Shown: one piece after another, positions 1 through 64,000 of the stretch
Numbering within the stretch: position 1 is the stretch's first letter
Layout: each line of letters starts with the position of its first letter
Assembly (NCBI GenBank): GCA_950295325.1
Contig: OX485806.1
Coordinates: 15,438,001-15,502,000 of the forward strand
Origin: Polytrichum commune
Lineage: Eukaryota > Streptophyta > Polytrichopsida > Polytrichales > Polytrichaceae
Direction of reading: 5' to 3'
Length of the DNA: 64,000 bases
Made by a program: the position numbers and the translations under genes
The notes under the pieces: model-generated
The model's input: the letters and a program-made list of their open reading frames with translations, nothing else
What the model was told of the DNA's origin: nothing
Database searches by the model: none

Positions 1-184
1 GAGAAGTCACTTGGTAAGCGACAGTAGTTGCAGCACTGTAAATCTATAATCCCCCATAAATTTACAAGGAATGACAAATAATGTTTGGTTAACATTTAGC
101 GTCGGTGACACTGTACCGCAGTTTACAATTAGTACTGAGCAAGATAATTAGAATTGGTAACACTAAATATCATATTTAGCGTAG
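1..184 (+). repeat. MITE family A, right-hand part (cut by window start)
   Basis: The first 184 bases match the right half of an element seen again at 33.9-34.2 kb and 63.5-63.8 kb, and inverted at 27.0, 42.6 and 62.9 kb. Shared landmarks are the gtaaatctataatccccc block, the ggttaacattta block, and the terminal run that ends in CATATTTAGCGTAG. The terminal inverted repeat of the family begins CTACACTAAATAT and is itself nearly palindromic. No coding capacity is visible, so this is a non-autonomous element. The left end lies outside the window. Confidence 0.7.
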
Positions 185-1540
185 TAATGCCCCCTTCCCA
201 CCTAACTTTACCAAATAACCAAAGTCTTTCCTAAAATCCGGGTACAGATTTCTCGATCGGTTATAGTGGAGGCACCCAGCTATCTTATTGCACCTACAAG
301 AACTTGCTCTCGAGATTTTCAAGTATGTTTAAGTTAAGTAGTATCCACACATGTTTATCTACCAAGTAGTGAATGTACTTGGATAGTTTTTGTCCCATCC
401 CCAAAGGCCTTACCACTCGTCTATCTTACCATTGGTTTCTGTTAATGAAGCTCCTCGTGCGCTCATAACTAAGACTAAAAAGCAACCTTTCACAAGGACC
501 AAAGGCGACACTTTTGAAGGTCCTACACTCTTGCCTCATCTCTAGGTACTGATGGGACGGTCGGTGGTTGAGGCTTAAAACCTCCGCTTTTAAATCATGC
601 CACATCATTTGCCAACTAGGCTTTGGACTAGATAGTGCCGATGGTGTGATGGCCGTATATTTAGAATGATCTTTTGCTAGGCTAAGCTAAAGTTAGGTGG
701 GAAAGGGGCATAAGATTGGTAGGGGGCTAGCTCAAAGAGCAAGGCTTCTAATCCTGGTCATGAAGGAGTTGCTCAAGTTCACCAATGTGTTTTGTGATAT
801 TAGAAACATTTATTAGTATGAGATGATTAGCATGTTCAATAAACCCATCTCAGGTTTCACATACAAGCTTATGGCTATAATCAAGGTGAAGGGTCCCTCA
901 TTCACGCCAACACTAATAGTTGGCGTCACATCTCTCTCACATATGATTAACAAATCCAAATCATGACCACACCTATTGTTCTCATATTTTGCTCTAGCTT
1001 ATATATATATATATATATATTGAATTATCATCAAAGTCAAAGTCAAAGTCAAAAAATCAAAAAATCAAAAAAATCAACTCTTCTTAAGTAATCATATAGC
1101 TCCCCCCGCCCCTTCCCAAATTTGTTGACTATTGAGCCTTGAATAGTTGGTAAATTTTGAGTACTTAGTCCAGGTTCTTTTAGACACATGTCTTTTGCAG
1201 TGTCCCTTCATCCACATACAACTCAAACATAGGTGCCCAGTTCAGATAAGTGACTGAATTAGGCCACCATGTAGCAAAAGAAGTCACAACCTTACGACTT
1301 TCACTCTTAGATTTTCCAAGGTGAACAAAGAGGTCACCTCATTATCGTGTAAATATATATTGTGTGTAATACACCATATATGGTACTTGTTGTCACATAA
1401 ACTATATGCGAAGGGCCTAAAGTAGATGCCTAGAGGTCTCAAAGTGTCACGCCCGCTAATTGCTAGTATGATTCCATTCATCACCATAAGTAACTTGTTT
1501 AAGTGAAAAAATTCTAAATTATGACATTTAGAGTAGCACA
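185..1540. other. Intergenic, no gene seen
   Basis: AT-rich sequence with only short spurious ORFs. It holds a (TA)n run near 1001-1020, a short run of tcaaag/tcaaaaaa repeats near 1030-1075, and a degenerate copy of a dispersed repeat near 1080-1150. That copy has the phrase catatagctccccccgcccc, which recurs at 13.6, 17.3, 33.5 and 44.8 kb. Confidence 0.6.
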
Positions 1541-1885
1541 CTTAGATACTTTAGATGATAGTCTTGCATTTTAATATGCAAGGGGAAGATCTTTTTAGTG
1601 TACTAATGACAAGTGTCATGTGTTTGCATTTAGTATCCAAGAGGAAGATATTCTTGAACATACTCATGCCAAATATCATTTGTGTACACTTGTAGACCGT
1701 TGTGTAACATAGGCATGCACCTCATAACATTATTTATGTATTGAACATGCTCATGCCAAGATATTAGTAAGCGCACTTGAACGCTAAGTGTCATGAGGTG
1801 ACACTTATGGTGAAGTTGTCAATTATCAATGTAACCTAGCATTGTATGCCTCAAAATAGGGTTAGTGACACTATTACGCATGTGA
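1541..1885 (+). repeat. Dispersed repeat F, copy 1
   Basis: This stretch reappears as a diverged inverted copy at about 27,480-27,810. Shared blocks are gccaagatattagtaagcgc, acctcataacatta, gtgaagttgt and agggttagtgacactatta. It encodes nothing recognisable. Its edges carry CACTAAAT-like sequence related to the MITE termini elsewhere in the window, so it may be the interior of a related element. Confidence 0.6.
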
Positions 1886-2077
1886 TTAATGGCGGATACA
1901 AGAGGTATGAGATGAAAGATTAAGAATCCAAGCCACAGTTCCTTGAATTCCCCTCCCAAAAAACAGTGAGGACCAATGGGAGAAGGATTTAAGGTCCTTA
2001 GTAGAAGAACTCCTTAACTCCAGGTAAACCGTATCCTACATGCTGACTCTAGTAGACCTTATTCTAGTAATCTTACT

Positions 2078-2415
2078 CTACACTAACACGGATATTTAGT
2101 GTTTGATACACTAAATACAAACGCATATACTAAATGTCAATAACCCTATGAAAGTAAGCAACATTAAATGTAAACTCAAACACTAAATACCAACTATGAT
2201 AATATGTGGAAGTTACATGTTTAAGTTTAGTGTTAGTAAGGATATGAAAGTCCAGTGATATTCATGCTTCACAAGAAGAGAGGTGACATTAGGGAAGGTA
2301 ACGGCACATTTATGTCTAAGACTAAATGTCAAGGAATTAAAAATTTATTGTTAAGCAGGGTAGGGTGGTAACAAAATTAAATATAATCAAACACTAAATA
2401 TCCTTTCTAGTGTAG
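2078..2415 (+). mobile_element. MITE family B, copy 1 (338 bp)
   Basis: The left end reads CTACACTA then, after four bases, GGATATTTAGTGTTTGAT. The reverse complement of the right end reads CTACACTA, four bases, GGATATTTAGTGTTTGAT, giving a terminal inverted repeat of about 30 bases. The interior is non-coding and contains several further ACACTAAATA motifs. A second, inverted full-length copy lies at 35,357-35,668. I could not identify a clear target-site duplication. Confidence 0.75.
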
Positions 2416-2554
2416 ATAGACTCCAGTTAAACTCTACATCCTACTTAGTCTAAGAAACTCAAAAGATACAAAATTAACCCAAAATAGGTTAACTAAGAAG
2501 CACAATCCAACCCACATTATAATGTCACATGACATCACGGTCACCTCGTGGAGT

Positions 2555-2623
2555 CCCCCCCCCCCCCCCCATTGCAGATGTGTGGGACCACTTCATGATT
2601 TCTATTTATTTATTTATTTATTT
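2555..2623. repeat. C16 homopolymer and (TTTA)n tract
   Basis: A run of 16 C at 2555-2570 is followed closely by a (TTTA)n microsatellite at about 2600-2622. It is one of at least eight G or C homopolymers of 9 or more bases in this otherwise AT-rich window. Confidence 0.9.
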
Positions 2624-5095
2624 AGAACCATTTGAAGCGATGACTCAACAAGCAAAGTCCTACTTCAGGATTTGCAAGGAGTTTTCTACAATTTGCAATT
2701 GAATCGCATGTGTTTGTCAACCATCATCTTTAAATCTAGTAGGGATGTTTTTTTCTTTAAAATGGGCTTACACAAACGACTTTGTGGAATTTATAGATTG
2801 GGTAGCAATCCGAAGGAATATGCTTTATTCTCGAATATATCTTGATGCATACAAACCTTCCACTCTTGAGTCAATGGAAGTTGACTATTCATAAAGACCT
2901 CATATGATAGTCTAGATTAATCCGTATTAACACAACATGGTCTTCTATTACAATATGTGGATGACAACAAAACCTTCATTCATCTTTGTCATCCAAAGCT
3001 GATATTATTAATTGTATTGCCTCAATTGAAGACTATGATGGGTTCTCCCATCTTATATATGATCCAAATGCCTTGAATTTTGTTCTAGTAGATGAGTATT
3101 GAAGTTGACCATATTATGGTCCAAGTAAGCAAATGGAATTCCATGTAGACGCAGTGGGCTCGAAACGTTAAAACATAAAATATCATGTGCTTTGGGTTTT
3201 CTTGGAGGCTTAGCCCTTGAACAACTACAAAATTTAGGGTCCAGCCACACATCTCAATTAAGGTTCCAGTTCAAGTAAGTAACCATTCAAATTAATTATA
3301 TTGTGCCCGCATTGTCCAGTTAAGAAAGTTAATAGCTAATTTATGAGATAGCCAACCTATGTGAGAGCTAAACTATCTCATAGCCACACCAACTAGTTAA
3401 AATGAAGGTTTAAATAAAAGTTATCAAAATAGAAGGTAGCTAACTTTTGGGACCTTGCTTTTGTGAAGAAACCTTAACTCATCTCTACCCCTAGTGCTAA
3501 ATAACTTTTACAAATAAGTAATTGAAGTTTTTGTCTAGAATCCTTGCATTTTATTTTCCCCATCTCTTCGTTATTCCGCTATGAGGTGGACCACACTATT
3601 TCTTACATCATCCTAAATTAGCATTCATCTTAAATTTTAAATTATTATTATTATTCATTTTCAAATTTCAATTGAAAATTAATTTAATCATAATCATAAA
3701 ATTCTAATCTATTCTAATCTTAATGACACACAAATGGTGTGGGCCATAGAATTATAATGTATCATAATTAGTGTCATGTTCAAAACTTGGGCAAGTTGAA
3801 CAAAACTTTAGTTGGTCAACCTTAATTCCTCTCTTAAATTGGTCAAACTTTGGTTAGTAGTAATGGGGATGTGTGGCCGTGCAATTGGTTAGCTCACATA
3901 TGAGCTAGGTAATTGATTTCACTAACCCACATATAGTTGGCTAACTCTCCTAACTAGGTGGTGCGGCCATAATTTTAATTAGCTAGAATTTTGGTTAGCT
4001 AATCCTCACTTAACTCATAAGTTACTTAATTCTCTTAACTAGGTTGGTGTAGCTGGACCCTAAGGGTTGGTCTTTGCTTCCCATAAAGTATGCTTAGAAA
4101 CTTTAGGTAAAACATTGTGTATGTTTAAATTTTGACCATTTTTTTTCTCTGAGGGACATACTATAACCCTTTTGTAATATTTGAAAAGATAAGTCATACA
4201 ACTACACCGTTTATGGTTTTTAGTCCACTTACTATTCGGAGGTACGCAATATTGGAGGAAAAAAATGGTTAAGATAATTTCTTTTACCAAGTAAAGATCT
4301 TAAAATTTTTGATGTCCGAACTTCCAATTTATAGTAAAATAATTATAACAATTTGGATAATTCCCAATAACAAGGACATTAAGTACCTTAAGTGATGTAA
4401 GTGTTTACAATTGAGAAGATTTAACTCGAGTCAAACTCTTGTTCCCCAATCATTCCAATATTGTGGTTTTAAACAACAACAACAACAAACAAACAAACAA
4501 ACAAACAACCTATATTGATCCTTTCAATCTTGAGAGAATTCTAACACTCGGTTCAAATATATCATATAGGTTCACAAGACTAGTAAAATATTGTAGGTGA
4601 AATTATTCATGGCCAAATATCACTATAGCTTCCGAATGCAATGCTTGTCTTGGTCAACCTTTATCGTTTCAAGAGGCCCAACATGGGCTTTAAGATGTCA
4701 CACAAAAGTGTCTATGGTGACTTACAATTGTTCTTGCCTTGAAATGTCAAAAGTGATTCCATCCAAAATCAACCTCCTTATGTCACCGTTGTCACATATG
4801 ATTGTTACATCTTTCACATCTTTCACATCTATTTCTAGTGAGTTGGACTAAAACATAGTTTTAGTCTTTTAAACCAAGTAAAATTCCCATAAGATTTGGT
4901 TTTAATATTTGTTTGAGGCTTGTACAAATTATCATTGTACATTCCTTTATAAAGGACAAGTTTGCTATTGAAATGTAAAATGGTGATTCCAATCCACCAC
5001 TTAGTAATTCATTCAAATGTGTCTCACTACACTAAAATTTATAAAGCAAACTTATAAAGGACAAGTTTACATACCATTCAAATATCATACTAATA
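2624..5095. other. Intergenic, no gene seen
   Basis: About 2.5 kb of AT-rich sequence without a convincing coding region. It contains (AAC)n then (AAAC)n at about 4474-4506, and a locally repetitive stretch at 3840-4050 where phrases such as ggttagctcacatat, gttggctaactct and tagctaatcctc recur in both orientations. No transposase or other protein fragment was recognised. Confidence 0.55.
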
Positions 5096-5660
5096 TCAAG
5101 AACTATTCAAAACCAAGAACTCAATTGATGGAAGAATTGATTTATAAACACCTATTGTTGATTCCACAATTAACGACATAAAACCACTAATGTGACGAAT
5201 ACCTGAAAGCAGGTAGGGGCAACGTGAAACACACAAAACAAGTGGGGACAAGAGAAGTTTCGAGCACCCTTGCGATTTCAACGAGCTTTTATGTTGGCCT
5301 TTGCAAGAATACCTAGATTCTAAGTCATCTAAGTCACCTAATGCACGCAATCATTACTTGCATTCACTACCCGCATCAACCACCCGCATCAGCCATCTGC
5401 ATCCCCTTTGATCAACCTCCACACACACACACACACACACACACACACCAAACAAAAAAAACAAAAAAAACAAAAAAAATAAAAAATAAAAAAATGCAAC
5501 GTGTTCCTCTTGCAACCCTAAGCAAGAAGTGACCTCGTTCTTTGCTCAACGACCCGTTCCGAAACCCGAAGATCGCTTCCTCCAAACAACAATGTATGGA
5601 TGATGGATGAGACAAGGAAAACGAGGAACAACTATTTGTCCTCGCTTCTTCCAATATGAA
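5096..5660 (-). repeat. Inverted repeat pair, left arm
   Basis: This arm matches 7,790-8,245 in the opposite orientation. Both arms contain an ORF of 84-93 codons with an obviously related product. This arm (minus, 5096-5350) reads MRALGDL, then LVLCVSRCPYLLSGIRHISG, then ESTIGVYKSILPSIEF. The other arm reads MQALGDL, FVLCVSHCPYLLFDARHINC, ETTIGVYRYILPRIDF. Upstream, a second shared peptide starts MEEA and contains RGHFLLRVARG. I do not recognise the product; it may be a remnant of a gene or transposon captured twice. Confidence 0.6.
5419..5485. repeat. (CA)n and A-rich microsatellite
   Basis: A (CA)n run of about 15 units at 5419-5448 is followed by an A-rich stretch (aaaaaaac units, then aaaaataa units). 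It lies inside the left arm of the inverted repeat pair; the other arm has a G12 run at the matching place. Confidence 0.9.
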
Positions 5661-6065
5661 ACACTCAGCCCATCAAGTCCAACGACACTACCATACAAAG
5701 TACAAACATTGTATAGTTTCTATAGGTCCTTCGTACACGTACATACCTACGAGCTACAACGTGTTCAACATACATCTATGTAGCACAACAAAGTCCAAAT
5801 TAACACCCCTTTTGTGCACTCCCGTATACTCACTCATACATGTTATAATAAACGCACCCCCAGGAGAGTGATCTAAGTTAAAAACGATGAAACAACCAAG
5901 TGAAATTGTGCTGCCATAACAATACTCAACACTAGGGAGGTACATCCATCGTGATGGAAGAAAAAGCACCCCGTCGTTTGTGTCGGGTCGCCCTTGCAAT
6001 ATGAACAAATGTTGTGCTTGCGTACTCTTCACTTTTACATGGGCCAACTGCCAGTTGGGGTTTGG

Positions 6066-6076
6066 TTACCAGAGTG

Positions 6077-6111
<35 letters not shown>

Positions 6112-6205
6112 TTGCTTGCTTAATTATACAAAGGCTGGCCTGGCCATCCACATCCAGCCAGCCAGAGAGAGAGAGAGAGAGCTTGCTTGCTTGCTTGCGT
6201 GCGTC
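6066..6205. repeat. Compound microsatellite: (AGCC)n, (GA)n, (CTTG)n
   Basis: About eleven AGCC units (6068-6112) are followed by CTTG units. A second block then runs AGCCAGCC, (GA)n and (CTTG)n up to about 6200. The two halves mirror each other in order, which suggests a local duplication of a compound repeat. Long ORFs across it are artefacts of the tetranucleotide repeat. Confidence 0.85.
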
Positions 6206-6628
6206 GGTGTTAACGATCAATTCTACTGGCGTTCAAAATCATGGCCTCTGATATATATTCGTGGACCCCCACTTGCTTGTAAAGGGAGAGGTGAAGGAGG
6301 TAAGCCTGAGTAAGAAGGAGGCCCGAAACATAGCATACCTTCACGTACGGTATTGTAAGGTTAAAGCCCAACCAACCGTTGAGGCCACTCTGCACCAATT
6401 AGACGTGGGCATGTGTCCCAACTCCCGACCTAGTTAGAGGATCCCACCCTCAGCCTCACCACCACACAGTCGGCGACCAAGTAAACTTTGCATCCTCTCC
6501 AAAGAACGAGGAATGTGCTCTTCTCACTAAGTGTCGTTTGACCGCTAGCTCACATGAGATCTTTCAATAATACATGCAGCATGCAGTTTGTTTAGAGTAT
6601 GGACGTCATGTCCGATGTTGGACTTAGG

Positions 6629-6842
6629 TGTTATGAGACACGTCAGGTTTCCATACCATTATTCAGATCCATAACAATGTTCTTCCATCTTATTCATCAC
6701 ATCCATAACAATGTTCTGTGGGACTGACGGTATTCTGTGGAATATTCTCCATACTTGGTGTGAATGTGGGGAATATTCCATGTAATATTGTCGGTCCCAC
6801 AGGTAGATGTTGTGGATCTGAATAATGTTGTGTCTCATAACG
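6629..6842. mobile_element. Foldback MITE family G, copy 1 (about 214 bp)
   Basis: The ends are inverted: GTTATGAGACAC near 6630 pairs with GTGTCTCATAAC near 6831, then CATTATTCAGATCCATAACA pairs with the complement of GTTGTGGATCTGAATAATG. The inner part also folds (GTGGGACTGAC with GTCGGTCCCAC; GGAATATTC with GAATATTCC). A shorter copy is at 41,558-41,714. It is non-coding. Confidence 0.7.
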
Positions 6843-7789
6843 ATGAACTTCTTGCTTTTATGAGGGGAGGGGGAAAAACGAGCAACATCGGTGCGTTTTT
6901 GTCGACGTGGAATTGCTTGTATGAGTGGTATGAAACTTCACAATTTTATGCTTGCATGTTTGTTTGATGTGGGTGAACGTCTGATTTAAGCTTACCTTGG
7001 CCTTTTTTGGATATCTGTCTCACCCAGCTTAGATTTGGGTGTGACAGCTTACATGCCAAAGTGACTTGGAAAGGATATAGTATGAGGTAGGAAAACAGAT
7101 AACGGTGAAAATAAGTTGATTCGGCCATAAAGTGTGGGTTGAAGTTTGTGCAATAGTTTTTAGAGATAAAGGAGAGGAGATGATGAGAAATACAAGTTGT
7201 TTTGTAATTTTAGTTCTTGTAAATAATTGGTTACATTCTCTCAAAGAGGCAAGTAAGTCAAATCCTCTACTTGTATAGTAGAGTCTCCCTAATTTGAGCA
7301 TCAAATATCCTACTCTGCATACGAATGCACACAAAACGGTTCAACTCAATGGCACCCAAAAGTGATCCCAAGTGGTGTGAAACAAGACCTTGTCGGGCCA
7401 CCACTTTTACACTTAAACATTTTGGGCCTACGCAAGAATTATTTTACTCCTAGCCCGGTGCACATGTAGTGGTCATTCACCGTTTTCCGTTTTTCTACCT
7501 CAATCCACATTGCAATCTCCTCGGATGGGGGACCAACCTATCCAAAATTTACTCGAGTTGACAAGGATGACTTGGTCCCAGGTGGTGCACCTTTCATAAC
7601 ACGTACGAGTATGCTTGAGTGCACAAACGGGGTATTGATTTGAACTTTGCTATACTACATATACATTTGCTACACAAATTGTAGCTCATAATTATGTACA
7701 TGTACGAAGAACCTCTAGAAAGTATACAACACTCGTATTCATATTGTAGTGTCACTAGACTTTATGGGATAAGTATGTCAAATTGAATG
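6843..7789. other. Intergenic, no gene seen
   Basis: About 950 bases with only short ORFs of unlikely composition. This is the spacer side of the inverted repeat pair whose arms lie at 5.1-5.7 and 7.8-8.2 kb. No motif or element end was recognised. Confidence 0.5.
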
Positions 7790-8245
7790 AAACTAGGATG
7801 AATACTTTTCTCATTTCCTTGTCTAATCCATACATGTATGGAAGAAGCAATATTAGGGTTTTGGAATGGATCTTTGAGCTGAGAACGAGGTCACTTCCTT
7901 GCTTAGGGTTGCAAGAGGTACATGTTTGTGCTTTTTGTAAAGGTTCATCAAAGGGGATGCGGATGGTTGATTGAAGGGGGGGGGGGGTGATGGAGATAGT
8001 GATTGCAGGCATTAGGTGACTTAGAAGTTAGGTATTGTTGGCGACATAAAAGTTCATTGAAATTGCGAAGGTGCTCAAACCTTCTCCTTTCGTCATTCGT
8101 TTTGTGTGTTTCACATTGCCCCTACCTCCTTTTTGATGCTCGTCACATCAATTGTTTTGTGTACTTGATTGTGGAAACAACAATAGGTGTTTATAGATAC
8201 ATTCTTCCACGAATTGATTTCTCGGTTTTGAATAGAGAGCACAAT
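7790..8245 (+). repeat. Inverted repeat pair, right arm
   Basis: This is the opposite-orientation partner of 5,096-5,660. Its ORF at 8003-8284 (93 codons) matches the left-arm ORF over most of its length, with an insertion/deletion near codons 8-14. A G12 run occupies 7976-7987. The retained reading frame in two diverged copies hints at past coding function, but no family was recognised. Confidence 0.6.
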
Positions 8246-10741
8246 GCTTGCCTTATCTCTGAATTAAGTTGTGGCTATTATTAAAGCATGCATGGTAGAG
8301 ACCAATTAACAAGTGGAATAAAATGGGTCAAGTATATGTTTTTTGTGCAAGATACTTTGAGTTTTGATTTCTATAAGAACTGAAAGATGCAGGCAAGGAA
8401 AGTCATGACAAGAACACAATTGAAACTAGAATTGTCAAAGATATGGTAGACCAAAAAAATTACCTCCAATTAAGGTTTGGTTTGTTGGGTGGGTTAATAA
8501 GAAGCATAGAAAATTTAGTAATTGTTGGGTGGAGCATATGGATTCAATCAACTTGATGGACCGTCCATCAAACATGGAGATTGACTTATGTTGATATAAA
8601 AGAAAGGCCAACAACAAGTGGACTTACGATCTTACTAATAATTTAATGAAAAACTTCATATGATCTTATGGATCTTTTGAAACAATTACTACATTAGCTT
8701 CTATGACAAATGTTGTGGATGTAGATGCTTATGAGTTATATTAAGGGGATGAAAAAGTATTCAACGACGTTATGATGAATGCTAGGGTTTTTCATTTTAC
8801 ATATGATAGGGGTTGATTGTTATTCAAAGTATATTTAAATACTTATGTTAATAACTATTTATGAATGTAACTTCTCTTCTATGTAAACATACTGTCACTT
8901 GTATTTTTATCATTAAAATTCTACATGTGTTGCTTGATTTTTAAAAAAATTAAAAAAAATTAAAAATTAAAAATTAAACCAAAAAAAAAACTTGTATAGA
9001 AGAGGTTTTTAGAGTATGTTGTGAACGCACGTGATTCTTGGTTTTTAATGAAAGGTGCACCCCTTAGGGATTACTCAACCCCTTTGTTAAGAACATTTTG
9101 AACTTATAGATCCGAAAATGTTCAATGCAAGCACCCTCTCAAACGCAATGGAAAATATAATACAACTCTTGTACTCATATCTTTTTGAAGAAATCAAAAT
9201 CAAAATGGTGAAGATTATCCTTCTTATACCCACCCAAATTGCTATGGAGGTCTCTCTCTCTCTACCAAGGTTGTGGCCTCTTTCGGTGAGCACATGGTGA
9301 CCCACAAACTTTGTCATTTTCTTGAACACTTCATCACCTTTGGTCTCAAGTTCGGTGTTGTGTTTGATTAGCAAGGATTCACTTTCCAAATGCATGCATG
9401 CCTAATTTCTTGCCGAAGCTGTAGATTCACTAAAAAAAAAAGTACCCTTGGATGAATTTTTGTGACTCTTGTGTGATTCATACATGAATTTCAAAAGTTA
9501 ATGTCCATCAAAGCATGGTCTTCTCTTGCAACTAGGATTCAAGCATATTTGGATCTATGCATGAATTTTGGACGATGTCAATTGTCAATATGACGTACAC
9601 TTGATCACAACACTAAACAAATATGATAGCAGGCAAACATGGAATACGGACGTTCAAAGTTGTGGTTGTTGAGTAGTTGCTTTTGTTGTTGTCGTTTGGT
9701 GTATTGTCCCCAAAAGTGCACATCACTTATTACTTTTGGACAAGTGGTTTGTCAAAATATACTTAAATGTCAATTTTTCTTTTTTAATTTATTGTTGTGA
9801 AACTTAAATTGTTTACAAATATGCTTATCTATGTGAGCTTGTGAAATCTTATGAATGTGAAGGTTGTTGAAAGAATGCTATACGTAGAATCATGTTGCAC
9901 TTAGGTTTGAAAGTGATTCTCAAAATGTTTAGTATTTCATATGTAATGAACTAGCTTGGACCCATGCCATCCTACCCCGTTGCACCCATGCCTATGAATT
10001 AATATCTTGAATGCCTCCAATCCCATACAATCATGCAACTATTTGTCCATGTCCGTGTGTGCCCGCCATATGCATGTATTCTTATTCCCCTGCTCATAAG
10101 GCCCCCATAACCTGCCACCATGCCCCCATGGAGCGCTTTAAGAGAAATATGATTTTTTTTCTTCATTTTAATTAAATTGTCTTACTTTGTCATGTTGCGT
10201 ATGCCATGTGCCACTTCCCCTAGTTTCCCCCCACCATGCCCACCTTTTACACTTGTAGTCCCACACCTTTTCACATTTGTTTCCTCTTTCTTTTGTCAAA
10301 TGTTTGTTTTGGAGAAGAATTTTTGGCATGTGGCGCTTGTTCTTTAATAATCAAATTGGACATGTGTCCATCTTTCATGGACTTCCAGCACCTTGTTGTC
10401 CGCTGTATATAGGTACGAGTATGGACATGTGCCATCCTAGCCCGTACATATGATGCATCACTTTACCGTTGTCCCCTACCTTTCTAGAACGGCAGCGAAT
10501 GGTGGAACAATGACCTCACCACCACCACCACCACCACCACCACCACATCTTCCATTATATATCGATGTTGTAATGAATATCACCTTGAGCAATTCATCAT
10601 AATGAATATGGTATAATGGTTATTTTAAGTTTATGAATACCCTTTGAATATCATTAAGATAATGAAAGAATTATAATACTAACATGACCTAAGATAACCG
10701 CCACATTTTCCAAGTACAACCTTAACCCTGACACCAAAAGC
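8246..10741. other. Intergenic, no gene seen
   Basis: AT-rich sequence with short spurious ORFs only. It includes an A/T-rich low-complexity block at 8940-8990, a stretch of C-rich phrases at 9955-10,260 (CCCATGCC-like units recur), and an (ACC)n microsatellite at about 10,517-10,546. No transposon protein or RNA gene was recognised. Confidence 0.55.
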
Positions 10742-11023
10742 ATGCATAATATCAATAACCTTCATTCACAAGATTCTAGTTTCTTTAAAGGTACATATCC
10801 TAATCCTCGCCGACTGCCTCCAGGCAAAAGAGCTGACCTTCGGTCTTTGAGAGGAGCTCACTACTTGATCCGAGATGACCCTAAACTACTAGATGATAAT
10901 GGAAAAGTACTACTCAAACCAAATGGAGTGGTTGGCAATTCGATTCCCATCCGTGAAATTCTCTCCCTACTTGACGGAAAACTAACCAAGTGGTCAAGCG
11001 CATCTTGTGTTCCAAAAAAATGA
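10742..11023 (+). CDS. Unrecognised 93-codon ORF
   Basis: This ORF has protein-like composition, unlike its neighbours. It is basic at first (PNPRRLPPGKRADLRSLRG), then reads HYLIRDDPKLLDDNGKVLL and SIPIREILSLLDGKLTKW. I do not recognise the family. It is short, starts after an in-frame stop, and ends just before an A/T homopolymer, so it could be one exon or a captured gene fragment rather than a complete gene. A possible acceptor-like AAAG lies at about 10,786-10,790, inside the ORF. Nothing adjacent gives it a context. Confidence 0.35.
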   Translation: MHNINNLHSQDSSFFKGTYPNPRRLPPGKRADLRSLRGAHYLIRDDPKLLDDNGKVLLKPNGVVGNSIPIREILSLLDGKLTKWSSASCVPKK

Positions 11024-12350
11024 ATTAATTTTTTTTTATAAAAAAAAACAATAAAATCGAATAAAAGAATAGCTCACTACCATTAACCGCCCCAAGATTG
11101 ATAGTAACCTTGACCCAAAATAATTGGTTTGTGTGACCTTGGTTGGAGCTTGCCGCAAGTGAGGATAAACATGGCGATGGAGCATGCCACATGTTGAGCC
11201 TCAGCGGGTTTGCGGGCGAAGAAAGTGTCAATCTATAGAACCTCACAAATAGCAGGTCCGGTAAGTTGCACGTTGACTAAAGTGACCACCTCGGCCCTCC
11301 AATTAATCTCCCTGCCAAGGTTCCCAGATCCAAGCCTGTTACCAAACTTTCATGTTTCGAGTTCTGGTGCAGGAAAGAATAAGCCCCAAAAAGTCAAGCG
11401 CAGCATCGCATTTCGTCAACTTCATTCTTGAAGGTCGTTTCGTTTCATCGCATCTGCAGTCCCAAAGACGTCACGAGAATCGAAATTCCTGGGAGAGAGG
11501 GAGGGAGAGAGAGAGAGACTCATGCAGATGCTGTCGCCGGAAGAGTCTCGATCGAGACTTGAAGTCTTCTAATAACTTAACTTCGCCTCCGTGGCGGCAT
11601 GCAAGCTTCATCATGTGGAGTGGAGGGAGACTTGCGGCCGGGGAGGATCCTGTGCAGACCGAGTCCATGTTGAATCTGCTCCCACTTTGGGGAAAAAAAT
11701 TAAGCTGTTGAATGCATGAGATGCAGTGCGGTTGTGTAGTGGACTGAAGTCTATGATTTCCCGGTTTTCATGTCACGGGGTCTCACACACATGAGGTTGG
11801 GAAACGCTGTTTCCGAAACAAAACAAAAGTTGTGGTGGACCAAGCGGAATGAAGTTGGGCCTTCCCATGCATGTGCCCATCCTTTGAAGAGCCCGGTTGC
11901 ATGGTTGGTCCCTCATATTGTGGGTAGAAATGGAGGTGTTCCACTCCATCCAAAGGTTCTCTGTGAGGCTTAAAACAAGCCATTTTTGCCTCCCAAAAGA
12001 GGGACCAACTTTGAACCCAAGCTCCTCATGGTTAGGTACATTTCGAGGCTGAAATTCTTTTACCCTGGCCCACCGTTTTCGAACAAACTGCATGCATGAA
12101 TGCATGTGTTCACCAACCCCTCCCCCTGCTCCTCCCCTTCTAGTAAGGTATCTATGTGATTCTACTGTGGGCACTTCCAACTTCACCCAGAACTTGATTG
12201 CTAAATCGGGTCATGGATTTCCCCCAAGGGGTGGACTCTTCATACCATGTGCGAAATAACGTGAGTGCCTGAAGGGGTGTTGTTTGACACGTTAGCGTAC
12301 ATAATATACATACGGGAGAGGTGTTATTTTTCTTTAGTGTGTACATCTAA
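11024..12350. other. GC-richer stretch with GA tract, no gene resolved
   Basis: This 1.3 kb is more GC-rich than the surrounding DNA and contains a (GA)n tract at about 11,496-11,518. It looks more like a promoter or leader than like repeats. Short ORFs here start at 11,352 (+) and 12,186 (-), but neither has recognisable domains or convincing splice partners. It could be the edge of a degraded gene related to the preceding ORF. Confidence 0.35.
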
Positions 12351-15300
12351 AAAAGTTATTAGATTCCATGAAGTAAAGGTCGATGTACAATAAGGGGGGC
12401 CTAAGATTGAGATTTTTTAAATATTAAATTAAACTAAAAAAAAAGATGATGTGTTAGTTTCATCCAATTCATGTTTTCGTTTATTGTTGCCATATGGTAA
12501 AAGTCTTCAATGACTACCATGTTAGGTTTGCATTTGGGTTCTATGTTTTAAAAAACTAGAGGCTCTTGGAGTGGTCATGATGGGCTTCCTTGAGTTATGC
12601 TCCCAGGTTAGTGGCTAAAGTATTATGCTCTTGTCTTTGTTTGTTTGAGACAATCGTTGAGTTACGTGCTATGAATGAAAATGACTTTTTTGGAGGAAAG
12701 TGAAAAGAGATTTCATGTGTAATAAAAAGGCATACTTAATTCATCATACATATACTATGTACTATATATAGTATATACTCTATATATGTGTATATGTATG
12801 TATGTATATTGTATATGTTGTGAAGGCATTTATCACATCAATTTGAAAAGCTTAGTATAAATACATGAGGCCATTTCCTAGCATGCCATTAGCACATATA
12901 CACTTGTTTTTGTTTATAAACTTCTTGTATACATGGCATTTAATTTCATAATGACTCACGCACGTCATTTAGGTTTCCAATAAATAATCCACCCTAGGTG
13001 GAATTTTCTTGCCCGAATCACGCATATCATCATCTCAAATTTTAGAGTTGACATTGTAATGCAAAAAAGTAAGATGAGACAATGCTCAAATTGTCACTTT
13101 AAGCATTGAACATAGTGTTACCACTATTTGATCCAAAAATAAATAAATAAATTAGGGAATTGTTAAATCAATGTGTCACACAATCACACACATGAGGAAC
13201 CAAGTATCAACTTTGCTTCCTTTTCCTTTTATATTTCAGCTTACAACTAGAATTGTCCAAATTTTGATAGGTCATGTGAACATGCGACGTGTCTCTGTGG
13301 ACGTTTTAACTAGTGTGTGGTGGATTTAACAATCCCCTTTCTTTATTGTTAGCAATTGAAAGGGGCCTCTGACGCACCAAACTATATCCAACTTGAATCG
13401 TGTATGAAAAACTTATAAGAATTCAAAGATGTATTGGTAGATGATTCAAAACCATCACATGAGCATGATGTTATGATGGTGGACATCCTCAAAATTACTA
13501 TGACCTTATCATGCTGGATTTTAGAATGTTCATTTAAAAAAGGGTAATGGTTTTAGCATGCTCTAACTTGTAGGAGGCCAAAGAAAATATTATATTTTTA
13601 TTTAAGTGATCACATAGGCCCTCCCAATTGTGTTAACAATGGAGCCAAGAATGATGTTTATATTTTTTTCAGCACATAGTCCAATCTCATTGTAGCATTT
13701 CTTTTTGGTGTCCACTCTAGATTGTAAACCATGCCATGTACCACTCACATGTAGATGATTCATTCAGATGAGTGACAATATAAGGCCCACATACCTTATA
13801 CACTACAGACATGATGGAATAAATACCATATGTATTATATTTTGAGCTTGGTTTCAATGCATGTCAAATGAAAAAATGTCTTTCAAAGAAAGCGTTTTTG
13901 TTTTAAGCCCTTCACAAAGTTTTTGCAAGCCACTTAGAGTGTCACAGTGAGGACCCAAAGCAAAATTCCATTCATTATATGATCGTACCTCTCATCCAAT
14001 GATGTTGAAAACATGTGTCTTCTATTTCAGGTATTCACAGCAATAACACATTACTTATTAAGTTTGTGATTAATTCATTCCAGTTGTGTCCCATTGAGCT
14101 AATTTGGGATCTTTAACATAATCCTTGCCTTGAAATATTAAAAAGACATAACTTTAGACAATCGAAGACCCGGGTTTTATCAACTTGATTATGTTCAAAT
14201 TGAATCACATTCCCATTTCAACATTTAACCTCACTTAAGTATTCATTTGTCAATAAGTATTTATTTAGCACTCAACAAATTGTCTCCAATTTCTCCTCAA
14301 GTTGTTCTCTAGCTCAAGTGGGATTCAAAAGTTTTTGTACTAGCTACTTCTAGAATTAGATCAAAGTCAATGAGACACATCGCATGGAGGGAAGGTGGGG
14401 GTTTTATTCCCTTGTAGAGATATCAACTATCTCATGTAAAGGGGTATTTGTAGGGTGACATGTATGAAGTAATGCACATATTCATGGGATATTTTACATA
14501 TTTGGTAGATATTCTCATAATATATTTGCTATATACACTTAAATTTTTCTAAGATTTTTATGGTCTTTACTTCAAAAACATTAGATAGAGCCCTATCTAG
14601 TGGATTCCCACCAAACCCCCCCCCCCCCCTCCTTTTCGCATTGGGGTCACAAATCCAAACATGAGTGGGACATCTACCACAATATTTTAGACAACTTGGT
14701 CTCAACTATTTCTTTTCTCATTCTTAGTCGAGTGTCAATTGCAGCAAATCCATAAGCAATGGCAATGTTCAAGTTGGAACATGTTTACTTGAGAGACTTG
14801 ATCAACATGGCAAACTATTTCCTTCTTTCTATATTAAGTTGATTATTTTGTGTCTTGGAAACCAACCCAAAAATTGTAGTATAATTAAATTTAATGAACT
14901 TTAAACTCTAAGTAAAAAGTACAAAGCCTCTCATATTCATGTGAGAAAATTAACACGTCAAGCCTAAATGCAGTGTTGCTTTCAAAGCCTCAATGGCATG
15001 ATGACAAGAAACTATAAAATTAAGTTAAAATAAACGTACATAAGACTTTGGAAAAAGTTTTAAGAAAAAACACATGAAGTGCATTTATTTTGGTGAATTT
15101 CAATTTGAAATGCATGTGAGGACTTCAACTTTGAACATTGTACCATAGAGTGCTTCCTACTCCAATTTTTGATAAATAATTATTTTAAAAAAAATTATTT
15201 CTTACATCAACAGCCAAGACCCATTCAGATTGCACATGGAATTTATGGTTCGGCATCAAAAAAAGATGAATCGCGAAGCACCTTATGGTATATGTGTTAC

Positions 15301-15736
15301 CACGCAAAATCAAATGTCCAGGTTTAGAATTGGAATCAAGAGTGTTTGTAAGGTAGATGGGTCTAAAATGGTTATTTCTTCCAACTATCCCACTTCTCCT
15401 GGATATGAAACACCTAAGTAGTATGAGGTGGTTAGCAACTGCAAATGAAGGACATAGCCACTTTCCTCAACATTTTTGGAGCTCATAGAAATATCTTATT
15501 CACTATCAAATTAAAGATTCTCGTGCTCATTAAGTAGTCATATATATGCAATCGTCTCCTTTTAAGCTTGCTAGATTAATTTGGGGTCTTTGACCCTAAT
15601 TTAGGCTATTTTTATAGCAACCCCCAGCTCTACAATAGGTATCGATTTTTTCATCCTTCAACTCAATAGGTGTTGTGAACATTCACCCTTGACTATGCTA
15701 TTTGACATAAAACCTTCAAATGGACAGGTTTATTCC
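12351..15736. other. Intergenic, no gene seen
   Basis: AT-rich sequence without a coding region. It contains a TATATA/TATGTA-rich block at 12,755-12,820, copies of a dispersed repeat at about 13,590-13,680 and 15,420-15,580, and a C14 run at 14,616-14,629. The 63-codon ORF at 15,230 has no recognisable motif. Confidence 0.55.
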
Positions 15737-15881
15737 AAAACATTACTCAACTAATGAGATGTATTAATGAGCACCACAGTCTATTCAAGAACAAAGCCTC
15801 TAGAGGTTGGAATCCCAATGCTTCAAACTAAATCTGAAGTCAAGGCAGCTGAACATAATTCATGAGCTGAGTAATGTTATG
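15737..15881. mobile_element. MITE family H, copy 1
   Basis: The left end reads AACATTACTCAACT and the right end reads GAGTAATGTTATG, which are inverted. The interior shares AGAACAAAGCCTC, GGAATCC and GAAGTCAAG blocks with 36,779-36,922, and the ends match 42,313-42,469. It is non-coding and about 145 bases long. Confidence 0.65.
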
Positions 15882-16927
15882 TCTTTCAGGTCAAGTCATG
15901 TGCACATTTCCAATGTAGATGTATTTTGGTGAATGTTGCACAAACATGAGGCCCCATTGCCACAAGTTATGACATGTACACCTCCCATTATAAGAAGATG
16001 CTGAAGTTAGGTTATATATCTTTGTAAAGGCCTGTGATACAACCACCCTTTCTCACACTTCTTGTCACTTCTAAGTACCCAATATCTTGTCCCATCGCTA
16101 GTCTACACATTCTCTAATGTAAACATTCGACCTATTTATAGTAGCAAATATTACAGTGTTAGTGGTCATAAATAGAGCATTCCAGGACAATGGAGATAGC
16201 ATCAAAGGTTGGTTGGAGATCACTTTATGCCCAAATGGTCTCGATTCTCAACTGACAGCACACAAGTTTCTATTTCAAATTGCAGTTTGTAGAGAAATTT
16301 GTCAATGAACAATTTGTACAGCTGCAAAGACAAATCACCTGCTGGTAATTATTACCTCTTCATACAGTGATTTAAGAGCAACCACAGAAGAAAATCATGC
16401 ACTTTGTCCAAGTGCCGCTCAAGTCAAAAAAATTGAGATCATAGTCTCTTAGTACAGCACCTGTTTCAAGAATGTTTGAGAGTCCAGATGGTGGTAGTTC
16501 ATAAAGACACAATGGTTTCTTTGGCTTTTAGTCCTTCCAAACATCAGACAAATTATGTGATTTCCAAGATATTCAATTCTTAGTCTCCTGTAACTCATGG
16601 ACCAAACGAATTTACTTTTTGAACATAAGAACTTCCCACTGTTGCTAACCTATAAATTTTCCAGGAAGTAATTGCTAACCAAAAAGGTAGAACAGTATTG
16701 ACAGGCCACGCAGAGCGACAAAACAGAGTGGACGACAAAATGTATGATGAATGACTTTCATTTGTATCTTAATGTACAGACAGTCGAAAATTGATGGATT
16801 CCTGACCTGTCTCGGCTTTGCAAGCATGCCAAGGAACCTTACTTAGTCTACATTGCATTTTTGAATGCAAGAAGGAATTGATATGACAATGCTTGAAACC
16901 AACATCCCTAGGACAAGAGAGAGCATT

Positions 16928-19900
16928 TCAGTTCACTTGACTTAACCCTTCAACCCCTCCAAGTGCAGAGTAACCCTTGATAACTGCAATGCTGGAAAAA
17001 CCTGCACCATGCCTGCCAGCTGAGCCTGAACCTGCAACAAAAACTTATCCATTAGCCACAGAAAGCAACCTAGGCGCCTAATATAAACTATATTTCCACC
17101 CCAGACTGCAATATCTGTACTGTGATTAGTGGGAGTGATACAAGGTAAGTGGGCCTGAAACGGACACTTTTAGCTCTGTGCCCACTTTTCCTGGGATATT
17201 AAACACAGTACTAGTATGAGATGATCGAGGTCGTAAGCCACTTTCCACATGAACTTTCGAGCTCATTTGAATATCTTATCCATTCTCAAAGTGAAGATTC
17301 TCATTCTTGTTAGATGATCATATAGGACCCCCCAACTATGTTGACTACTGAGTCTAGAATGGTTAAAAGAATTTGTGCATGTAGTCCAATATCTCTTAAA
17401 TACATATCTTTCAAGTGTCCAATCTATTCATGAATGTTGATAATAAGCCTGAAACATTTACCTGATTCCCCATTTCCTACCACTTCTTCACAACCGTCTC
17501 CTACTACGTACTTCATCTTCTCGGTACCCACTTCCTCCATAGAGCTCTTGATGAGCCTCTCCCCTCACAAGCCAATTCTCTCCAGTTCTATTTTTCGGTT
17601 CAGCAGATCTATTATTCCCACGTATCTCCTTCAGTGGTGAATCTGTTTCTTGCACCACGGCAAGCATACCACTGGCTTCTTTTGTTCTAAATGCAGGCTC
17701 ACTAGCATCTGAAATAGAGAACCAACAAACATGTGCATTAGAACCACATCAAACACATGTCATTCAGGGTTTAAAGTTTAGAGCCAATCTCCAATCACAG
17801 AACAAGTACGACTAAGGGCGGGTTTACACTAGGGTCCAAGACCAAAACAACTCCAAAATCAAGCGACCCTGTTGGTCTAGAGCAGAAATAGGGTCGGGGT
17901 CCAAGGTATGAAATAATGAAGTGACCCTAATGTGGATTCACTTTCCCGCCAAATCTCAGTGGTCCCTACCCAAGAAAATACACCCCTTAGTTTGAGAAAC
18001 CGATCTTCAAGCTCGGGTCCACTCTCGAGTCCGAAAGTAAGGTCCATTAAGGGGTGTTCTGGACCCCAAGTTTTTGGAACCCGGACCCTGATGGAAATCC
18101 ACCCTAAGGTCTAGCTTGAGGTTTACATTGCAAAGAATTCATACCCAGATCTAAAGACGGTATATGTTGGAGGTCCAATCTCCCCAAGTACACAGGCTCT
18201 TTCACAGGCTTCTCCTTCACAGTTTTGGCTGCTTTTCTGTCTCGACTAATCAGCTCCAACCTCCGGAAAAACTCATACTCTTGTCGCACGGCTTCATCCA
18301 AAAAGCTGTTGGAGGTCTCCTTCCTTTGGTCATCGCTCCAACCCTCCTCCCTCGAATCATAATCCCGTTCTGAAAGAGTAGATGTATCCGAATCTGTCAT
18401 CCTTCCATTCATCTCCGCATCCTCCCCGCCACCACCACCTCCACCATCATCCCTTTCAAGACTTGCAAGTGCAGTTTGTGCCTCTTTCACGATGTGCGAA
18501 CCCGCCCTTGTTTTCTCGACGATTCGGTTGATCAACATCCGACCAAGCATCTCTTCAGCTTCCAGCACAAGATTTTCCTCGCCAAAAACATTGATGTCGT
18601 CATCAACCAAATCTAAATTACACTGCTCAGACTCAGATGCACGCGACTGGCACTCCCAATCAGACCCCGTCGCAGGACCGGGCGTCTCGCCTTCCATCAA
18701 GCCCTCCCATCGCGCAATTTTGTCAAGAACGGTAGGGCTTAAATCCCCTGACCTACCCTCCAAGCACAATGGCCGCTGCGTGGGCAAATTAAACCCTAAA
18801 CCTAAACCCGGCCCCTCCCGGGATGATGGCTTAAACAACTGTTGTCGCACCTTCACCTTCTCCTTCTCGACAGGCGTGTTCAACCCTGCTCGGCCACCGC
18901 CTTCCCAGAACAAAGCGGCTTTCCGATCCACCGGAACTGTGCCGCCAGAATTTGCAATTGGCCTTGTCGTCCCACTCGCGTCTTCGTACTTAACCGAGTA
19001 GTGCATATCTGAATCCGACATCTCTGAGACCGATTTTGACGACTCGAGGGTTTCCGTATATTTTACAATCGCTGTACAGCTCTCGGCCTTCGGAGAGGCC
19101 GGCCCCTCCTCAGTCTCGACCTTTCTCACGAGGATGGAATTGCCCGCATCCGAGTTCCACGAGGTTCTTCGGCTTGGATGGGGAACCAGCAATTTCCCCC
19201 TGCGAAACCAGCCACCCGTGTCGCCATTATTTGTTGTAGCCTGGAAACTGGCTGGATCAACCGAGTGATCCCAGCCATCAGCAAGAGAGCCTGTGCTTGA
19301 GTAGTCACAAACACTCGGCGTTGCGCTACCCATTTCCGAGCTTTCGGGATAATCAGATTTCTCCAACCCTTGAACAGAATCAATCAACTGCCTCTCAATT
19401 TGCGCGTTGTCCATTACTTGACTGCAGTCCCTCGAGGCTTGTGTGGTCGTTGCCTCAGTATGTGAGGAGGACCCAAATTCTTCATCGTCTATCATAGACT
19501 GCAAAAACTCATTGCAAGTTTCATCCCCAGCTGGAACAGTGATACCTGGAGTGGCGTACCTCTCGGTATCCCTAGGATTCTGCAAATAACCATCACAACA
19601 ATAGAGTTAATCTTAAAGTGTGGCAATGAAGTGAAGTCGATTTCCCCTTATGGTCCCTTGTTCGAGGGTAACCGGAAAGTCTTGGAGGGCTTCTTTGAGT
19701 TTTAGGCACCAACATGTTTCATATTTATATAACTAAAGAATCTTCTCATTTTCTTTGCCACCTATAAGCACGTGTCTCATCAAGGTACTCTTTGCTTCTC
19801 TCAGCACTTGTGTACTCCCCAAATAAAATCAAACTCAAGAAAAGAACTCAAAAGTTTCTCAAAGTTTTGTAGCCTTGCAATAAAAGCAAGAAGAGTTTGC

Positions 19901-22900
19901 TCCCTTGTTTTCTTTAGGTTACAAAGTGTTTTGGTCCCCAATTTAGGTGAATTTACCGTAAATTCCAATGTGTATCAAGAGGTGAACCTTTTAGGCACTC
20001 TTGCAGCAAAGGAAGTGGACAGTGTTCTTGATCAGTTCCTGATCATGAGAAATATTTGTGAGCAGTAAGTGAACACAACAGACTTATCCTTTCTAACTCA
20101 ATGGAGTTTTTCATCAGGAGTTGGTGCACTGTGATTTTCCAATAGTTGTTTTGCATACAATATTAAACAATCATTTCCACTTGTGGTGCATGCTTGGAGG
20201 TAGAGTTCGAATTTGAATGAAGAGCAACTAACTTCAGTTCATTGACGACCAAACTCGTTTTAGTACCTCTTGGCATGCCAAAATGATGAGTTCAACCCTC
20301 AACAAAACAATGTAGAATGTTCTTTGTTCAAACCTCCACACTACCTCCAAGCATGCACCACAAACTTACCGAACATGGAACGTACCATATGCAATAACAA
20401 CCAACTCCAGACCAAAAGTTATATTGAGTTAGAGGATAACTCTAATGGCTCGCTAATTGTGATGATGTGATTACTCATAAGTCTCATTAAGTACCTGTTT
20501 CACATCTGTCTGCAAATCTTCCTTTGTTGTCTCCACCTCTCCTGATGTTACTACCACAGGGGTATCACTCAATCCACCTGGCCCTGTAGTGTTTGTGTCA
20601 GCCTCACTACCACTTACCCATGTACTTGCTCCCTGAAGAGGGAAGTGAAAACTTTCTTGACCTTCAAGACTGTCAATGCCTTTCACACCAGTCTTCTCAT
20701 CAACATTCTTTTGGTTGGGAGTTTTGGACCTCTCAACCAAAGTCTTGGCAGCAATTGTTTTCCCTGGAATCGGAATTTCATCACCTGCCAGTAGAAAAAT
20801 GTCAGACAAACTGAAGCCGCCAATAGAGGGTGGACAGCTACTGATTACCAAAAAAAATGTTCATAGCAAACATTTGATGACAACGAGCAGATGATTGAAC
20901 TTCATTGAACTCCTTTGACCTCATGGATTTACTTGTTAAGAACTAAATGGAAGCAAGACAATAGCTTATATCCTTGAATTTCCTTTTCACTACTACAGTA
21001 AACTTTTTTACACATTGCACTTTCTTGATAGGGCATGACGTAGTGGTGGCAAAAGCAACTGGGAGGGACAAAGAAGGTGCCTGAAGTAGAGGTAAGAGAA
21101 CCCTCCATCAACTGTCGCACTCGATCCTTCCACACCTCAAGCTCCTCCTCTTTACTCTGCAACTTTGACTGGGCTCCTTCCAGCTCCTCCTCTAACTCAG
21201 TAAGCAACTCTTCTTGTCGGGTTGCCTGTTTAAAAGCAAGCATTCCAGCCTCCCATGTCAATGCCTAGTACTCACCATTGCCTCAGCTACCTCCCATGCT
21301 GACTAACATGAAGATGGTACCACTCAAGAAATTTATTAGTTACAATAAATGATTAATGCAAATTGGCAACAATTTACTCAATTCATGTCACCAGAAAGAT
21401 TCCTGACCTGCACTTTGCGAAGAAGTCGGGCAAGCAATCGTGGTGAAACAGCATAATTGTTCAAGCATGCAGGTTGTGCAGGGACTGAATAGTCATCATC
21501 CTCTGAACTTTCCTCTAATCGGGCAGGTAGGCCTGCCACCTTTAAATCACCATAAACAACAGATGCAACACCATCCATATCGAGCTGCGGATACCAACGA
21601 GATAAATAAGGCCATGAAGACAAAAGATATCCCAGAACTCAAGAGCACAACTCCAGCTCCTGCTAAAAGCTAACATAGTCATGATCCAAGCAAATACCTG
21701 TACATAGTGTGCTTGCTACCAATACACTAAACATCTGATTTAGTGGCATTAAAATTGGTGTGCCATGTAAAATTGAGTAGTCTTCATGAACCAAGCAACA
21801 AGTGTCATATGACACACTCTCTTGTTGCCACCCAGTGTTTGCAAGACAATTAATTTGGGTCAATGATGGATAGTGCGGGCCACACTAAATCAGATGTTTA
21901 GCACAGTGTTCATCTTAAAGGCTATATAAAAGTATAATGTGCCTAATTAGCCGAACCTCATCTAAGACTGAGTACTGGCTGTCCAGTACAGAGTCACCCC
22001 CGGTGAGCTGATCCAGTTCAGCCTCCAACTCTGCTTCGAGCTCAGCCATCTGATCCCCTTGATCCTGTGATTCCAGGTCATAACTTACGGTTCCATCACG
22101 AGTACACCTAATTGCTCCTTGATCCAATCTCCCTCCAGCCTGTGACACGTCAAAGCAAGCAACAAAATAAGAGCAGATGTTGGTAAGCTCACATTATAAC
22201 CCACACCAGTGTGCAGAGAGGCATTACAACTTGCATAACCTTTCTTTGATACAGGCAGAGCAAGCTTGAAATCAATAAATAAAAGTTGATAGCTTACCAA
22301 GGATGCAGAACCTCCCCTACTTTCAAGCTCTAGCTTGAGTTTTTGCATCTGAATTTGAGCCTCATCCAACAACTGGTTCAATCTTTGAACTTCAGCTTGG
22401 TGTGCCTCACTTGCTGACTGGACCCCAACACCCACTCCAAAACCGAATAGCAAGGCCTCCTTTGAGGACAAGCTCAGTTCTGCAAAACAATAAAATAAAG
22501 AAATAAATGAGAAAGGGCTATGAACAACAATATATATACTTCGTTCTGAGGCTATCAGCTTCATGAAGATGTCAGTGTCATGCTGATGGATGCCACAGAA
22601 TGCCAATGATAAAATACGGTTCATCACTAATGCAACTGAGAATGTAATCTCAATTGTCACAAGACCTACATTGAAAACGATGTGAGATATGTTCTCGCAG
22701 GATTGCTTGGAGTTACTACATCATCAATGCACATGTAGGCAGCAGATTTTCTGGAACGGAGTAGGTCAATTCTTTCTCACTATCAAAAATACTAACAGAC
22801 GTCTTTCAGCACAACCATAAAAGTATGAAGGTGCATGTAAGTGCATATTGGATAGATCAATTCAAAGGCGTAGAGGTGGAATGGAAAGCCAAAAGTAGGA

Positions 22901-25082
22901 ATCACCTTCCACATGCAGCTTGTCACTGCCTTGATCAGATCCCACTGATAGGTGCTTAACATCAGAAATTTTCCTCTTCTTCAAGATGACAGGCAGAAGC
23001 GACTTCTTCCATTGATTGTTACCAGGACTACCTGCTGGCATTTCAACAGCTGCCTGTTTTGGTCCTGCTTCATCTGCATCGGTGTTACTGTCCACCTTAT
23101 TTGGTGCTAGCCTTGCTGCAAACCCCTTGAGCACCTTTTGAAGGTTGGGAAGGCTAACAGAGCCAGTTGATGAGCTTCGTCTCTCAGCCCCTACTGCAGA
23201 ATTGTTATTGATTGGGGTGACATCGGGTGACGTCGGGACTCCATTGATGTAGCCTATCATTTTAAAGCCATTTTCAGGTCTGCCCCTTCCATCTGCTGGA
23301 GGGGAGAAATTGAGAGGACGAGAGACCTGCCTACCCCGATCTCTATCATTCTCATCAGTCAGCTGAGCTCTTAAACAACTCTCCAAGGACGATACAGGCT
23401 TCGGAGAGGCCCGTAACCCTCGAACTTTTCGTGCCAAAGCTTTGCCTCGACTGGCCTTACTTGGAGTCCTTGAACGTCTCGTGAAGCCTCCTCCCCCCTT
23501 GACTTGTTCCTCCTCATCAGGTAGTTGAGTGAAAAATTCCGCAGCATCAAAGCCTAAGAATGGATCCGACTGGCCCATTAATCCCCACGCAAACGCGTTC
23601 GGGTGCATGTCAGAAGGCACATTCTCTTCTCCAATTCCATCCTTTATCCTCTTCCCAGCAGAGGTGGCCCCCCAAACAATGTCGTTTGCATCATTGAAAC
23701 TGTTTCTTCGAGAGTCCTTCAAGCGCTTCCCAGAATTTGTGAAAGATAACGATACCTTCCCTTTCCCTGACATCTTTCCTCCCTCGTCAGGTGTCTTGGG
23801 ATCTTGATCACAACTACACCTGCTTGTTCTCCTCCAGCCTCTACGTCCTGCTGGTGTCTTCTGTGCCTGGAACTTATACACAGTCCCAGAACCTGGCACA
23901 CCAGACAATCTTCTTAGAACAAATTCCTTACTCGCAGGAGACGTGACCTTCAATGCAGTGTCGTGCTGATCCTCGCTCACATGCGAATTGTTGCCCTTGT
24001 CCTCTGAAAGTGGGGAAGCTTCAATAACCACAGCAGCAGTATGCTTCGCCTCTGCTACTTCCTCCTCAAACTTCTTTGCAAGCTGAGATGGATGTAGGAC
24101 AATTTGATCTGAAATCTTGCACTTGATATCATCAGATTGGCATTCAGGTGCTGATGAATCATGTGCATAACAGGTTAGCGGAGCAGCAACTTCTTCTTCA
24201 GGTTTCTTAACAGCAGGGGAATTATGCGCAGACAGAAATGGCTTCACCAGTATAGGCTCCTGAACATTTCCGTCACCACAATCACCCAAACCTTCCACCT
24301 GGCTCACTAAATCTGCGAGGCAGGGCGCAGAGAATGAGGATAACCTACCACGAGCTGCAAACCTTGACAATGGAGGACTGTCCTTGAGACTACTCTCACT
24401 TCCATCAGCTACATTGTCATAGTCTCCCTCTTCATAAATAACTTCTTCTCTCGAACCACGCCGTGGGCTGATACAGCTCCGGATAATATCATGGCTGGTA
24501 CCTCCACAGAATCCAGCTGCGGTCGAGGCGTTGTTCGCTTTGCCATGCAACTTCTCTAGCTCAAGCAGCTTCTGGTACTCTTCCAGATGATTCGTATCTT
24601 CGAGATCCTCCAGCACAGCCCTCCCTTTAAGAGAACCACCATGATCATAGCTCAGCCTTCGTGAGAATACGCGCGTTGGCAGAGACCTAGTCCTTGATAC
24701 CTTGGAAGAATTTGGAGATCCTCTGGGTGATGTTGATCCATACGGGGTCTGCACCAGTGTCAAACAAACCCACAAACAAACATTTAGCTCCAAATAGAAG
24801 CACTACACACTTAAGAAAAGTGTTGCCACAACTTCCTATCACTTGCTGTGCCTAAATAGAGTACACATGAGTCAAGGGTTGAGATGAGATGACCATGCTT
24901 TCACTTTCATAGTTTACTCTCGACCCTCTAAAGAGTCGGAATGGTCTGTGACCGGAAAATGACCTAACAGTTGGGATGACGCACAAGTAATGGAACTTTT
25001 CTTCCCTTAATCAAAGTCAGCACTCAAATGCATTTCTTGCAGTACAGAAATTCACCTCTCTCTTGCTGTGCTTGCCTCCCAT
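16928..25082 (-). CDS. POLAR-like polarity scaffold protein, 1487 aa, 10 exons
   Basis: Exons by my reading: 25082-25056, 24748-22906, 22479-22298, 22139-21957, 21584-21408, 21264-21081, 20784-20495, 19579-18145, 17708-17670, 17031-16928. They total 4464 bases and every junction is in phase. The start ATG at 25082 follows an in-frame TGA directly. Plant POLAR proteins localise asymmetrically at the cell cortex in stomatal-lineage cells. The family signature seen here is an ELEAELEAEL acidic helix (about residue 715), a VSPRLLARLLRK segment (about 790), and a coiled coil with EGAQSKLQSKEEELEVWKD (about 830-850). The first 9 residues, MGGKHSKRE, fit an N-myristoylation motif. Residues 10-623 (one exon) and 963-1440 are low-complexity and probably disordered. 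The size exceeds the flowering-plant POLAR proteins I know of. Family assignment rests on the coiled-coil core only; the C-terminal exons are inferred from splice signals and phase. Confidence 0.82.
16945..17031 (-). other. Terminal exon region of the POLAR-like gene
   Basis: A TTGTTGCAG acceptor opens an exon at 17031. Read in the phase left by the previous exon, it gives GSGSAGRHGAGFSSIAVIKG, continues through a Gly-rich stretch and ends LSQVN and TGA (stop 16930-16928). The 39-base exon before it (17708-17670) has a TTCTCTATTTCAG acceptor and a GTG/GTATGC donor, is phase-neutral, and reads DASEPAFRTKEAS. Both fit the phase-1 donor G/GTATGAATT at 18145. If these exons are not used, translation would instead read through to a TAG at 18106-18104, giving 1453 residues. 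Confidence 0.65.
17816..18104. mobile_element. Tourist-like (PIF/Harbinger) MITE in an intron
   Basis: The element starts GGGCGGGTTTACACTAGGG and its other end, reverse-complemented, starts GGGTGGATTTCCATCAGGG, an imperfect inverted repeat of about 28 bases. It is flanked by TAA on both sides (17813-17815 and 18105-18107), the 3-base TTA/TAA duplication typical of PIF/Harbinger MITEs. It lies in the intron between exons 8 and 9 of the POLAR-like gene, 40 bases past the donor. Its first minus-strand base contributes the G of the TAG that would end an unspliced message. Confidence 0.8.
21079..21102 (-). other. Non-canonical or alternative 5' splice site after exon 6
   Basis: The next exon begins at 20784 in phase 1 (GGCAG/GTGATGAA). 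Two upstream donors fit that phase: a GC donor TACTTCAG/GCACC ending the exon at 21081, and a weaker GT donor ATGGAGG/GTTCTC ending it at 21102. The first keeps SLTSTSG after the coiled coil, as in related proteins (SL followed by Ser/Thr), so I used it. The choice changes the protein by 7 residues. Confidence 0.55.
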
Positions 25083-26900
25083 TCATACCGGACAGGTTGA
25101 ATTTGGTTGAATTGACTGCCCCCTTGGTTTGCATCTGCAAGGGCAACTCCCAAAGATGTGTCAATACCCTGTGCACACATTGAGGTAAACAGACAGACAG
25201 ATAGACAGACAGTCAAACTAGAGAATCCTTCCTTCCTTCCAGGAGTTTGAGGTCAAGCACTTTGACCACCGCCATCACCAGATAACCTAGAGCCCCGTTG
25301 TGTGTTTCCTCAACACTCCCACATTGAAGCACACTGAACTTAACCCTCGTCAGATGCTCTCAATGTGAGCACATGTATGCCAATGTCTTGCTAACCTAAA
25401 AAGTTAGCAATTTCAGTTCCCCCATAGAAGGCTGCTTTTGGTGCCACAACAGGAAGCTCACTCTACTACATCGGACCGAAACACTTCCCCTACCTCCCCA
25501 TTTCGTCTCCTCCGCCAGAATACATTGCAAAAGCTTCCACTTTCAGGAACTTCAGTCACCTGCTGGCTGAGCTCCAATGCTAAGCTAAGCTACACTAGCG
25601 GACGGACAAGGCACTCTGCCCACGGAAAGAAGAGCCAGAAAGATAGATACTTGTTTGTGATTCTAGCCAGCTTCGCCCTGAACAACAGCCTGCACAATAC
25701 CCTGAACAACACCCGGGGGGGGACACCTGTGCATCGTACGGTCTGACACCGGAACTGGAGTCTGCCACCATCGCCCCAGAAGCCCAAAAATTCCCTATCC
25801 CTACTACAGACTCATCACAAAATGTTTAAGATATCATTGTGCCACTGTAGTGGGCATGATTGCTGATTGCCGCCCTTGGGAAGGTGACCAGTTGCCCTTC
25901 CTTTCCTCCCTTCCCTTCCCTTCCCTTCCTCCCTTCCCTTTCCTCCCTTTCCTTCGTATCCTATCCTTACAAACTCAAGGGAATGATGATAAGCTCAAGC
26001 TCAAATAACCTGAATTTCGGCAAAGGATCCTGAGCCTCCCGCACCAAATAGCAATCCTGAAGTAGCCTAATTCGGACTCCTCATCCAAGTGCATGAGCTG
26101 CACCACAATCCAATGCTTGCGTATGGTTTCCAGATCCCTTAAAGCATCGGCTAAGTTAACCTCCAAACTCTTCTCTCATCCACCGTAGCACTCCACCACA
26201 GAACGAAGCAAGAAGGAAGAATAAAAAAAGATTCCCGTGAGTCCCAAGCTCTCCTCCGACTTTGCAATCTTCGAAGAATACTTGCGACGAGCTCCCAGAG
26301 TGCCACGATTCGCTCTATACCCTTGCCCTTACCCTCGCTCTCTTCCTGGGCTCGTCCGTCCCCACCCAATTTTTCAAAATCCCAACCTGGACGGCCCGAG
26401 ATGATGATGAACAGTCCCACAAAAAACTGCATAAAAAAAGTGGTAAAAAGAAAAAAGAAAAAAAACTACTCACCTTCCTACTTTCTCGTCGAACGAACCT
26501 TTGGAGCTCAAAACATCAACGAAAGCACCAACCCACCCCTGGATGGTGATGAAAACTCGTTCTCCGGCCACAGGCCACCATTTTGCGCACTACGGAGTGC
26601 GTTGAAATCAGTGTCGCATGGCACGGAGGGCTGATGAGCGGGCGAGGGAGGGAGAGGCCTACCAGCTCGCGGGTGTCGGACTGATCATCAGCTTCGCTAT
26701 GGCGGGGAGAGAGGGGTCCGCCACGGCACCTCGAGTAAATAACTTTGGCTTGAGTTTGAGTCGGCCGAGCGGGGACGCCGGCACGCTAAAGCACGGATGC
26801 CACGTGTCATTTTTCAAGTGGTCAGAAGCCAAGTGAGTTTGGCCACGCTGGCGTGGCGGATTCTGAGTCCAGCTGGGTTTATTATATCTGGGCATCAAAT
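25083..26900 (-). promoter_or_regulatory. Leader and promoter region of the POLAR-like gene
   Basis: The sequence is GC-richer than the flanks. A strong donor TAGGAAG/GTGAGTAG ends a probable non-coding first exon at 26474, and a CCCTTGCAG acceptor opens the start-codon exon at 25134. Between them lie (GACA)n at about 25,190-25,211 and a CCCTT-rich tract at 25,893-25,955. A TATA-like sequence on the minus strand (AGATATAATAAA, about 26,878-26,889) could place the transcription start near 26,850. Two ATGs upstream of the main start (25134 and 25088) are out of frame with it. Confidence 0.5.
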
Positions 26901-26984
26901 ATACGTGCCATGGATTGTTGGCTTCGGCGTGTGATGCCTTTCACTTTTAAGTGTTGTGATTTTGAAGTGGAGGCTTTGACCTAC

Positions 26985-27180
26985 CTACACTAAATATAGT
27001 ATCTAACTTATTAGTGTCACCAATTCTAGTTGTCTTGCTCAATACTAATTGTAAACCGCCAATGTAGTGTCACCAACGCTATATATACACACATGTAAAA
27101 GCAATTTGGGCATCATAAGTGATTTTTCATCCAAATTTCAATCATCCATGACAACACATCACAAAAATGCTCGGATGCAA
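26985..27180 (-). repeat. MITE family A, partial inverted copy
   Basis: It starts with the family terminus CTACACTAAATATAG and continues as the reverse complement of bases 1-184 (for example CACCAATTCTAG, CTTGCTCAATACTAATTG, GTAAACCGCCAATGTAGTG). Similarity fades after the TTTTCATCCAAATTTCAATC block near 27,145. Only the right half of the element is present. Confidence 0.65.
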
Positions 27181-27479
27181 AATATATCAAACTTCGCTTT
27201 AATAATTGATATCCAACTTCCAAATGAACTACACTTAGATGCGTCATATTTTTACATTGGAGATTTCATTTCATAGCACCTACCAAAGAGGAATTATGAA
27301 AATCTACTACCTACAAGTTTGTTCTCCATTTATATGAATTTAATACACTATACTAATTTGGGGGCTCTAATTCCGAATGAGGGTTTTAAAATAGCAATGT
27401 GGACTCGATACTAACAGATGGCACTTTCACTTGCCCTCTCACATTAGGTTGTATCTATCTATGTCGTATCACTAACGCA

Positions 27480-27810
27480 TTACACCGTTTATGATATTTA
27501 GTGTCACATGCATAATAGTGTCACTTACCCTAATTCGAGGCAAATGTTAGTTACACTAAAGATCAACAACTTCACCATCAGTTTCGCCTCATCACACTCA
27601 GCGTTCAAGTGCGCTTACTAATATCTTGGCATGAGTATGTTCAGTAATGTTATGAGGTGTATACTTATGTAACATAATGATCTACAAGTTGACTAAAGTA
27701 TACTCAAATGACACTTCACGTTGGTAAGCTTCATAATCTTCCCTTTGCATATTAAAACGCAAATTTTTTTCATCTAAAGCATCCCAATGTGCTACGCTGA
27801 ATGTCACAAT
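27480..27810 (-). repeat. Dispersed repeat F, copy 2 (inverted)
   Basis: Diverged reverse-complement copy of 1,541-1,885, sharing gcgcttactaatatcttggc, taatgttatgaggt and cttccctttgcatatta blocks. It directly follows more MITE-like ACACTAAA motifs, so it may belong to the same composite element as the family A end at 26,985. Confidence 0.6.
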
Positions 27811-28087
27811 GAAAATAGATTTTAACTTTGAAAAGTTACATGGTTGACAAATAGTATCACATTGACAATTAGTGGACAAGATAGTTTGAGACCTCTATGC
27901 ATATAGTTTAGGTCCTACACAATTATTCTATGTGATACTAAATAGCATACATGGTATAGTCCTTATGAGTTTCTTCAAAGAGATGATTACAATAGATTGC
28001 CATTTGGATGCAGGCTCACAAAAGGTGATGTGGATATCCAAAAGTTTGTCAATTAAGTTGTACTTAGATGTGACACATTATTATGAG

Positions 28088-28311
28088 TACATTGATTATC
28101 CCAATGAGTGTGTGTTCTTTTGGAGTCACGGAGTGCTATAACTATTTACCGAGAATCTAATTATTTTACCAAGCAAAGTCATCAATGTTCTATAATGTAT
28201 GAACAACCAATTGAACTTTTGTTAGTAAAATTTGAACTCATGAGTAAGACGAGCCTATTGCACTACGTAACTCCGAACAATAACACACACTAATTGGGAT
28301 ACTCAATGTAG
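28088..28311. mobile_element. MITE family E, intact copy (224 bp)
   Basis: The left end TACATTGATTATCCCAAT is followed by GAGTGTGTGTT and GGAGTGCTATAACTA. The right end is the inverted form (GCACTACGTAACTCCG, AACACACACTAATTGGG, ATACTCAATGTAG), a terminal inverted repeat of more than 50 bases. The interior is non-coding. A second copy at 63,222-63,862 is interrupted by another MITE. Confidence 0.75.
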
Positions 28312-29036
28312 TTTAAATTGACTAAAACCCCTACAATTCTTAATAGAGATAGCATTGTAAGAGAAAGAAGGGGGAAAAGGGATGGAGTGGGGGTCAATTG
28401 TTTATTGGCATGATCTTTTAATGTGGAATAAGGGTGAGTTTCTATGTAGATCGCTTGCCCACTAGATTCTAGTGTGAATGAGGACAAACATGCCCAAATG
28501 TAGAGGGAATCTGGTGGGGTAGGGTTCGTATGTGCCAACTAGCTACTCCCATCTTCTCAAATCCGGGCCCACTTACTAATCTCCTCTTCTTGGTTATCAA
28601 GGATGGAGTTCTAGACCAACATTGATTCTCTCAAGTCTTCAACTGGTATTAATCCTTCAATGGCTGGCACTTGTAGGTTGAAGAGTCTTTAGTGGATGCA
28701 TGAAAGTCTAGCGGCCCGTGTTCACAACCATCCACATTCTAGTGGATTGCCAAATGTGGTTGGTTGGTGGCTTGCACTTAACTACATGCAAACACCTCCA
28801 ACCCACTATTACATAGAGTCTAGTGGACGAGTGGTCTACATGAAAAGTCACCCTAAGTTGGCCCATTTTTATTCAATGGAGTGGAGTCAAATACTAAGTA
28901 CTATCTTTATTCTATTTTTGTCATTTCTTTTGAAGAGGAAACCAAAAGGCTAATCAATTTTTTTTGTAATAGTTCAATCGGTTGTATAATAAGTTAAGTA
29001 TGGCTATTTTGGCAACTTCCAAATAATTTGCATGTG
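28312..29036. other. Intergenic, no gene seen
   Basis: About 700 bases with no coding signal. Two partly inverted phrases (ctagattctagtg with ccaaatgtagag near 28,460-28,505, and cattctagtggattgccaaatgt near 28,735) suggest another decayed foldback sequence. Confidence 0.45.
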
Positions 29037-29042
29037 TGAGAG

Positions 29043-29427
29043 CAAGCCCGGTTGTTCCTGGATTTGCATCTGCATCCGGGAATGAAAAGTGGCCTCCACC
29101 CAAAATGCCGATGCATATTCAGGCAAAACTGCCACTCATTCTACCTTACTACCAAAGAATTTCCTCTAAAATGATTTGTAGTTTTTTGCGGCCCTACCAT
29201 ATTGAGTTGTATTTAGTTAAAGGCCGCCATGAAGTTGTTTGTCCTTAGCTGATAGTAGGCTCCCTGCATATCTCGCTGAAATGCAAGGAGTTCTACACTT
29301 CTTGTATTACTTTACATCCAACTTTAGGGTATAGCAGGGTGACTGGGCCAGTATCCTGCATCTGCATCCACATCGCGGATGAGAAAGCGCAAATGCAGAT
29401 GTAGGTGCAGGGTCACTGGGCTTGCCC
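29043..29427. mobile_element. Candidate MITE with CAAGCCC ends (385 bp)
   Basis: The left end reads CAAGCCCGGTTG and then GCATCTGCATCC. The reverse complement of the right end reads GGGCAAGCCCAGTGACC and then CATCTGCAT. TGAGAG occurs on both sides (29037-29042 and 29428-29433) and could be a target duplication. The left end seems to lack three G residues. It is non-coding; the short ORF at 29,036 is not a convincing gene. Confidence 0.45.
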
Positions 29428-29433
29428 TGAGAG

Positions 29434-31577
29434 CTTTGGAACAAGATCGAGATTGTTTTAGCACATTATAAACAAGGACACTGAGAATTGAGCTCGTTAA
29501 TTAGCAATGATCGAAGCCTTGTTTATTTAACCTTCTGAACATTGGGAGGTTTTTAATCATACATATATGAAATTTTCATTGTTATGTATTCATACATACC
29601 TTAGATTCAATGGTAACTACCATATCTTGCTCTTTGGTTTGGCACACAATGGTTATTTACTTGATGAAGGTTGACATGCGTCGAATCTCATTGGTTGTGA
29701 CCCTATAAAGTCACATATATAATTTACATTATTGCACTAAATGCGCCAACCCAAAGAGCATGATATGGTATTAGAAACAATATCTCAACAAACATTTATA
29801 CATACTTTAACACATACAAAGGAATGATGTTTATAGGGCCCAAATGTGGTTGTCACTTGACTTTAATGTCTCATTCATACATCGTACTTGGTTCACAAGG
29901 TGTCAAGCCTTGAGAAATAATTGGGGGTACCACTAGCTATCACTAAGAGGTGTTGCATGATAACATGATGTGAGGGTTTTTAGTTTATACATGCTTCATT
30001 CCTCCATGTGTATTCCTTTTGCGACATCTCTTAAATTGAAACAACATATATTATTAAAGCCCCCCATGCCACCACATCACATAAAGTTGAATAATACATG
30101 GGTTTGCCAGGAGTTTGCTAATATGTAAGGGGTGTTGAAGATGTCAATTGTGTTGGGTCATAAACATATGAATATCTAAACATTATCATTTCAACCACCA
30201 ATGTCTTGGTCAAACATTGTCAACTAAGGCATTGGTATCCTTGTTCTAGTAAGCTAGAAAGTTGGTCGATTATAAGTCATTTCCACTCTTTAGCATGTTG
30301 AGTAAAGCCTTTATAAAATTGGGTCACTTTGTGCATAAGCTCCTGAACTCACATATTGACCAACTCATCTAGAGTTTAATCCCATAGTTTATTCAACTGA
30401 ATAAATTGTTTTGTAAAGGTCACCCAAATTAGAAGACATTTCAGCAATGTTAGCCTCCGAGAACACTTAGGAGTTAACCAATTAACCCCTAAGTGCTCAC
30501 AAAGGTCCAAAAGTATTTGTGGGTAATTTTCTCATCATAGAAGGAAAACTTCCAAGTAGTTTGCCACCAAGTGCGTTGGACTCTAAGAAATACTTTTTTT
30601 GACATGGAAGTTGCCCCAACTTACATTAAATTACACACGCATATGTCAATGTTCACAAAACATAAGAATAATGCTTGCTATGTTCCTAATAAAAATTGTT
30701 TATCACTTTGAATCTCGGATAACTTAAAGAGTTGGCATATAAGTCAATAGATGACTTGCTTTATGGGGAGGAATAAAATGAGGTAATCCAAAGACCCTAA
30801 AACAAGAAAGAGAACACTCCTCACCACGTGTATAATGTAATGTTATTTGTTGAGGTGTGTGATGAAAATAAAACTACAAGACCATTTACATTTTGACATA
30901 TCTTGGACTTCCTTTTATATATATATATATATATATATATCATAACATGAACATGTCACATGGATTGGTAATGGAGTTGGATAATATTTTGACTTAAATT
31001 CTTATTATGTGAATATTTTTTTTTAATAAAATAAAGTCCATGACATCTCTATAATAATCTTACGGATAGAGTTTGACAAACGTCTTCCACATCCTCTACA
31101 CCAATACTAGCAATCAAGGTGCCCCACACCAATGCACCAACACTCCACATTATTTTGAATATTCACTACCACAACAAAATACATAAAGTATGTTTTATTG
31201 TGGTTGCTACATGGACGTACAAACAAAAATTATAAGCATATGTGATATGGCTTTCAAGACCCAAGGTAATTTGCATGGGTAAAGGGCACGACCTCTTCAT
31301 GAAGGTAATTTAGTTGCACACATGTATTAGTCTACTAGATGTATACATCCATTTCAACACCAACATGAACATATAATTCTATACTAGATCATGTGAGAGC
31401 ACGAGACTCGACCCCTTGGGCATTGAGGGGGAGGCCACACACATTCAAAAATGTTGGTTTCAAAATGGAGTTTGGAAAGCCAAGGTAAAATAATTCCAGC
31501 CTTGACACGTGCTTGATTTCGCGGAGTTGGGTTTCAAGGTCGTGCCCCTCCGTCCGTTTTCAACCCCGATCCTAAAC
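29434..31577. other. Intergenic, no gene seen
   Basis: AT-rich DNA with no ORF of note. It contains an inverted phrase pair near 29,580-29,770 (accatatcttgctctttggt with caaagagcatgatatggt, so a foldback of roughly 190 bases at 29,617-29,775) and a (TA)n run at about 30,917-30,940. No element proteins were recognised. Confidence 0.5.
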
Positions 31578-31830
31578 AATGTTTTTGCAAGGGCATGAAG
31601 ACCTCCGTTTCCGATAAGAGTTGGAAACGGACGTTTTTGCAAGGCCTCAAAACCTCCGTTTCCGATCATAGTTGGAAACGGACGTTTTTTGCAAGGCTTA
31701 AGACCTTTGTTCCCGATCAGAGTTGGAAACATACGTATTCTGCAAGGCCTTAAAACCTTTGTTTCTTATCAGAGTTGGAAACGGATGTTTTTGCAAGGCT
31801 TAAAACCTCCGTTTCCGATCCAAGTTGAAA
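31578..31830. repeat. 51-bp tandem repeat, five units, hairpin in each
   Basis: Five tandem units of about 51 bases run through the block, each with TTTTTGCAAGGC, AACCTCCGTTTCCGATC and GTTGGAAACGG. In most units CCGTTTCC and GGAAACGG flank about 10 bases and can form a hairpin. Because 51 is a multiple of three, the minus strand reads as repeats of 17 residues (RPFPTLIGNGG core), giving an ORF at 31732-31460. I regard the ORF as a by-product unless expression is shown. Confidence 0.8.
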
Positions 31831-32494
31831 ATGAATAGTTTTAACCCAAAAGAAGGAGAGGGACTAGCCTTGAAACCAAACTCCTCGAAATTAGTCGCAT
31901 ATCACACCCGTTTCCGAAACCGACATTGTCAAATGTGTATTGGTGTCCCCTTGAGAGGTTAACAAGTTACAACAAGCATGTGCCGGCTATTCCATTGTGT
32001 CATGAATGTTTGGCGACTCAAACAGTTTAATAGAATTCTTATTACCAACTACCCATAACAACAGCCACAACCCAAAAATACCACAACATAGAACTCGCAA
32101 TTCAAAACCAAGAACATTCTCATCATTATTCATTCATTCAACTACTTAATTATGCCAACTTTATGCACAATGGAAGAGTGTTGAGTTTGCAGACAATCAA
32201 AACTTTTTTAATTTTGTCCATGGGCCCAAAGTGTGTGCATCGGGTACTAAATATAGGGAACAATTCATGATAAACTCAAGCACACCCTAGTTTATCTAGT
32301 AGGCGGGGTTGGTGCATAGTAATTGATACACACTTATTTTACACACATTAAAGATTGTACTAACTTATCAAGCATGATAATGATATTGTTAGTGTCGAAT
32401 GTTTAGTCAATTGAACTACCAGCCAAGGCTTAAGTTATGATAGGTAGATTGCATCGGTTTGCCAACAATTATGATGGGCGATGGGGAATTATTA

Positions 32495-32974
32495 GGGCCA
32501 CTTTACACACGAGCCAAGAGCCCAAAAGAAAGTGTCCAAAGGCCGTCCCGACACACCTCGAAAATCATGTAGTGTGGTCACGGACCCTCAAGTGTAGTGT
32601 GAAGTCATATGTGACGGGCTCTCAACGGAATGTTATTTCAATGAATTTCTATTCATGCAGGTCCTTGCACGTGATAAAATAAAATAAATCGATGGTTGTG
32701 AGTGTTTAGAGTGCCATGGTCTCATGGTTTTTGTGTTAGGCCTACCTCCAAGAGGTGGTTCTTGAAAGTAGTCCACGTGACCACCAGAAACGATCCAATA
32801 GATGCCATGTAGGAATGCGTCCATGTAGACTTTACATCCATCTTGCATTAACACGCTCCGTTGGTCCCTCAAGCGTAGTGTGAAGCGAACTTGGACCAGC
32901 TCCGCATATTCCACCCAAGAGAGTGCTTGAAGTGTAATGGTCACGGTCTCTCAGTCTTGTGTGTGAAGTGGCCC
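32495..32974. mobile_element. Tourist-like MITE family D, intact copy (480 bp)
   Basis: The left end GGGCCACTTTACACAC is inverted at the right end (GTGTGTGAAGTGGCCC). TTA flanks both sides (32492-32494 and 32975-32977), as for PIF/Harbinger elements. The interior is non-coding and matches 43,855-44,347 along its whole length. Internally it repeats short inverted modules (GTCACG with CTCAAGTGTAGTGTGAAG). Confidence 0.8.
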
Positions 32975-32977
32975 TTA

Positions 32978-33100
32978 GGGCCACTTTACACTAGAGCTCG
33001 AGGGGGCCTTGACTCATGATTCATGTGATTGGTCGAGAAGTTGGAGACAATCCAAATGCACTTTACACTAGACCCTGAGGGCATAAAAGACTTCTGAAAT
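32978..33100. repeat. Fragments of family D termini
   Basis: Directly after the TTA duplication, a second terminus GGGCCACTTTACACTAGAG begins at 32978. A third similar phrase, GCACTTTACACTAGACCC, lies near 33,058. They look like remnants of one or more further elements inserted next to each other at TTA sites. No matching right end was found. Confidence 0.5.
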
Positions 33101-33499
33101 CTAGGAGGAGGAAATTTTTGTATGGTGTCTTACTTGGCATCAAGTGAATAATATCTCGCGATCTTCCAGATATTGTGTTGGATCCATTAGAAAGTGGTGG
33201 ATCTAACGCAAAACTAGAGGCCGTGGCAAACGATTTGATTGGCATTGGCTACTAGAAATATATATTGCCATGATGGGGTCATGGACTATCTACTTTTGGG
33301 GAATGTTCATTGAGTATGTTGCAATATCTCAACATGGTCCACTGTCATTTTATACTAAGCTTGATGGCCCGTCAATTGGAAAATCGGATTTCTATATCCC
33401 ATGGTGCAGCCTTTGGATGATTTTCAAGGGCAGTTAAGGCATGTTCAGACGGGGTCCAAAATTGCTATTGGATTGTGTCTTCAAATTTTGTCAACTATT

Positions 33500-33874
33500 T
33501 CATACTCAATAGTGAACACAATTGGGAGGACCTTTTCAATTAAGAAATAAACAAATGTGCTCTCTCAATAACCATAACTAAAGAAGAGGAGGTTCAATTT
33601 TCAATATAATTTTTGTTGATGTTTCATCATAGATTTGCTAATGAATCACAAATTTGAAAACATAAATATAATCAATAGAAGATGAAGAACAAGAAAACCA
33701 AGCCACTCAACACCCACATACCTTATATACTAAGGTAGATGGGTCTTAAGTGACTCATTTTCTAGATTAAACCCCTATATTTGATTGGTATGTAGTTTGG
33801 TGAGGATAAAAGAACAAACATCATAAAAGACACACATTTAAATGAGATTGGACTACATCTTTGAATATTAATAA
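33500..33874 (+). repeat. Dispersed repeat C, copy 1
   Basis: It starts CTCAATAGTGAACACAATTG and contains GGAGGACC, TGATGTTTCAT, AGATTTGCTAATG and AACACCCACATACCTTAT blocks. Related copies lie at 34,183-34,400, 34,800-34,830, 44,590-45,000 and 46,890-47,160, and inverted at about 13,600, 17,210-17,360 and 36,060-36,140. It is non-coding and its boundaries are uncertain. Confidence 0.55.
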
Positions 33875-34174
33875 CTACACTAAATATATTTAGTGTCACT
33901 ATGGTAACTTTTTGGATGGACGAGTTCATCCATTTGCCGAAACCCTACCTTCTCCTGTCAACGACTTGTGATTGAATATTGTCATGGATGAAAAATCACT
34001 AGGTTAGTGATAGTAACTGCAACACTGTAAATCTATAATCCCCCAAAATATTTACAAGGAATAACAAATAATGTTGGGTTAACATTTAGTGTTGGCGACA
34101 CTACACCGCGGTTTACAATCAGTATTGTGCAAGACAATTAGAATTGGTGATACTAAATATCATATCCAATGTAC
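33875..34174 (+). mobile_element. MITE family A, intact copy (about 300 bp)
   Basis: The left end is CTACACTAAATATATTTAG followed by TGTCACTATGGTAAC. The reverse complement of the right end is TACATTGGATATGATATTTA followed by GTATCACC. It shares the gtaaatctataatccccc and ggttaacatttagtgttgg blocks with bases 1-184. No coding region. It sits between two copies of repeat C, so it may have inserted into that repeat. Confidence 0.75.
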
Positions 34175-34182
34175 CATACACT

Positions 34183-34400
34183 CAACAATGAACACAATCG
34201 GGAGGACCTATACATTCAATAAGAAATCAAACAAGCACGCAAGTCTTCCAGTAACCAAAGTTGAATTAGAAGAGATCCGATTTTCGATCCGATTTTTGCA
34301 CATGTTTCATTGTAGATTTGCTAATGCCATACGAGTTTTATTGTGTAAATCTAAATGGTAGAAGTTTAAGAACATGAAAAACAAGAAAACGGTAGAACCG
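34183..34400 (+). repeat. Dispersed repeat C, copy 2
   Basis: Begins ACACTCAACAATGAACACAA and shares CGGGAGGACCTA, AACCAAAGTTGAA, TGTTTCATTGTAGATTTGC and GAACAAGAAAAC-like blocks with copy 1, in direct orientation about 680 bases upstream. Confidence 0.55.
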
Positions 34401-35356
34401 CGAGGCTCTGTCCTTTATTATGAAAGATTATAATTGTAGTTGTCCACTTTGCTCATGCCAATTCATGGCTACTCACTATACCAAACCTTTCTTGGATTTT
34501 GTGCACCTTCTTCTCAAATACAGGTCAAGGATTGAAGCTACTCATTTATCACCCAAAAAATTTTAAATAAATAATCAAGAACTACCGAAATAACTATAAT
34601 TAACTATATTTCTTCAATGCATTTTAGGGAGCACTTATATATATAACATAAACTATATTTAACATCCACATTACATAAAGTGGACCAAAAATAACAAGAA
34701 CAAGTAACGTCCAAGTGTGAACACAAAGTGGTTAGGAAATTTGCTCTTGAAACGAAGAAGTTGATGCATAGTCTCTGTCCTATAGACAGAGCCAACAAAC
34801 CAATTAACACCCACATACCTTATTTAACGTAAGTTAGTTGTTAGCTTCGTGACTTGGCTTGTTAGCCAACACCCAAAAGTGTGGCCAAATTGAGTCGATG
34901 GGCGGGGAAAGGTGTGTGACGCTATGTTATCCGGTCCACTTTGTAAGGACCCCTTTGGGAAGCCCATTCATAGGCTCCGGGGCTTCATAAATTGCAATAA
35001 CTAGCCTCCCCCTTGTCTCATTGGGGCCTTTGTCTTTGCCCTTTTCCATCGTTTGTTCTTAAGCCTACGGGCTACTTCCGGTGTGATTCACACATTTAGA
35101 AAGCATTTTGTCATTAAATAATGGAATTTGGAACCAAACCTACTACCTACACTATACATTCCTTACAACACATATATTTTTGGATTGAATTTCTTCCTAA
35201 AGTCGAGGGGAAAAAGAGGGTATGGTTACCTACATTCAAGTTGTTGAAAGTGAAAGTTTGAAGTTTGGCGATTGGAGCATTCTTGGCCCCTAGGGTCCGC
35301 ACTCTTGATGATAGCCTTGGATTGTAGAGAAGGACTTTCGAGACATCCAAAGAAAA
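34401..35356. other. Intergenic, no gene seen
   Basis: About 950 bases without coding signal. The short stretch at 34,795-34,830 repeats the AACACCCACATACCTTAT phrase of repeat C. Confidence 0.5.
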
Positions 35357-35668
35357 CTACAATAAATAAGATATTTAGTGTTTGATTATATTTAATGTTG
35401 TTACCACCTTAACCTTGTTCAACACTAATTTTCAATTTTTTTTGATAATTAGTGTTAGAAGATATGTTGGAATTTTTCTTTTATCATTATTATTTTTTAA
35501 ACATCTTTACTAACACTGAATCCAAACATATAACTTCCACATATTACCATAGTTGATATTTAGTGTTTGAGTTTACATTTATTGTTACTTATTTTCATAG
35601 GGTTATTGATATTTAGTGTACACGTTCGAATTTAATGTATCAAACACTATATATTCTATTTAGTGTAG
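35357..35668 (-). mobile_element. MITE family B, copy 2 (312 bp, inverted)
   Basis: Reverse complement of 2,078-2,415. Shared blocks include TCAATAACCCTATGAAA, AAATGTAAACTCAAACACTA and TAATATGTGGAAGTTA. Termini are CTACAATAAATAAGATATTT and, reverse-complemented, CTACACTAAATAGAATATAT, each followed by AGTGTTTGAT. Confidence 0.75.
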
Positions 35669-36287
35669 TGAGTTGATACAAAGCCCACGCTAGGGTCAGT
35701 TGTTGGACCTTGGCATTAGGAGAGGAGTCCCTCTTGATAGGGAAAGTGCACCTCTATCCGAAATTTATTGTTACCAACAAGGATTTTTCACCCTACTCGT
35801 AGTATTCTTAATGGATACGATGTACTACAATTTTGCCAATGTATATAAGACAAGATGTCCTATCAAGATGGAAACTTCCCACTGGTGTGGACCAATCACC
35901 GGTCTTAGTGTGGGCATGGTATTATTGACTTCTAGCTCAATGAACTTATGTGATCATATTGTGATCATTTCAAAGTCTACAAACAATCTAGACCGTTGGA
36001 TTGTTTCATCTTATGTGGACTGTGCAATTGTCATTTCAAGTTCAAAATCAAAGTCGAGATGCAAAAGATATCGAAGATCATAGTGATTAATTGTGTTCTC
36101 TATAAATGAGCAAATAAACCCTCCCCAAATATGTTCATTGTTCCACATAGAGTGGTATCTATATTTTGAACACATGATCCAATCTCGTTATAACAAGTGT
36201 TTCTTTGGTGTTGTTCTTAATTACAAGCCTTGTTGTATAAGTTACCACTCATCAAACGGTGTCCACTTATGAAAAACAACCACAACA

Positions 36288-36360
36288 TGGCGACATAGCT
36301 TAGATGGTTAGCCCATAGAAACGGCATTTGTCTCTATTTCAATCGTCTATCATATGAGAT
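36288..36360 (+). repeat. tRNA-like sequence, possible SINE head
   Basis: The phrase CATAGCTTAGATGGTTAG resembles a tRNA A box (TRGCNNAGNGG) and is followed 40 bases later by TATTTCAATCG, a degenerate B box (GGTTCRAATCC). The acceptor stem does not pair convincingly, so this is not a functional tRNA. A tRNA-derived SINE is one explanation, chance another. Confidence 0.3.
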
Positions 36361-36778
36361 GTTTTTTAACTATTAAGTTTTATGGTGAGTTTTTCATGTC
36401 ATGATTAGTTGCATTGTGTTTTTCTATTAGTAAGTGTCATATAAAGTTTAAAAAATTGGATGGTATGTATCATTTATCTTGCACATTGCTTAGAATTCAA
36501 AAATCAAGCAAAATAGGACAAAAGCCTAGCCCAAGATCGCAAGTTGTATGGGTGTCCATCATTGGGGTTACATGTATATAGATATAATCGTGATATGATT
36601 AGAACATTATTTATTTATCAATACATGTAAAAACAATATACATTAGTATGATATATGAATGGAAATACTTAATCATCATTATATACTAAAAACATGGAGG
36701 ATGTATCATGTGATACATGTAACTTAGACCAAAATGTTAGACATAGTATCTGCAAATCTGTTTATAGAATTGAGTGTA

Positions 36779-36922
36779 CAACATTACTCGGTTGAGGACT
36801 TGTGTTCATAGGCCCCGCAACAGATTCAAGAATAAAGCCTCGGGATGTGGGAATCCTGGTGCTTTAGACTGAATTTCAAGTCAAGACAACTGAACACATC
36901 TCATCAATTGAGAGATGTTATG
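36779..36922. mobile_element. MITE family H, copy 2
   Basis: Left end ACATTACTCGGTTGAGGAC and right end GTCCGATT-less but inverted AATTGAGAGATGTTATG. The interior matches 15,737-15,881 (ATTCAAGAATAAAGCCTC, GGGAATCC, CAAGTCAAGACAACTGAACA). It is non-coding. Confidence 0.6.
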
Positions 36923-39900
36923 TGAATCTACAGTAGAATGTACAACACATTTGCCTGCACACTGTAATGCTAAAACATCATTTTTGGCAAAAGTCAAATA
37001 ATCAATGTAGCTAAACAAAACATGTGATTCAGTTCGGGTGACACTATCCATTGTTGGCCCACATCAATTGTCTTGCAATCATTGGGTAGCAACTACGTAG
37101 GATGCCACATGACCGAGCACATGACATGTTTGTGTTACTTGACAAGTCACGAAGACTACTCTGTTCAACATGGCACACCAATGTCAATGCCACGTTACAT
37201 AAGATGTCGAGTGTGTGGAAGGGGGATATAAATAATAATATCTTGAGGTTCATGAATTTGAGCGTTGTTATTGATTTGTTGGCAAACACTAGGAAAAAAC
37301 CAAACGAATGGTGCACGAGCATTTATGAAATTCCTTCACATAGCCTTCCAAGCACAAGGGCCACAAATGAATGGCATCATCCAACATCAAGGGTTCTCAC
37401 GAAACAAGGAATATGGCAACCACTCGCAAAAATTATCATATAAGTAGATCACTTTTGCTACCTTTTTCCGTAATGGTACGGGATACGACTAGTTTTTTGG
37501 GTGGTTTCATTGGGGCTTGGCATCTCACTCAACTCAAATTGATTGCTACAAATCACACCCTTCCCAAGAAGAACGAAAGAAGATGTGCAAAACTTCACCA
37601 ACACACTTATAAGGCAAGTGAAAAGTGATTATGCATTGTTTAGAATGTGCAAATGAAAATGCACAAGTCTTATCTGCATGTTCAAGGCTCACTTAAACCC
37701 AAGGCCTTAACCTGAATCCCATGGGAATTCAAAGGTTGAGTTGCCCGAGGTGGGAATGTACTAAGATGGGTGATATTCCTAGCACTTGATTTTTGGTTCA
37801 CTTTATTGGGACCCTACCACATATGATTCACCCAATCATAGTGGGTGTATTTGCGAAAACCGGAATTTTCAGCCAACCATGCGGGAACCTAGGGGCTTGC
37901 CTTTGGAAGAAGGGGGTAGGTGTCGGCTGGTTCGTCTGCACCTGTTCAAGGTGTTCACCTTTGAAAAAAGGTTGTCGTCATCGGGGGGCCTCTAAATCTT
38001 GGAATGTTTGTTTCAGGATTACATATAGACTTAGACCAAGTTAAAAATTTAGCAACATCATACTTCGCATTGGGGACAAGAAAAGAAAAGAAAGAAAGAA
38101 AAATAATGATAATGCCCGTATCAGGGTACATGCATGAATGTGAGCCCATTGGCCTAATGTTGATCATGGTTGTCTGTGATGCAACTTAAGGTGTTTACCC
38201 TCTTTCAAGAGGTGGGCTTTGATGATGTATTAATTATCCCATAGTTATTGAGGTGGGGGGACATGTGTTTGTTTATTGTCAAGTTTTCTATAGTTTAGGA
38301 CGAGGTATGTAAGGTATTTGATGGCATTCTGGTGTATATTTTTCATGAGGATTTTAATGTTTGATTTGGGTATTTTTAGGTTGACAAGTTTATTGATTGA
38401 TTGTTTGTGTATAGCCCCCCCCCCTGCTCTTGCTCTGATAGTAATGAGGGGGTTGGTTTTCCAACCATTCATTTTTATGGTGTTAATTAGTGGGTCATAT
38501 TTAGTATGTTTACGTGTGAGGCTTGATTGGGGAATCTGTCGTGGCAATATGTGAATTCGATGAGTTGGACTATAAGTGTAGGAGAGGGTGATATTGGTGT
38601 TTGTGTTTGGTTCGGGGCTCCTATTATGCATAAGATGTCCGGCCTTGATTTGGCTTGTTAGCGACAAGCATGTTGTGAACATGTGCATTTGAGAACCCAT
38701 TCCGGGATCGTTTGTTATGGTGGTTTGTTGTTAAGATTGCATGCATTGGTCAGTGTGAAGAACCGGGTGTTTTTGTTGGCTTGTAGTGTTTAGGTGATGA
38801 GGTGTACCGCTTTGTTGTGTCATGCAATTCCGAGACCCTTCGTGTTGGGAACAACATTGGAGTCGTCTTTTTTTTTCTTCTTTTTCTTATGTGCATGTTT
38901 CTATTAATGATTGTTATGCAAGGGAACATAATTATACTCTCATAATGTAGGAGAACACGCCCTTGCCCACCATGTAATGGGCATGCACCTAATGGTTAGA
39001 TTAGTTGCATCTATCATAGGGTCGCTTAACAAGCAATATTACATGCCATAAGTGACAAGTATTCTCCATTTATTACATCAATCATCATTGTTGTGCAAGG
39101 CTTCCCCGAACTAAGGTAGAAATACCATAACCCGTGAGAATCAGGTGATTCACATTGAAGATCTGGTCTGACAATCGTGAGATAATTTTCCAAGATAGAC
39201 GAGAAGGATTCATGAAGAATGCAAGTTGTTTCATATTTTTCTGCCCTACACAAAAAATGCTACAATTTTTCAAAGCGGAAAGTTGTCCAAACCCCTACTC
39301 ATTCACTAGATTCTCCCTACACCGAACCATGTAATCCGCATTTCCATACAGAACATCGCCTAAATCGGTTACCTTGTGAGTACATTAACACTTGACTCTC
39401 ATTGGCTACACTAAGTGTACATGCTTTGAAGTTACCGCCAAGCCATGATCTGTTTTAGAAATGGCACTTCACCATTATGAAGGCGGTCTAGTGCACGGCT
39501 AGAGGGTACTTAACGGGTATGGTATTTCTATCTTATGTAAAAAAAATTATCACTTAATGGGCCAACCTTCCAACTTGGTAATTTTGTTTTTGTTTCAGTT
39601 GTGTAGATAAGGTACACGTCACACTAATTACATTATGCACTAACATAGCGCATCATTGAAGAATGTACATCTTCCAAACAATATGATTCCTTGTAACTTC
39701 TTAAGTACTAGGAGGCTTTCTCACATAGCTGTATGGGTATGGAATAGCGATAACTTTGTTGTATTTAGGTGACTCGTGCATTGGGAATGTGAAATCACAA
39801 TGAACGTTATGATGCTAATGTTAAGTTGATTTCTCGCCCTCCCTCACTCCTCCTTTGCGTGGCTCATTTTTTTGCTATGGTTCTCATTGTGTGCTCGACG

Positions 39901-41225
39901 CTCATCTCCAAATCACTCTCAAGTTCAGCCATGACCTTGTCGGTTTTCAGCTAGGAAGTTCTTGGTTGGACTAGTGGATAGGTTTCACTCTATCTCTAAC
40001 TCTTTTATATCTTGTGCCATGACGTCGTAACATGCTTCCTGGGTAGCTCCTTGTTACTAAATTGCCTAGGACCATGACTAGAGTGTTATGGTTGTATCTA
40101 CTCATCCGCTCATTAAGTATGGTCAGATTTGCTCATTCGCTCTCATTTCCTTGATTATATATCATTACATGTTGTCGGGCCATTCTTGGTTACTATTTCA
40201 CATGGAAACTTAACCAAAGGGTTTTGGTCATATTTGCACATCTACTCCTCAAGTATGGTCAATTCCACCCCATTTGGAGCCATGATCGCTTCGCAAGACG
40301 ATCGTGTTCTTCTTAGACTTATATTGTAACCACGGTCACAACCTCACCATGCCTACTCCTGGTTGGTTCCTTCTAACTTCCATCATTCTAGAATGTGCCT
40401 TTAAGGGAATAGATCTCATATACAAAATACAACCTACCTAAACTACTCCAACTCGTAGCTTTGCATCCCCAACAATACGCAAACAATCTCATACTCTAAT
40501 ACTACAACAATGTTCTCAAAACAATCACAAAAAATCCGTTTTATTTCATGGATCTAGATCTACAACCGCTAGGGCAAAGCCTTCCAATTCCTTGCTACTT
40601 TTGGACATCTTGCTCTATCACTTGATTGCACCCACTACTAACAAATGAACGAACTAACTCCAAAACTCTTTCTCCCAAGTCTTATATCATCAAACCTTCA
40701 CACTAATTCCAACATTTTCACTTGGTCCAATCACATGCATTTTCTTGGTTACCGCTAGTAAAGTCAACAATCACTTTTTTCTAACCATTATTACTACATG
40801 ACTAGGGTGACATGCTAGTCACAATCATTACCTTGGCAAGACCAACCCACAAACTCTAGACTTGATTTTCCAAACAAAATTCCTACTACTTTCTATCTAC
40901 CCTACCCTTGACAACTAGTTTTGTTGATCACTATTTTAGGTCATTGAACTTTGAGAATGACATCGGAGACCATGTTGATTAAGCAAGTTTATAATGGGAA
41001 AGAATAAACCCTTAACATAGAGGATTCCATACTTAATAAAAGCCTCTCGACCATGAAGCACGAGCCGGTAATGTGGTACATATGAGGTGCTACATTGGAT
41101 GTACATAGCATCCTATGGGTACTTTTGGCTCTCATAATTATGAGAGGAAAGGCTCCATCCATTGTACTGCATACATTCGGCGGCCATGAAGAATTGCCCC
41201 CCTCATCTATACATTGCCATGATGA
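36923..41225. other. Intergenic, no gene seen
   Basis: More than 4 kb with only short ORFs that lack domains or codon-like composition. It includes a C10 run at 38,415-38,424 and a TC-rich tract near 38,868-38,890. ORFs of 100-150 codons at 37.1-37.6 and 38.2-38.7 kb overlap on both strands and show no recognisable motif, so I treat them as chance. Confidence 0.5.
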
Positions 41226-41302
41226 AGGATGGTGACGAGATTTGAACCCGGGACCTCCTTGAATCGAAAGGCACAAGAATGGGGTAGCCACCTAAGTTAC
41301 CC
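41226..41302 (-). repeat. tRNA-like sequence (minus), possible SINE head
   Basis: On the minus strand TAACTTAGGTGGCTACCCC resembles a tRNA A box and CCCGGGTTCAAATCTCGTC contains a good B box (GGTTCAAATC) at normal spacing. The cloverleaf is incomplete, and no clean acceptor stem or CCA-adjacent terminator is visible. A SINE head or tRNA pseudogene is likelier than a working tRNA. Confidence 0.4.
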
Positions 41303-41557
41303 CAAACCCCCCTCCATGACAACCAACTAAAAACAAAGGTACGGGGAACTCCACCCACCCCAATGCTTTGGAAGAATACATTTGGAAAGTGGTGGGTGGA
41401 ATACCCGGGTGGCGGATGAAGTTGGATGAGAATCAAAACCTTGCTTTCATCCAGTAGGTACCGACAAGGTGGTTCATTCATCCAAAGCACATTCAATGGG
41501 ATTGGGCCCAAACCCCTCATCATTTAATTAGAACCTTTGAAGAACTCACCCTTCCAT

Positions 41558-41714
41558 CATAACATTATTCAGATCCATAGCAATGTGTCGTGGGACTGAT
41601 AATATGTCACATAATAATTTTGGATATTCTCCACATTTCATCTGAATGTGAGGAATATTATGTGAAATATTGTCAAACTCACATAACATTGTTATGAATT
41701 TGGATAATGTTATG
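41558..41714. mobile_element. Foldback MITE family G, copy 2 (157 bp)
   Basis: CATAACATTATTCAGATCC on the left is inverted at the right end (GAATTTGGATAATGTTATG). The inner arms also pair (GTGGGACTGATAATAT with ATATTGTCAAACTCAC). It matches 6,629-6,842 but is shorter and more regular. Confidence 0.75.
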
Positions 41715-41883
41715 AGAAATTATAGTGTTGGCTCTAATTTACTTTTGTCGATGGAGACTGCATCAATGTTTGGGAGGGCAAGTCTATTTATTTTGGAATT
41801 TGAACCTAGAAACCCCAAATTAGGGTAATAACAAGGTGCAAAGTTCCAAAAGGATGGGTAAAGTTTCCATCATTCTCCTAGTC

Positions 41884-41901
41884 GGGGGGGGGGGGGGGGG
41901 G
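41884..41901. repeat. G18 homopolymer
   Basis: An uninterrupted run of 18 G, the longest mononucleotide tract in the window. The neighbourhood is otherwise non-coding and AT-rich. Long G runs can form quadruplexes and are also prone to sequencing length error. Confidence 0.9.
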
Positions 41902-42312
41902 TTGGGGTAGGTGACGACAAAGATAAACATTGTATTTCCTAATGGTCAACTCGGCCCCCAATTCATGATCAGGGACCCCAACCTAGTCTAATACGACCCA
42001 GTTGAAATGAAATAACAACAAACTTGGGAGGGGCATGTTCTTACCAACCCACATAACCCAAATGAACATGTTGGGCTTTAGGTTGGAAAAAAACTTGACC
42101 AACAGACACTACCATACCTAGTACCTCGTCAATTTCAACATAAAATACATTTTCTTGAGTGAGGGTGTCACGTGTCGTACAACGATTGGTTGGAACCTGA
42201 GAAAAAGTTCACGTGGCAAGGGGGCATATCAAATTTTGGTAAGCAAAAGTGTTGGCCTAAGTTACGAAGATACTACATGTATTCAAGTAGGTTCTCATGC
42301 TTGCAAACTATG

Positions 42313-42469
42313 TCGTAACATTACTCAATGACATGGGTACTTGGAGTTTAACAATGGGATGTTGAGAGCTCAATATGAATTGGAGTCTCCCTATGCATAT
42401 TTTTGAGCATCCCACTGTTATATTATGAGGGCCCACATAATAAAAGATGAGTGTTGAGTAATGTTATGG
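42313..42469. mobile_element. MITE family H, copy 3
   Basis: CGTAACATTACTCAATGACA on the left is inverted at the right end (TGTTGAGTAATGTTATG). Inner arms pair as well (ACAATGGGATG with CATCCCACTGT). About 157 bases and non-coding. Confidence 0.7.
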
Positions 42470-42563
42470 TAGCTTTACAAAACAATTAATGTATTTACCA
42501 AAAGGGATAAAGAGAGGGGATTATTGCATTCAAACGTACCTCCTATCCATCCAATATAAAAAA

Positions 42564-42967
42564 CTGCATTATTAAATATTGTATTTAGTGTCACCAATTC
42601 TATTTGTCTCGCTCAATACTAGATGTAAACCACATGTGTAGTGTCACCAACACTAAATGTAAACTTAACAAATTTTTTCACTTCTTGTAAACGAATTTTG
42701 GGCATTATAGACTTACAATGTTGTAATAAACTGTCACTTACCAAGCGGTTTTTCATCCAAATTTCAATCATCCAATGATAATATTTCATTGCATAAATTT
42801 TTTGATGCAAAATGTACGAAACTTTGTCTCTGTAATTGGCATTTTGATGAACTAAAAGTCGATCATCCATGTCAATTCTTGTAAACTTATTCATAAGAAG
42901 TGCCATTAGAAAAGTTACCACAATGACATAAAATACCATATGACGCTAAACACAATGTTTAGGGTAG
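42564..42967 (-). mobile_element. MITE family A, long inverted copy (404 bp)
   Basis: Reads as the reverse complement of family A. It opens GTATTTAGTGTCACCAATTC, continues GTCTCGCTCAATACTAGATG and TTTTTCATCCAAATTTCAAT, and closes AAAGTTACCACAATGACATA followed by GACGCTAAACACAATG. The closing part also matches 62,343-62,440 (AACTTTTCTAATG, ACTTCTTATGAATAAG), so this is a longer subtype than the 300-base copy. Confidence 0.7.
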
Positions 42968-43854
42968 ACCACTAGAGTTGCCCCTCTTGACCTTTAGTCA
43001 TTACATTAAAGTTAGGTTGTCATTCGAAGGCATACGTTACTCTCTTTCAGTTGTTAATAATACAATATTTCTGGTTAGTATGCATTTTATGAAACCTACA
43101 ATAATTACATCCTAACAAACTAAATTCTTAGTAAATTACTATAGCATTATGTAACTCAAAATTGTAACCAAGTATGACATAACAAAACTTCCAAAGGATG
43201 TTTTCTACTTGTATTGTTTGTTACAATACAACACCACGAACCGAATTATTACACAAGGCTCACACACATATTGTAAGAGAATTACGTTATATGCCAATGG
43301 GCATAATCTTAACATACTAACTATACTATGTTTACACCGCCCTTGGGAAGCTTGTATCTTTCAAACAAAAAGCAATGAATGGATGAATGAAAAGGGGAAT
43401 GGCAACTCCTCCACAATGGATGAGGTCTCCGTACACGGATATATCATCCACGGGACCATGATATAATACCTCACTCTTTTGGGCGAATAGTCGGGGTTTT
43501 GTGACTCAATGATACACCGGCCTCTCTCTTTTCCGAAAAAGGGCACGAGACCCCCTCTTTTGGCAGGCCTTTTGTGTGTGTGGACAATAGGCTAATACTA
43601 GGCTATCTTGTTATTACTATTCTTATTCTTATTATTAGTATGACACATAGTACCACTTTGGTCTGCATCACACATGTGGCCTTGTATTGGCTCGACAAAA
43701 TCGACTTCATTTCGGACACGGTAAGGAAGGAGGGGACTAAAAAAGCATGAGCCAAAAACCAAAAGTGGATTTCGATGCCCACCCCACTTTTGACCTCATC
43801 CCACAACCGCAAAAGAAAGGACATGGAATGCTCCGAGGCCGGATTGCACCAAGT
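42968..43854. other. Intergenic, no gene seen
   Basis: About 890 bases with no coding signal, apart from short ORFs without motifs. No element ends recognised. Confidence 0.45.
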
Positions 43855-44347
43855 TCACACATGAGCCAAGAGCCGTGACCGTGAAATTGTGAGAGCCCAA
43901 AAGAATGTGTCCAAAGGCCGTCCCAACACACCTCCAACATCATGGAAGCGCGGTCACGGGTCCTCAAGTGTAGTGTGAAGTCACATGTGACCGGGCCCTC
44001 AACCAAATGATGTTTCAATGGATTTCTATTCATGCGGGTCCTCACACATGATAAAATAGAATAAATCAACGGTTGTGAGTGTTCAGAGTGCCGTGGTCTC
44101 TCATTTTTGTGTTAGGCCTACTACCACGAGGTGGTTCTTGAAAATAGTCCAAGTGATCATGAAACATGATCCATTCGATGCCTTGTAGGAAACCATGTAG
44201 ACTTTACATCCATCTTGCATTCACAAACTCCGTTGGTCCCTCAACCTCACTGCGAAGCGAATTTGGACCGGCTCCACCTATTCCACCAATGAGAGTGATT
44301 GAAGTGTATTGGTCACGGGCTCTCAATCTCATGTGTGAAGTGGCCAT
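43855..44347. mobile_element. Tourist-like MITE family D, second copy
   Basis: It matches 32,495-32,974 along its length in the same orientation (CAAAGGCCGTCCC, TTCAATGGATTTCTATTCATG, TTTTGTGTTAGGCCTAC, TAGACTTTACATCCATCTTG). The left terminus is decayed (AAGTTCACACATGAGCC instead of GGGCCACTTTACAC) and no TTA duplication survives, so this copy is older or was truncated. Confidence 0.75.
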
Positions 44348-44589
44348 GAGGTGTGCTTGACACGAATAATTATATTGGGGATTGTTAAATTGACCACACA
44401 TTGGTTAAAACGATCACATTCAATATGTAAGTTGTGACTTGTCATCCAAGTTGGTCAAGTTTATTAATTTTAACATAGAGTTGATACCTTGCTCCTCTTC
44501 ATGTGTGTGATGAAAATCCAAATTTGAGCATGCGACGCGTCTCTAAGATCAACGTACTACGTGGCCGATTCAACATTTCCCTTGCTATT

Positions 44590-45000
44590 ATGGGAAAGTA
44601 ACTGGGTAAATGGTATGTGGGTGTTATTAGGGTATTTTTCCTTGATTGGACACCTATATCTAATTGGTGTGTGGTTAGGTGACAACCCGAAGACATGCAC
44701 CATAAAGACACATGTTTGAAAAAGACTGGATTACGTCTTCAATTTTCATTAACTACTCCATATTCAATAGTGAACACAATTGGGAAGGACCCACTGTAGT
44801 CTATTAAACAATCAACAGAGAATGTGCACTTCTGATAACCATAAAATGATCATGCATGAGACACTTGGTTTTCAGTCCGTTTGTTGTTGATGTTTCATTG
44901 CACATTTGCTACTGCAATGCAGATTATGTTCTCTTAATCTAATTTGTAGAAGTTGGAGAACATTGAAAATGAACCGAATAACACCCACATATCTTATTAG
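44590..45000 (+). repeat. Dispersed repeat C, copy 3
   Basis: Contains the full series of repeat C blocks: ACACCTATATCTAATTGGTG, GACACATGTTTGAAAAAGAC, TTCAATAGTGAACACAATTG, TTGATGTTTCATTGCACATT and AACACCCACATATCTTATTA. This is the longest copy, suggesting a unit of at least 400 bases. No termini or coding sequence could be assigned. Confidence 0.55.
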
Positions 45001-46022
45001 AGTTATCCATAAAAACTCTATGGGTAAATCCTCCAAAAGGTGCAGTTTGGGGGCTTATTCCAAAAGTGAACCATGTTTTGTGAGTGCATATATCAACATG
45101 GTTTCTAATGCAAACAAAGTGGGGCTAGCTTTAATAACGATGTCATATTTGGGTCGGTTTGCAGTCTCGTGAGAATAAAGGACCATCTGAGAGAGGACTC
45201 TATATATACATCATCAATAATGAGAACACTATTTTGACACCAATAGAGTATGGATATTTAATGGTGTATTTGTTTTTGATATCATTCATGTCTATAGTAG
45301 AGGCGCCTATTTTTTATCAGCACCCCATCGACAATTTTGTAAGGTACCGGGGATTTCAATAAGGCTAGGATTGAATTTTGAGCAAGCCGCAACCAATAGT
45401 ATCATGACACATGTATTGGATTTGAGTGCTAAAGTGAGGAGGAAGGACTGGTTAGAATGAGCGGTTATGGCAAACTCTAGACATTGGTAATATGTTTGGG
45501 CCAACTTTTGGCATTAAACATTCACAATAATTTCAATTTAAGAAGTAAAATTACGAGAAGATTTGCAGTCCTCCTGATTTCTATCTTCCTACATGAGAAA
45601 AATTTGCACCACCTTATACTTCTCCAAATATGGCTTAGAGTCTCTTAAGTAATCGGTTATGGGCACCTGCACTCTATATACCTTACAAAGAAGCTACGTA
45701 CCTAGGCAAAATCACCCGAGCATTGATATGGTTTAAATGGTTTTGACCCAAATAATTTTGGGTATACCCACAAAGATTCTCTCATCTTGACATACCCACC
45801 AAATATCAATATCACACTTTTGATACTACAAGTATATTCCTTGATTCCATTCTATTTGTTGGTTATTGATACCATGCATTCACCTATATACAAGACCGAC
45901 ACTAGTTCATCCACTCCTCCCCCTCCCCCCGCCCCCCCCCCAACACACACATTATGTCTAATTGACATTAAAAAGACATGTGTTACTGTGAGATTGGACT
46001 ATGTGCTTAAAGTTTATACACC
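45001..46022. other. Intergenic, no gene seen
   Basis: About 1 kb with no coding signal. It includes a C-rich low-complexity block at about 45,914-45,942, followed by a fragment of repeat C (TTAAAAAGACATGTGTTACT, TGAGATTGGACTATGTG). Confidence 0.45.
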
Positions 46023-46030
46023 ATTCTACG

Positions 46031-46628
46031 CAAGGCGGAGTTGGGGGGGGGGGGGCTAGAGGGGGCTCAACCCCCCTTGACATCATTAGTAAAAAAATAT
46101 GCCAAAACGACTACATATTTTTCTTTCTTGTTTTGCAACTACAATGTTGAGAATTTTGGGGCATGTAGTACGCTACTGGAAAGGTGTTTTCAAGACCTTT
46201 CCAACGGTGCATTACAAGCCCCCAAATTCCAAAAATTTCAGTTGGTAGAACTAATTTTTTTTTGTAGTTGTTTAGCGACTATAGAGTAGGTTGGTCAAAA
46301 GAATTGCAATGGGAAAATGATTGCGGTTATTTTTCGCAATGTTTTCTATGAGTGCATTGAAGGAAAGTTGGGCATCTGGTTACTATTGGCGATGATTGGA
46401 TGGTTGATCTGATGATCATCTATATCAAAAAAACCATTGCGAAAACTTTGGATATTAATGACATTATCAATTTTTTCATGGAGATGTTAGCTCGGTGAGT
46501 CCAAATCTCTCAATAAATAATCAAATGCGACCACCTATTGAAATTTAAAAATAAAATATACATAAAATATTTCCATATTATGAGGTCAGCCCCCCCCCCT
46601 CTAGGTCAAAATCATGGCTCCGCCCTTG
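46031..46628 (+). mobile_element. hAT transposon remnant, 598 bp, with 8-bp duplication
   Basis: The element is bounded by identical 8-base flanks ATTCTACG (46023-46030 and 46629-46636), the target-duplication size of hAT elements. The left end reads CAAGGCGGAG and, after 16 bases with a G13 run, CTAGAGGGGG. The right end reverse-complemented reads CAAGGGCGGAGCCATGATTT, then CTAGAGGGGGGG. CAGGGGCGGAGCCA-type ends are familiar from plant hAT (Tip100-like) elements. It keeps a short piece of transposase (46361-46516) and is non-autonomous now. Confidence 0.88.
46361..46516 (+). pseudogene. C-terminal fragment of a hAT (TTF/ZMYM1-type) transposase
   Basis: The frame from about 46361 reads through DDWMVDLMIIYIKKT and then NDIINFFMEMLAR, followed by TGA at 46496-46498 and VQISQ, TAA. 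The pattern 'W-N/V-D-x-hydrophobic-x2-Y-I-x-K ... F ... M-x-x-R-R-x-Q' matches the end of plant TTF-type hAT dimerisation domains as I remember them. The TGA stands where the family has a second Arg, consistent with a CGA to TGA change. Only the last 50 or so residues survive. Confidence 0.6.
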
Positions 46629-46636
46629 ATTCTACG

Positions 46637-49600
46637 TTCACACAAATTAACACGATTATTAAAAGGGCATGTGCAATCACTTAAGGTGAAAGATAATTTT
46701 CACATTTTTCATCTCCTGTAATTTCAGCATCTCAACTCCAATCCTAAAAACTGGACATAACAATATGCGTGACTTGCAAATGCTAACCGGATGTGATGAT
46801 GTTCAAGTTGATCCAATTGACACTGATGTATGTAGAGTGGATGTGCCTACAATAGGGCCACATATATTAGACATGCCTAAATCAATTACTTTCCTGACTT
46901 TGACACCTATATTTGAGTTGTACGTGGTTTGATCTGGCTCCACAAAAAGATACCAAAAAGACATATGTTTAAAAAAGACTAGACTGCACTCTCAAAGTAT
47001 GTTAACCATTATAGGGCTCAATAGTCAACACAATCGAGAGAGCCTATACGACCATTCAATGAGCGTGAGAATCTTCAGAATAATAACAACTTTTTCAACA
47101 AGATATTCATACGAGCTCCAAAATATATGAGGAAAGTGGCTAGCAGCATGTTTCATTTTGGCTGGGGTGAACCAACCTGTACACTGGTTCCTTGGAGGCA
47201 AGAGTTTAGGCATCCAACTAGGAACGAGTGTATGGGTTGGTTTGCCCAAATCTTTCATTTCCTAGGAGAAGTGGGCAAGTTGGAAGAAATCAACCATTGA
47301 AGACCCATCTACAATTGCCTTATTGAGGCGTGTCTAAATGAGGTAAAGAAGGGGGTAGATGTGGCAGGGAATTGTTTTTAACAAGTTCGCCTAAGCATAG
47401 GTATCTTGTTGCACATGTCCTTGTGTTGCAGTCAGAGGTAATGAGCAGCTCCCTCACATGGGAGTCCGTCATAAACTTCCGTCACTAACTCTGAGAGCTC
47501 ATTATAAGAAACATTTCTTGTGACATAGGACACGGGAGGACACTGTCCCACACCCACTAACCCAAACTTAAAAACAAAAGAACCCACACGCCACGCACTT
47601 AATCATCCATATCCTTGCAAGTTGCGTCCACAGAAAAAATCTTACGTCGAAAACTCGTGGAGATAATTATTTACACTTGGAGAGAGGGGATTATTGTATA
47701 TGAGTATACGTGTCATTCATCCAATATGAAAGCCCTGAAATAGAACACAACATGTGGGTTATTATGTTTCGTCAATTTGAACCTGGGATTAGTTACAAAA
47801 TCCCTGAATTAGTGTATTTGGGGTCTCAGTTTGAGATGAACGAGCAACAAACTTATAGGGGGTCAAGTTTTTTTAGTTTCGATGGATGAGAGATATGCTC
47901 GTATACGATGATTCCCTCTCTTTCTTACACCTCAAGATCACATGTTATGCATATTTTGACATATTGTAGTGTGGAAAAGAGTTTGGAGAGACTTAATCTC
48001 TAAAGGCCACAATGAAATTTCCCCAAAATGCCCTAAAATAATTTAGTGGTACACATATCCAAAAATCAGAAGATTATAACGTAAACATGTATGATGGTAT
48101 GGTCGGGCGATAGTGCCTGCATGGACAAAAATGTCTGCCTCGCCCTTTAGAGGTTCAGGAGAATCATGACATTGTGGTCGAGAGTGGAATTCACTAGAAT
48201 TGCAAATTGTAACTGTTAAATGACGAGTGTACATGCGTGCACTTTGGGATTTCATATTCATATTTCATATTTTAAATTTTAAATATTTTAAATATTTTTT
48301 TATCACACAAAGTTCTGATGTAATTTTGGTTGATTCTCATCATTATTTAATCTCCTTAAAGGCTTACGGCATTAAAAAGTGAATGTGTGCATATTGAAAG
48401 CCATATAAAGATATTCTAAAGGTCCATGGACACAACTTTGCTTCAATGAAGATCATCCTTTGAGAAAGTGGCCCTTTTCAAAATCATCAACGTAGCTTTC
48501 CATTGGAGTTTTGCATTCTGAGGTTGGCAGCTTGTGCAAACACATTCTTCACGCCTCTTGATTCTATACAGCCATACATTTCTTGTACGTGATACATGTA
48601 TGATGTACCACACACAAACACTTCCAATGCAAATGGATTAGTTCACCCTTTGATCCATTGATTCAATGTTTGGGCATGGACATGTTCTCGTAGGTGATTA
48701 AGGGTTAATAAGCAAGTCATCTACCAATCATCTGGTACATTTGCAAATTACATCTAGTACATTGGGCCAAACTACATATTCCATGAAGAATGATGACCTC
48801 ATATATGAAGGTAGACAACTCAAATTGGTGATCAGCACAAGTTTATTGATTTATCTCCATGTTTTTGACTGGTGGCCATTTCAAGTTGGTCAGAACATGA
48901 ATAAACAGAGTACCTTGCAGTGATGGAGTTGTTTCGAATTTAATGCTCCTACTTATCCTATTCATCACCAAAGCAAAGATTTTGCTTCTGATTGAATGAC
49001 AATAAAGGTTACCCCAATAATATTGATTATTGAACTTAGAATACTTAACTAATTATGTACATTTAGTCTCATTTCTTTCAAGCACATTAATTTGGTGTCC
49101 ATTCTAGCCACATGTAGCCTCACACCACTCAAATATAAGTGTCTGATAAACATAAGTAACAAAATTTAGCCTGCTTGCGGTTTATGAATGAGACCATGTA
49201 AAGCAATAATTGTGCCACACAACAGATTTCATCATCGGTATGTCAGTATTGTAAACTTGGTAGTACTTGTAGCTAGTGTGGAGATTGTGTTTGGGACATA
49301 TTTGGGACATAGAAGTTTAGACTTATTCAGAAAATTGTCTGTCAAGAAGTACTGCCAGGAAATCTTCTGAACAAGTCCCCAAATCTTTAATCAACAATAA
49401 TGTGCTGGCATACAATATAAAGCATAGAGTGAAAAAAAAGCTGTAATCAACATGAGGCTATGCAAGTATTGGAGCCAAGAAATGACTTAACAAGGCCAAT
49501 CTTTCTTGCATTACATCAGATGAACTCTTCTAAGAGTTGAGCAAAATCACAGATTTGCAATGTTGCTGGCAAAAGGGGTTTTTCCTACAAAAGGAAACGT

Positions 49601-49640
49601 TTTAAACAGATCTGCTTGACTCCCCACCCCTGCAAGTTCT
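46637..49640. other. Intergenic, no gene seen
   Basis: Mostly non-coding. A copy of repeat C lies at about 46,890-47,160 (ACACCTATATTTGAGTTGTA, AAGACATATGTTTAAAAAAG, CTCAATAGTCAACACAATCG). The rest is AT-rich without element ends or protein motifs that I recognise. Confidence 0.5.
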
Positions 49641-52600
49641 GATCTCACTACATCCTTAATATGCCTCTAACCAATATTTAGAGAATATGTTGACAACTGT
49701 GTGAATAAGAGCTCTCCTAATGTTATGCTCGTCATACTTACCTTCAAGATAATCAATAGCTAAATACCAAGATCTCGATAGGCCGACAATTTTAGAAAAA
49801 CCTAGTACTTCGCTGGTGGTAGAATCATAGCCAAGGGAAACGATAAGCATTTGAATGTAAGCGTTTGGAGGTTAAGCTATCTGTGAGATAAAAGCAGATC
49901 AGAAGAGATTCGAAACAACTCCATTAAATGCAAGGTATTCTGCTTGTGTTCAAGAGCTTGAATGCCAAGTGATTCTATCGTGCCTGGTGATAAACCAAAA
50001 TTGTGAAGGTCCTCACTGTGGCGTCAACTTTTTGAACTGTTCAGTTTTAAGAATATTAAAGATCGAGGGAACTAAAATAAAAGACATGCCCATCAAGCCC
50101 ATCTAAATAGTCAAAAACAATGTCCGCACATTGAGAACGCTAGGGCAATCGTGAAGTCCATCCAGTTTCCTGCAGGTGATGTGTCCAGATGTGTGGTACA
50201 AGCATATTTTGTAAGGTGGAGAATACATACCTGATGCCATATATTACCATTTGGCAGTGATGAAAATCGTGTGATTATTCACATGATCATCTTGAACATC
50301 TTCATATGCTTCGATGACCTCGTCCTTCTGTGTCAAAAATAATGTGAGTTGGAACAAGGAAATTGTAGGTTTAAATCTAAAATTAGACGCACAAACAACC
50401 AAGTTGCACAAGTCCCAATTAGACCTCAACAGCGCAGAAAGAAGCTACATAGTTCTTAAATACTTCTCTGCAACAAAGTTGTGAAAGTGAACCATTAACT
50501 TGATAAATGACTGATCTTGACTGAACTGAACTGATAAGCAACCATGGGGTTCTACAACTCGCCCAAAACTCAAAATCAAATAAACCTTTAAGCACAATGT
50601 GTAAATCATAAGCAGTTTGGGTGTCTCAACAGCAATCCAAGATTCAATTGCTCACCTAAACATGAATTCAAAAGTTTAATTCAATAATCTCATGGGATTG
50701 GACAAAACATCACAACCACACCGACCTTTTTTCTTTTCCAAGGATCCTATACCAGAATATTGATCAACTCAAGGTTTAAGGATGGTAGTCAACAAAAGGA
50801 CACCATCCAGTAGAGTCTCCACTACAGAAAAGTTTGGAAGAGAAAACTGCACTTCAGACTTGATCCTCACCCAGACATTTTTTAGCCTACCATTTAGAGT
50901 ATCCCATTCCAACTCTTTCCAAGTTGGATAAGGAGACTTGTAGAGCAAACACTTTGCTGTTGGTTCCAAAAAACTGGAGAATAGAAGCTGACAAGAACAT
51001 ACTACCAAGAAGCAGAGGTTATAATAGATCACTTCACCAACATGACTTATGCACATAAGTCATTTCTCTGTGGCATTTGAATTCAAATCACCCCATCATT
51101 CACCTAGACAGTAATGAGACTCTTAGTGCCATCAAGACGTCAACGACTCTCCTGTATATTATTAGGTAGTTCCGAAGTGCTATCCTTGTACTTATAGAAC
51201 ATGGTCATTTCATAGCTGAGTAATTTTTTATTACCAACCAAACTTGCTTCACAGGGTCTGTAAGAGAAAAGAAAGAACAAATCAAAGTCTATTAACAATC
51301 ATTTCACTACTATTTTGAGGCTTTAGAATCTCTCATACATACAATGCTCAGTTCTTGCGATAATGAAAAATAGTGGCAAAGGAACTGCCATCTCCACTCA
51401 GCAAATCAAAACTATGTAAGCTCTCCAGCTCAGGTCATGCAAGAAAAGACAACGAGGGGTAGATTAAGCTCTTAAATCCTTTAAACCAAGTTTTGTTTGA
51501 CCAGAAATAATCACCCCTAAATCCCATGATCCTAAAGAGAGGTGCAAGTTAGTTCCTTAAGAGTCAGGTGGAAAGAAGAAAATTTCAGAAGACAGAAAAT
51601 GAGGCAGGTGTTGACAGACTATGAACTCGAGGTGAATGCACAACAAGAAACTATCCTCTCTCTGTCCAACTTGATCTGCAAAGAAAGATTCCTGACCAAG
51701 TGACTACCATATAACTGCCAGAGAACATATAAGCTGCCAGACATATATATATTCTCTAGCAGCAAATCATAGATCTCTACCTAATATGAACTTTATCCAC
51801 CACCAAAAGTGACTGCATATTTTCTACCCCACAATGGAGCACCGCCAACAAAAAGGTGGTGCTAAGAACAAGGTAGAACCCTCCCTTCCAACCTGTGCAC
51901 CCCCAATTGATAAAAGGCCTTCAGTTTTTGGATGTGTAAATTTTAGACTTGGACATGTGCCTATACTTTAGAGTCCATTGTAGGTCACGGGTTCGGTAAT
52001 TTATCAGCACATGCTTGGAGGTATTGTGAAAATTTGAACAAAGAACATTCTATTATGGTTCATTGGGGGTCAGACTCATTTTGGCACGTCAAGAGGTGCT
52101 AAAATGAGTTTGGCCCTCAATGAACAGAAGTAGGTTGCCCTTCATTCATATTTGAGCACTACCTCTGAGCAGGCACCAAAAGTGAAAAGAAATTATTGAT
52201 GGGAAATTTGATGGGAAATTATACAGGAACAACTCCTGATGACAAATTCCATCGAGTTGTAGGACAACTATATTGACAAGAGAAAGAAAAAGTAGAAAGA
52301 GAAATCTGAATAACTGGACCAAGACATAATATGCCTTTGATAAATAAACTCAAAGCAGAAAATACCTTTTTGAGGAAGTACTGGCCTCTTGATGAACACT
52401 TTTCAGCCAAGCCCTCAATGTACTTGCTTGGCACCTGCACCAAAGGCATATATAGATTCAGTTACTAAATGTTCCTCCCAGGGCATGGGTGAAAAGACAA
52501 CTTACCAGTCCAACAAAGCAACCAACACCAATCTGGAACACAAATTGTATGTGTTTAGACTGGAGCTTTAGCAGTACCTGCCGCGTGAAACAGAAAGATA

Positions 52601-54300
52601 AGATCCACAGTTTCATCCTCTTTCTTTCTGGCCTCTGGCTATCATGAACGCCAATGAAACCACAGAAAATCATCTCAAAAAGAATGCAGGCACCACATGA
52701 GCTTCCAGACTCCGCCTTTGATGTCTGGAAGCTGTCAGGGCGCCGGCATAGTAAATCCCTTGTCACTGCTCATTATGGGGTCAAGATTTTAAAACTGGCC
52801 CTACCTAGAGTCAACCACAATCTATTGTCATCACCTCCTTGACATCCAAAACGCTCAGATGTTTAAGGATGACATAAAATCCGTTTACATGTACTTCTTC
52901 AAGGTTAGGTACATCTCAGGAAATAGCAGATAGATAGCTGTGGCACAGGCGCAGGAAAGCCATCTATTTCCTTGCCCCAAACTTCTCCTTCAGAGCACAC
53001 AAGCTTAGATACAGTCAGGAGAGGGCCTGAAAGAAAGCCAGTAGCCATAAAACTCTCTCTGCTTAACAAGAAAATACAATCATATATATTTGAGAGCATG
53101 CTCTGTGCAATACACCCAGATGCATTTTCTCAGATCATAAGATTTAATACTTCTTTGAAACGAGAAAAGAAGGAACATCCAAAAAAAGGTTCACGACAAC
53201 ATGCAGCTGACACTTCAAATGCGTGCAGGCTGGGCAAATTGAGTGCCGCAAGCTCCAGTTTGAAGCCCCATGCATTACACATAAATTGGTGCAAGTGACT
53301 CAAATTCAGGTCATCTTTCACCTCATTTGAACAACCTGCATGCAGCGGTGTGGAAAAATTTGGATCCTACATTTATAAGAAAAGTTACACCAGTTCGCAG
53401 TGAGGTCCAAGAAGCCAACATAAGCACATGCTGGAACTTCTTCTTGATGCCCACAGATCGTAACAGCTAGCTTAGGGTCCATCCTAGGCGATAAAAGACA
53501 AGGTCAGTCCCTTCAGGCAACATACAGGAAGCTGTGGAAGACCCTCTCAAATTCTAAATGTCTGTAAAACAACTTCCTGTTGCTAGCAAACCTAAAGCAT
53601 GTAATTTCCGTATACCATCTAAAAAGCCTTCACAGCCTGCAGCAGGTCCTAATGTCACCACTACTACATACGTAACCCCAAAACCTCATTTAAACAACAA
53701 GGTGTTTTGGACTCTTTTCTCTGTTCTCCATCAACCGACCTCAGCATCTTTTGAAGGGACGATGCACATTTGTCAACAGTGGCTGCCCTATGCCATGCCA
53801 TGGACCCAGCAATTGATTAAAATGAAGCCAGGTTTTGCATGTAAGCACCGCATGGTACAGCCACACTCTTACATAATAATATAACATGCCATGGCATTTG
53901 GGTTTGCCAATTTGAACATCATCTTCTCTCATAAAATCTTCCCTTCCAGCAATCACCATGTACTTCACTGCGTATGATATTCCACAGCAACCACAAGGTT
54001 CAACATTCTCCAGTTGGCTGCCTACGGCGGGCACAGATATCTGGCACCCTGAGGCGCTGCCCTGTCTGTGTCTTGAGGGCATGGGTTTGGGCCAGCATGA
54101 CACTGGAATCAAACCCATCCCAACAAAGCAATAAATCTGTATCACGAATACGCATAGGTGAGGAACTTCATTGAAGAGAGATTTCTTTCTGACATACTGA
54201 TGAGTTCTGGTAAATTGGAACCGGCGGAGAACAATAAAAAAAAAAGTTGGAGAATCGTCCTTCATACTAAGTGCCAATGAGAGGACGCAGCACTTGGAAA
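49641..54300 (-). other. Unresolved gene-like stretch
   Basis: The sequence is less AT-rich than the transposon-filled flanks and shows minus-strand peptides next to splice-like sites. Examples are VPSKYIEGLAEKCSSRGQYF ending at an AAG/GTATTT donor (about 52,382-52,440), KDEVIEAYEDVQDDH after an ACACAG acceptor (about 50,280-50,327), AIDYLEG before AAG/GTAAGT (about 49,740), and LENVEPCGCCGISYAVKYMV (about 53,930-54,010). The phases I tried do not join cleanly, and I recognise no family. It may be a decayed gene, a long non-coding RNA, or 3' sequence of the gene at 54,466. Confidence 0.3.
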
Positions 54301-54465
54301 TATAAATACAACTACTGCTGCCAGGGAGGCATCTTGTTTACACTGTATCCAAAATCACCATAAATGAGGAGGTTCAAGACTTACGTTCTCATACCCCAGT
54401 AGGCTTAAAAGCTCAACATACAACAAACAAACAAACGAAGGAACTGAAATCTGTGATGGAACCTC

Positions 54466-57400
54466 TCAATAGTAGGTCTGCTGCTGAGCTGCTCCTTGAA
54501 GAGTATATCCACCAGCAGCTTGTTGTGGAACTTGTTGCATCACACCATACTGAGCACCATAGGCGGGTTGAGTTGGGTAAGAGGTTGCTTGAGGCATCTA
54601 TTAAAGGTTCACATTAAACATGTCAGGTCACTGGCAGCCACACTGTGGTGCAACCAGAATTAAAATTATTGATATTTTCCCCCCAATGCACCTACATTAG
54701 ACATCTCCCAGTTTCAACACCACTGTGGAATTGAAGGTAACATCTCACCTCTTGAACTGGAACAGGAGGGTTGACCATGTACTCTTGATTTACAGCATAG
54801 CCAGTGGCATAGTTATGTGCTGGAGGAGCATATTGGTTGCTGTACATTTGAGTAGTAGGTGGTTGCTGCTGTGCTCCTGCCTGACCAATTGAACCTGCAC
54901 GTCCATACAAACCAAGTGGGAAGACATCAATTACTGATTTGTTCAATGTGATCAAATCATTGTGAAAGTTCTGCAATTGCTAGAAACTGAGACGTAATAG
55001 TCAGAAACTAAGCTCTGAGGCCATAAACTCATAATAGCAGTAGCCTTGTTTAATTCGACTCATAAACGCCTGCAGCTGCAGGCTCTCCTCAGCAGATTGC
55101 AAGAACCCCATACTCACCAACAAAATGTGATCCTTAAGGATCTGAATTGTAAAACTAATGCCAGGATATAATGGAGGGACAACAATCATAAACACAAATT
55201 TCTGAAGTCCAGTATCTTACCAGTTGGAAGTGCAGCTGAAGGCTGAGGAGCTGCATCATAAATTGAATAAGGGGTTCCCCCTTGAGCTGGACCTCCCACC
55301 ATTGTAACAGGCATGCTTGCTTGTTGTGTAGGGACATGTTGTGTCTGACCCATGCTGTGGCCTACTGGTACTCCTTGAGTTTGTTGCACATACGCATTGT
55401 ACTGCTGTTGTTCTTGGGGACGTACAATAGGTGCCCTGTCTTCCAGAAAAATTACCAATTATTACCGATCATCCATGTGACAATTTAATGTCCTAAAATA
55501 GAATCCTAGAGCAGCACACGAAAGAATCAACAAATCTAAACATGGCACAACAGCTTAACCAAGTAAGTGTCATGACATACTCTGAGATAGAGAAATTAAG
55601 CTCCACAGAAAACTACAACAGACAGGTTATAGCACAAACCTGGCTGCATCATTGTACATTGGTTGCTGCACAACTGGCAACCTGTATCCAGATTACACCT
55701 TGTTAATTGGTTGAGACACAACACATCTGATTGATGCAAATTTGGACAATACATCTGTCAAGAAGTTGAAATAATTTGACTGCACACTGCACCTCTATTC
55801 TTATACTTGATTCTACAGCAGACAAGTAAAGATAGCCTAAACAGTTTGAGGTCTATGCCATTCTCATCTTCCCACCCACTGAACCGAAACTCATGAGCTC
55901 AGAATAGCCACAGTACATACACACTATTACTTAATCAGAGAAATTGTGAGAGGAGTGTCAAAAGACAACCTTGGAGCCTCGGAATACATTGGCTGTGCAG
56001 GATAGCCCTGTGCACCTCCAGCTGGCTGCATTGAAACCTGCTCAGGGGCTTCTATGCGTTGGCGAGGAAGACCTCTCTGTGCATCTACAAATCTAGGGTC
56101 TTCTTCCTGTAAGGTACTTAATGGAAATTAGTAAAGGTTCCATATAAAGGAAGCTATTTACAATGACTTGTGTCACATCAGTAAGTATACAAATATATAT
56201 CCAAGACCATTACTGTAGTGAACAGAGGAAGTAAATAAAATTGTACCATGGAAGTAAAAGGTCGCTTCATTCCTGCCACTTCGTACTCGCGATTAGGAAC
56301 ACCATAACCTCCAGGAGGTAACTCTCGGCCACCATAACCAAGTGCAGGAGGTGGAAGCTCCCTACCACCATACCCACTCCCACCCATATCACGGCCACTG
56401 TAGCCTCCACCCAGACCTCCACCACCAACATAATCTCTCCCTCCAAAAGCTCCACCTCCATAACCCCGTCCACCTTGGATTCTATCATACCGCTCAGCAT
56501 AAGTTTCAGCATGGTTTGGCATCCCACCACGGCCCCCACGGAATGAAGGATTGTATGCACCACCTCCCCGTCCTACATACCTATCTCCATAACCAGTACG
56601 ACCCCCTCCTCCACGGGGAAAGTCATTACTGTAACCACTCAAAGGTATTGTGTTTGGGTTGCTTGGATAGCCACCGCCACCACCACCCACAGCCCCACCA
56701 CCAGCACCCCCTCCAAAGTACATATCATTCCCACCATGGCGCCTGTTTCTCCCAGGTCCAAAACCCCCAGCCCCTCCATAAGAATTGTTGTATGTGTCAG
56801 GGGGAGGCCTCCAATCATCATTAGACCTCCCACGCGAATTACGGAATGGTCCACCACCGATGCCACCAGCAGCACCACCACCAGCTCCACTCTTACCCTT
56901 GCGACCGGGCCGATCGCGGTCACCAAACCTCTGTCTAGATTGGCCAGGTTTTGTAAATTCAGACTCTGGAACCTTCTCCATAATTTTCTCAAGAGCATCA
57001 GCAGCTGCCATTTGCTTGGCTCTTGCCTTGTTGCGGCCAACCCCAAATCCCTTGGTTGGAGGACCTGTGGCTCCCCCAGCAGCCCCTCCAATTATGGCAG
57101 TTACTTCAAATGGACCATTTGTTTCTGCTTTTGTCTCATAGTTGACTTCACAGTGGTTGCGGGAGGCATATTCATGCAAAAGAGAAAGAGGTGTTTTGTT
57201 GTGTAGCTTCTGATCCTTGCGGAGTCCTTCAATAACCCTGTGAACCTTAGTTTTCTTGTGCAACTCATAATCATCAGGAGAATCTGAACCAAACCCACAC
57301 ATTGAACACTCAAACTTGTCAAGGGTGGGCTTTGTTACAATTTCCCCGGCTACAGGTGCTGCCTGCTCAGCTCCTGCAGAGTCACCAGGAGCTGCAGTTT

Positions 57401-60400
57401 CTCCATCTCCATCAGGAACTACTGGTGCAGATTCAGGTTCTTCTGTGAGATCAGGCTTCTCTTCATCTTCCACTCCTGATGGATGGTCTTCTTCCGTTGC
57501 TTGATCCCTCAACGCATGCAAAAGCTGGTATCTTGAATCCATCTCATCATGACTGCGTTTTCCTCCACGTCTAGTTTTCCGATCTACCCTTTGTGTCCCT
57601 CCAGCTCCACGAGCACCACCTAGCCTTCCCTGATTTTCAAAACGAGGGACACTTCCCCAACCTGGTCCTGCAAAAGACAAGTGATACATAATAGTGGTAC
57701 TGTCAGTAATAAAAATACAAGAGAGTGTCAGAATTCCAAATAAAATACTTACTTATTTTCCCTCAGAACAACAGATAATCTTGCTGCAAGTCGTACACTT
57801 TACTTCAAACTGTCACATACCATCAAAAGGCCCTGGTCCTGATCCTGGTCCTCCTCTTCCAGAGCGGCCAGGACTTGATCCCACTCGATGGTCACCCCGA
57901 AACGCTGCAGGATATCCTCCTCGAACTCCTCCTTTAGCAGGTTTGCTTTTTAATTGTGGCTTTGCAAGCATGACCTTCATCTTCATCTGTCAAGGACAGA
58001 TCCAGTCGTAAGAGAAGTACAACATTTTGGCAGTGATTGGAGATCCACAGTAAAGCAAAAGGACCAATCCACCTCATGATAATGCGCAAAGATATGTACC
58101 TTTATGTCTCCATCACTGATTTCAGTATTGTTTATGGCTTCAATGCATGCCATTGCAGCATCACGTTCTAAATAATTTACAAATCCAAAATCCTTTCGCT
58201 TCGCAGATAACATATTACGGGCTAGAACTATGCGTTCTATTTCTCCAAATTTCTCAAAATGTTCCTTCACCTTCTCTTCATCCCATGTGGGAGGCATTCC
58301 ATCAACAAACACAGACTTCACCTGCATCACACAGCCATCACAGCAAGTAAATAATCAGATTTGTATGTGTTCCAGAGAATTGTGCTAACCAAAACGCCAC
58401 TACATTTCTTGCGAACAGATGAAATAGCATGTAACATAAGAAAAGAATGCCCTTGCAAAAAAGAATGGATGTCTTCACAATTGAATGTACCTGGGACATC
58501 GTATCCTCATCTGGTTCATTTAGTGGCTGTGCCCATGCAACTTTAGCTGAGCGTTCAGTCCCAAAGATAGCATCAGCTTGTTGTAGCCGGCGGAAAGCCC
58601 TCAAAGCCTCCTTGTGTGTGCCAAACTCAATAAACGCAAATCCACGGTTGACACCCTCAAGCTGAGGATCTTCCATCAGTGTCAATTCCTCAACGGTTTC
58701 AATTCCAAAGGTTTTCAATGTCTCCAATACCTGCAATCAAATACCCAACATGATGCACCACATGAGAAATGATTTGAGTAAACTGTTGCAAGTCCCCAAG
58801 GCCCTTCTCCACCAATAATATTATCACTTTTTGGTGTGATCACTACAAGATTTACATCCATGCAAACTTTGTACTCCAACCTAGGTTACATGCACTTCAA
58901 CTCCCAATGACAAAGCTGGCACTCACATTGTCCTTTTTCCATGATTTGCTGATATTGCCAAGGAACAGTGTGTCATTTTCCTCGCTTGGCAGAACCCCAC
59001 ATTCGCGACCTCGGATCTACACAAACACAGTTGAACTTTCAGTTTCAAGACGGAGGCAAATTGTCCAAGTCACAAAATTCCTGCAAAGCAGATTGTCCAA
59101 CCCTGAGGTGAACACACCAGATAAAGTTCAACATGTTAAAGTCCACACAACATTCACGTCATCACTTGAAGTACCATACCAACACAACCAATTGCCATCC
59201 TTAACCTCCTGGCACTACATCATGCATGGCAATGAAAACAATAGCCACCACATCACTAACTAACTCATTTGTACCCTGCAGATGGTAAAGATTCAGCTAC
59301 TGCTCATCTTCAATTACAAAATGATATCTCTAATCTAGTTACAGAATCCCTGTTGCACCCATCCAGCTACAGCTAAACTCAGATATGCTCAAACATTTAC
59401 AAAATGTTTCTCCCACTGTCCATCAAAAGTCCAATACAGCAAGACTCCTAACCAATCTGACACTAGCAACCACAGATCAACTACCAACTCATATCCAGCA
59501 ATCACCCAGAAAGTAAGCTTTTTCAAATCAGGTGTGTTCTTGGTATGGTACCCTTATTATTTAAAGGTTGGAAAGGGAGGGGCTAGACATAGACAATATT
59601 TTGTAAAAATAGCAACAACACTAAGATGCAGAAAGTACTAAAAGATCACAATGTAGAAGAGTGGCTGACCTCCACATGCTCCAATTCTTCAGCAGCCCGC
59701 TTTGCCATCGCTGTAGAGGAGTAACGAATGAAAGCATACCCTTTGTTTTTTCCAGTCTGTGGATTCCGCATCATTCGCACCTCAACCACCTCGCCACACT
59801 TCTCAAAAACAGACTTCAGGTCCTCATCTGTCGTGTCCTTATCAAGTCCGCCAACAAAAACCTCCAATTGTTTGTGCTTCCGCCTCTCAGAGATCGGCAA
59901 TGAGTGTTGTGCCTCAACATCATATTCTCCTACCTCTCCATTCAGCTCTTTGAGGTCATCCATATCACCATCTCTATCTTCATCCTTGTCCTCATCATAT
60001 TTCTCCTCTCCCCCATCTACATTGCACAGATCATGTTAGAGTAGCGTCTAGGTTTGAGGTTATGATCATCAGATAGATTCCTGTAACACATCATTCACCC
60101 ATTTGAATCACTAGAAAGAAGAAAGTTGAGGAATTCGTGGACTATACTTTCAATTTGGATAATAAAGCTACACTGCGTGGAAAGGACCGCCGTTATCTAG
60201 CTTAGCGCTCCATTTCACCTTCAAGCATTGTTAGATCACTACTATTTAACATCTAATTATGAAATGGTAATATAGCAGAGACACAGGCTACAAAAATCGA
60301 TTATCACTGTGTGTCCTCACCATCGCCCGCAAACCAAGAACTGCTCCCCTGAGCAGATATCTACTGTATACACATCATCCGCAATAACCCACAACAAGTG

Positions 60401-61462
60401 CGGATGGGGCATCATTCATGCATTCCGGATGGCAAATCCACAGTAAAACGAAAATCATCAACTTCACCCACCCCATCAGATAAACAAATGGTCGAAGAGG
60501 CATAAGTATCACATAAAATCAGATCACATTGAAATTTTAAATAATAGATAATGAACAAAACAAAACTACTTCTCACCTAAGAAATCATAATGATCACCAC
60601 CTATGTCCTTGTCAGCTTGGTCCATGCTGTCTTCCATATCCCCTAGAGGAACCTCAACACCTTCTTCCATTTTCTGCGCATCGTAATCCACCTCCATTTT
60701 CACAGGCTCAATTGTCTCCGCTTCCTCTTTCACAGCAACCTTTGATGCAAGTGGCTCTTCGCTTAAAATTTTCTCGGCCTCACCCTCAAGGCTCTCTGCT
60801 GACACTAACTGCGATTCCACCTTCACATCAAGAACAGGCACTTTCACTTCTTCATCCATAGCCATATGCTGAGGTTCGACATCGACCACAACAACAGAAG
60901 ACTCCGTCACCACGACCGAAGTAGTCTCAATTGACGAGGCACTGAGATCTGTACATACATCAACCAGAGAATGTTCCTCCGTGTGTTCTAGTTTCGTTAC
61001 AACCTCCTCGATTATTGTGGCTTCCCCATTCGCAACAGAAGCAATGACAGGCTCGTGTTCTTCTTGTGGTAGTCCCATAACTGCAGCAGCATTCTCTGTT
61101 CCTGATCCTGCTATACCTTGACCATTGGTGTCTAAGAACCTACTACCCTCCGAGGCACTATATTGGAGCTCAGTAGTAACTTCTCCTTCCACGGTTGCCT
61201 CCGTTTCCATAACTGCCACTTCCGTCGTCGTCTTAGTCGTTATCGTCTCCGTTAGGGTTACAGTTTCCGTCCCCGCGACATCGACCGAGAGTGCTGATGA
61301 TGACTCTGTCAACACAGCCTCCTGTGTTTCTACAACCTGTTCTTGCGCTTCCGCCTCGGCACTCGCCGCTTCTGCGGCCGCGGCCGCGGCTGCGGCAGCA
61401 GAAACCCTACCTCGCCCTCTCCCTCTGCCTCTTCCCCTTCCCCTCCCCGTCCCTCGCGCCAT
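54466..61462 (-). CDS. hnRNP Q-like RNA-binding protein: 3 RRMs, U1 zinc finger, dsRBD, RGG; 1347 aa
   Basis: Twelve exons: 61462-60577, 60016-59670, 59016-58927, 58730-58491, 58321-58100, 57986-57821, 57667-56247, 56106-55970, 55681-55640, 55435-55221, 54894-54749, 54597-54466. They total 4044 bases, all in phase with GT-AG sites. Order of parts: MARGTG plus (GR)n and nine Ala; acidic residues 296-330; RRM1 about 346-420 (VFVGG, KGYAFIRY); RRM2 428-510 (LFLGNI, RGFAFIEF); RRM3 522-600 (SVFVDGM, KDFGFVNY). Then a C-x2-C-x12-H-x5-H finger (C771, C774, H787, H793), a dsRNA-binding domain (809-880, ending GVGRNKARAKQMAAADALEK), a Gly/Arg-rich stretch to about 1110, and a Q/Y/P-rich tail ending QQQTYY. 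RRM sequence (RECGVLPSE, ARNMLSAKRKDFGFV) is closest, from memory, to the Arabidopsis At2g44710 type. Nuclear RNA processing is inferred from the family. Confidence 0.93.
57037..57363 (-). other. U1-type zinc finger and dsRBD coding segment within exon 7
   Basis: This segment of exon 7 encodes KFECSMCGFGSDSPDDYELH, then KVH and, after about 20 residues, the dsRNA-binding fold. The dsRBD shows the usual marks: TPLSLLHEY helix 1, CEVNYET strand, GPFEVTAI strand, then G-x-G-x-(N/K)-K-A-x-A-K-x2-AA-x2-AL helix 2. Between strands 2 and 3 there is a Gly/Ala-rich insertion (GGAAGGATGPP). Both domains sit in a single uninterrupted exon together with the RGG region. Confidence 0.85.
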
Positions 61463-62090
61463 CGCTACCTAATAAATCAACCGCCGCTTCGTATCCAAAA
61501 CCCCTCCGCCGATTCACCTCCAGTGCAATCCACAATTCAATAAAAAAATCCTCCTCCACCTCCACCTCCACCTCCTCCGCAGCAAGAACCAAAACCTACT
61601 CACTCGCTTAATCTACATACAGCAAAGAAAACTCGGACGCTCGCGCCATTAATAAAAAAAGACGATGCAAGAAGAAGAATTAATGACAGCCTTCCCACTG
61701 AATTCCAGAATCCGAAAACCAAAACCTCCAGAGTTTCCTTTTGCATCGATTCCCTTATGCCAATATAGGTACACGAGTCACTCCTCGATCGCAAAAGGAG
61801 ATGCCGAAAAATATATTTCGTGTGCGCATAAGCTTGTGTATATATAAAGCGCTGAATCCACCGGCAAGGCAAGGCAATGCAGCAACCCCTGCACGCTGCT
61901 TGCTACAATTGTTGGTGCGAGTACGGGTCCGATGTCGAAAGCGCTGGATGAGCCATGACCGAGAGAGCGAGAGAGAAGTGAGTAACTTTTAACCTCGGTT
62001 AGGGTTTGAAGGGGCTCTTTGGCAAACGAGCCAGACGACACTTCACCACAGCAGCAGAATGAATGGCATTTGCGAGGCAAAGGGGTTCCC
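61463..62090 (-). promoter_or_regulatory. Promoter and leader of the hnRNP Q-like gene
   Basis: A telo-box AAACCCTAA lies on the minus strand at 62007-61999, and a CT-rich tract (CTTCTCTCTCGCTCTCTC) at 61978-61961. TTTATATATAC at about 61848-61838 could act as TATA box, placing the start near 61,815 and leaving an untranslated leader of about 350 bases. Telo-boxes and CT-rich leaders are common in plant genes for translation and RNA-handling proteins. The assignment is inferred from position only. CCACC repeats (minus: GGTGG) at 61,553-61,576 lie in the leader. Confidence 0.5.
61999..62007 (-). promoter_or_regulatory. Telo-box (AAACCCTAA)
   Basis: Exact plant telo-box on the coding strand of the downstream gene, about 540 bases before its start codon. 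Such boxes are bound by telomere-repeat-binding Myb factors and are often found with TEF or site II elements; I do not see those here. Confidence 0.55.
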
Positions 62091-62342
62091 TACCTGGCAG
62101 ACTCAGAGGGCTTTCTGTTCCTTTCTCTTCTTTATTTTTCTCCGAATCTTAATTATTTCTAAGTTAAGGAGTTGCTCCCAAGTCCAGTTCATGGTGGTGA
62201 AATCCATCCTCGACTTTAATAATACCCAAGAGAGCTCTCTATTATTCCCAAAAGAAGGAGACTAAACTTCTTCCTTCAAGTTCTGCCACGTGTCATGCTC
62301 ACATTCGCTAACACTCCCTTGTATCCCATGTGGAGCCTACAG

Positions 62343-62800
62343 TCTATATTGTATGTAGTGTCACATGATATTTTACGTCACTATGATAACTTTTCTAATG
62401 ACACTTCTTATGAATAAGATTACAAGTATTGTCATAAATGAAAATAAGAAAAGAAAAGAAAAGATGAAATCCATGCCAACTAGTAGAAAAGTTTGGCATG
62501 TTTTGCATCTAATATTTATGTAATGGAATATTGTCGTGAATGATTAAAAATTGAATGGAAAATCACTCTGTAAGTGACAGTGATTGCAACATTGTAAGTC
62601 TACAATGTTGGTTTTTTTTTCTTACAATGATTGAAAAATAATGCTAAGTTTACAGTTAGTGTTGGGACCCTACACGGGTGGTTAACAACTAATACTAAGC
62701 AATGAAGTATGAAATTAATATTGTCATGAATGATTGAAACTTGGATGAAAATCACTTAGCAAGTGACATGAATTGCAACATTGTGAATCTATTATGGATA
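62343..62800 (+). repeat. MITE family A, long subtype, internally duplicated
   Basis: It starts TGTAGTGTCACATGATATTT and shares AACTTTTCTAATG and ACTTCTTATGAATAAG with the far end of 42,564-42,967. The block 'tgtcRtgaatgattgaaa ... aaatcac ... aagtgac ... tgcaacattgt' occurs twice (about 62,532-62,605 and 62,711-62,790), so the element is partly duplicated or two copies overlap. Confidence 0.6.
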
Positions 62801-62848
62801 TTGCTTTTGTACCTATATTGAAGCATTGGAGTGAAGGCTTTCGCTTAG

Positions 62849-63105
62849 CTACATTGAATATTGTATTTAGTGTCACCAATTATATTTGTCTTGCTCAATA
62901 CTAATTGTGAATTGCCCATGTAGTGTCACCGATACTAAATGTAAACCTAAACATTATTTGTGATTTCTTGGCCAAAAAAATGGCGTTACATATTTACAAT
63001 TTGCAATTACTATCACTTGGTAAGTAATTTTTCATCCAATTTCCAATCACCCATAACAACATTTCATTATGGAATTATTGGGATGCAAACTATACCAATT
63101 TTTTA
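62849..63105 (-). repeat. MITE family A, truncated inverted copy
   Basis: Opens CTACATTGAATATTGTATTT, then AGTGTCACCAATTATATTTG, CTTGCTCAATACTAATTGTG and TTTTTCATCCAATTTCCAAT. This is the reverse complement of family A. It stops near 63,105, before the far terminus, so it is truncated. Confidence 0.65.
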
Positions 63106-63221
63106 TCCCACCCACACTTACTGGTGGGTGTGGCCAACAAACAAACGATCAAACTCCATTCACTAGCATTTAGCAAGTGTATGTGTGATTCTCTTCACTA
63201 GCTTGTTTTTCTCTAGAAGAC

Positions 63222-63862
63222 CTACATTGATTATCCCAATTAGTGTGTGTTATTATTTCAAATTATGTAGTGCTATAACTACTTAATGAGAATGTAATAT
63301 TTCATGAAGCAAAGTCATTTATGTTCTAACTTATACTATCTAAACAAATAGTAAATTTAACTTTTGAGTAAGACGTTCCATATTTACTATCAAAAGTTCA
63401 ATAGGTTATTTGGACATTATAAATTAGAACACAAATGACTTTGCTTGGTTTAGTATTACATTCTCAAATTTAGTGTCTTATGGTATTTAATGTCACTATG
63501 ATAACTTTTTGGATGACACTTGTTATAAATAGATTTGCAAATATTGTCATGGATGATGGCTGAGTTCATCCATTGGCCAAAACCCTACCTTCTTTTGTTA
63601 GTAACTTGTGATGAAATATTGTCATGGATGATTGAACTTTGGATGAAAATTCAGTTGGTAAGTGACAGTAACTGTAAATCTAAATCCCCCCCCCCAAATA
63701 TACAAGGAATGAAAAATAATGTTGGGTTAACAATTAATGTTGGTGGCACTATATCGCGGTTTACAATTAGTATTGAGCAAGACAATTAGAATTAGTGACA
63801 TGAAATATTATATTTAGTGTAGTTATTGCATTGTGTGACTCTAAATGGGATAATCAGTGTAG
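63222..63862. mobile_element. MITE family E, interrupted by a family A MITE
   Basis: The left end CTACATTGATTATCCCAATT followed by AGTGTGTGTTATT matches 28,088-28,311. Its inverted right end (GTGACTCTAAATGGGATAAT, CAGTGTAG) lies at 63,831-63,862. The two arms pair along their length (GAGAATGTAATA, AAGCAAAGTCATTTATGTTC) once the family A element at 63,472-63,822 is removed. Without that insert the element would be about 290 bases. Confidence 0.7.
63472..63822 (+). mobile_element. MITE family A, copy nested in family E
   Basis: It starts TTTAGTGTCTTATGGTATTT then AATGTCACTATGATAACTTT, and ends TTAGTGACATGAAATATTAT then ATTTAGTGTAG, with the gtaaatct and ggttaacaattaatgttgg blocks typical of the family. 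It splits the right arm of the family E element between CTCAA and TTATTGC. It carries a C10 run at about 63,685-63,694. Confidence 0.7.
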
Positions 63863-64000
63863 TACAAACCCTACAAATCAACCAATGTAATTACCCAATG
63901 TACTTACAAATGTTGCAATTACTATTACTTACTAAGTGACTTTTATCCCAAATTTCAATAATCTATGACAAAAATTATTATATATTTGTTAGAATGCATA
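63863..64000 (-). repeat. Possible further family A fragment at the window end
   Basis: The phrase TTGCAATTACTATTACTTAC followed by TTTCAATAATCTATGACA resembles the inverted interior of family A (compare 63,001-63,060). The window ends inside it. Confidence 0.45.

Follow-up and report, generated by a model that had tools for sequence, protein, structure and literature searches.

On the minus strand of the 64-kb window (the whole stretch of Polytrichum commune DNA analysed here), we predict a gene of 12 exons that starts at 61462, ends with a stop codon at 54466 and encodes 1347 residues in a single frame. All 11 predicted introns are of the GT-AG type and the frame is open from start to stop, in agreement with the initial annotation, which had described one continuous frame across the splice phases. 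As read from the sequence, the predicted protein consists of an RG-rich N-terminus, an acidic stretch, three RRMs, an RGG region, a probable zinc finger, a dsRBD, a second RGG region and a Q/P/Y-rich tail, in this order.

In the splice model, exon 1 (60577-61462) contains the start codon, the RG-rich N-terminus and the acidic stretch (aa 1-295), followed by exon 2 (59670-60016) with the acidic linker and most of RRM1 (aa 348-417; the PF00076 portion in this exon covers 59670-59861). Exon 3 (58927-59016) encodes the end of RRM1, a linker and the start of RRM2, exon 4 (58491-58730) most of RRM2 (TIGR01648 match at 58485-58700), exon 5 (58100-58321) RRM3 (PF00076 match at 58112-58312), and exon 6 (57821-57986) the segment behind RRM3 and the first RGG region. 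Exon 7 (56247-57667) carries an NLS-like basic stretch recognised by eye, an acidic linker, the finger (57240-57308, aa 771-793), the dsRBD (56985-57188, aa 811-878) and the second RGG region. Exons 8 (55970-56106), 9 (55640-55681), 10 (55221-55435) and 11 (54749-54894) lead to exon 12 (54466-54597), which encodes the end of the Q/P/Y-rich tail and the stop codon. The span proposed initially, 56970-59016, covers RRM2, RRM3, the finger and almost the entire dsRBD. It leaves out the acidic N-terminus and the larger part of RRM1 (59670-59861) on its upstream side and, on its downstream side, the second RGG region together with the Q/P/Y tail.

The exon junctions, among them the one between 57821 and 57667, are sequence-based predictions, and exon 7 is one long exon inside a 524-codon open frame. 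The latter would also be seen if exon 7 came from a separate transcript, so that the RRMs and the finger-dsRBD part belonged to different proteins. Such an artefact of the gene model is very improbable, given that the exon 6/exon 7 junction is in phase with plausible sites (ATG/gtatgtga ... tgtcttttgcag/GAC, slashes marking the boundaries), that it unites two halves of one RGG-rich region, and that the model is open throughout.

Three stretches of the full protein match the Pfam model RRM_1 (E = 1.1e-44), and each RRM shows aromatic RNP residues, the RNP1 motifs being KGYAFIRY, RGFAFIEF and KDFGFVNY. Scanning of the 264-aa RRM region identified TIGR01648 (hnRNP-R-Q) as the best of nine profiles listed, with 172 bits compared with 110.4 bits for the next profile; its alignment forms a single stretch over all three RRMs (5-264 of 264, model positions 59-306). 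Because this score is below the NCBIfam cut-off of 317.85 bits, which applies to the whole protein, we use the label "hnRNP R/Q-type" and do not call the protein a certified subfamily member. Among solved structures, the hnRNP Q chain 6kor matches RRM2-RRM3 (E = 1.4e-23); when the three RRMs are considered separately, a PABP chain ranks above hnRNP Q (E = 9.8e-29). The TIGR01648 and 6kor matches uphold the earlier assignment of three hnRNP Q-type RRMs. Proteins of the hnRNP R/Q family are characterized by an acidic N-terminus and an RGG C-terminus. Here, the N-terminal segment 296-347 contains 38% Asp/Glu, and RGG motifs occur three times at 601-700 and four times at 886-1124, which fits such a C-terminus. 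Residues 886-1124 are 32% Gly, confirming the long RGG region reported beyond the dsRBD, and residues 1125-1347 are 18% Gln.

In the available text of an Arabidopsis survey from 2004, LIF2 (At4g00830), At3g52660 and At2g44710 are listed as hnRNP R/Q proteins with three RRMs only (PMC545797). In LIF2, as described elsewhere, the three RRMs precede a Gly-rich domain that contains a putative RGG box; the accessible part of that article gives At3g52660 and At5g28390 as its close relatives, with At2g44710 unmentioned (PMC3031606). On the basis of these excerpts, our protein resembles the plant group in its three hnRNP R/Q-type RRMs and may share RGG sequences with LIF2, whereas the finger, the dsRBD and the long Q/P/Y tail are additions.

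A LIF2-like paralogue in the same genome has the position and phase of the RRM2/RRM3 intron in common with our gene, and a genome profile search detected no dsRBD in it. With the RRM region as query, eight places were listed in the genome: four exons of the gene itself, one place in L002, one on C1 and two on C3. A further TIGR01648 match at C2:14.5 Mb was rejected as a paralogue, since its three RRM-like frames and trailing fragment look FPA/SPEN-type by eye. The finger-dsRBD tail, searched against the 408-Mb genome, found a single match, namely itself.

The ligands of the finger, C771-x2-C774-x12-H787-x5-H793, have the spacing typical of the JAZ/U1 type. A strict pattern of this kind was found in none of 20,000 shuffles of the protein and a loose one in 10 of 20,000, both patterns having been picked after the finger had been seen. 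The finger scores below the cut-off of every Pfam model. With the full protein as query, no zinc-finger model appeared at E up to 10; a 210-aa piece matched zf-C2H2_2 (E = 0.087) ahead of zf-C2H2_jaz (E = 0.16), and a 47-aa piece matched zf-C2H2_jaz first (E = 0.01, 16.4 bits, 27/27 positions, cut-off 22.6), with the classical zf-C2H2 a close second (E = 0.02, 15.8 bits, cut-off 25.2). The finger was absent from the 71 places returned by a genome-wide search with PF12171 at E up to 10. A comparison of the finger piece with solved structures returned no U1/JAZ chain; AVR-Pii (E = 0.063) and rubredoxins (E = 0.15) ranked first, and C2H2 chains, ZNF692 and CTCF among them, came next. Because these profile matches stay below their cut-offs and the JAZ and classical models score about equally, we regard a zinc finger as likely and as possibly of the U1/JAZ type, an assignment based mainly on ligand spacing. 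The U1-type finger claimed previously is therefore retained with respect to its ligands but not with respect to its profile score.

The dsRBD matches dsrm (PF00035) with 27.2 bits in the full protein, at a gathering cut-off of 23, and with 34.5 bits (E = 3e-8) as an isolated piece, so that its proposed presence behind the RRMs holds both in context and alone. The nearest solved dsRBD is that of Loquacious (E = 5.2e-4 for a 126-aa query, 0.021 for the 77-aa dsRBD alone). Single-sequence AlphaFold models were of too low confidence to judge the alpha-beta-beta-beta-alpha fold of a dsRBD, their mean pLDDT being 53.8 for the finger-dsRBD part (128 aa) and 57.2 for the dsRBD (89 aa). Canonical dsRBDs carry three lysines where the last helix begins and a GPxH histidine in the loop that connects the first strand to the second. 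Read by eye, the last helix starts with K-A-R-A-K, keeping two of the three lysines, and the loop is GP-FEV without the histidine; because of this loop, the domain may hold a duplex less tightly than Staufen-type domains do. The 31.1 bits reached by this domain, compared with 60.9-71.6 bits for six paired dsRBD matches in the same genome, would also suit a decayed, functionless dsRBD in an ordinary hnRNP R/Q protein. We consider decay extremely improbable, as the domain exceeds the curated cut-off, the frame is open and the finger ligands are intact.

Proteins combining RRMs with a dsRBD are known from animals. The available text of PMC9537309 places a dsRBD behind hnRNP R-like RRMs in DND1, RBM46 and A1CF (written ACF1), and calls the combination rare and limited to DND1 and two other hnRNPR-like members, which substantiates the animal parallel drawn before. 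The same order of domains is found in our protein, which has three RRMs, whereas DND1 has two, and the accessible text mentions neither a zinc finger nor long RGG/QPY arms for DND1 (PMC9537309). A shared origin with the animal architecture finds no support, since searching the full protein with DND1_DSRM (PF14709) gave no match at E up to 10. In the genome, this model found four places at E up to 1, and the dsRBD of our gene was not among them.

The loop without the GPxH histidine is also compatible with a finger-dsRBD part that mainly contacts proteins: the RRMs would choose the target, and the dsRBD would recruit effectors or dimerise, as proposed for DND1. According to the available text, the DND1 dsRBD likewise lacks some canonical RNA contacts; of three targets tested, two are bound without it, yet regulation depends on it (PMC9537309). 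In our protein, however, the start of the last helix keeps two lysines and an arginine, the domain passed the general dsrm model with DND1_DSRM unmatched, and the adjoining probable finger, whose first match (below cut-off) is a profile described as "dsRNA-binding", fits duplex binding. We thus rate a mainly protein-interacting module as unlikely.

In the green lineage, Chlamydomonas DUS16 is described with an RNA-binding motif and a dsRBD (PMC12026948); it associates with DCL3 and is needed for miRNA production (PMC12026948, PMC6129010). As far as these texts are available, DUS16 resembles our protein in combining single-strand and double-strand RNA-binding domains, but differs in having one RNA-binding motif and one dsRBD, with no hnRNP R/Q assignment or finger; the comparison is by description only. 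The initial annotation knew of no plant member with both a U1-type finger and a dsRBD; it overlooked DUS16 as a green-lineage precedent for an RNA-binding motif joined to a dsRBD. The combination of RRM and dsRBD is thus already known from DND1, RBM46, A1CF and algal DUS16, and what would be new is a plant hnRNP R/Q-type version with a probable finger.

The domain content, DCL3 association and miRNA requirement of DUS16 also raise the possibility that our protein is its land-plant counterpart, a DICER-LIKE partner recognising primary miRNA transcripts. We found 14 dsRBD places in the genome, and only our gene lies within 50 kb of an RRM among the RRM matches listed; three places (on C1, C2 and C4) show two strong dsRBD matches close together. 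Paired dsRBDs are the layout of HYL1/DRB proteins, so these profile matches indicate that a canonical partner is probably present. In addition, the texts available do not credit DUS16 with three hnRNP R/Q RRMs. A role as DUS16 counterpart therefore appears decidedly improbable.

Additional searches covered the tail and the surroundings of the gene. Pattern searches with the tail gave no match in viral contigs and 47 in a genome contig collection, with no relative confirmed by tblastn; both outcomes are expected for a plant gene and uninformative on plants. All NCBIfam matches of the tail were below cut-off: the 210-aa piece matched RNase III (E = 0.021) and the finger piece ribosomal L37e (E = 0.032). 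Two antisense frames were treated as chance: 56547-57206, for which Pfam gave nothing at E up to 10, and 56297-56824, whose single match, to TIP41, is weak and below cut-off (E = 0.13). Rfam gave no match at gathering score in the whole window, and no tandem repeats were found over 54400-61600. The genome has three LFY loci; the one that was translated shows H at the position occupied by H in most land plants and by D in mosses.

Based on these observations, we lean towards a plant hnRNP R/Q-type protein with an extra finger and dsRBD that reads single-stranded RNA beside a duplex. We infer that the three RRMs would grip single-stranded, probably A/U-rich, RNA, while the finger-dsRBD module would dock onto the adjoining duplex. 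Preferred transcripts would then present a linear motif beside a stem, as in 3'UTRs, introns or structured precursors. The RGG and Q/P/Y-rich arms could contribute weak contacts to RNA and to protein and drive condensation of the complex into RNP granules.

A wider reading, which we regard as improbable, is that an hnRNP R/Q-type single-/double-strand reader represents an old architecture of the green lineage. DUS16 and our gene would be its survivors; flowering plants would have lost the tail, with the duplex role passing to HYL1-type DRB proteins and the RRM part persisting as At2g44710. Provided that the tail is genuine and conserved, plants have a dsRBD-bearing hnRNP R/Q-type protein of their own, with an architecture called rare in the available text of PMC9537309. 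This would mean either convergence on a reader of "a linear motif beside a stem" or a link between DUS16 and land-plant RNA-binding proteins. As the gene with this tail is single copy in its own genome, it would offer a handle on how such a plant reads structured transcripts.

The predicted gene on the minus strand of the window consists of 12 exons, whose 11 GT-AG introns leave one open frame of 1347 residues between the start ATG at 61462 and the stop codon at 54468-54466. All junctions are sequence-based predictions, and with them the continuous reading through RRMs, finger and dsRBD proposed in the initial annotation is obtained. At the junction singled out there, between exons 6 and 7 (57821 to 57667), the splice sites are plausible and the phase is kept, and the predicted fusion unites both halves of the RGG-rich region; exon 7 lies within a 524-codon open frame. 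The G+C content per codon position is similar for the finger-dsRBD part (0.57, 0.42, 0.39) and the RRMs (0.56, 0.35, 0.44). Exon 1 (61462-60577) begins with RG repeats, after which come a poly-Ala run and an extended acidic stretch rich in Thr, Val and Glu. Two other long open frames on this strand (22862-24802 and 18104-19606; 646 and 500 codons), for which Pfam gave nothing at E up to 0.1, probably represent exons from at least one other gene.

A Pfam search of the full protein revealed RRM_1 in three stretches (E 1.1e-44). Against NCBIfam, the RRM region scored best with TIGR01648 (hnRNP-R-Q) of nine listed profiles, reaching 172 bits in a single alignment that covers residues 5-264 of 264, compared with 110.4 bits for the second-best profile; this is below the curated cut-off of 317.85 bits, the RRM region alone having been scanned. 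Among the best 60 of 275 matches to solved structures, hnRNP Q chain 6kor spans RRM2-RRM3 (E 1.4e-23) and is outscored by a PABP chain aligned in three separate stretches (E 9.8e-29). Because TIGR01648 is best but below its cut-off, and because of the higher-ranking PABP chain, we call the protein hnRNP R/Q-type, in line with the RRM type first suggested. Since aromatic RNP residues are present in all three RRMs, these domains are likely to bind single-stranded RNA.

The dsRBD was also confirmed: against a cut-off of 23 bits, Pfam dsrm matches residues 811-878 of the full protein with 27.2 bits and the domain scored alone with 34.5 bits (E 3e-8). Typical dsRBDs carry a histidine in a GPxH motif and three lysines in the last helix. 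Here, two of the three lysines are kept and the histidine is missing, so duplex binding is plausible, though it may be weak. AlphaFold, run without an alignment, gave no usable fold for finger-dsRBD or dsRBD alone.

Residues 771-793 probably form a zinc finger, with the exact spacing C-x2-C-x12-H-x5-H. This strict pattern occurred in none of 20,000 shuffled versions of the protein and a loose one in 10 of 20,000, both patterns having been defined after the finger had been seen. The Pfam matches of the full protein (E up to 10) included no zinc-finger model. With a 210-aa piece as query, zf-C2H2_2 (E 0.087) ranked above zf-C2H2_jaz (0.16), while for a 47-aa piece the latter, described as "zinc-finger double-stranded RNA-binding", came first (27 of 27 positions, E 0.01, 16.4 bits, cut-off 22.6), followed by classical zf-C2H2 (15.8 bits). 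When the JAZ model was run against the whole genome (E up to 10), the finger was not among the 71 places found. Thus, of the U1-type finger originally described, the ligand spacing stands, and the JAZ/U1 assignment rests mainly on it, whereas profiles stay below cut-off and no U1/JAZ chain was found among solved structures.

We also searched the genome itself (408 Mb, 64 contigs); every place listed in the profile, tail, RRM and LFY searches is on contigs C1 to C7. A search with the finger-dsRBD tail recovered only the tail itself. PF00035 matched 14 places and PF00076, for which 150 of 244 candidates were scored, at least 92 with E up to 1e-5; RRM2 of our gene is absent from the latter list, indicating that intron-split RRMs escape this search. 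Among the RRM places listed, one of the 14 dsRBD places lies, by eye, within 50 kb of an RRM, namely our gene, and in the next nearest pair the two are separated by ~66 kb. Another hnRNP R/Q-type gene, L002 (C1:17064500-17074000), has an intron between RRM2 and RRM3 (between MSQ and VK, phase 0) identical in position and phase to that between exons 4 and 5 of our gene; the two RRM3 share 34% identity (23/68). By eye, L002 ends in a short RGG tail (GRRYRPY-stop), and with its acidic N-terminus, RRMs and RGG tail it reads as LIF2-like. None of the 14 PF00035 places is close to it. Given the unique tail and the lack of a dsRBD match near L002, finger-dsRBD appears to belong to one branch of the family within this genome. 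The genome also holds three LFY loci (C_LFY_FLO; C1:40571878, C1:62299295 and C7:8635861), the first with KMRHYVH in its DNA-binding domain.

At three places of the genome, strong dsRBD matches occur as neighbouring pairs, the layout of canonical DRB proteins. Chlamydomonas DUS16, as outlined in excerpts of PMC12026948 and PMC6129010, has an RNA-binding motif beside a dsRBD, as in our protein, partners DCL3 and is needed for miRNAs. A DUS16-like miRNA role is improbable here, because such DRB-layout pairs occur in the genome.

The accessible part of ASRG (PMC545797) lists At4g00830, At3g52660 and At2g44710 as hnRNP R/Q proteins with three RRMs and gives no dsRBD, whereas our gene adds one; ASRG was published in 2004, and weak domains could go unnoticed at that time. 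In the available portion of PMC3031606, LIF2 is described as having a Gly-rich domain that includes a putative RGG box, and At2g44710 goes unmentioned. Among the papers listed in searches of open-licence literature, no title or abstract opening describes an hnRNP R/Q protein of plants that carries a dsRBD, which is weak evidence of absence. The animal parallel drawn initially is supported by the DND1 structure study PMC9537309, which, in the part available, describes RRMs plus dsRBD as rare and common only to DND1 and two other hnRNPR-like members. DND1 resembles our protein in this combination, but our dsRBD did not match the DND1_DSRM profile at E up to 10; a shared origin is therefore not supported by the sequence, and convergence is the default. 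Within plants, the tail may be ancestral, a gain of one lineage, or an overlooked part of At2g44710 orthologues.

The probable finger ends 17 residues before the dsRBD. In the simplest account, which we moderately favor, the protein would be a bipartite reader, its RRMs taking a linear motif and finger-dsRBD an adjoining stem. As the main alternative, the dsRBD could recruit effectors: that of DND1 is required for regulation in a reporter assay and dispensable for binding two of three tested targets (excerpt of PMC9537309). We consider such a DND1-like role possible, if rather unlikely, and retain the bipartite reader as our working model. The domain combination is real and uncommon in an otherwise known protein family.
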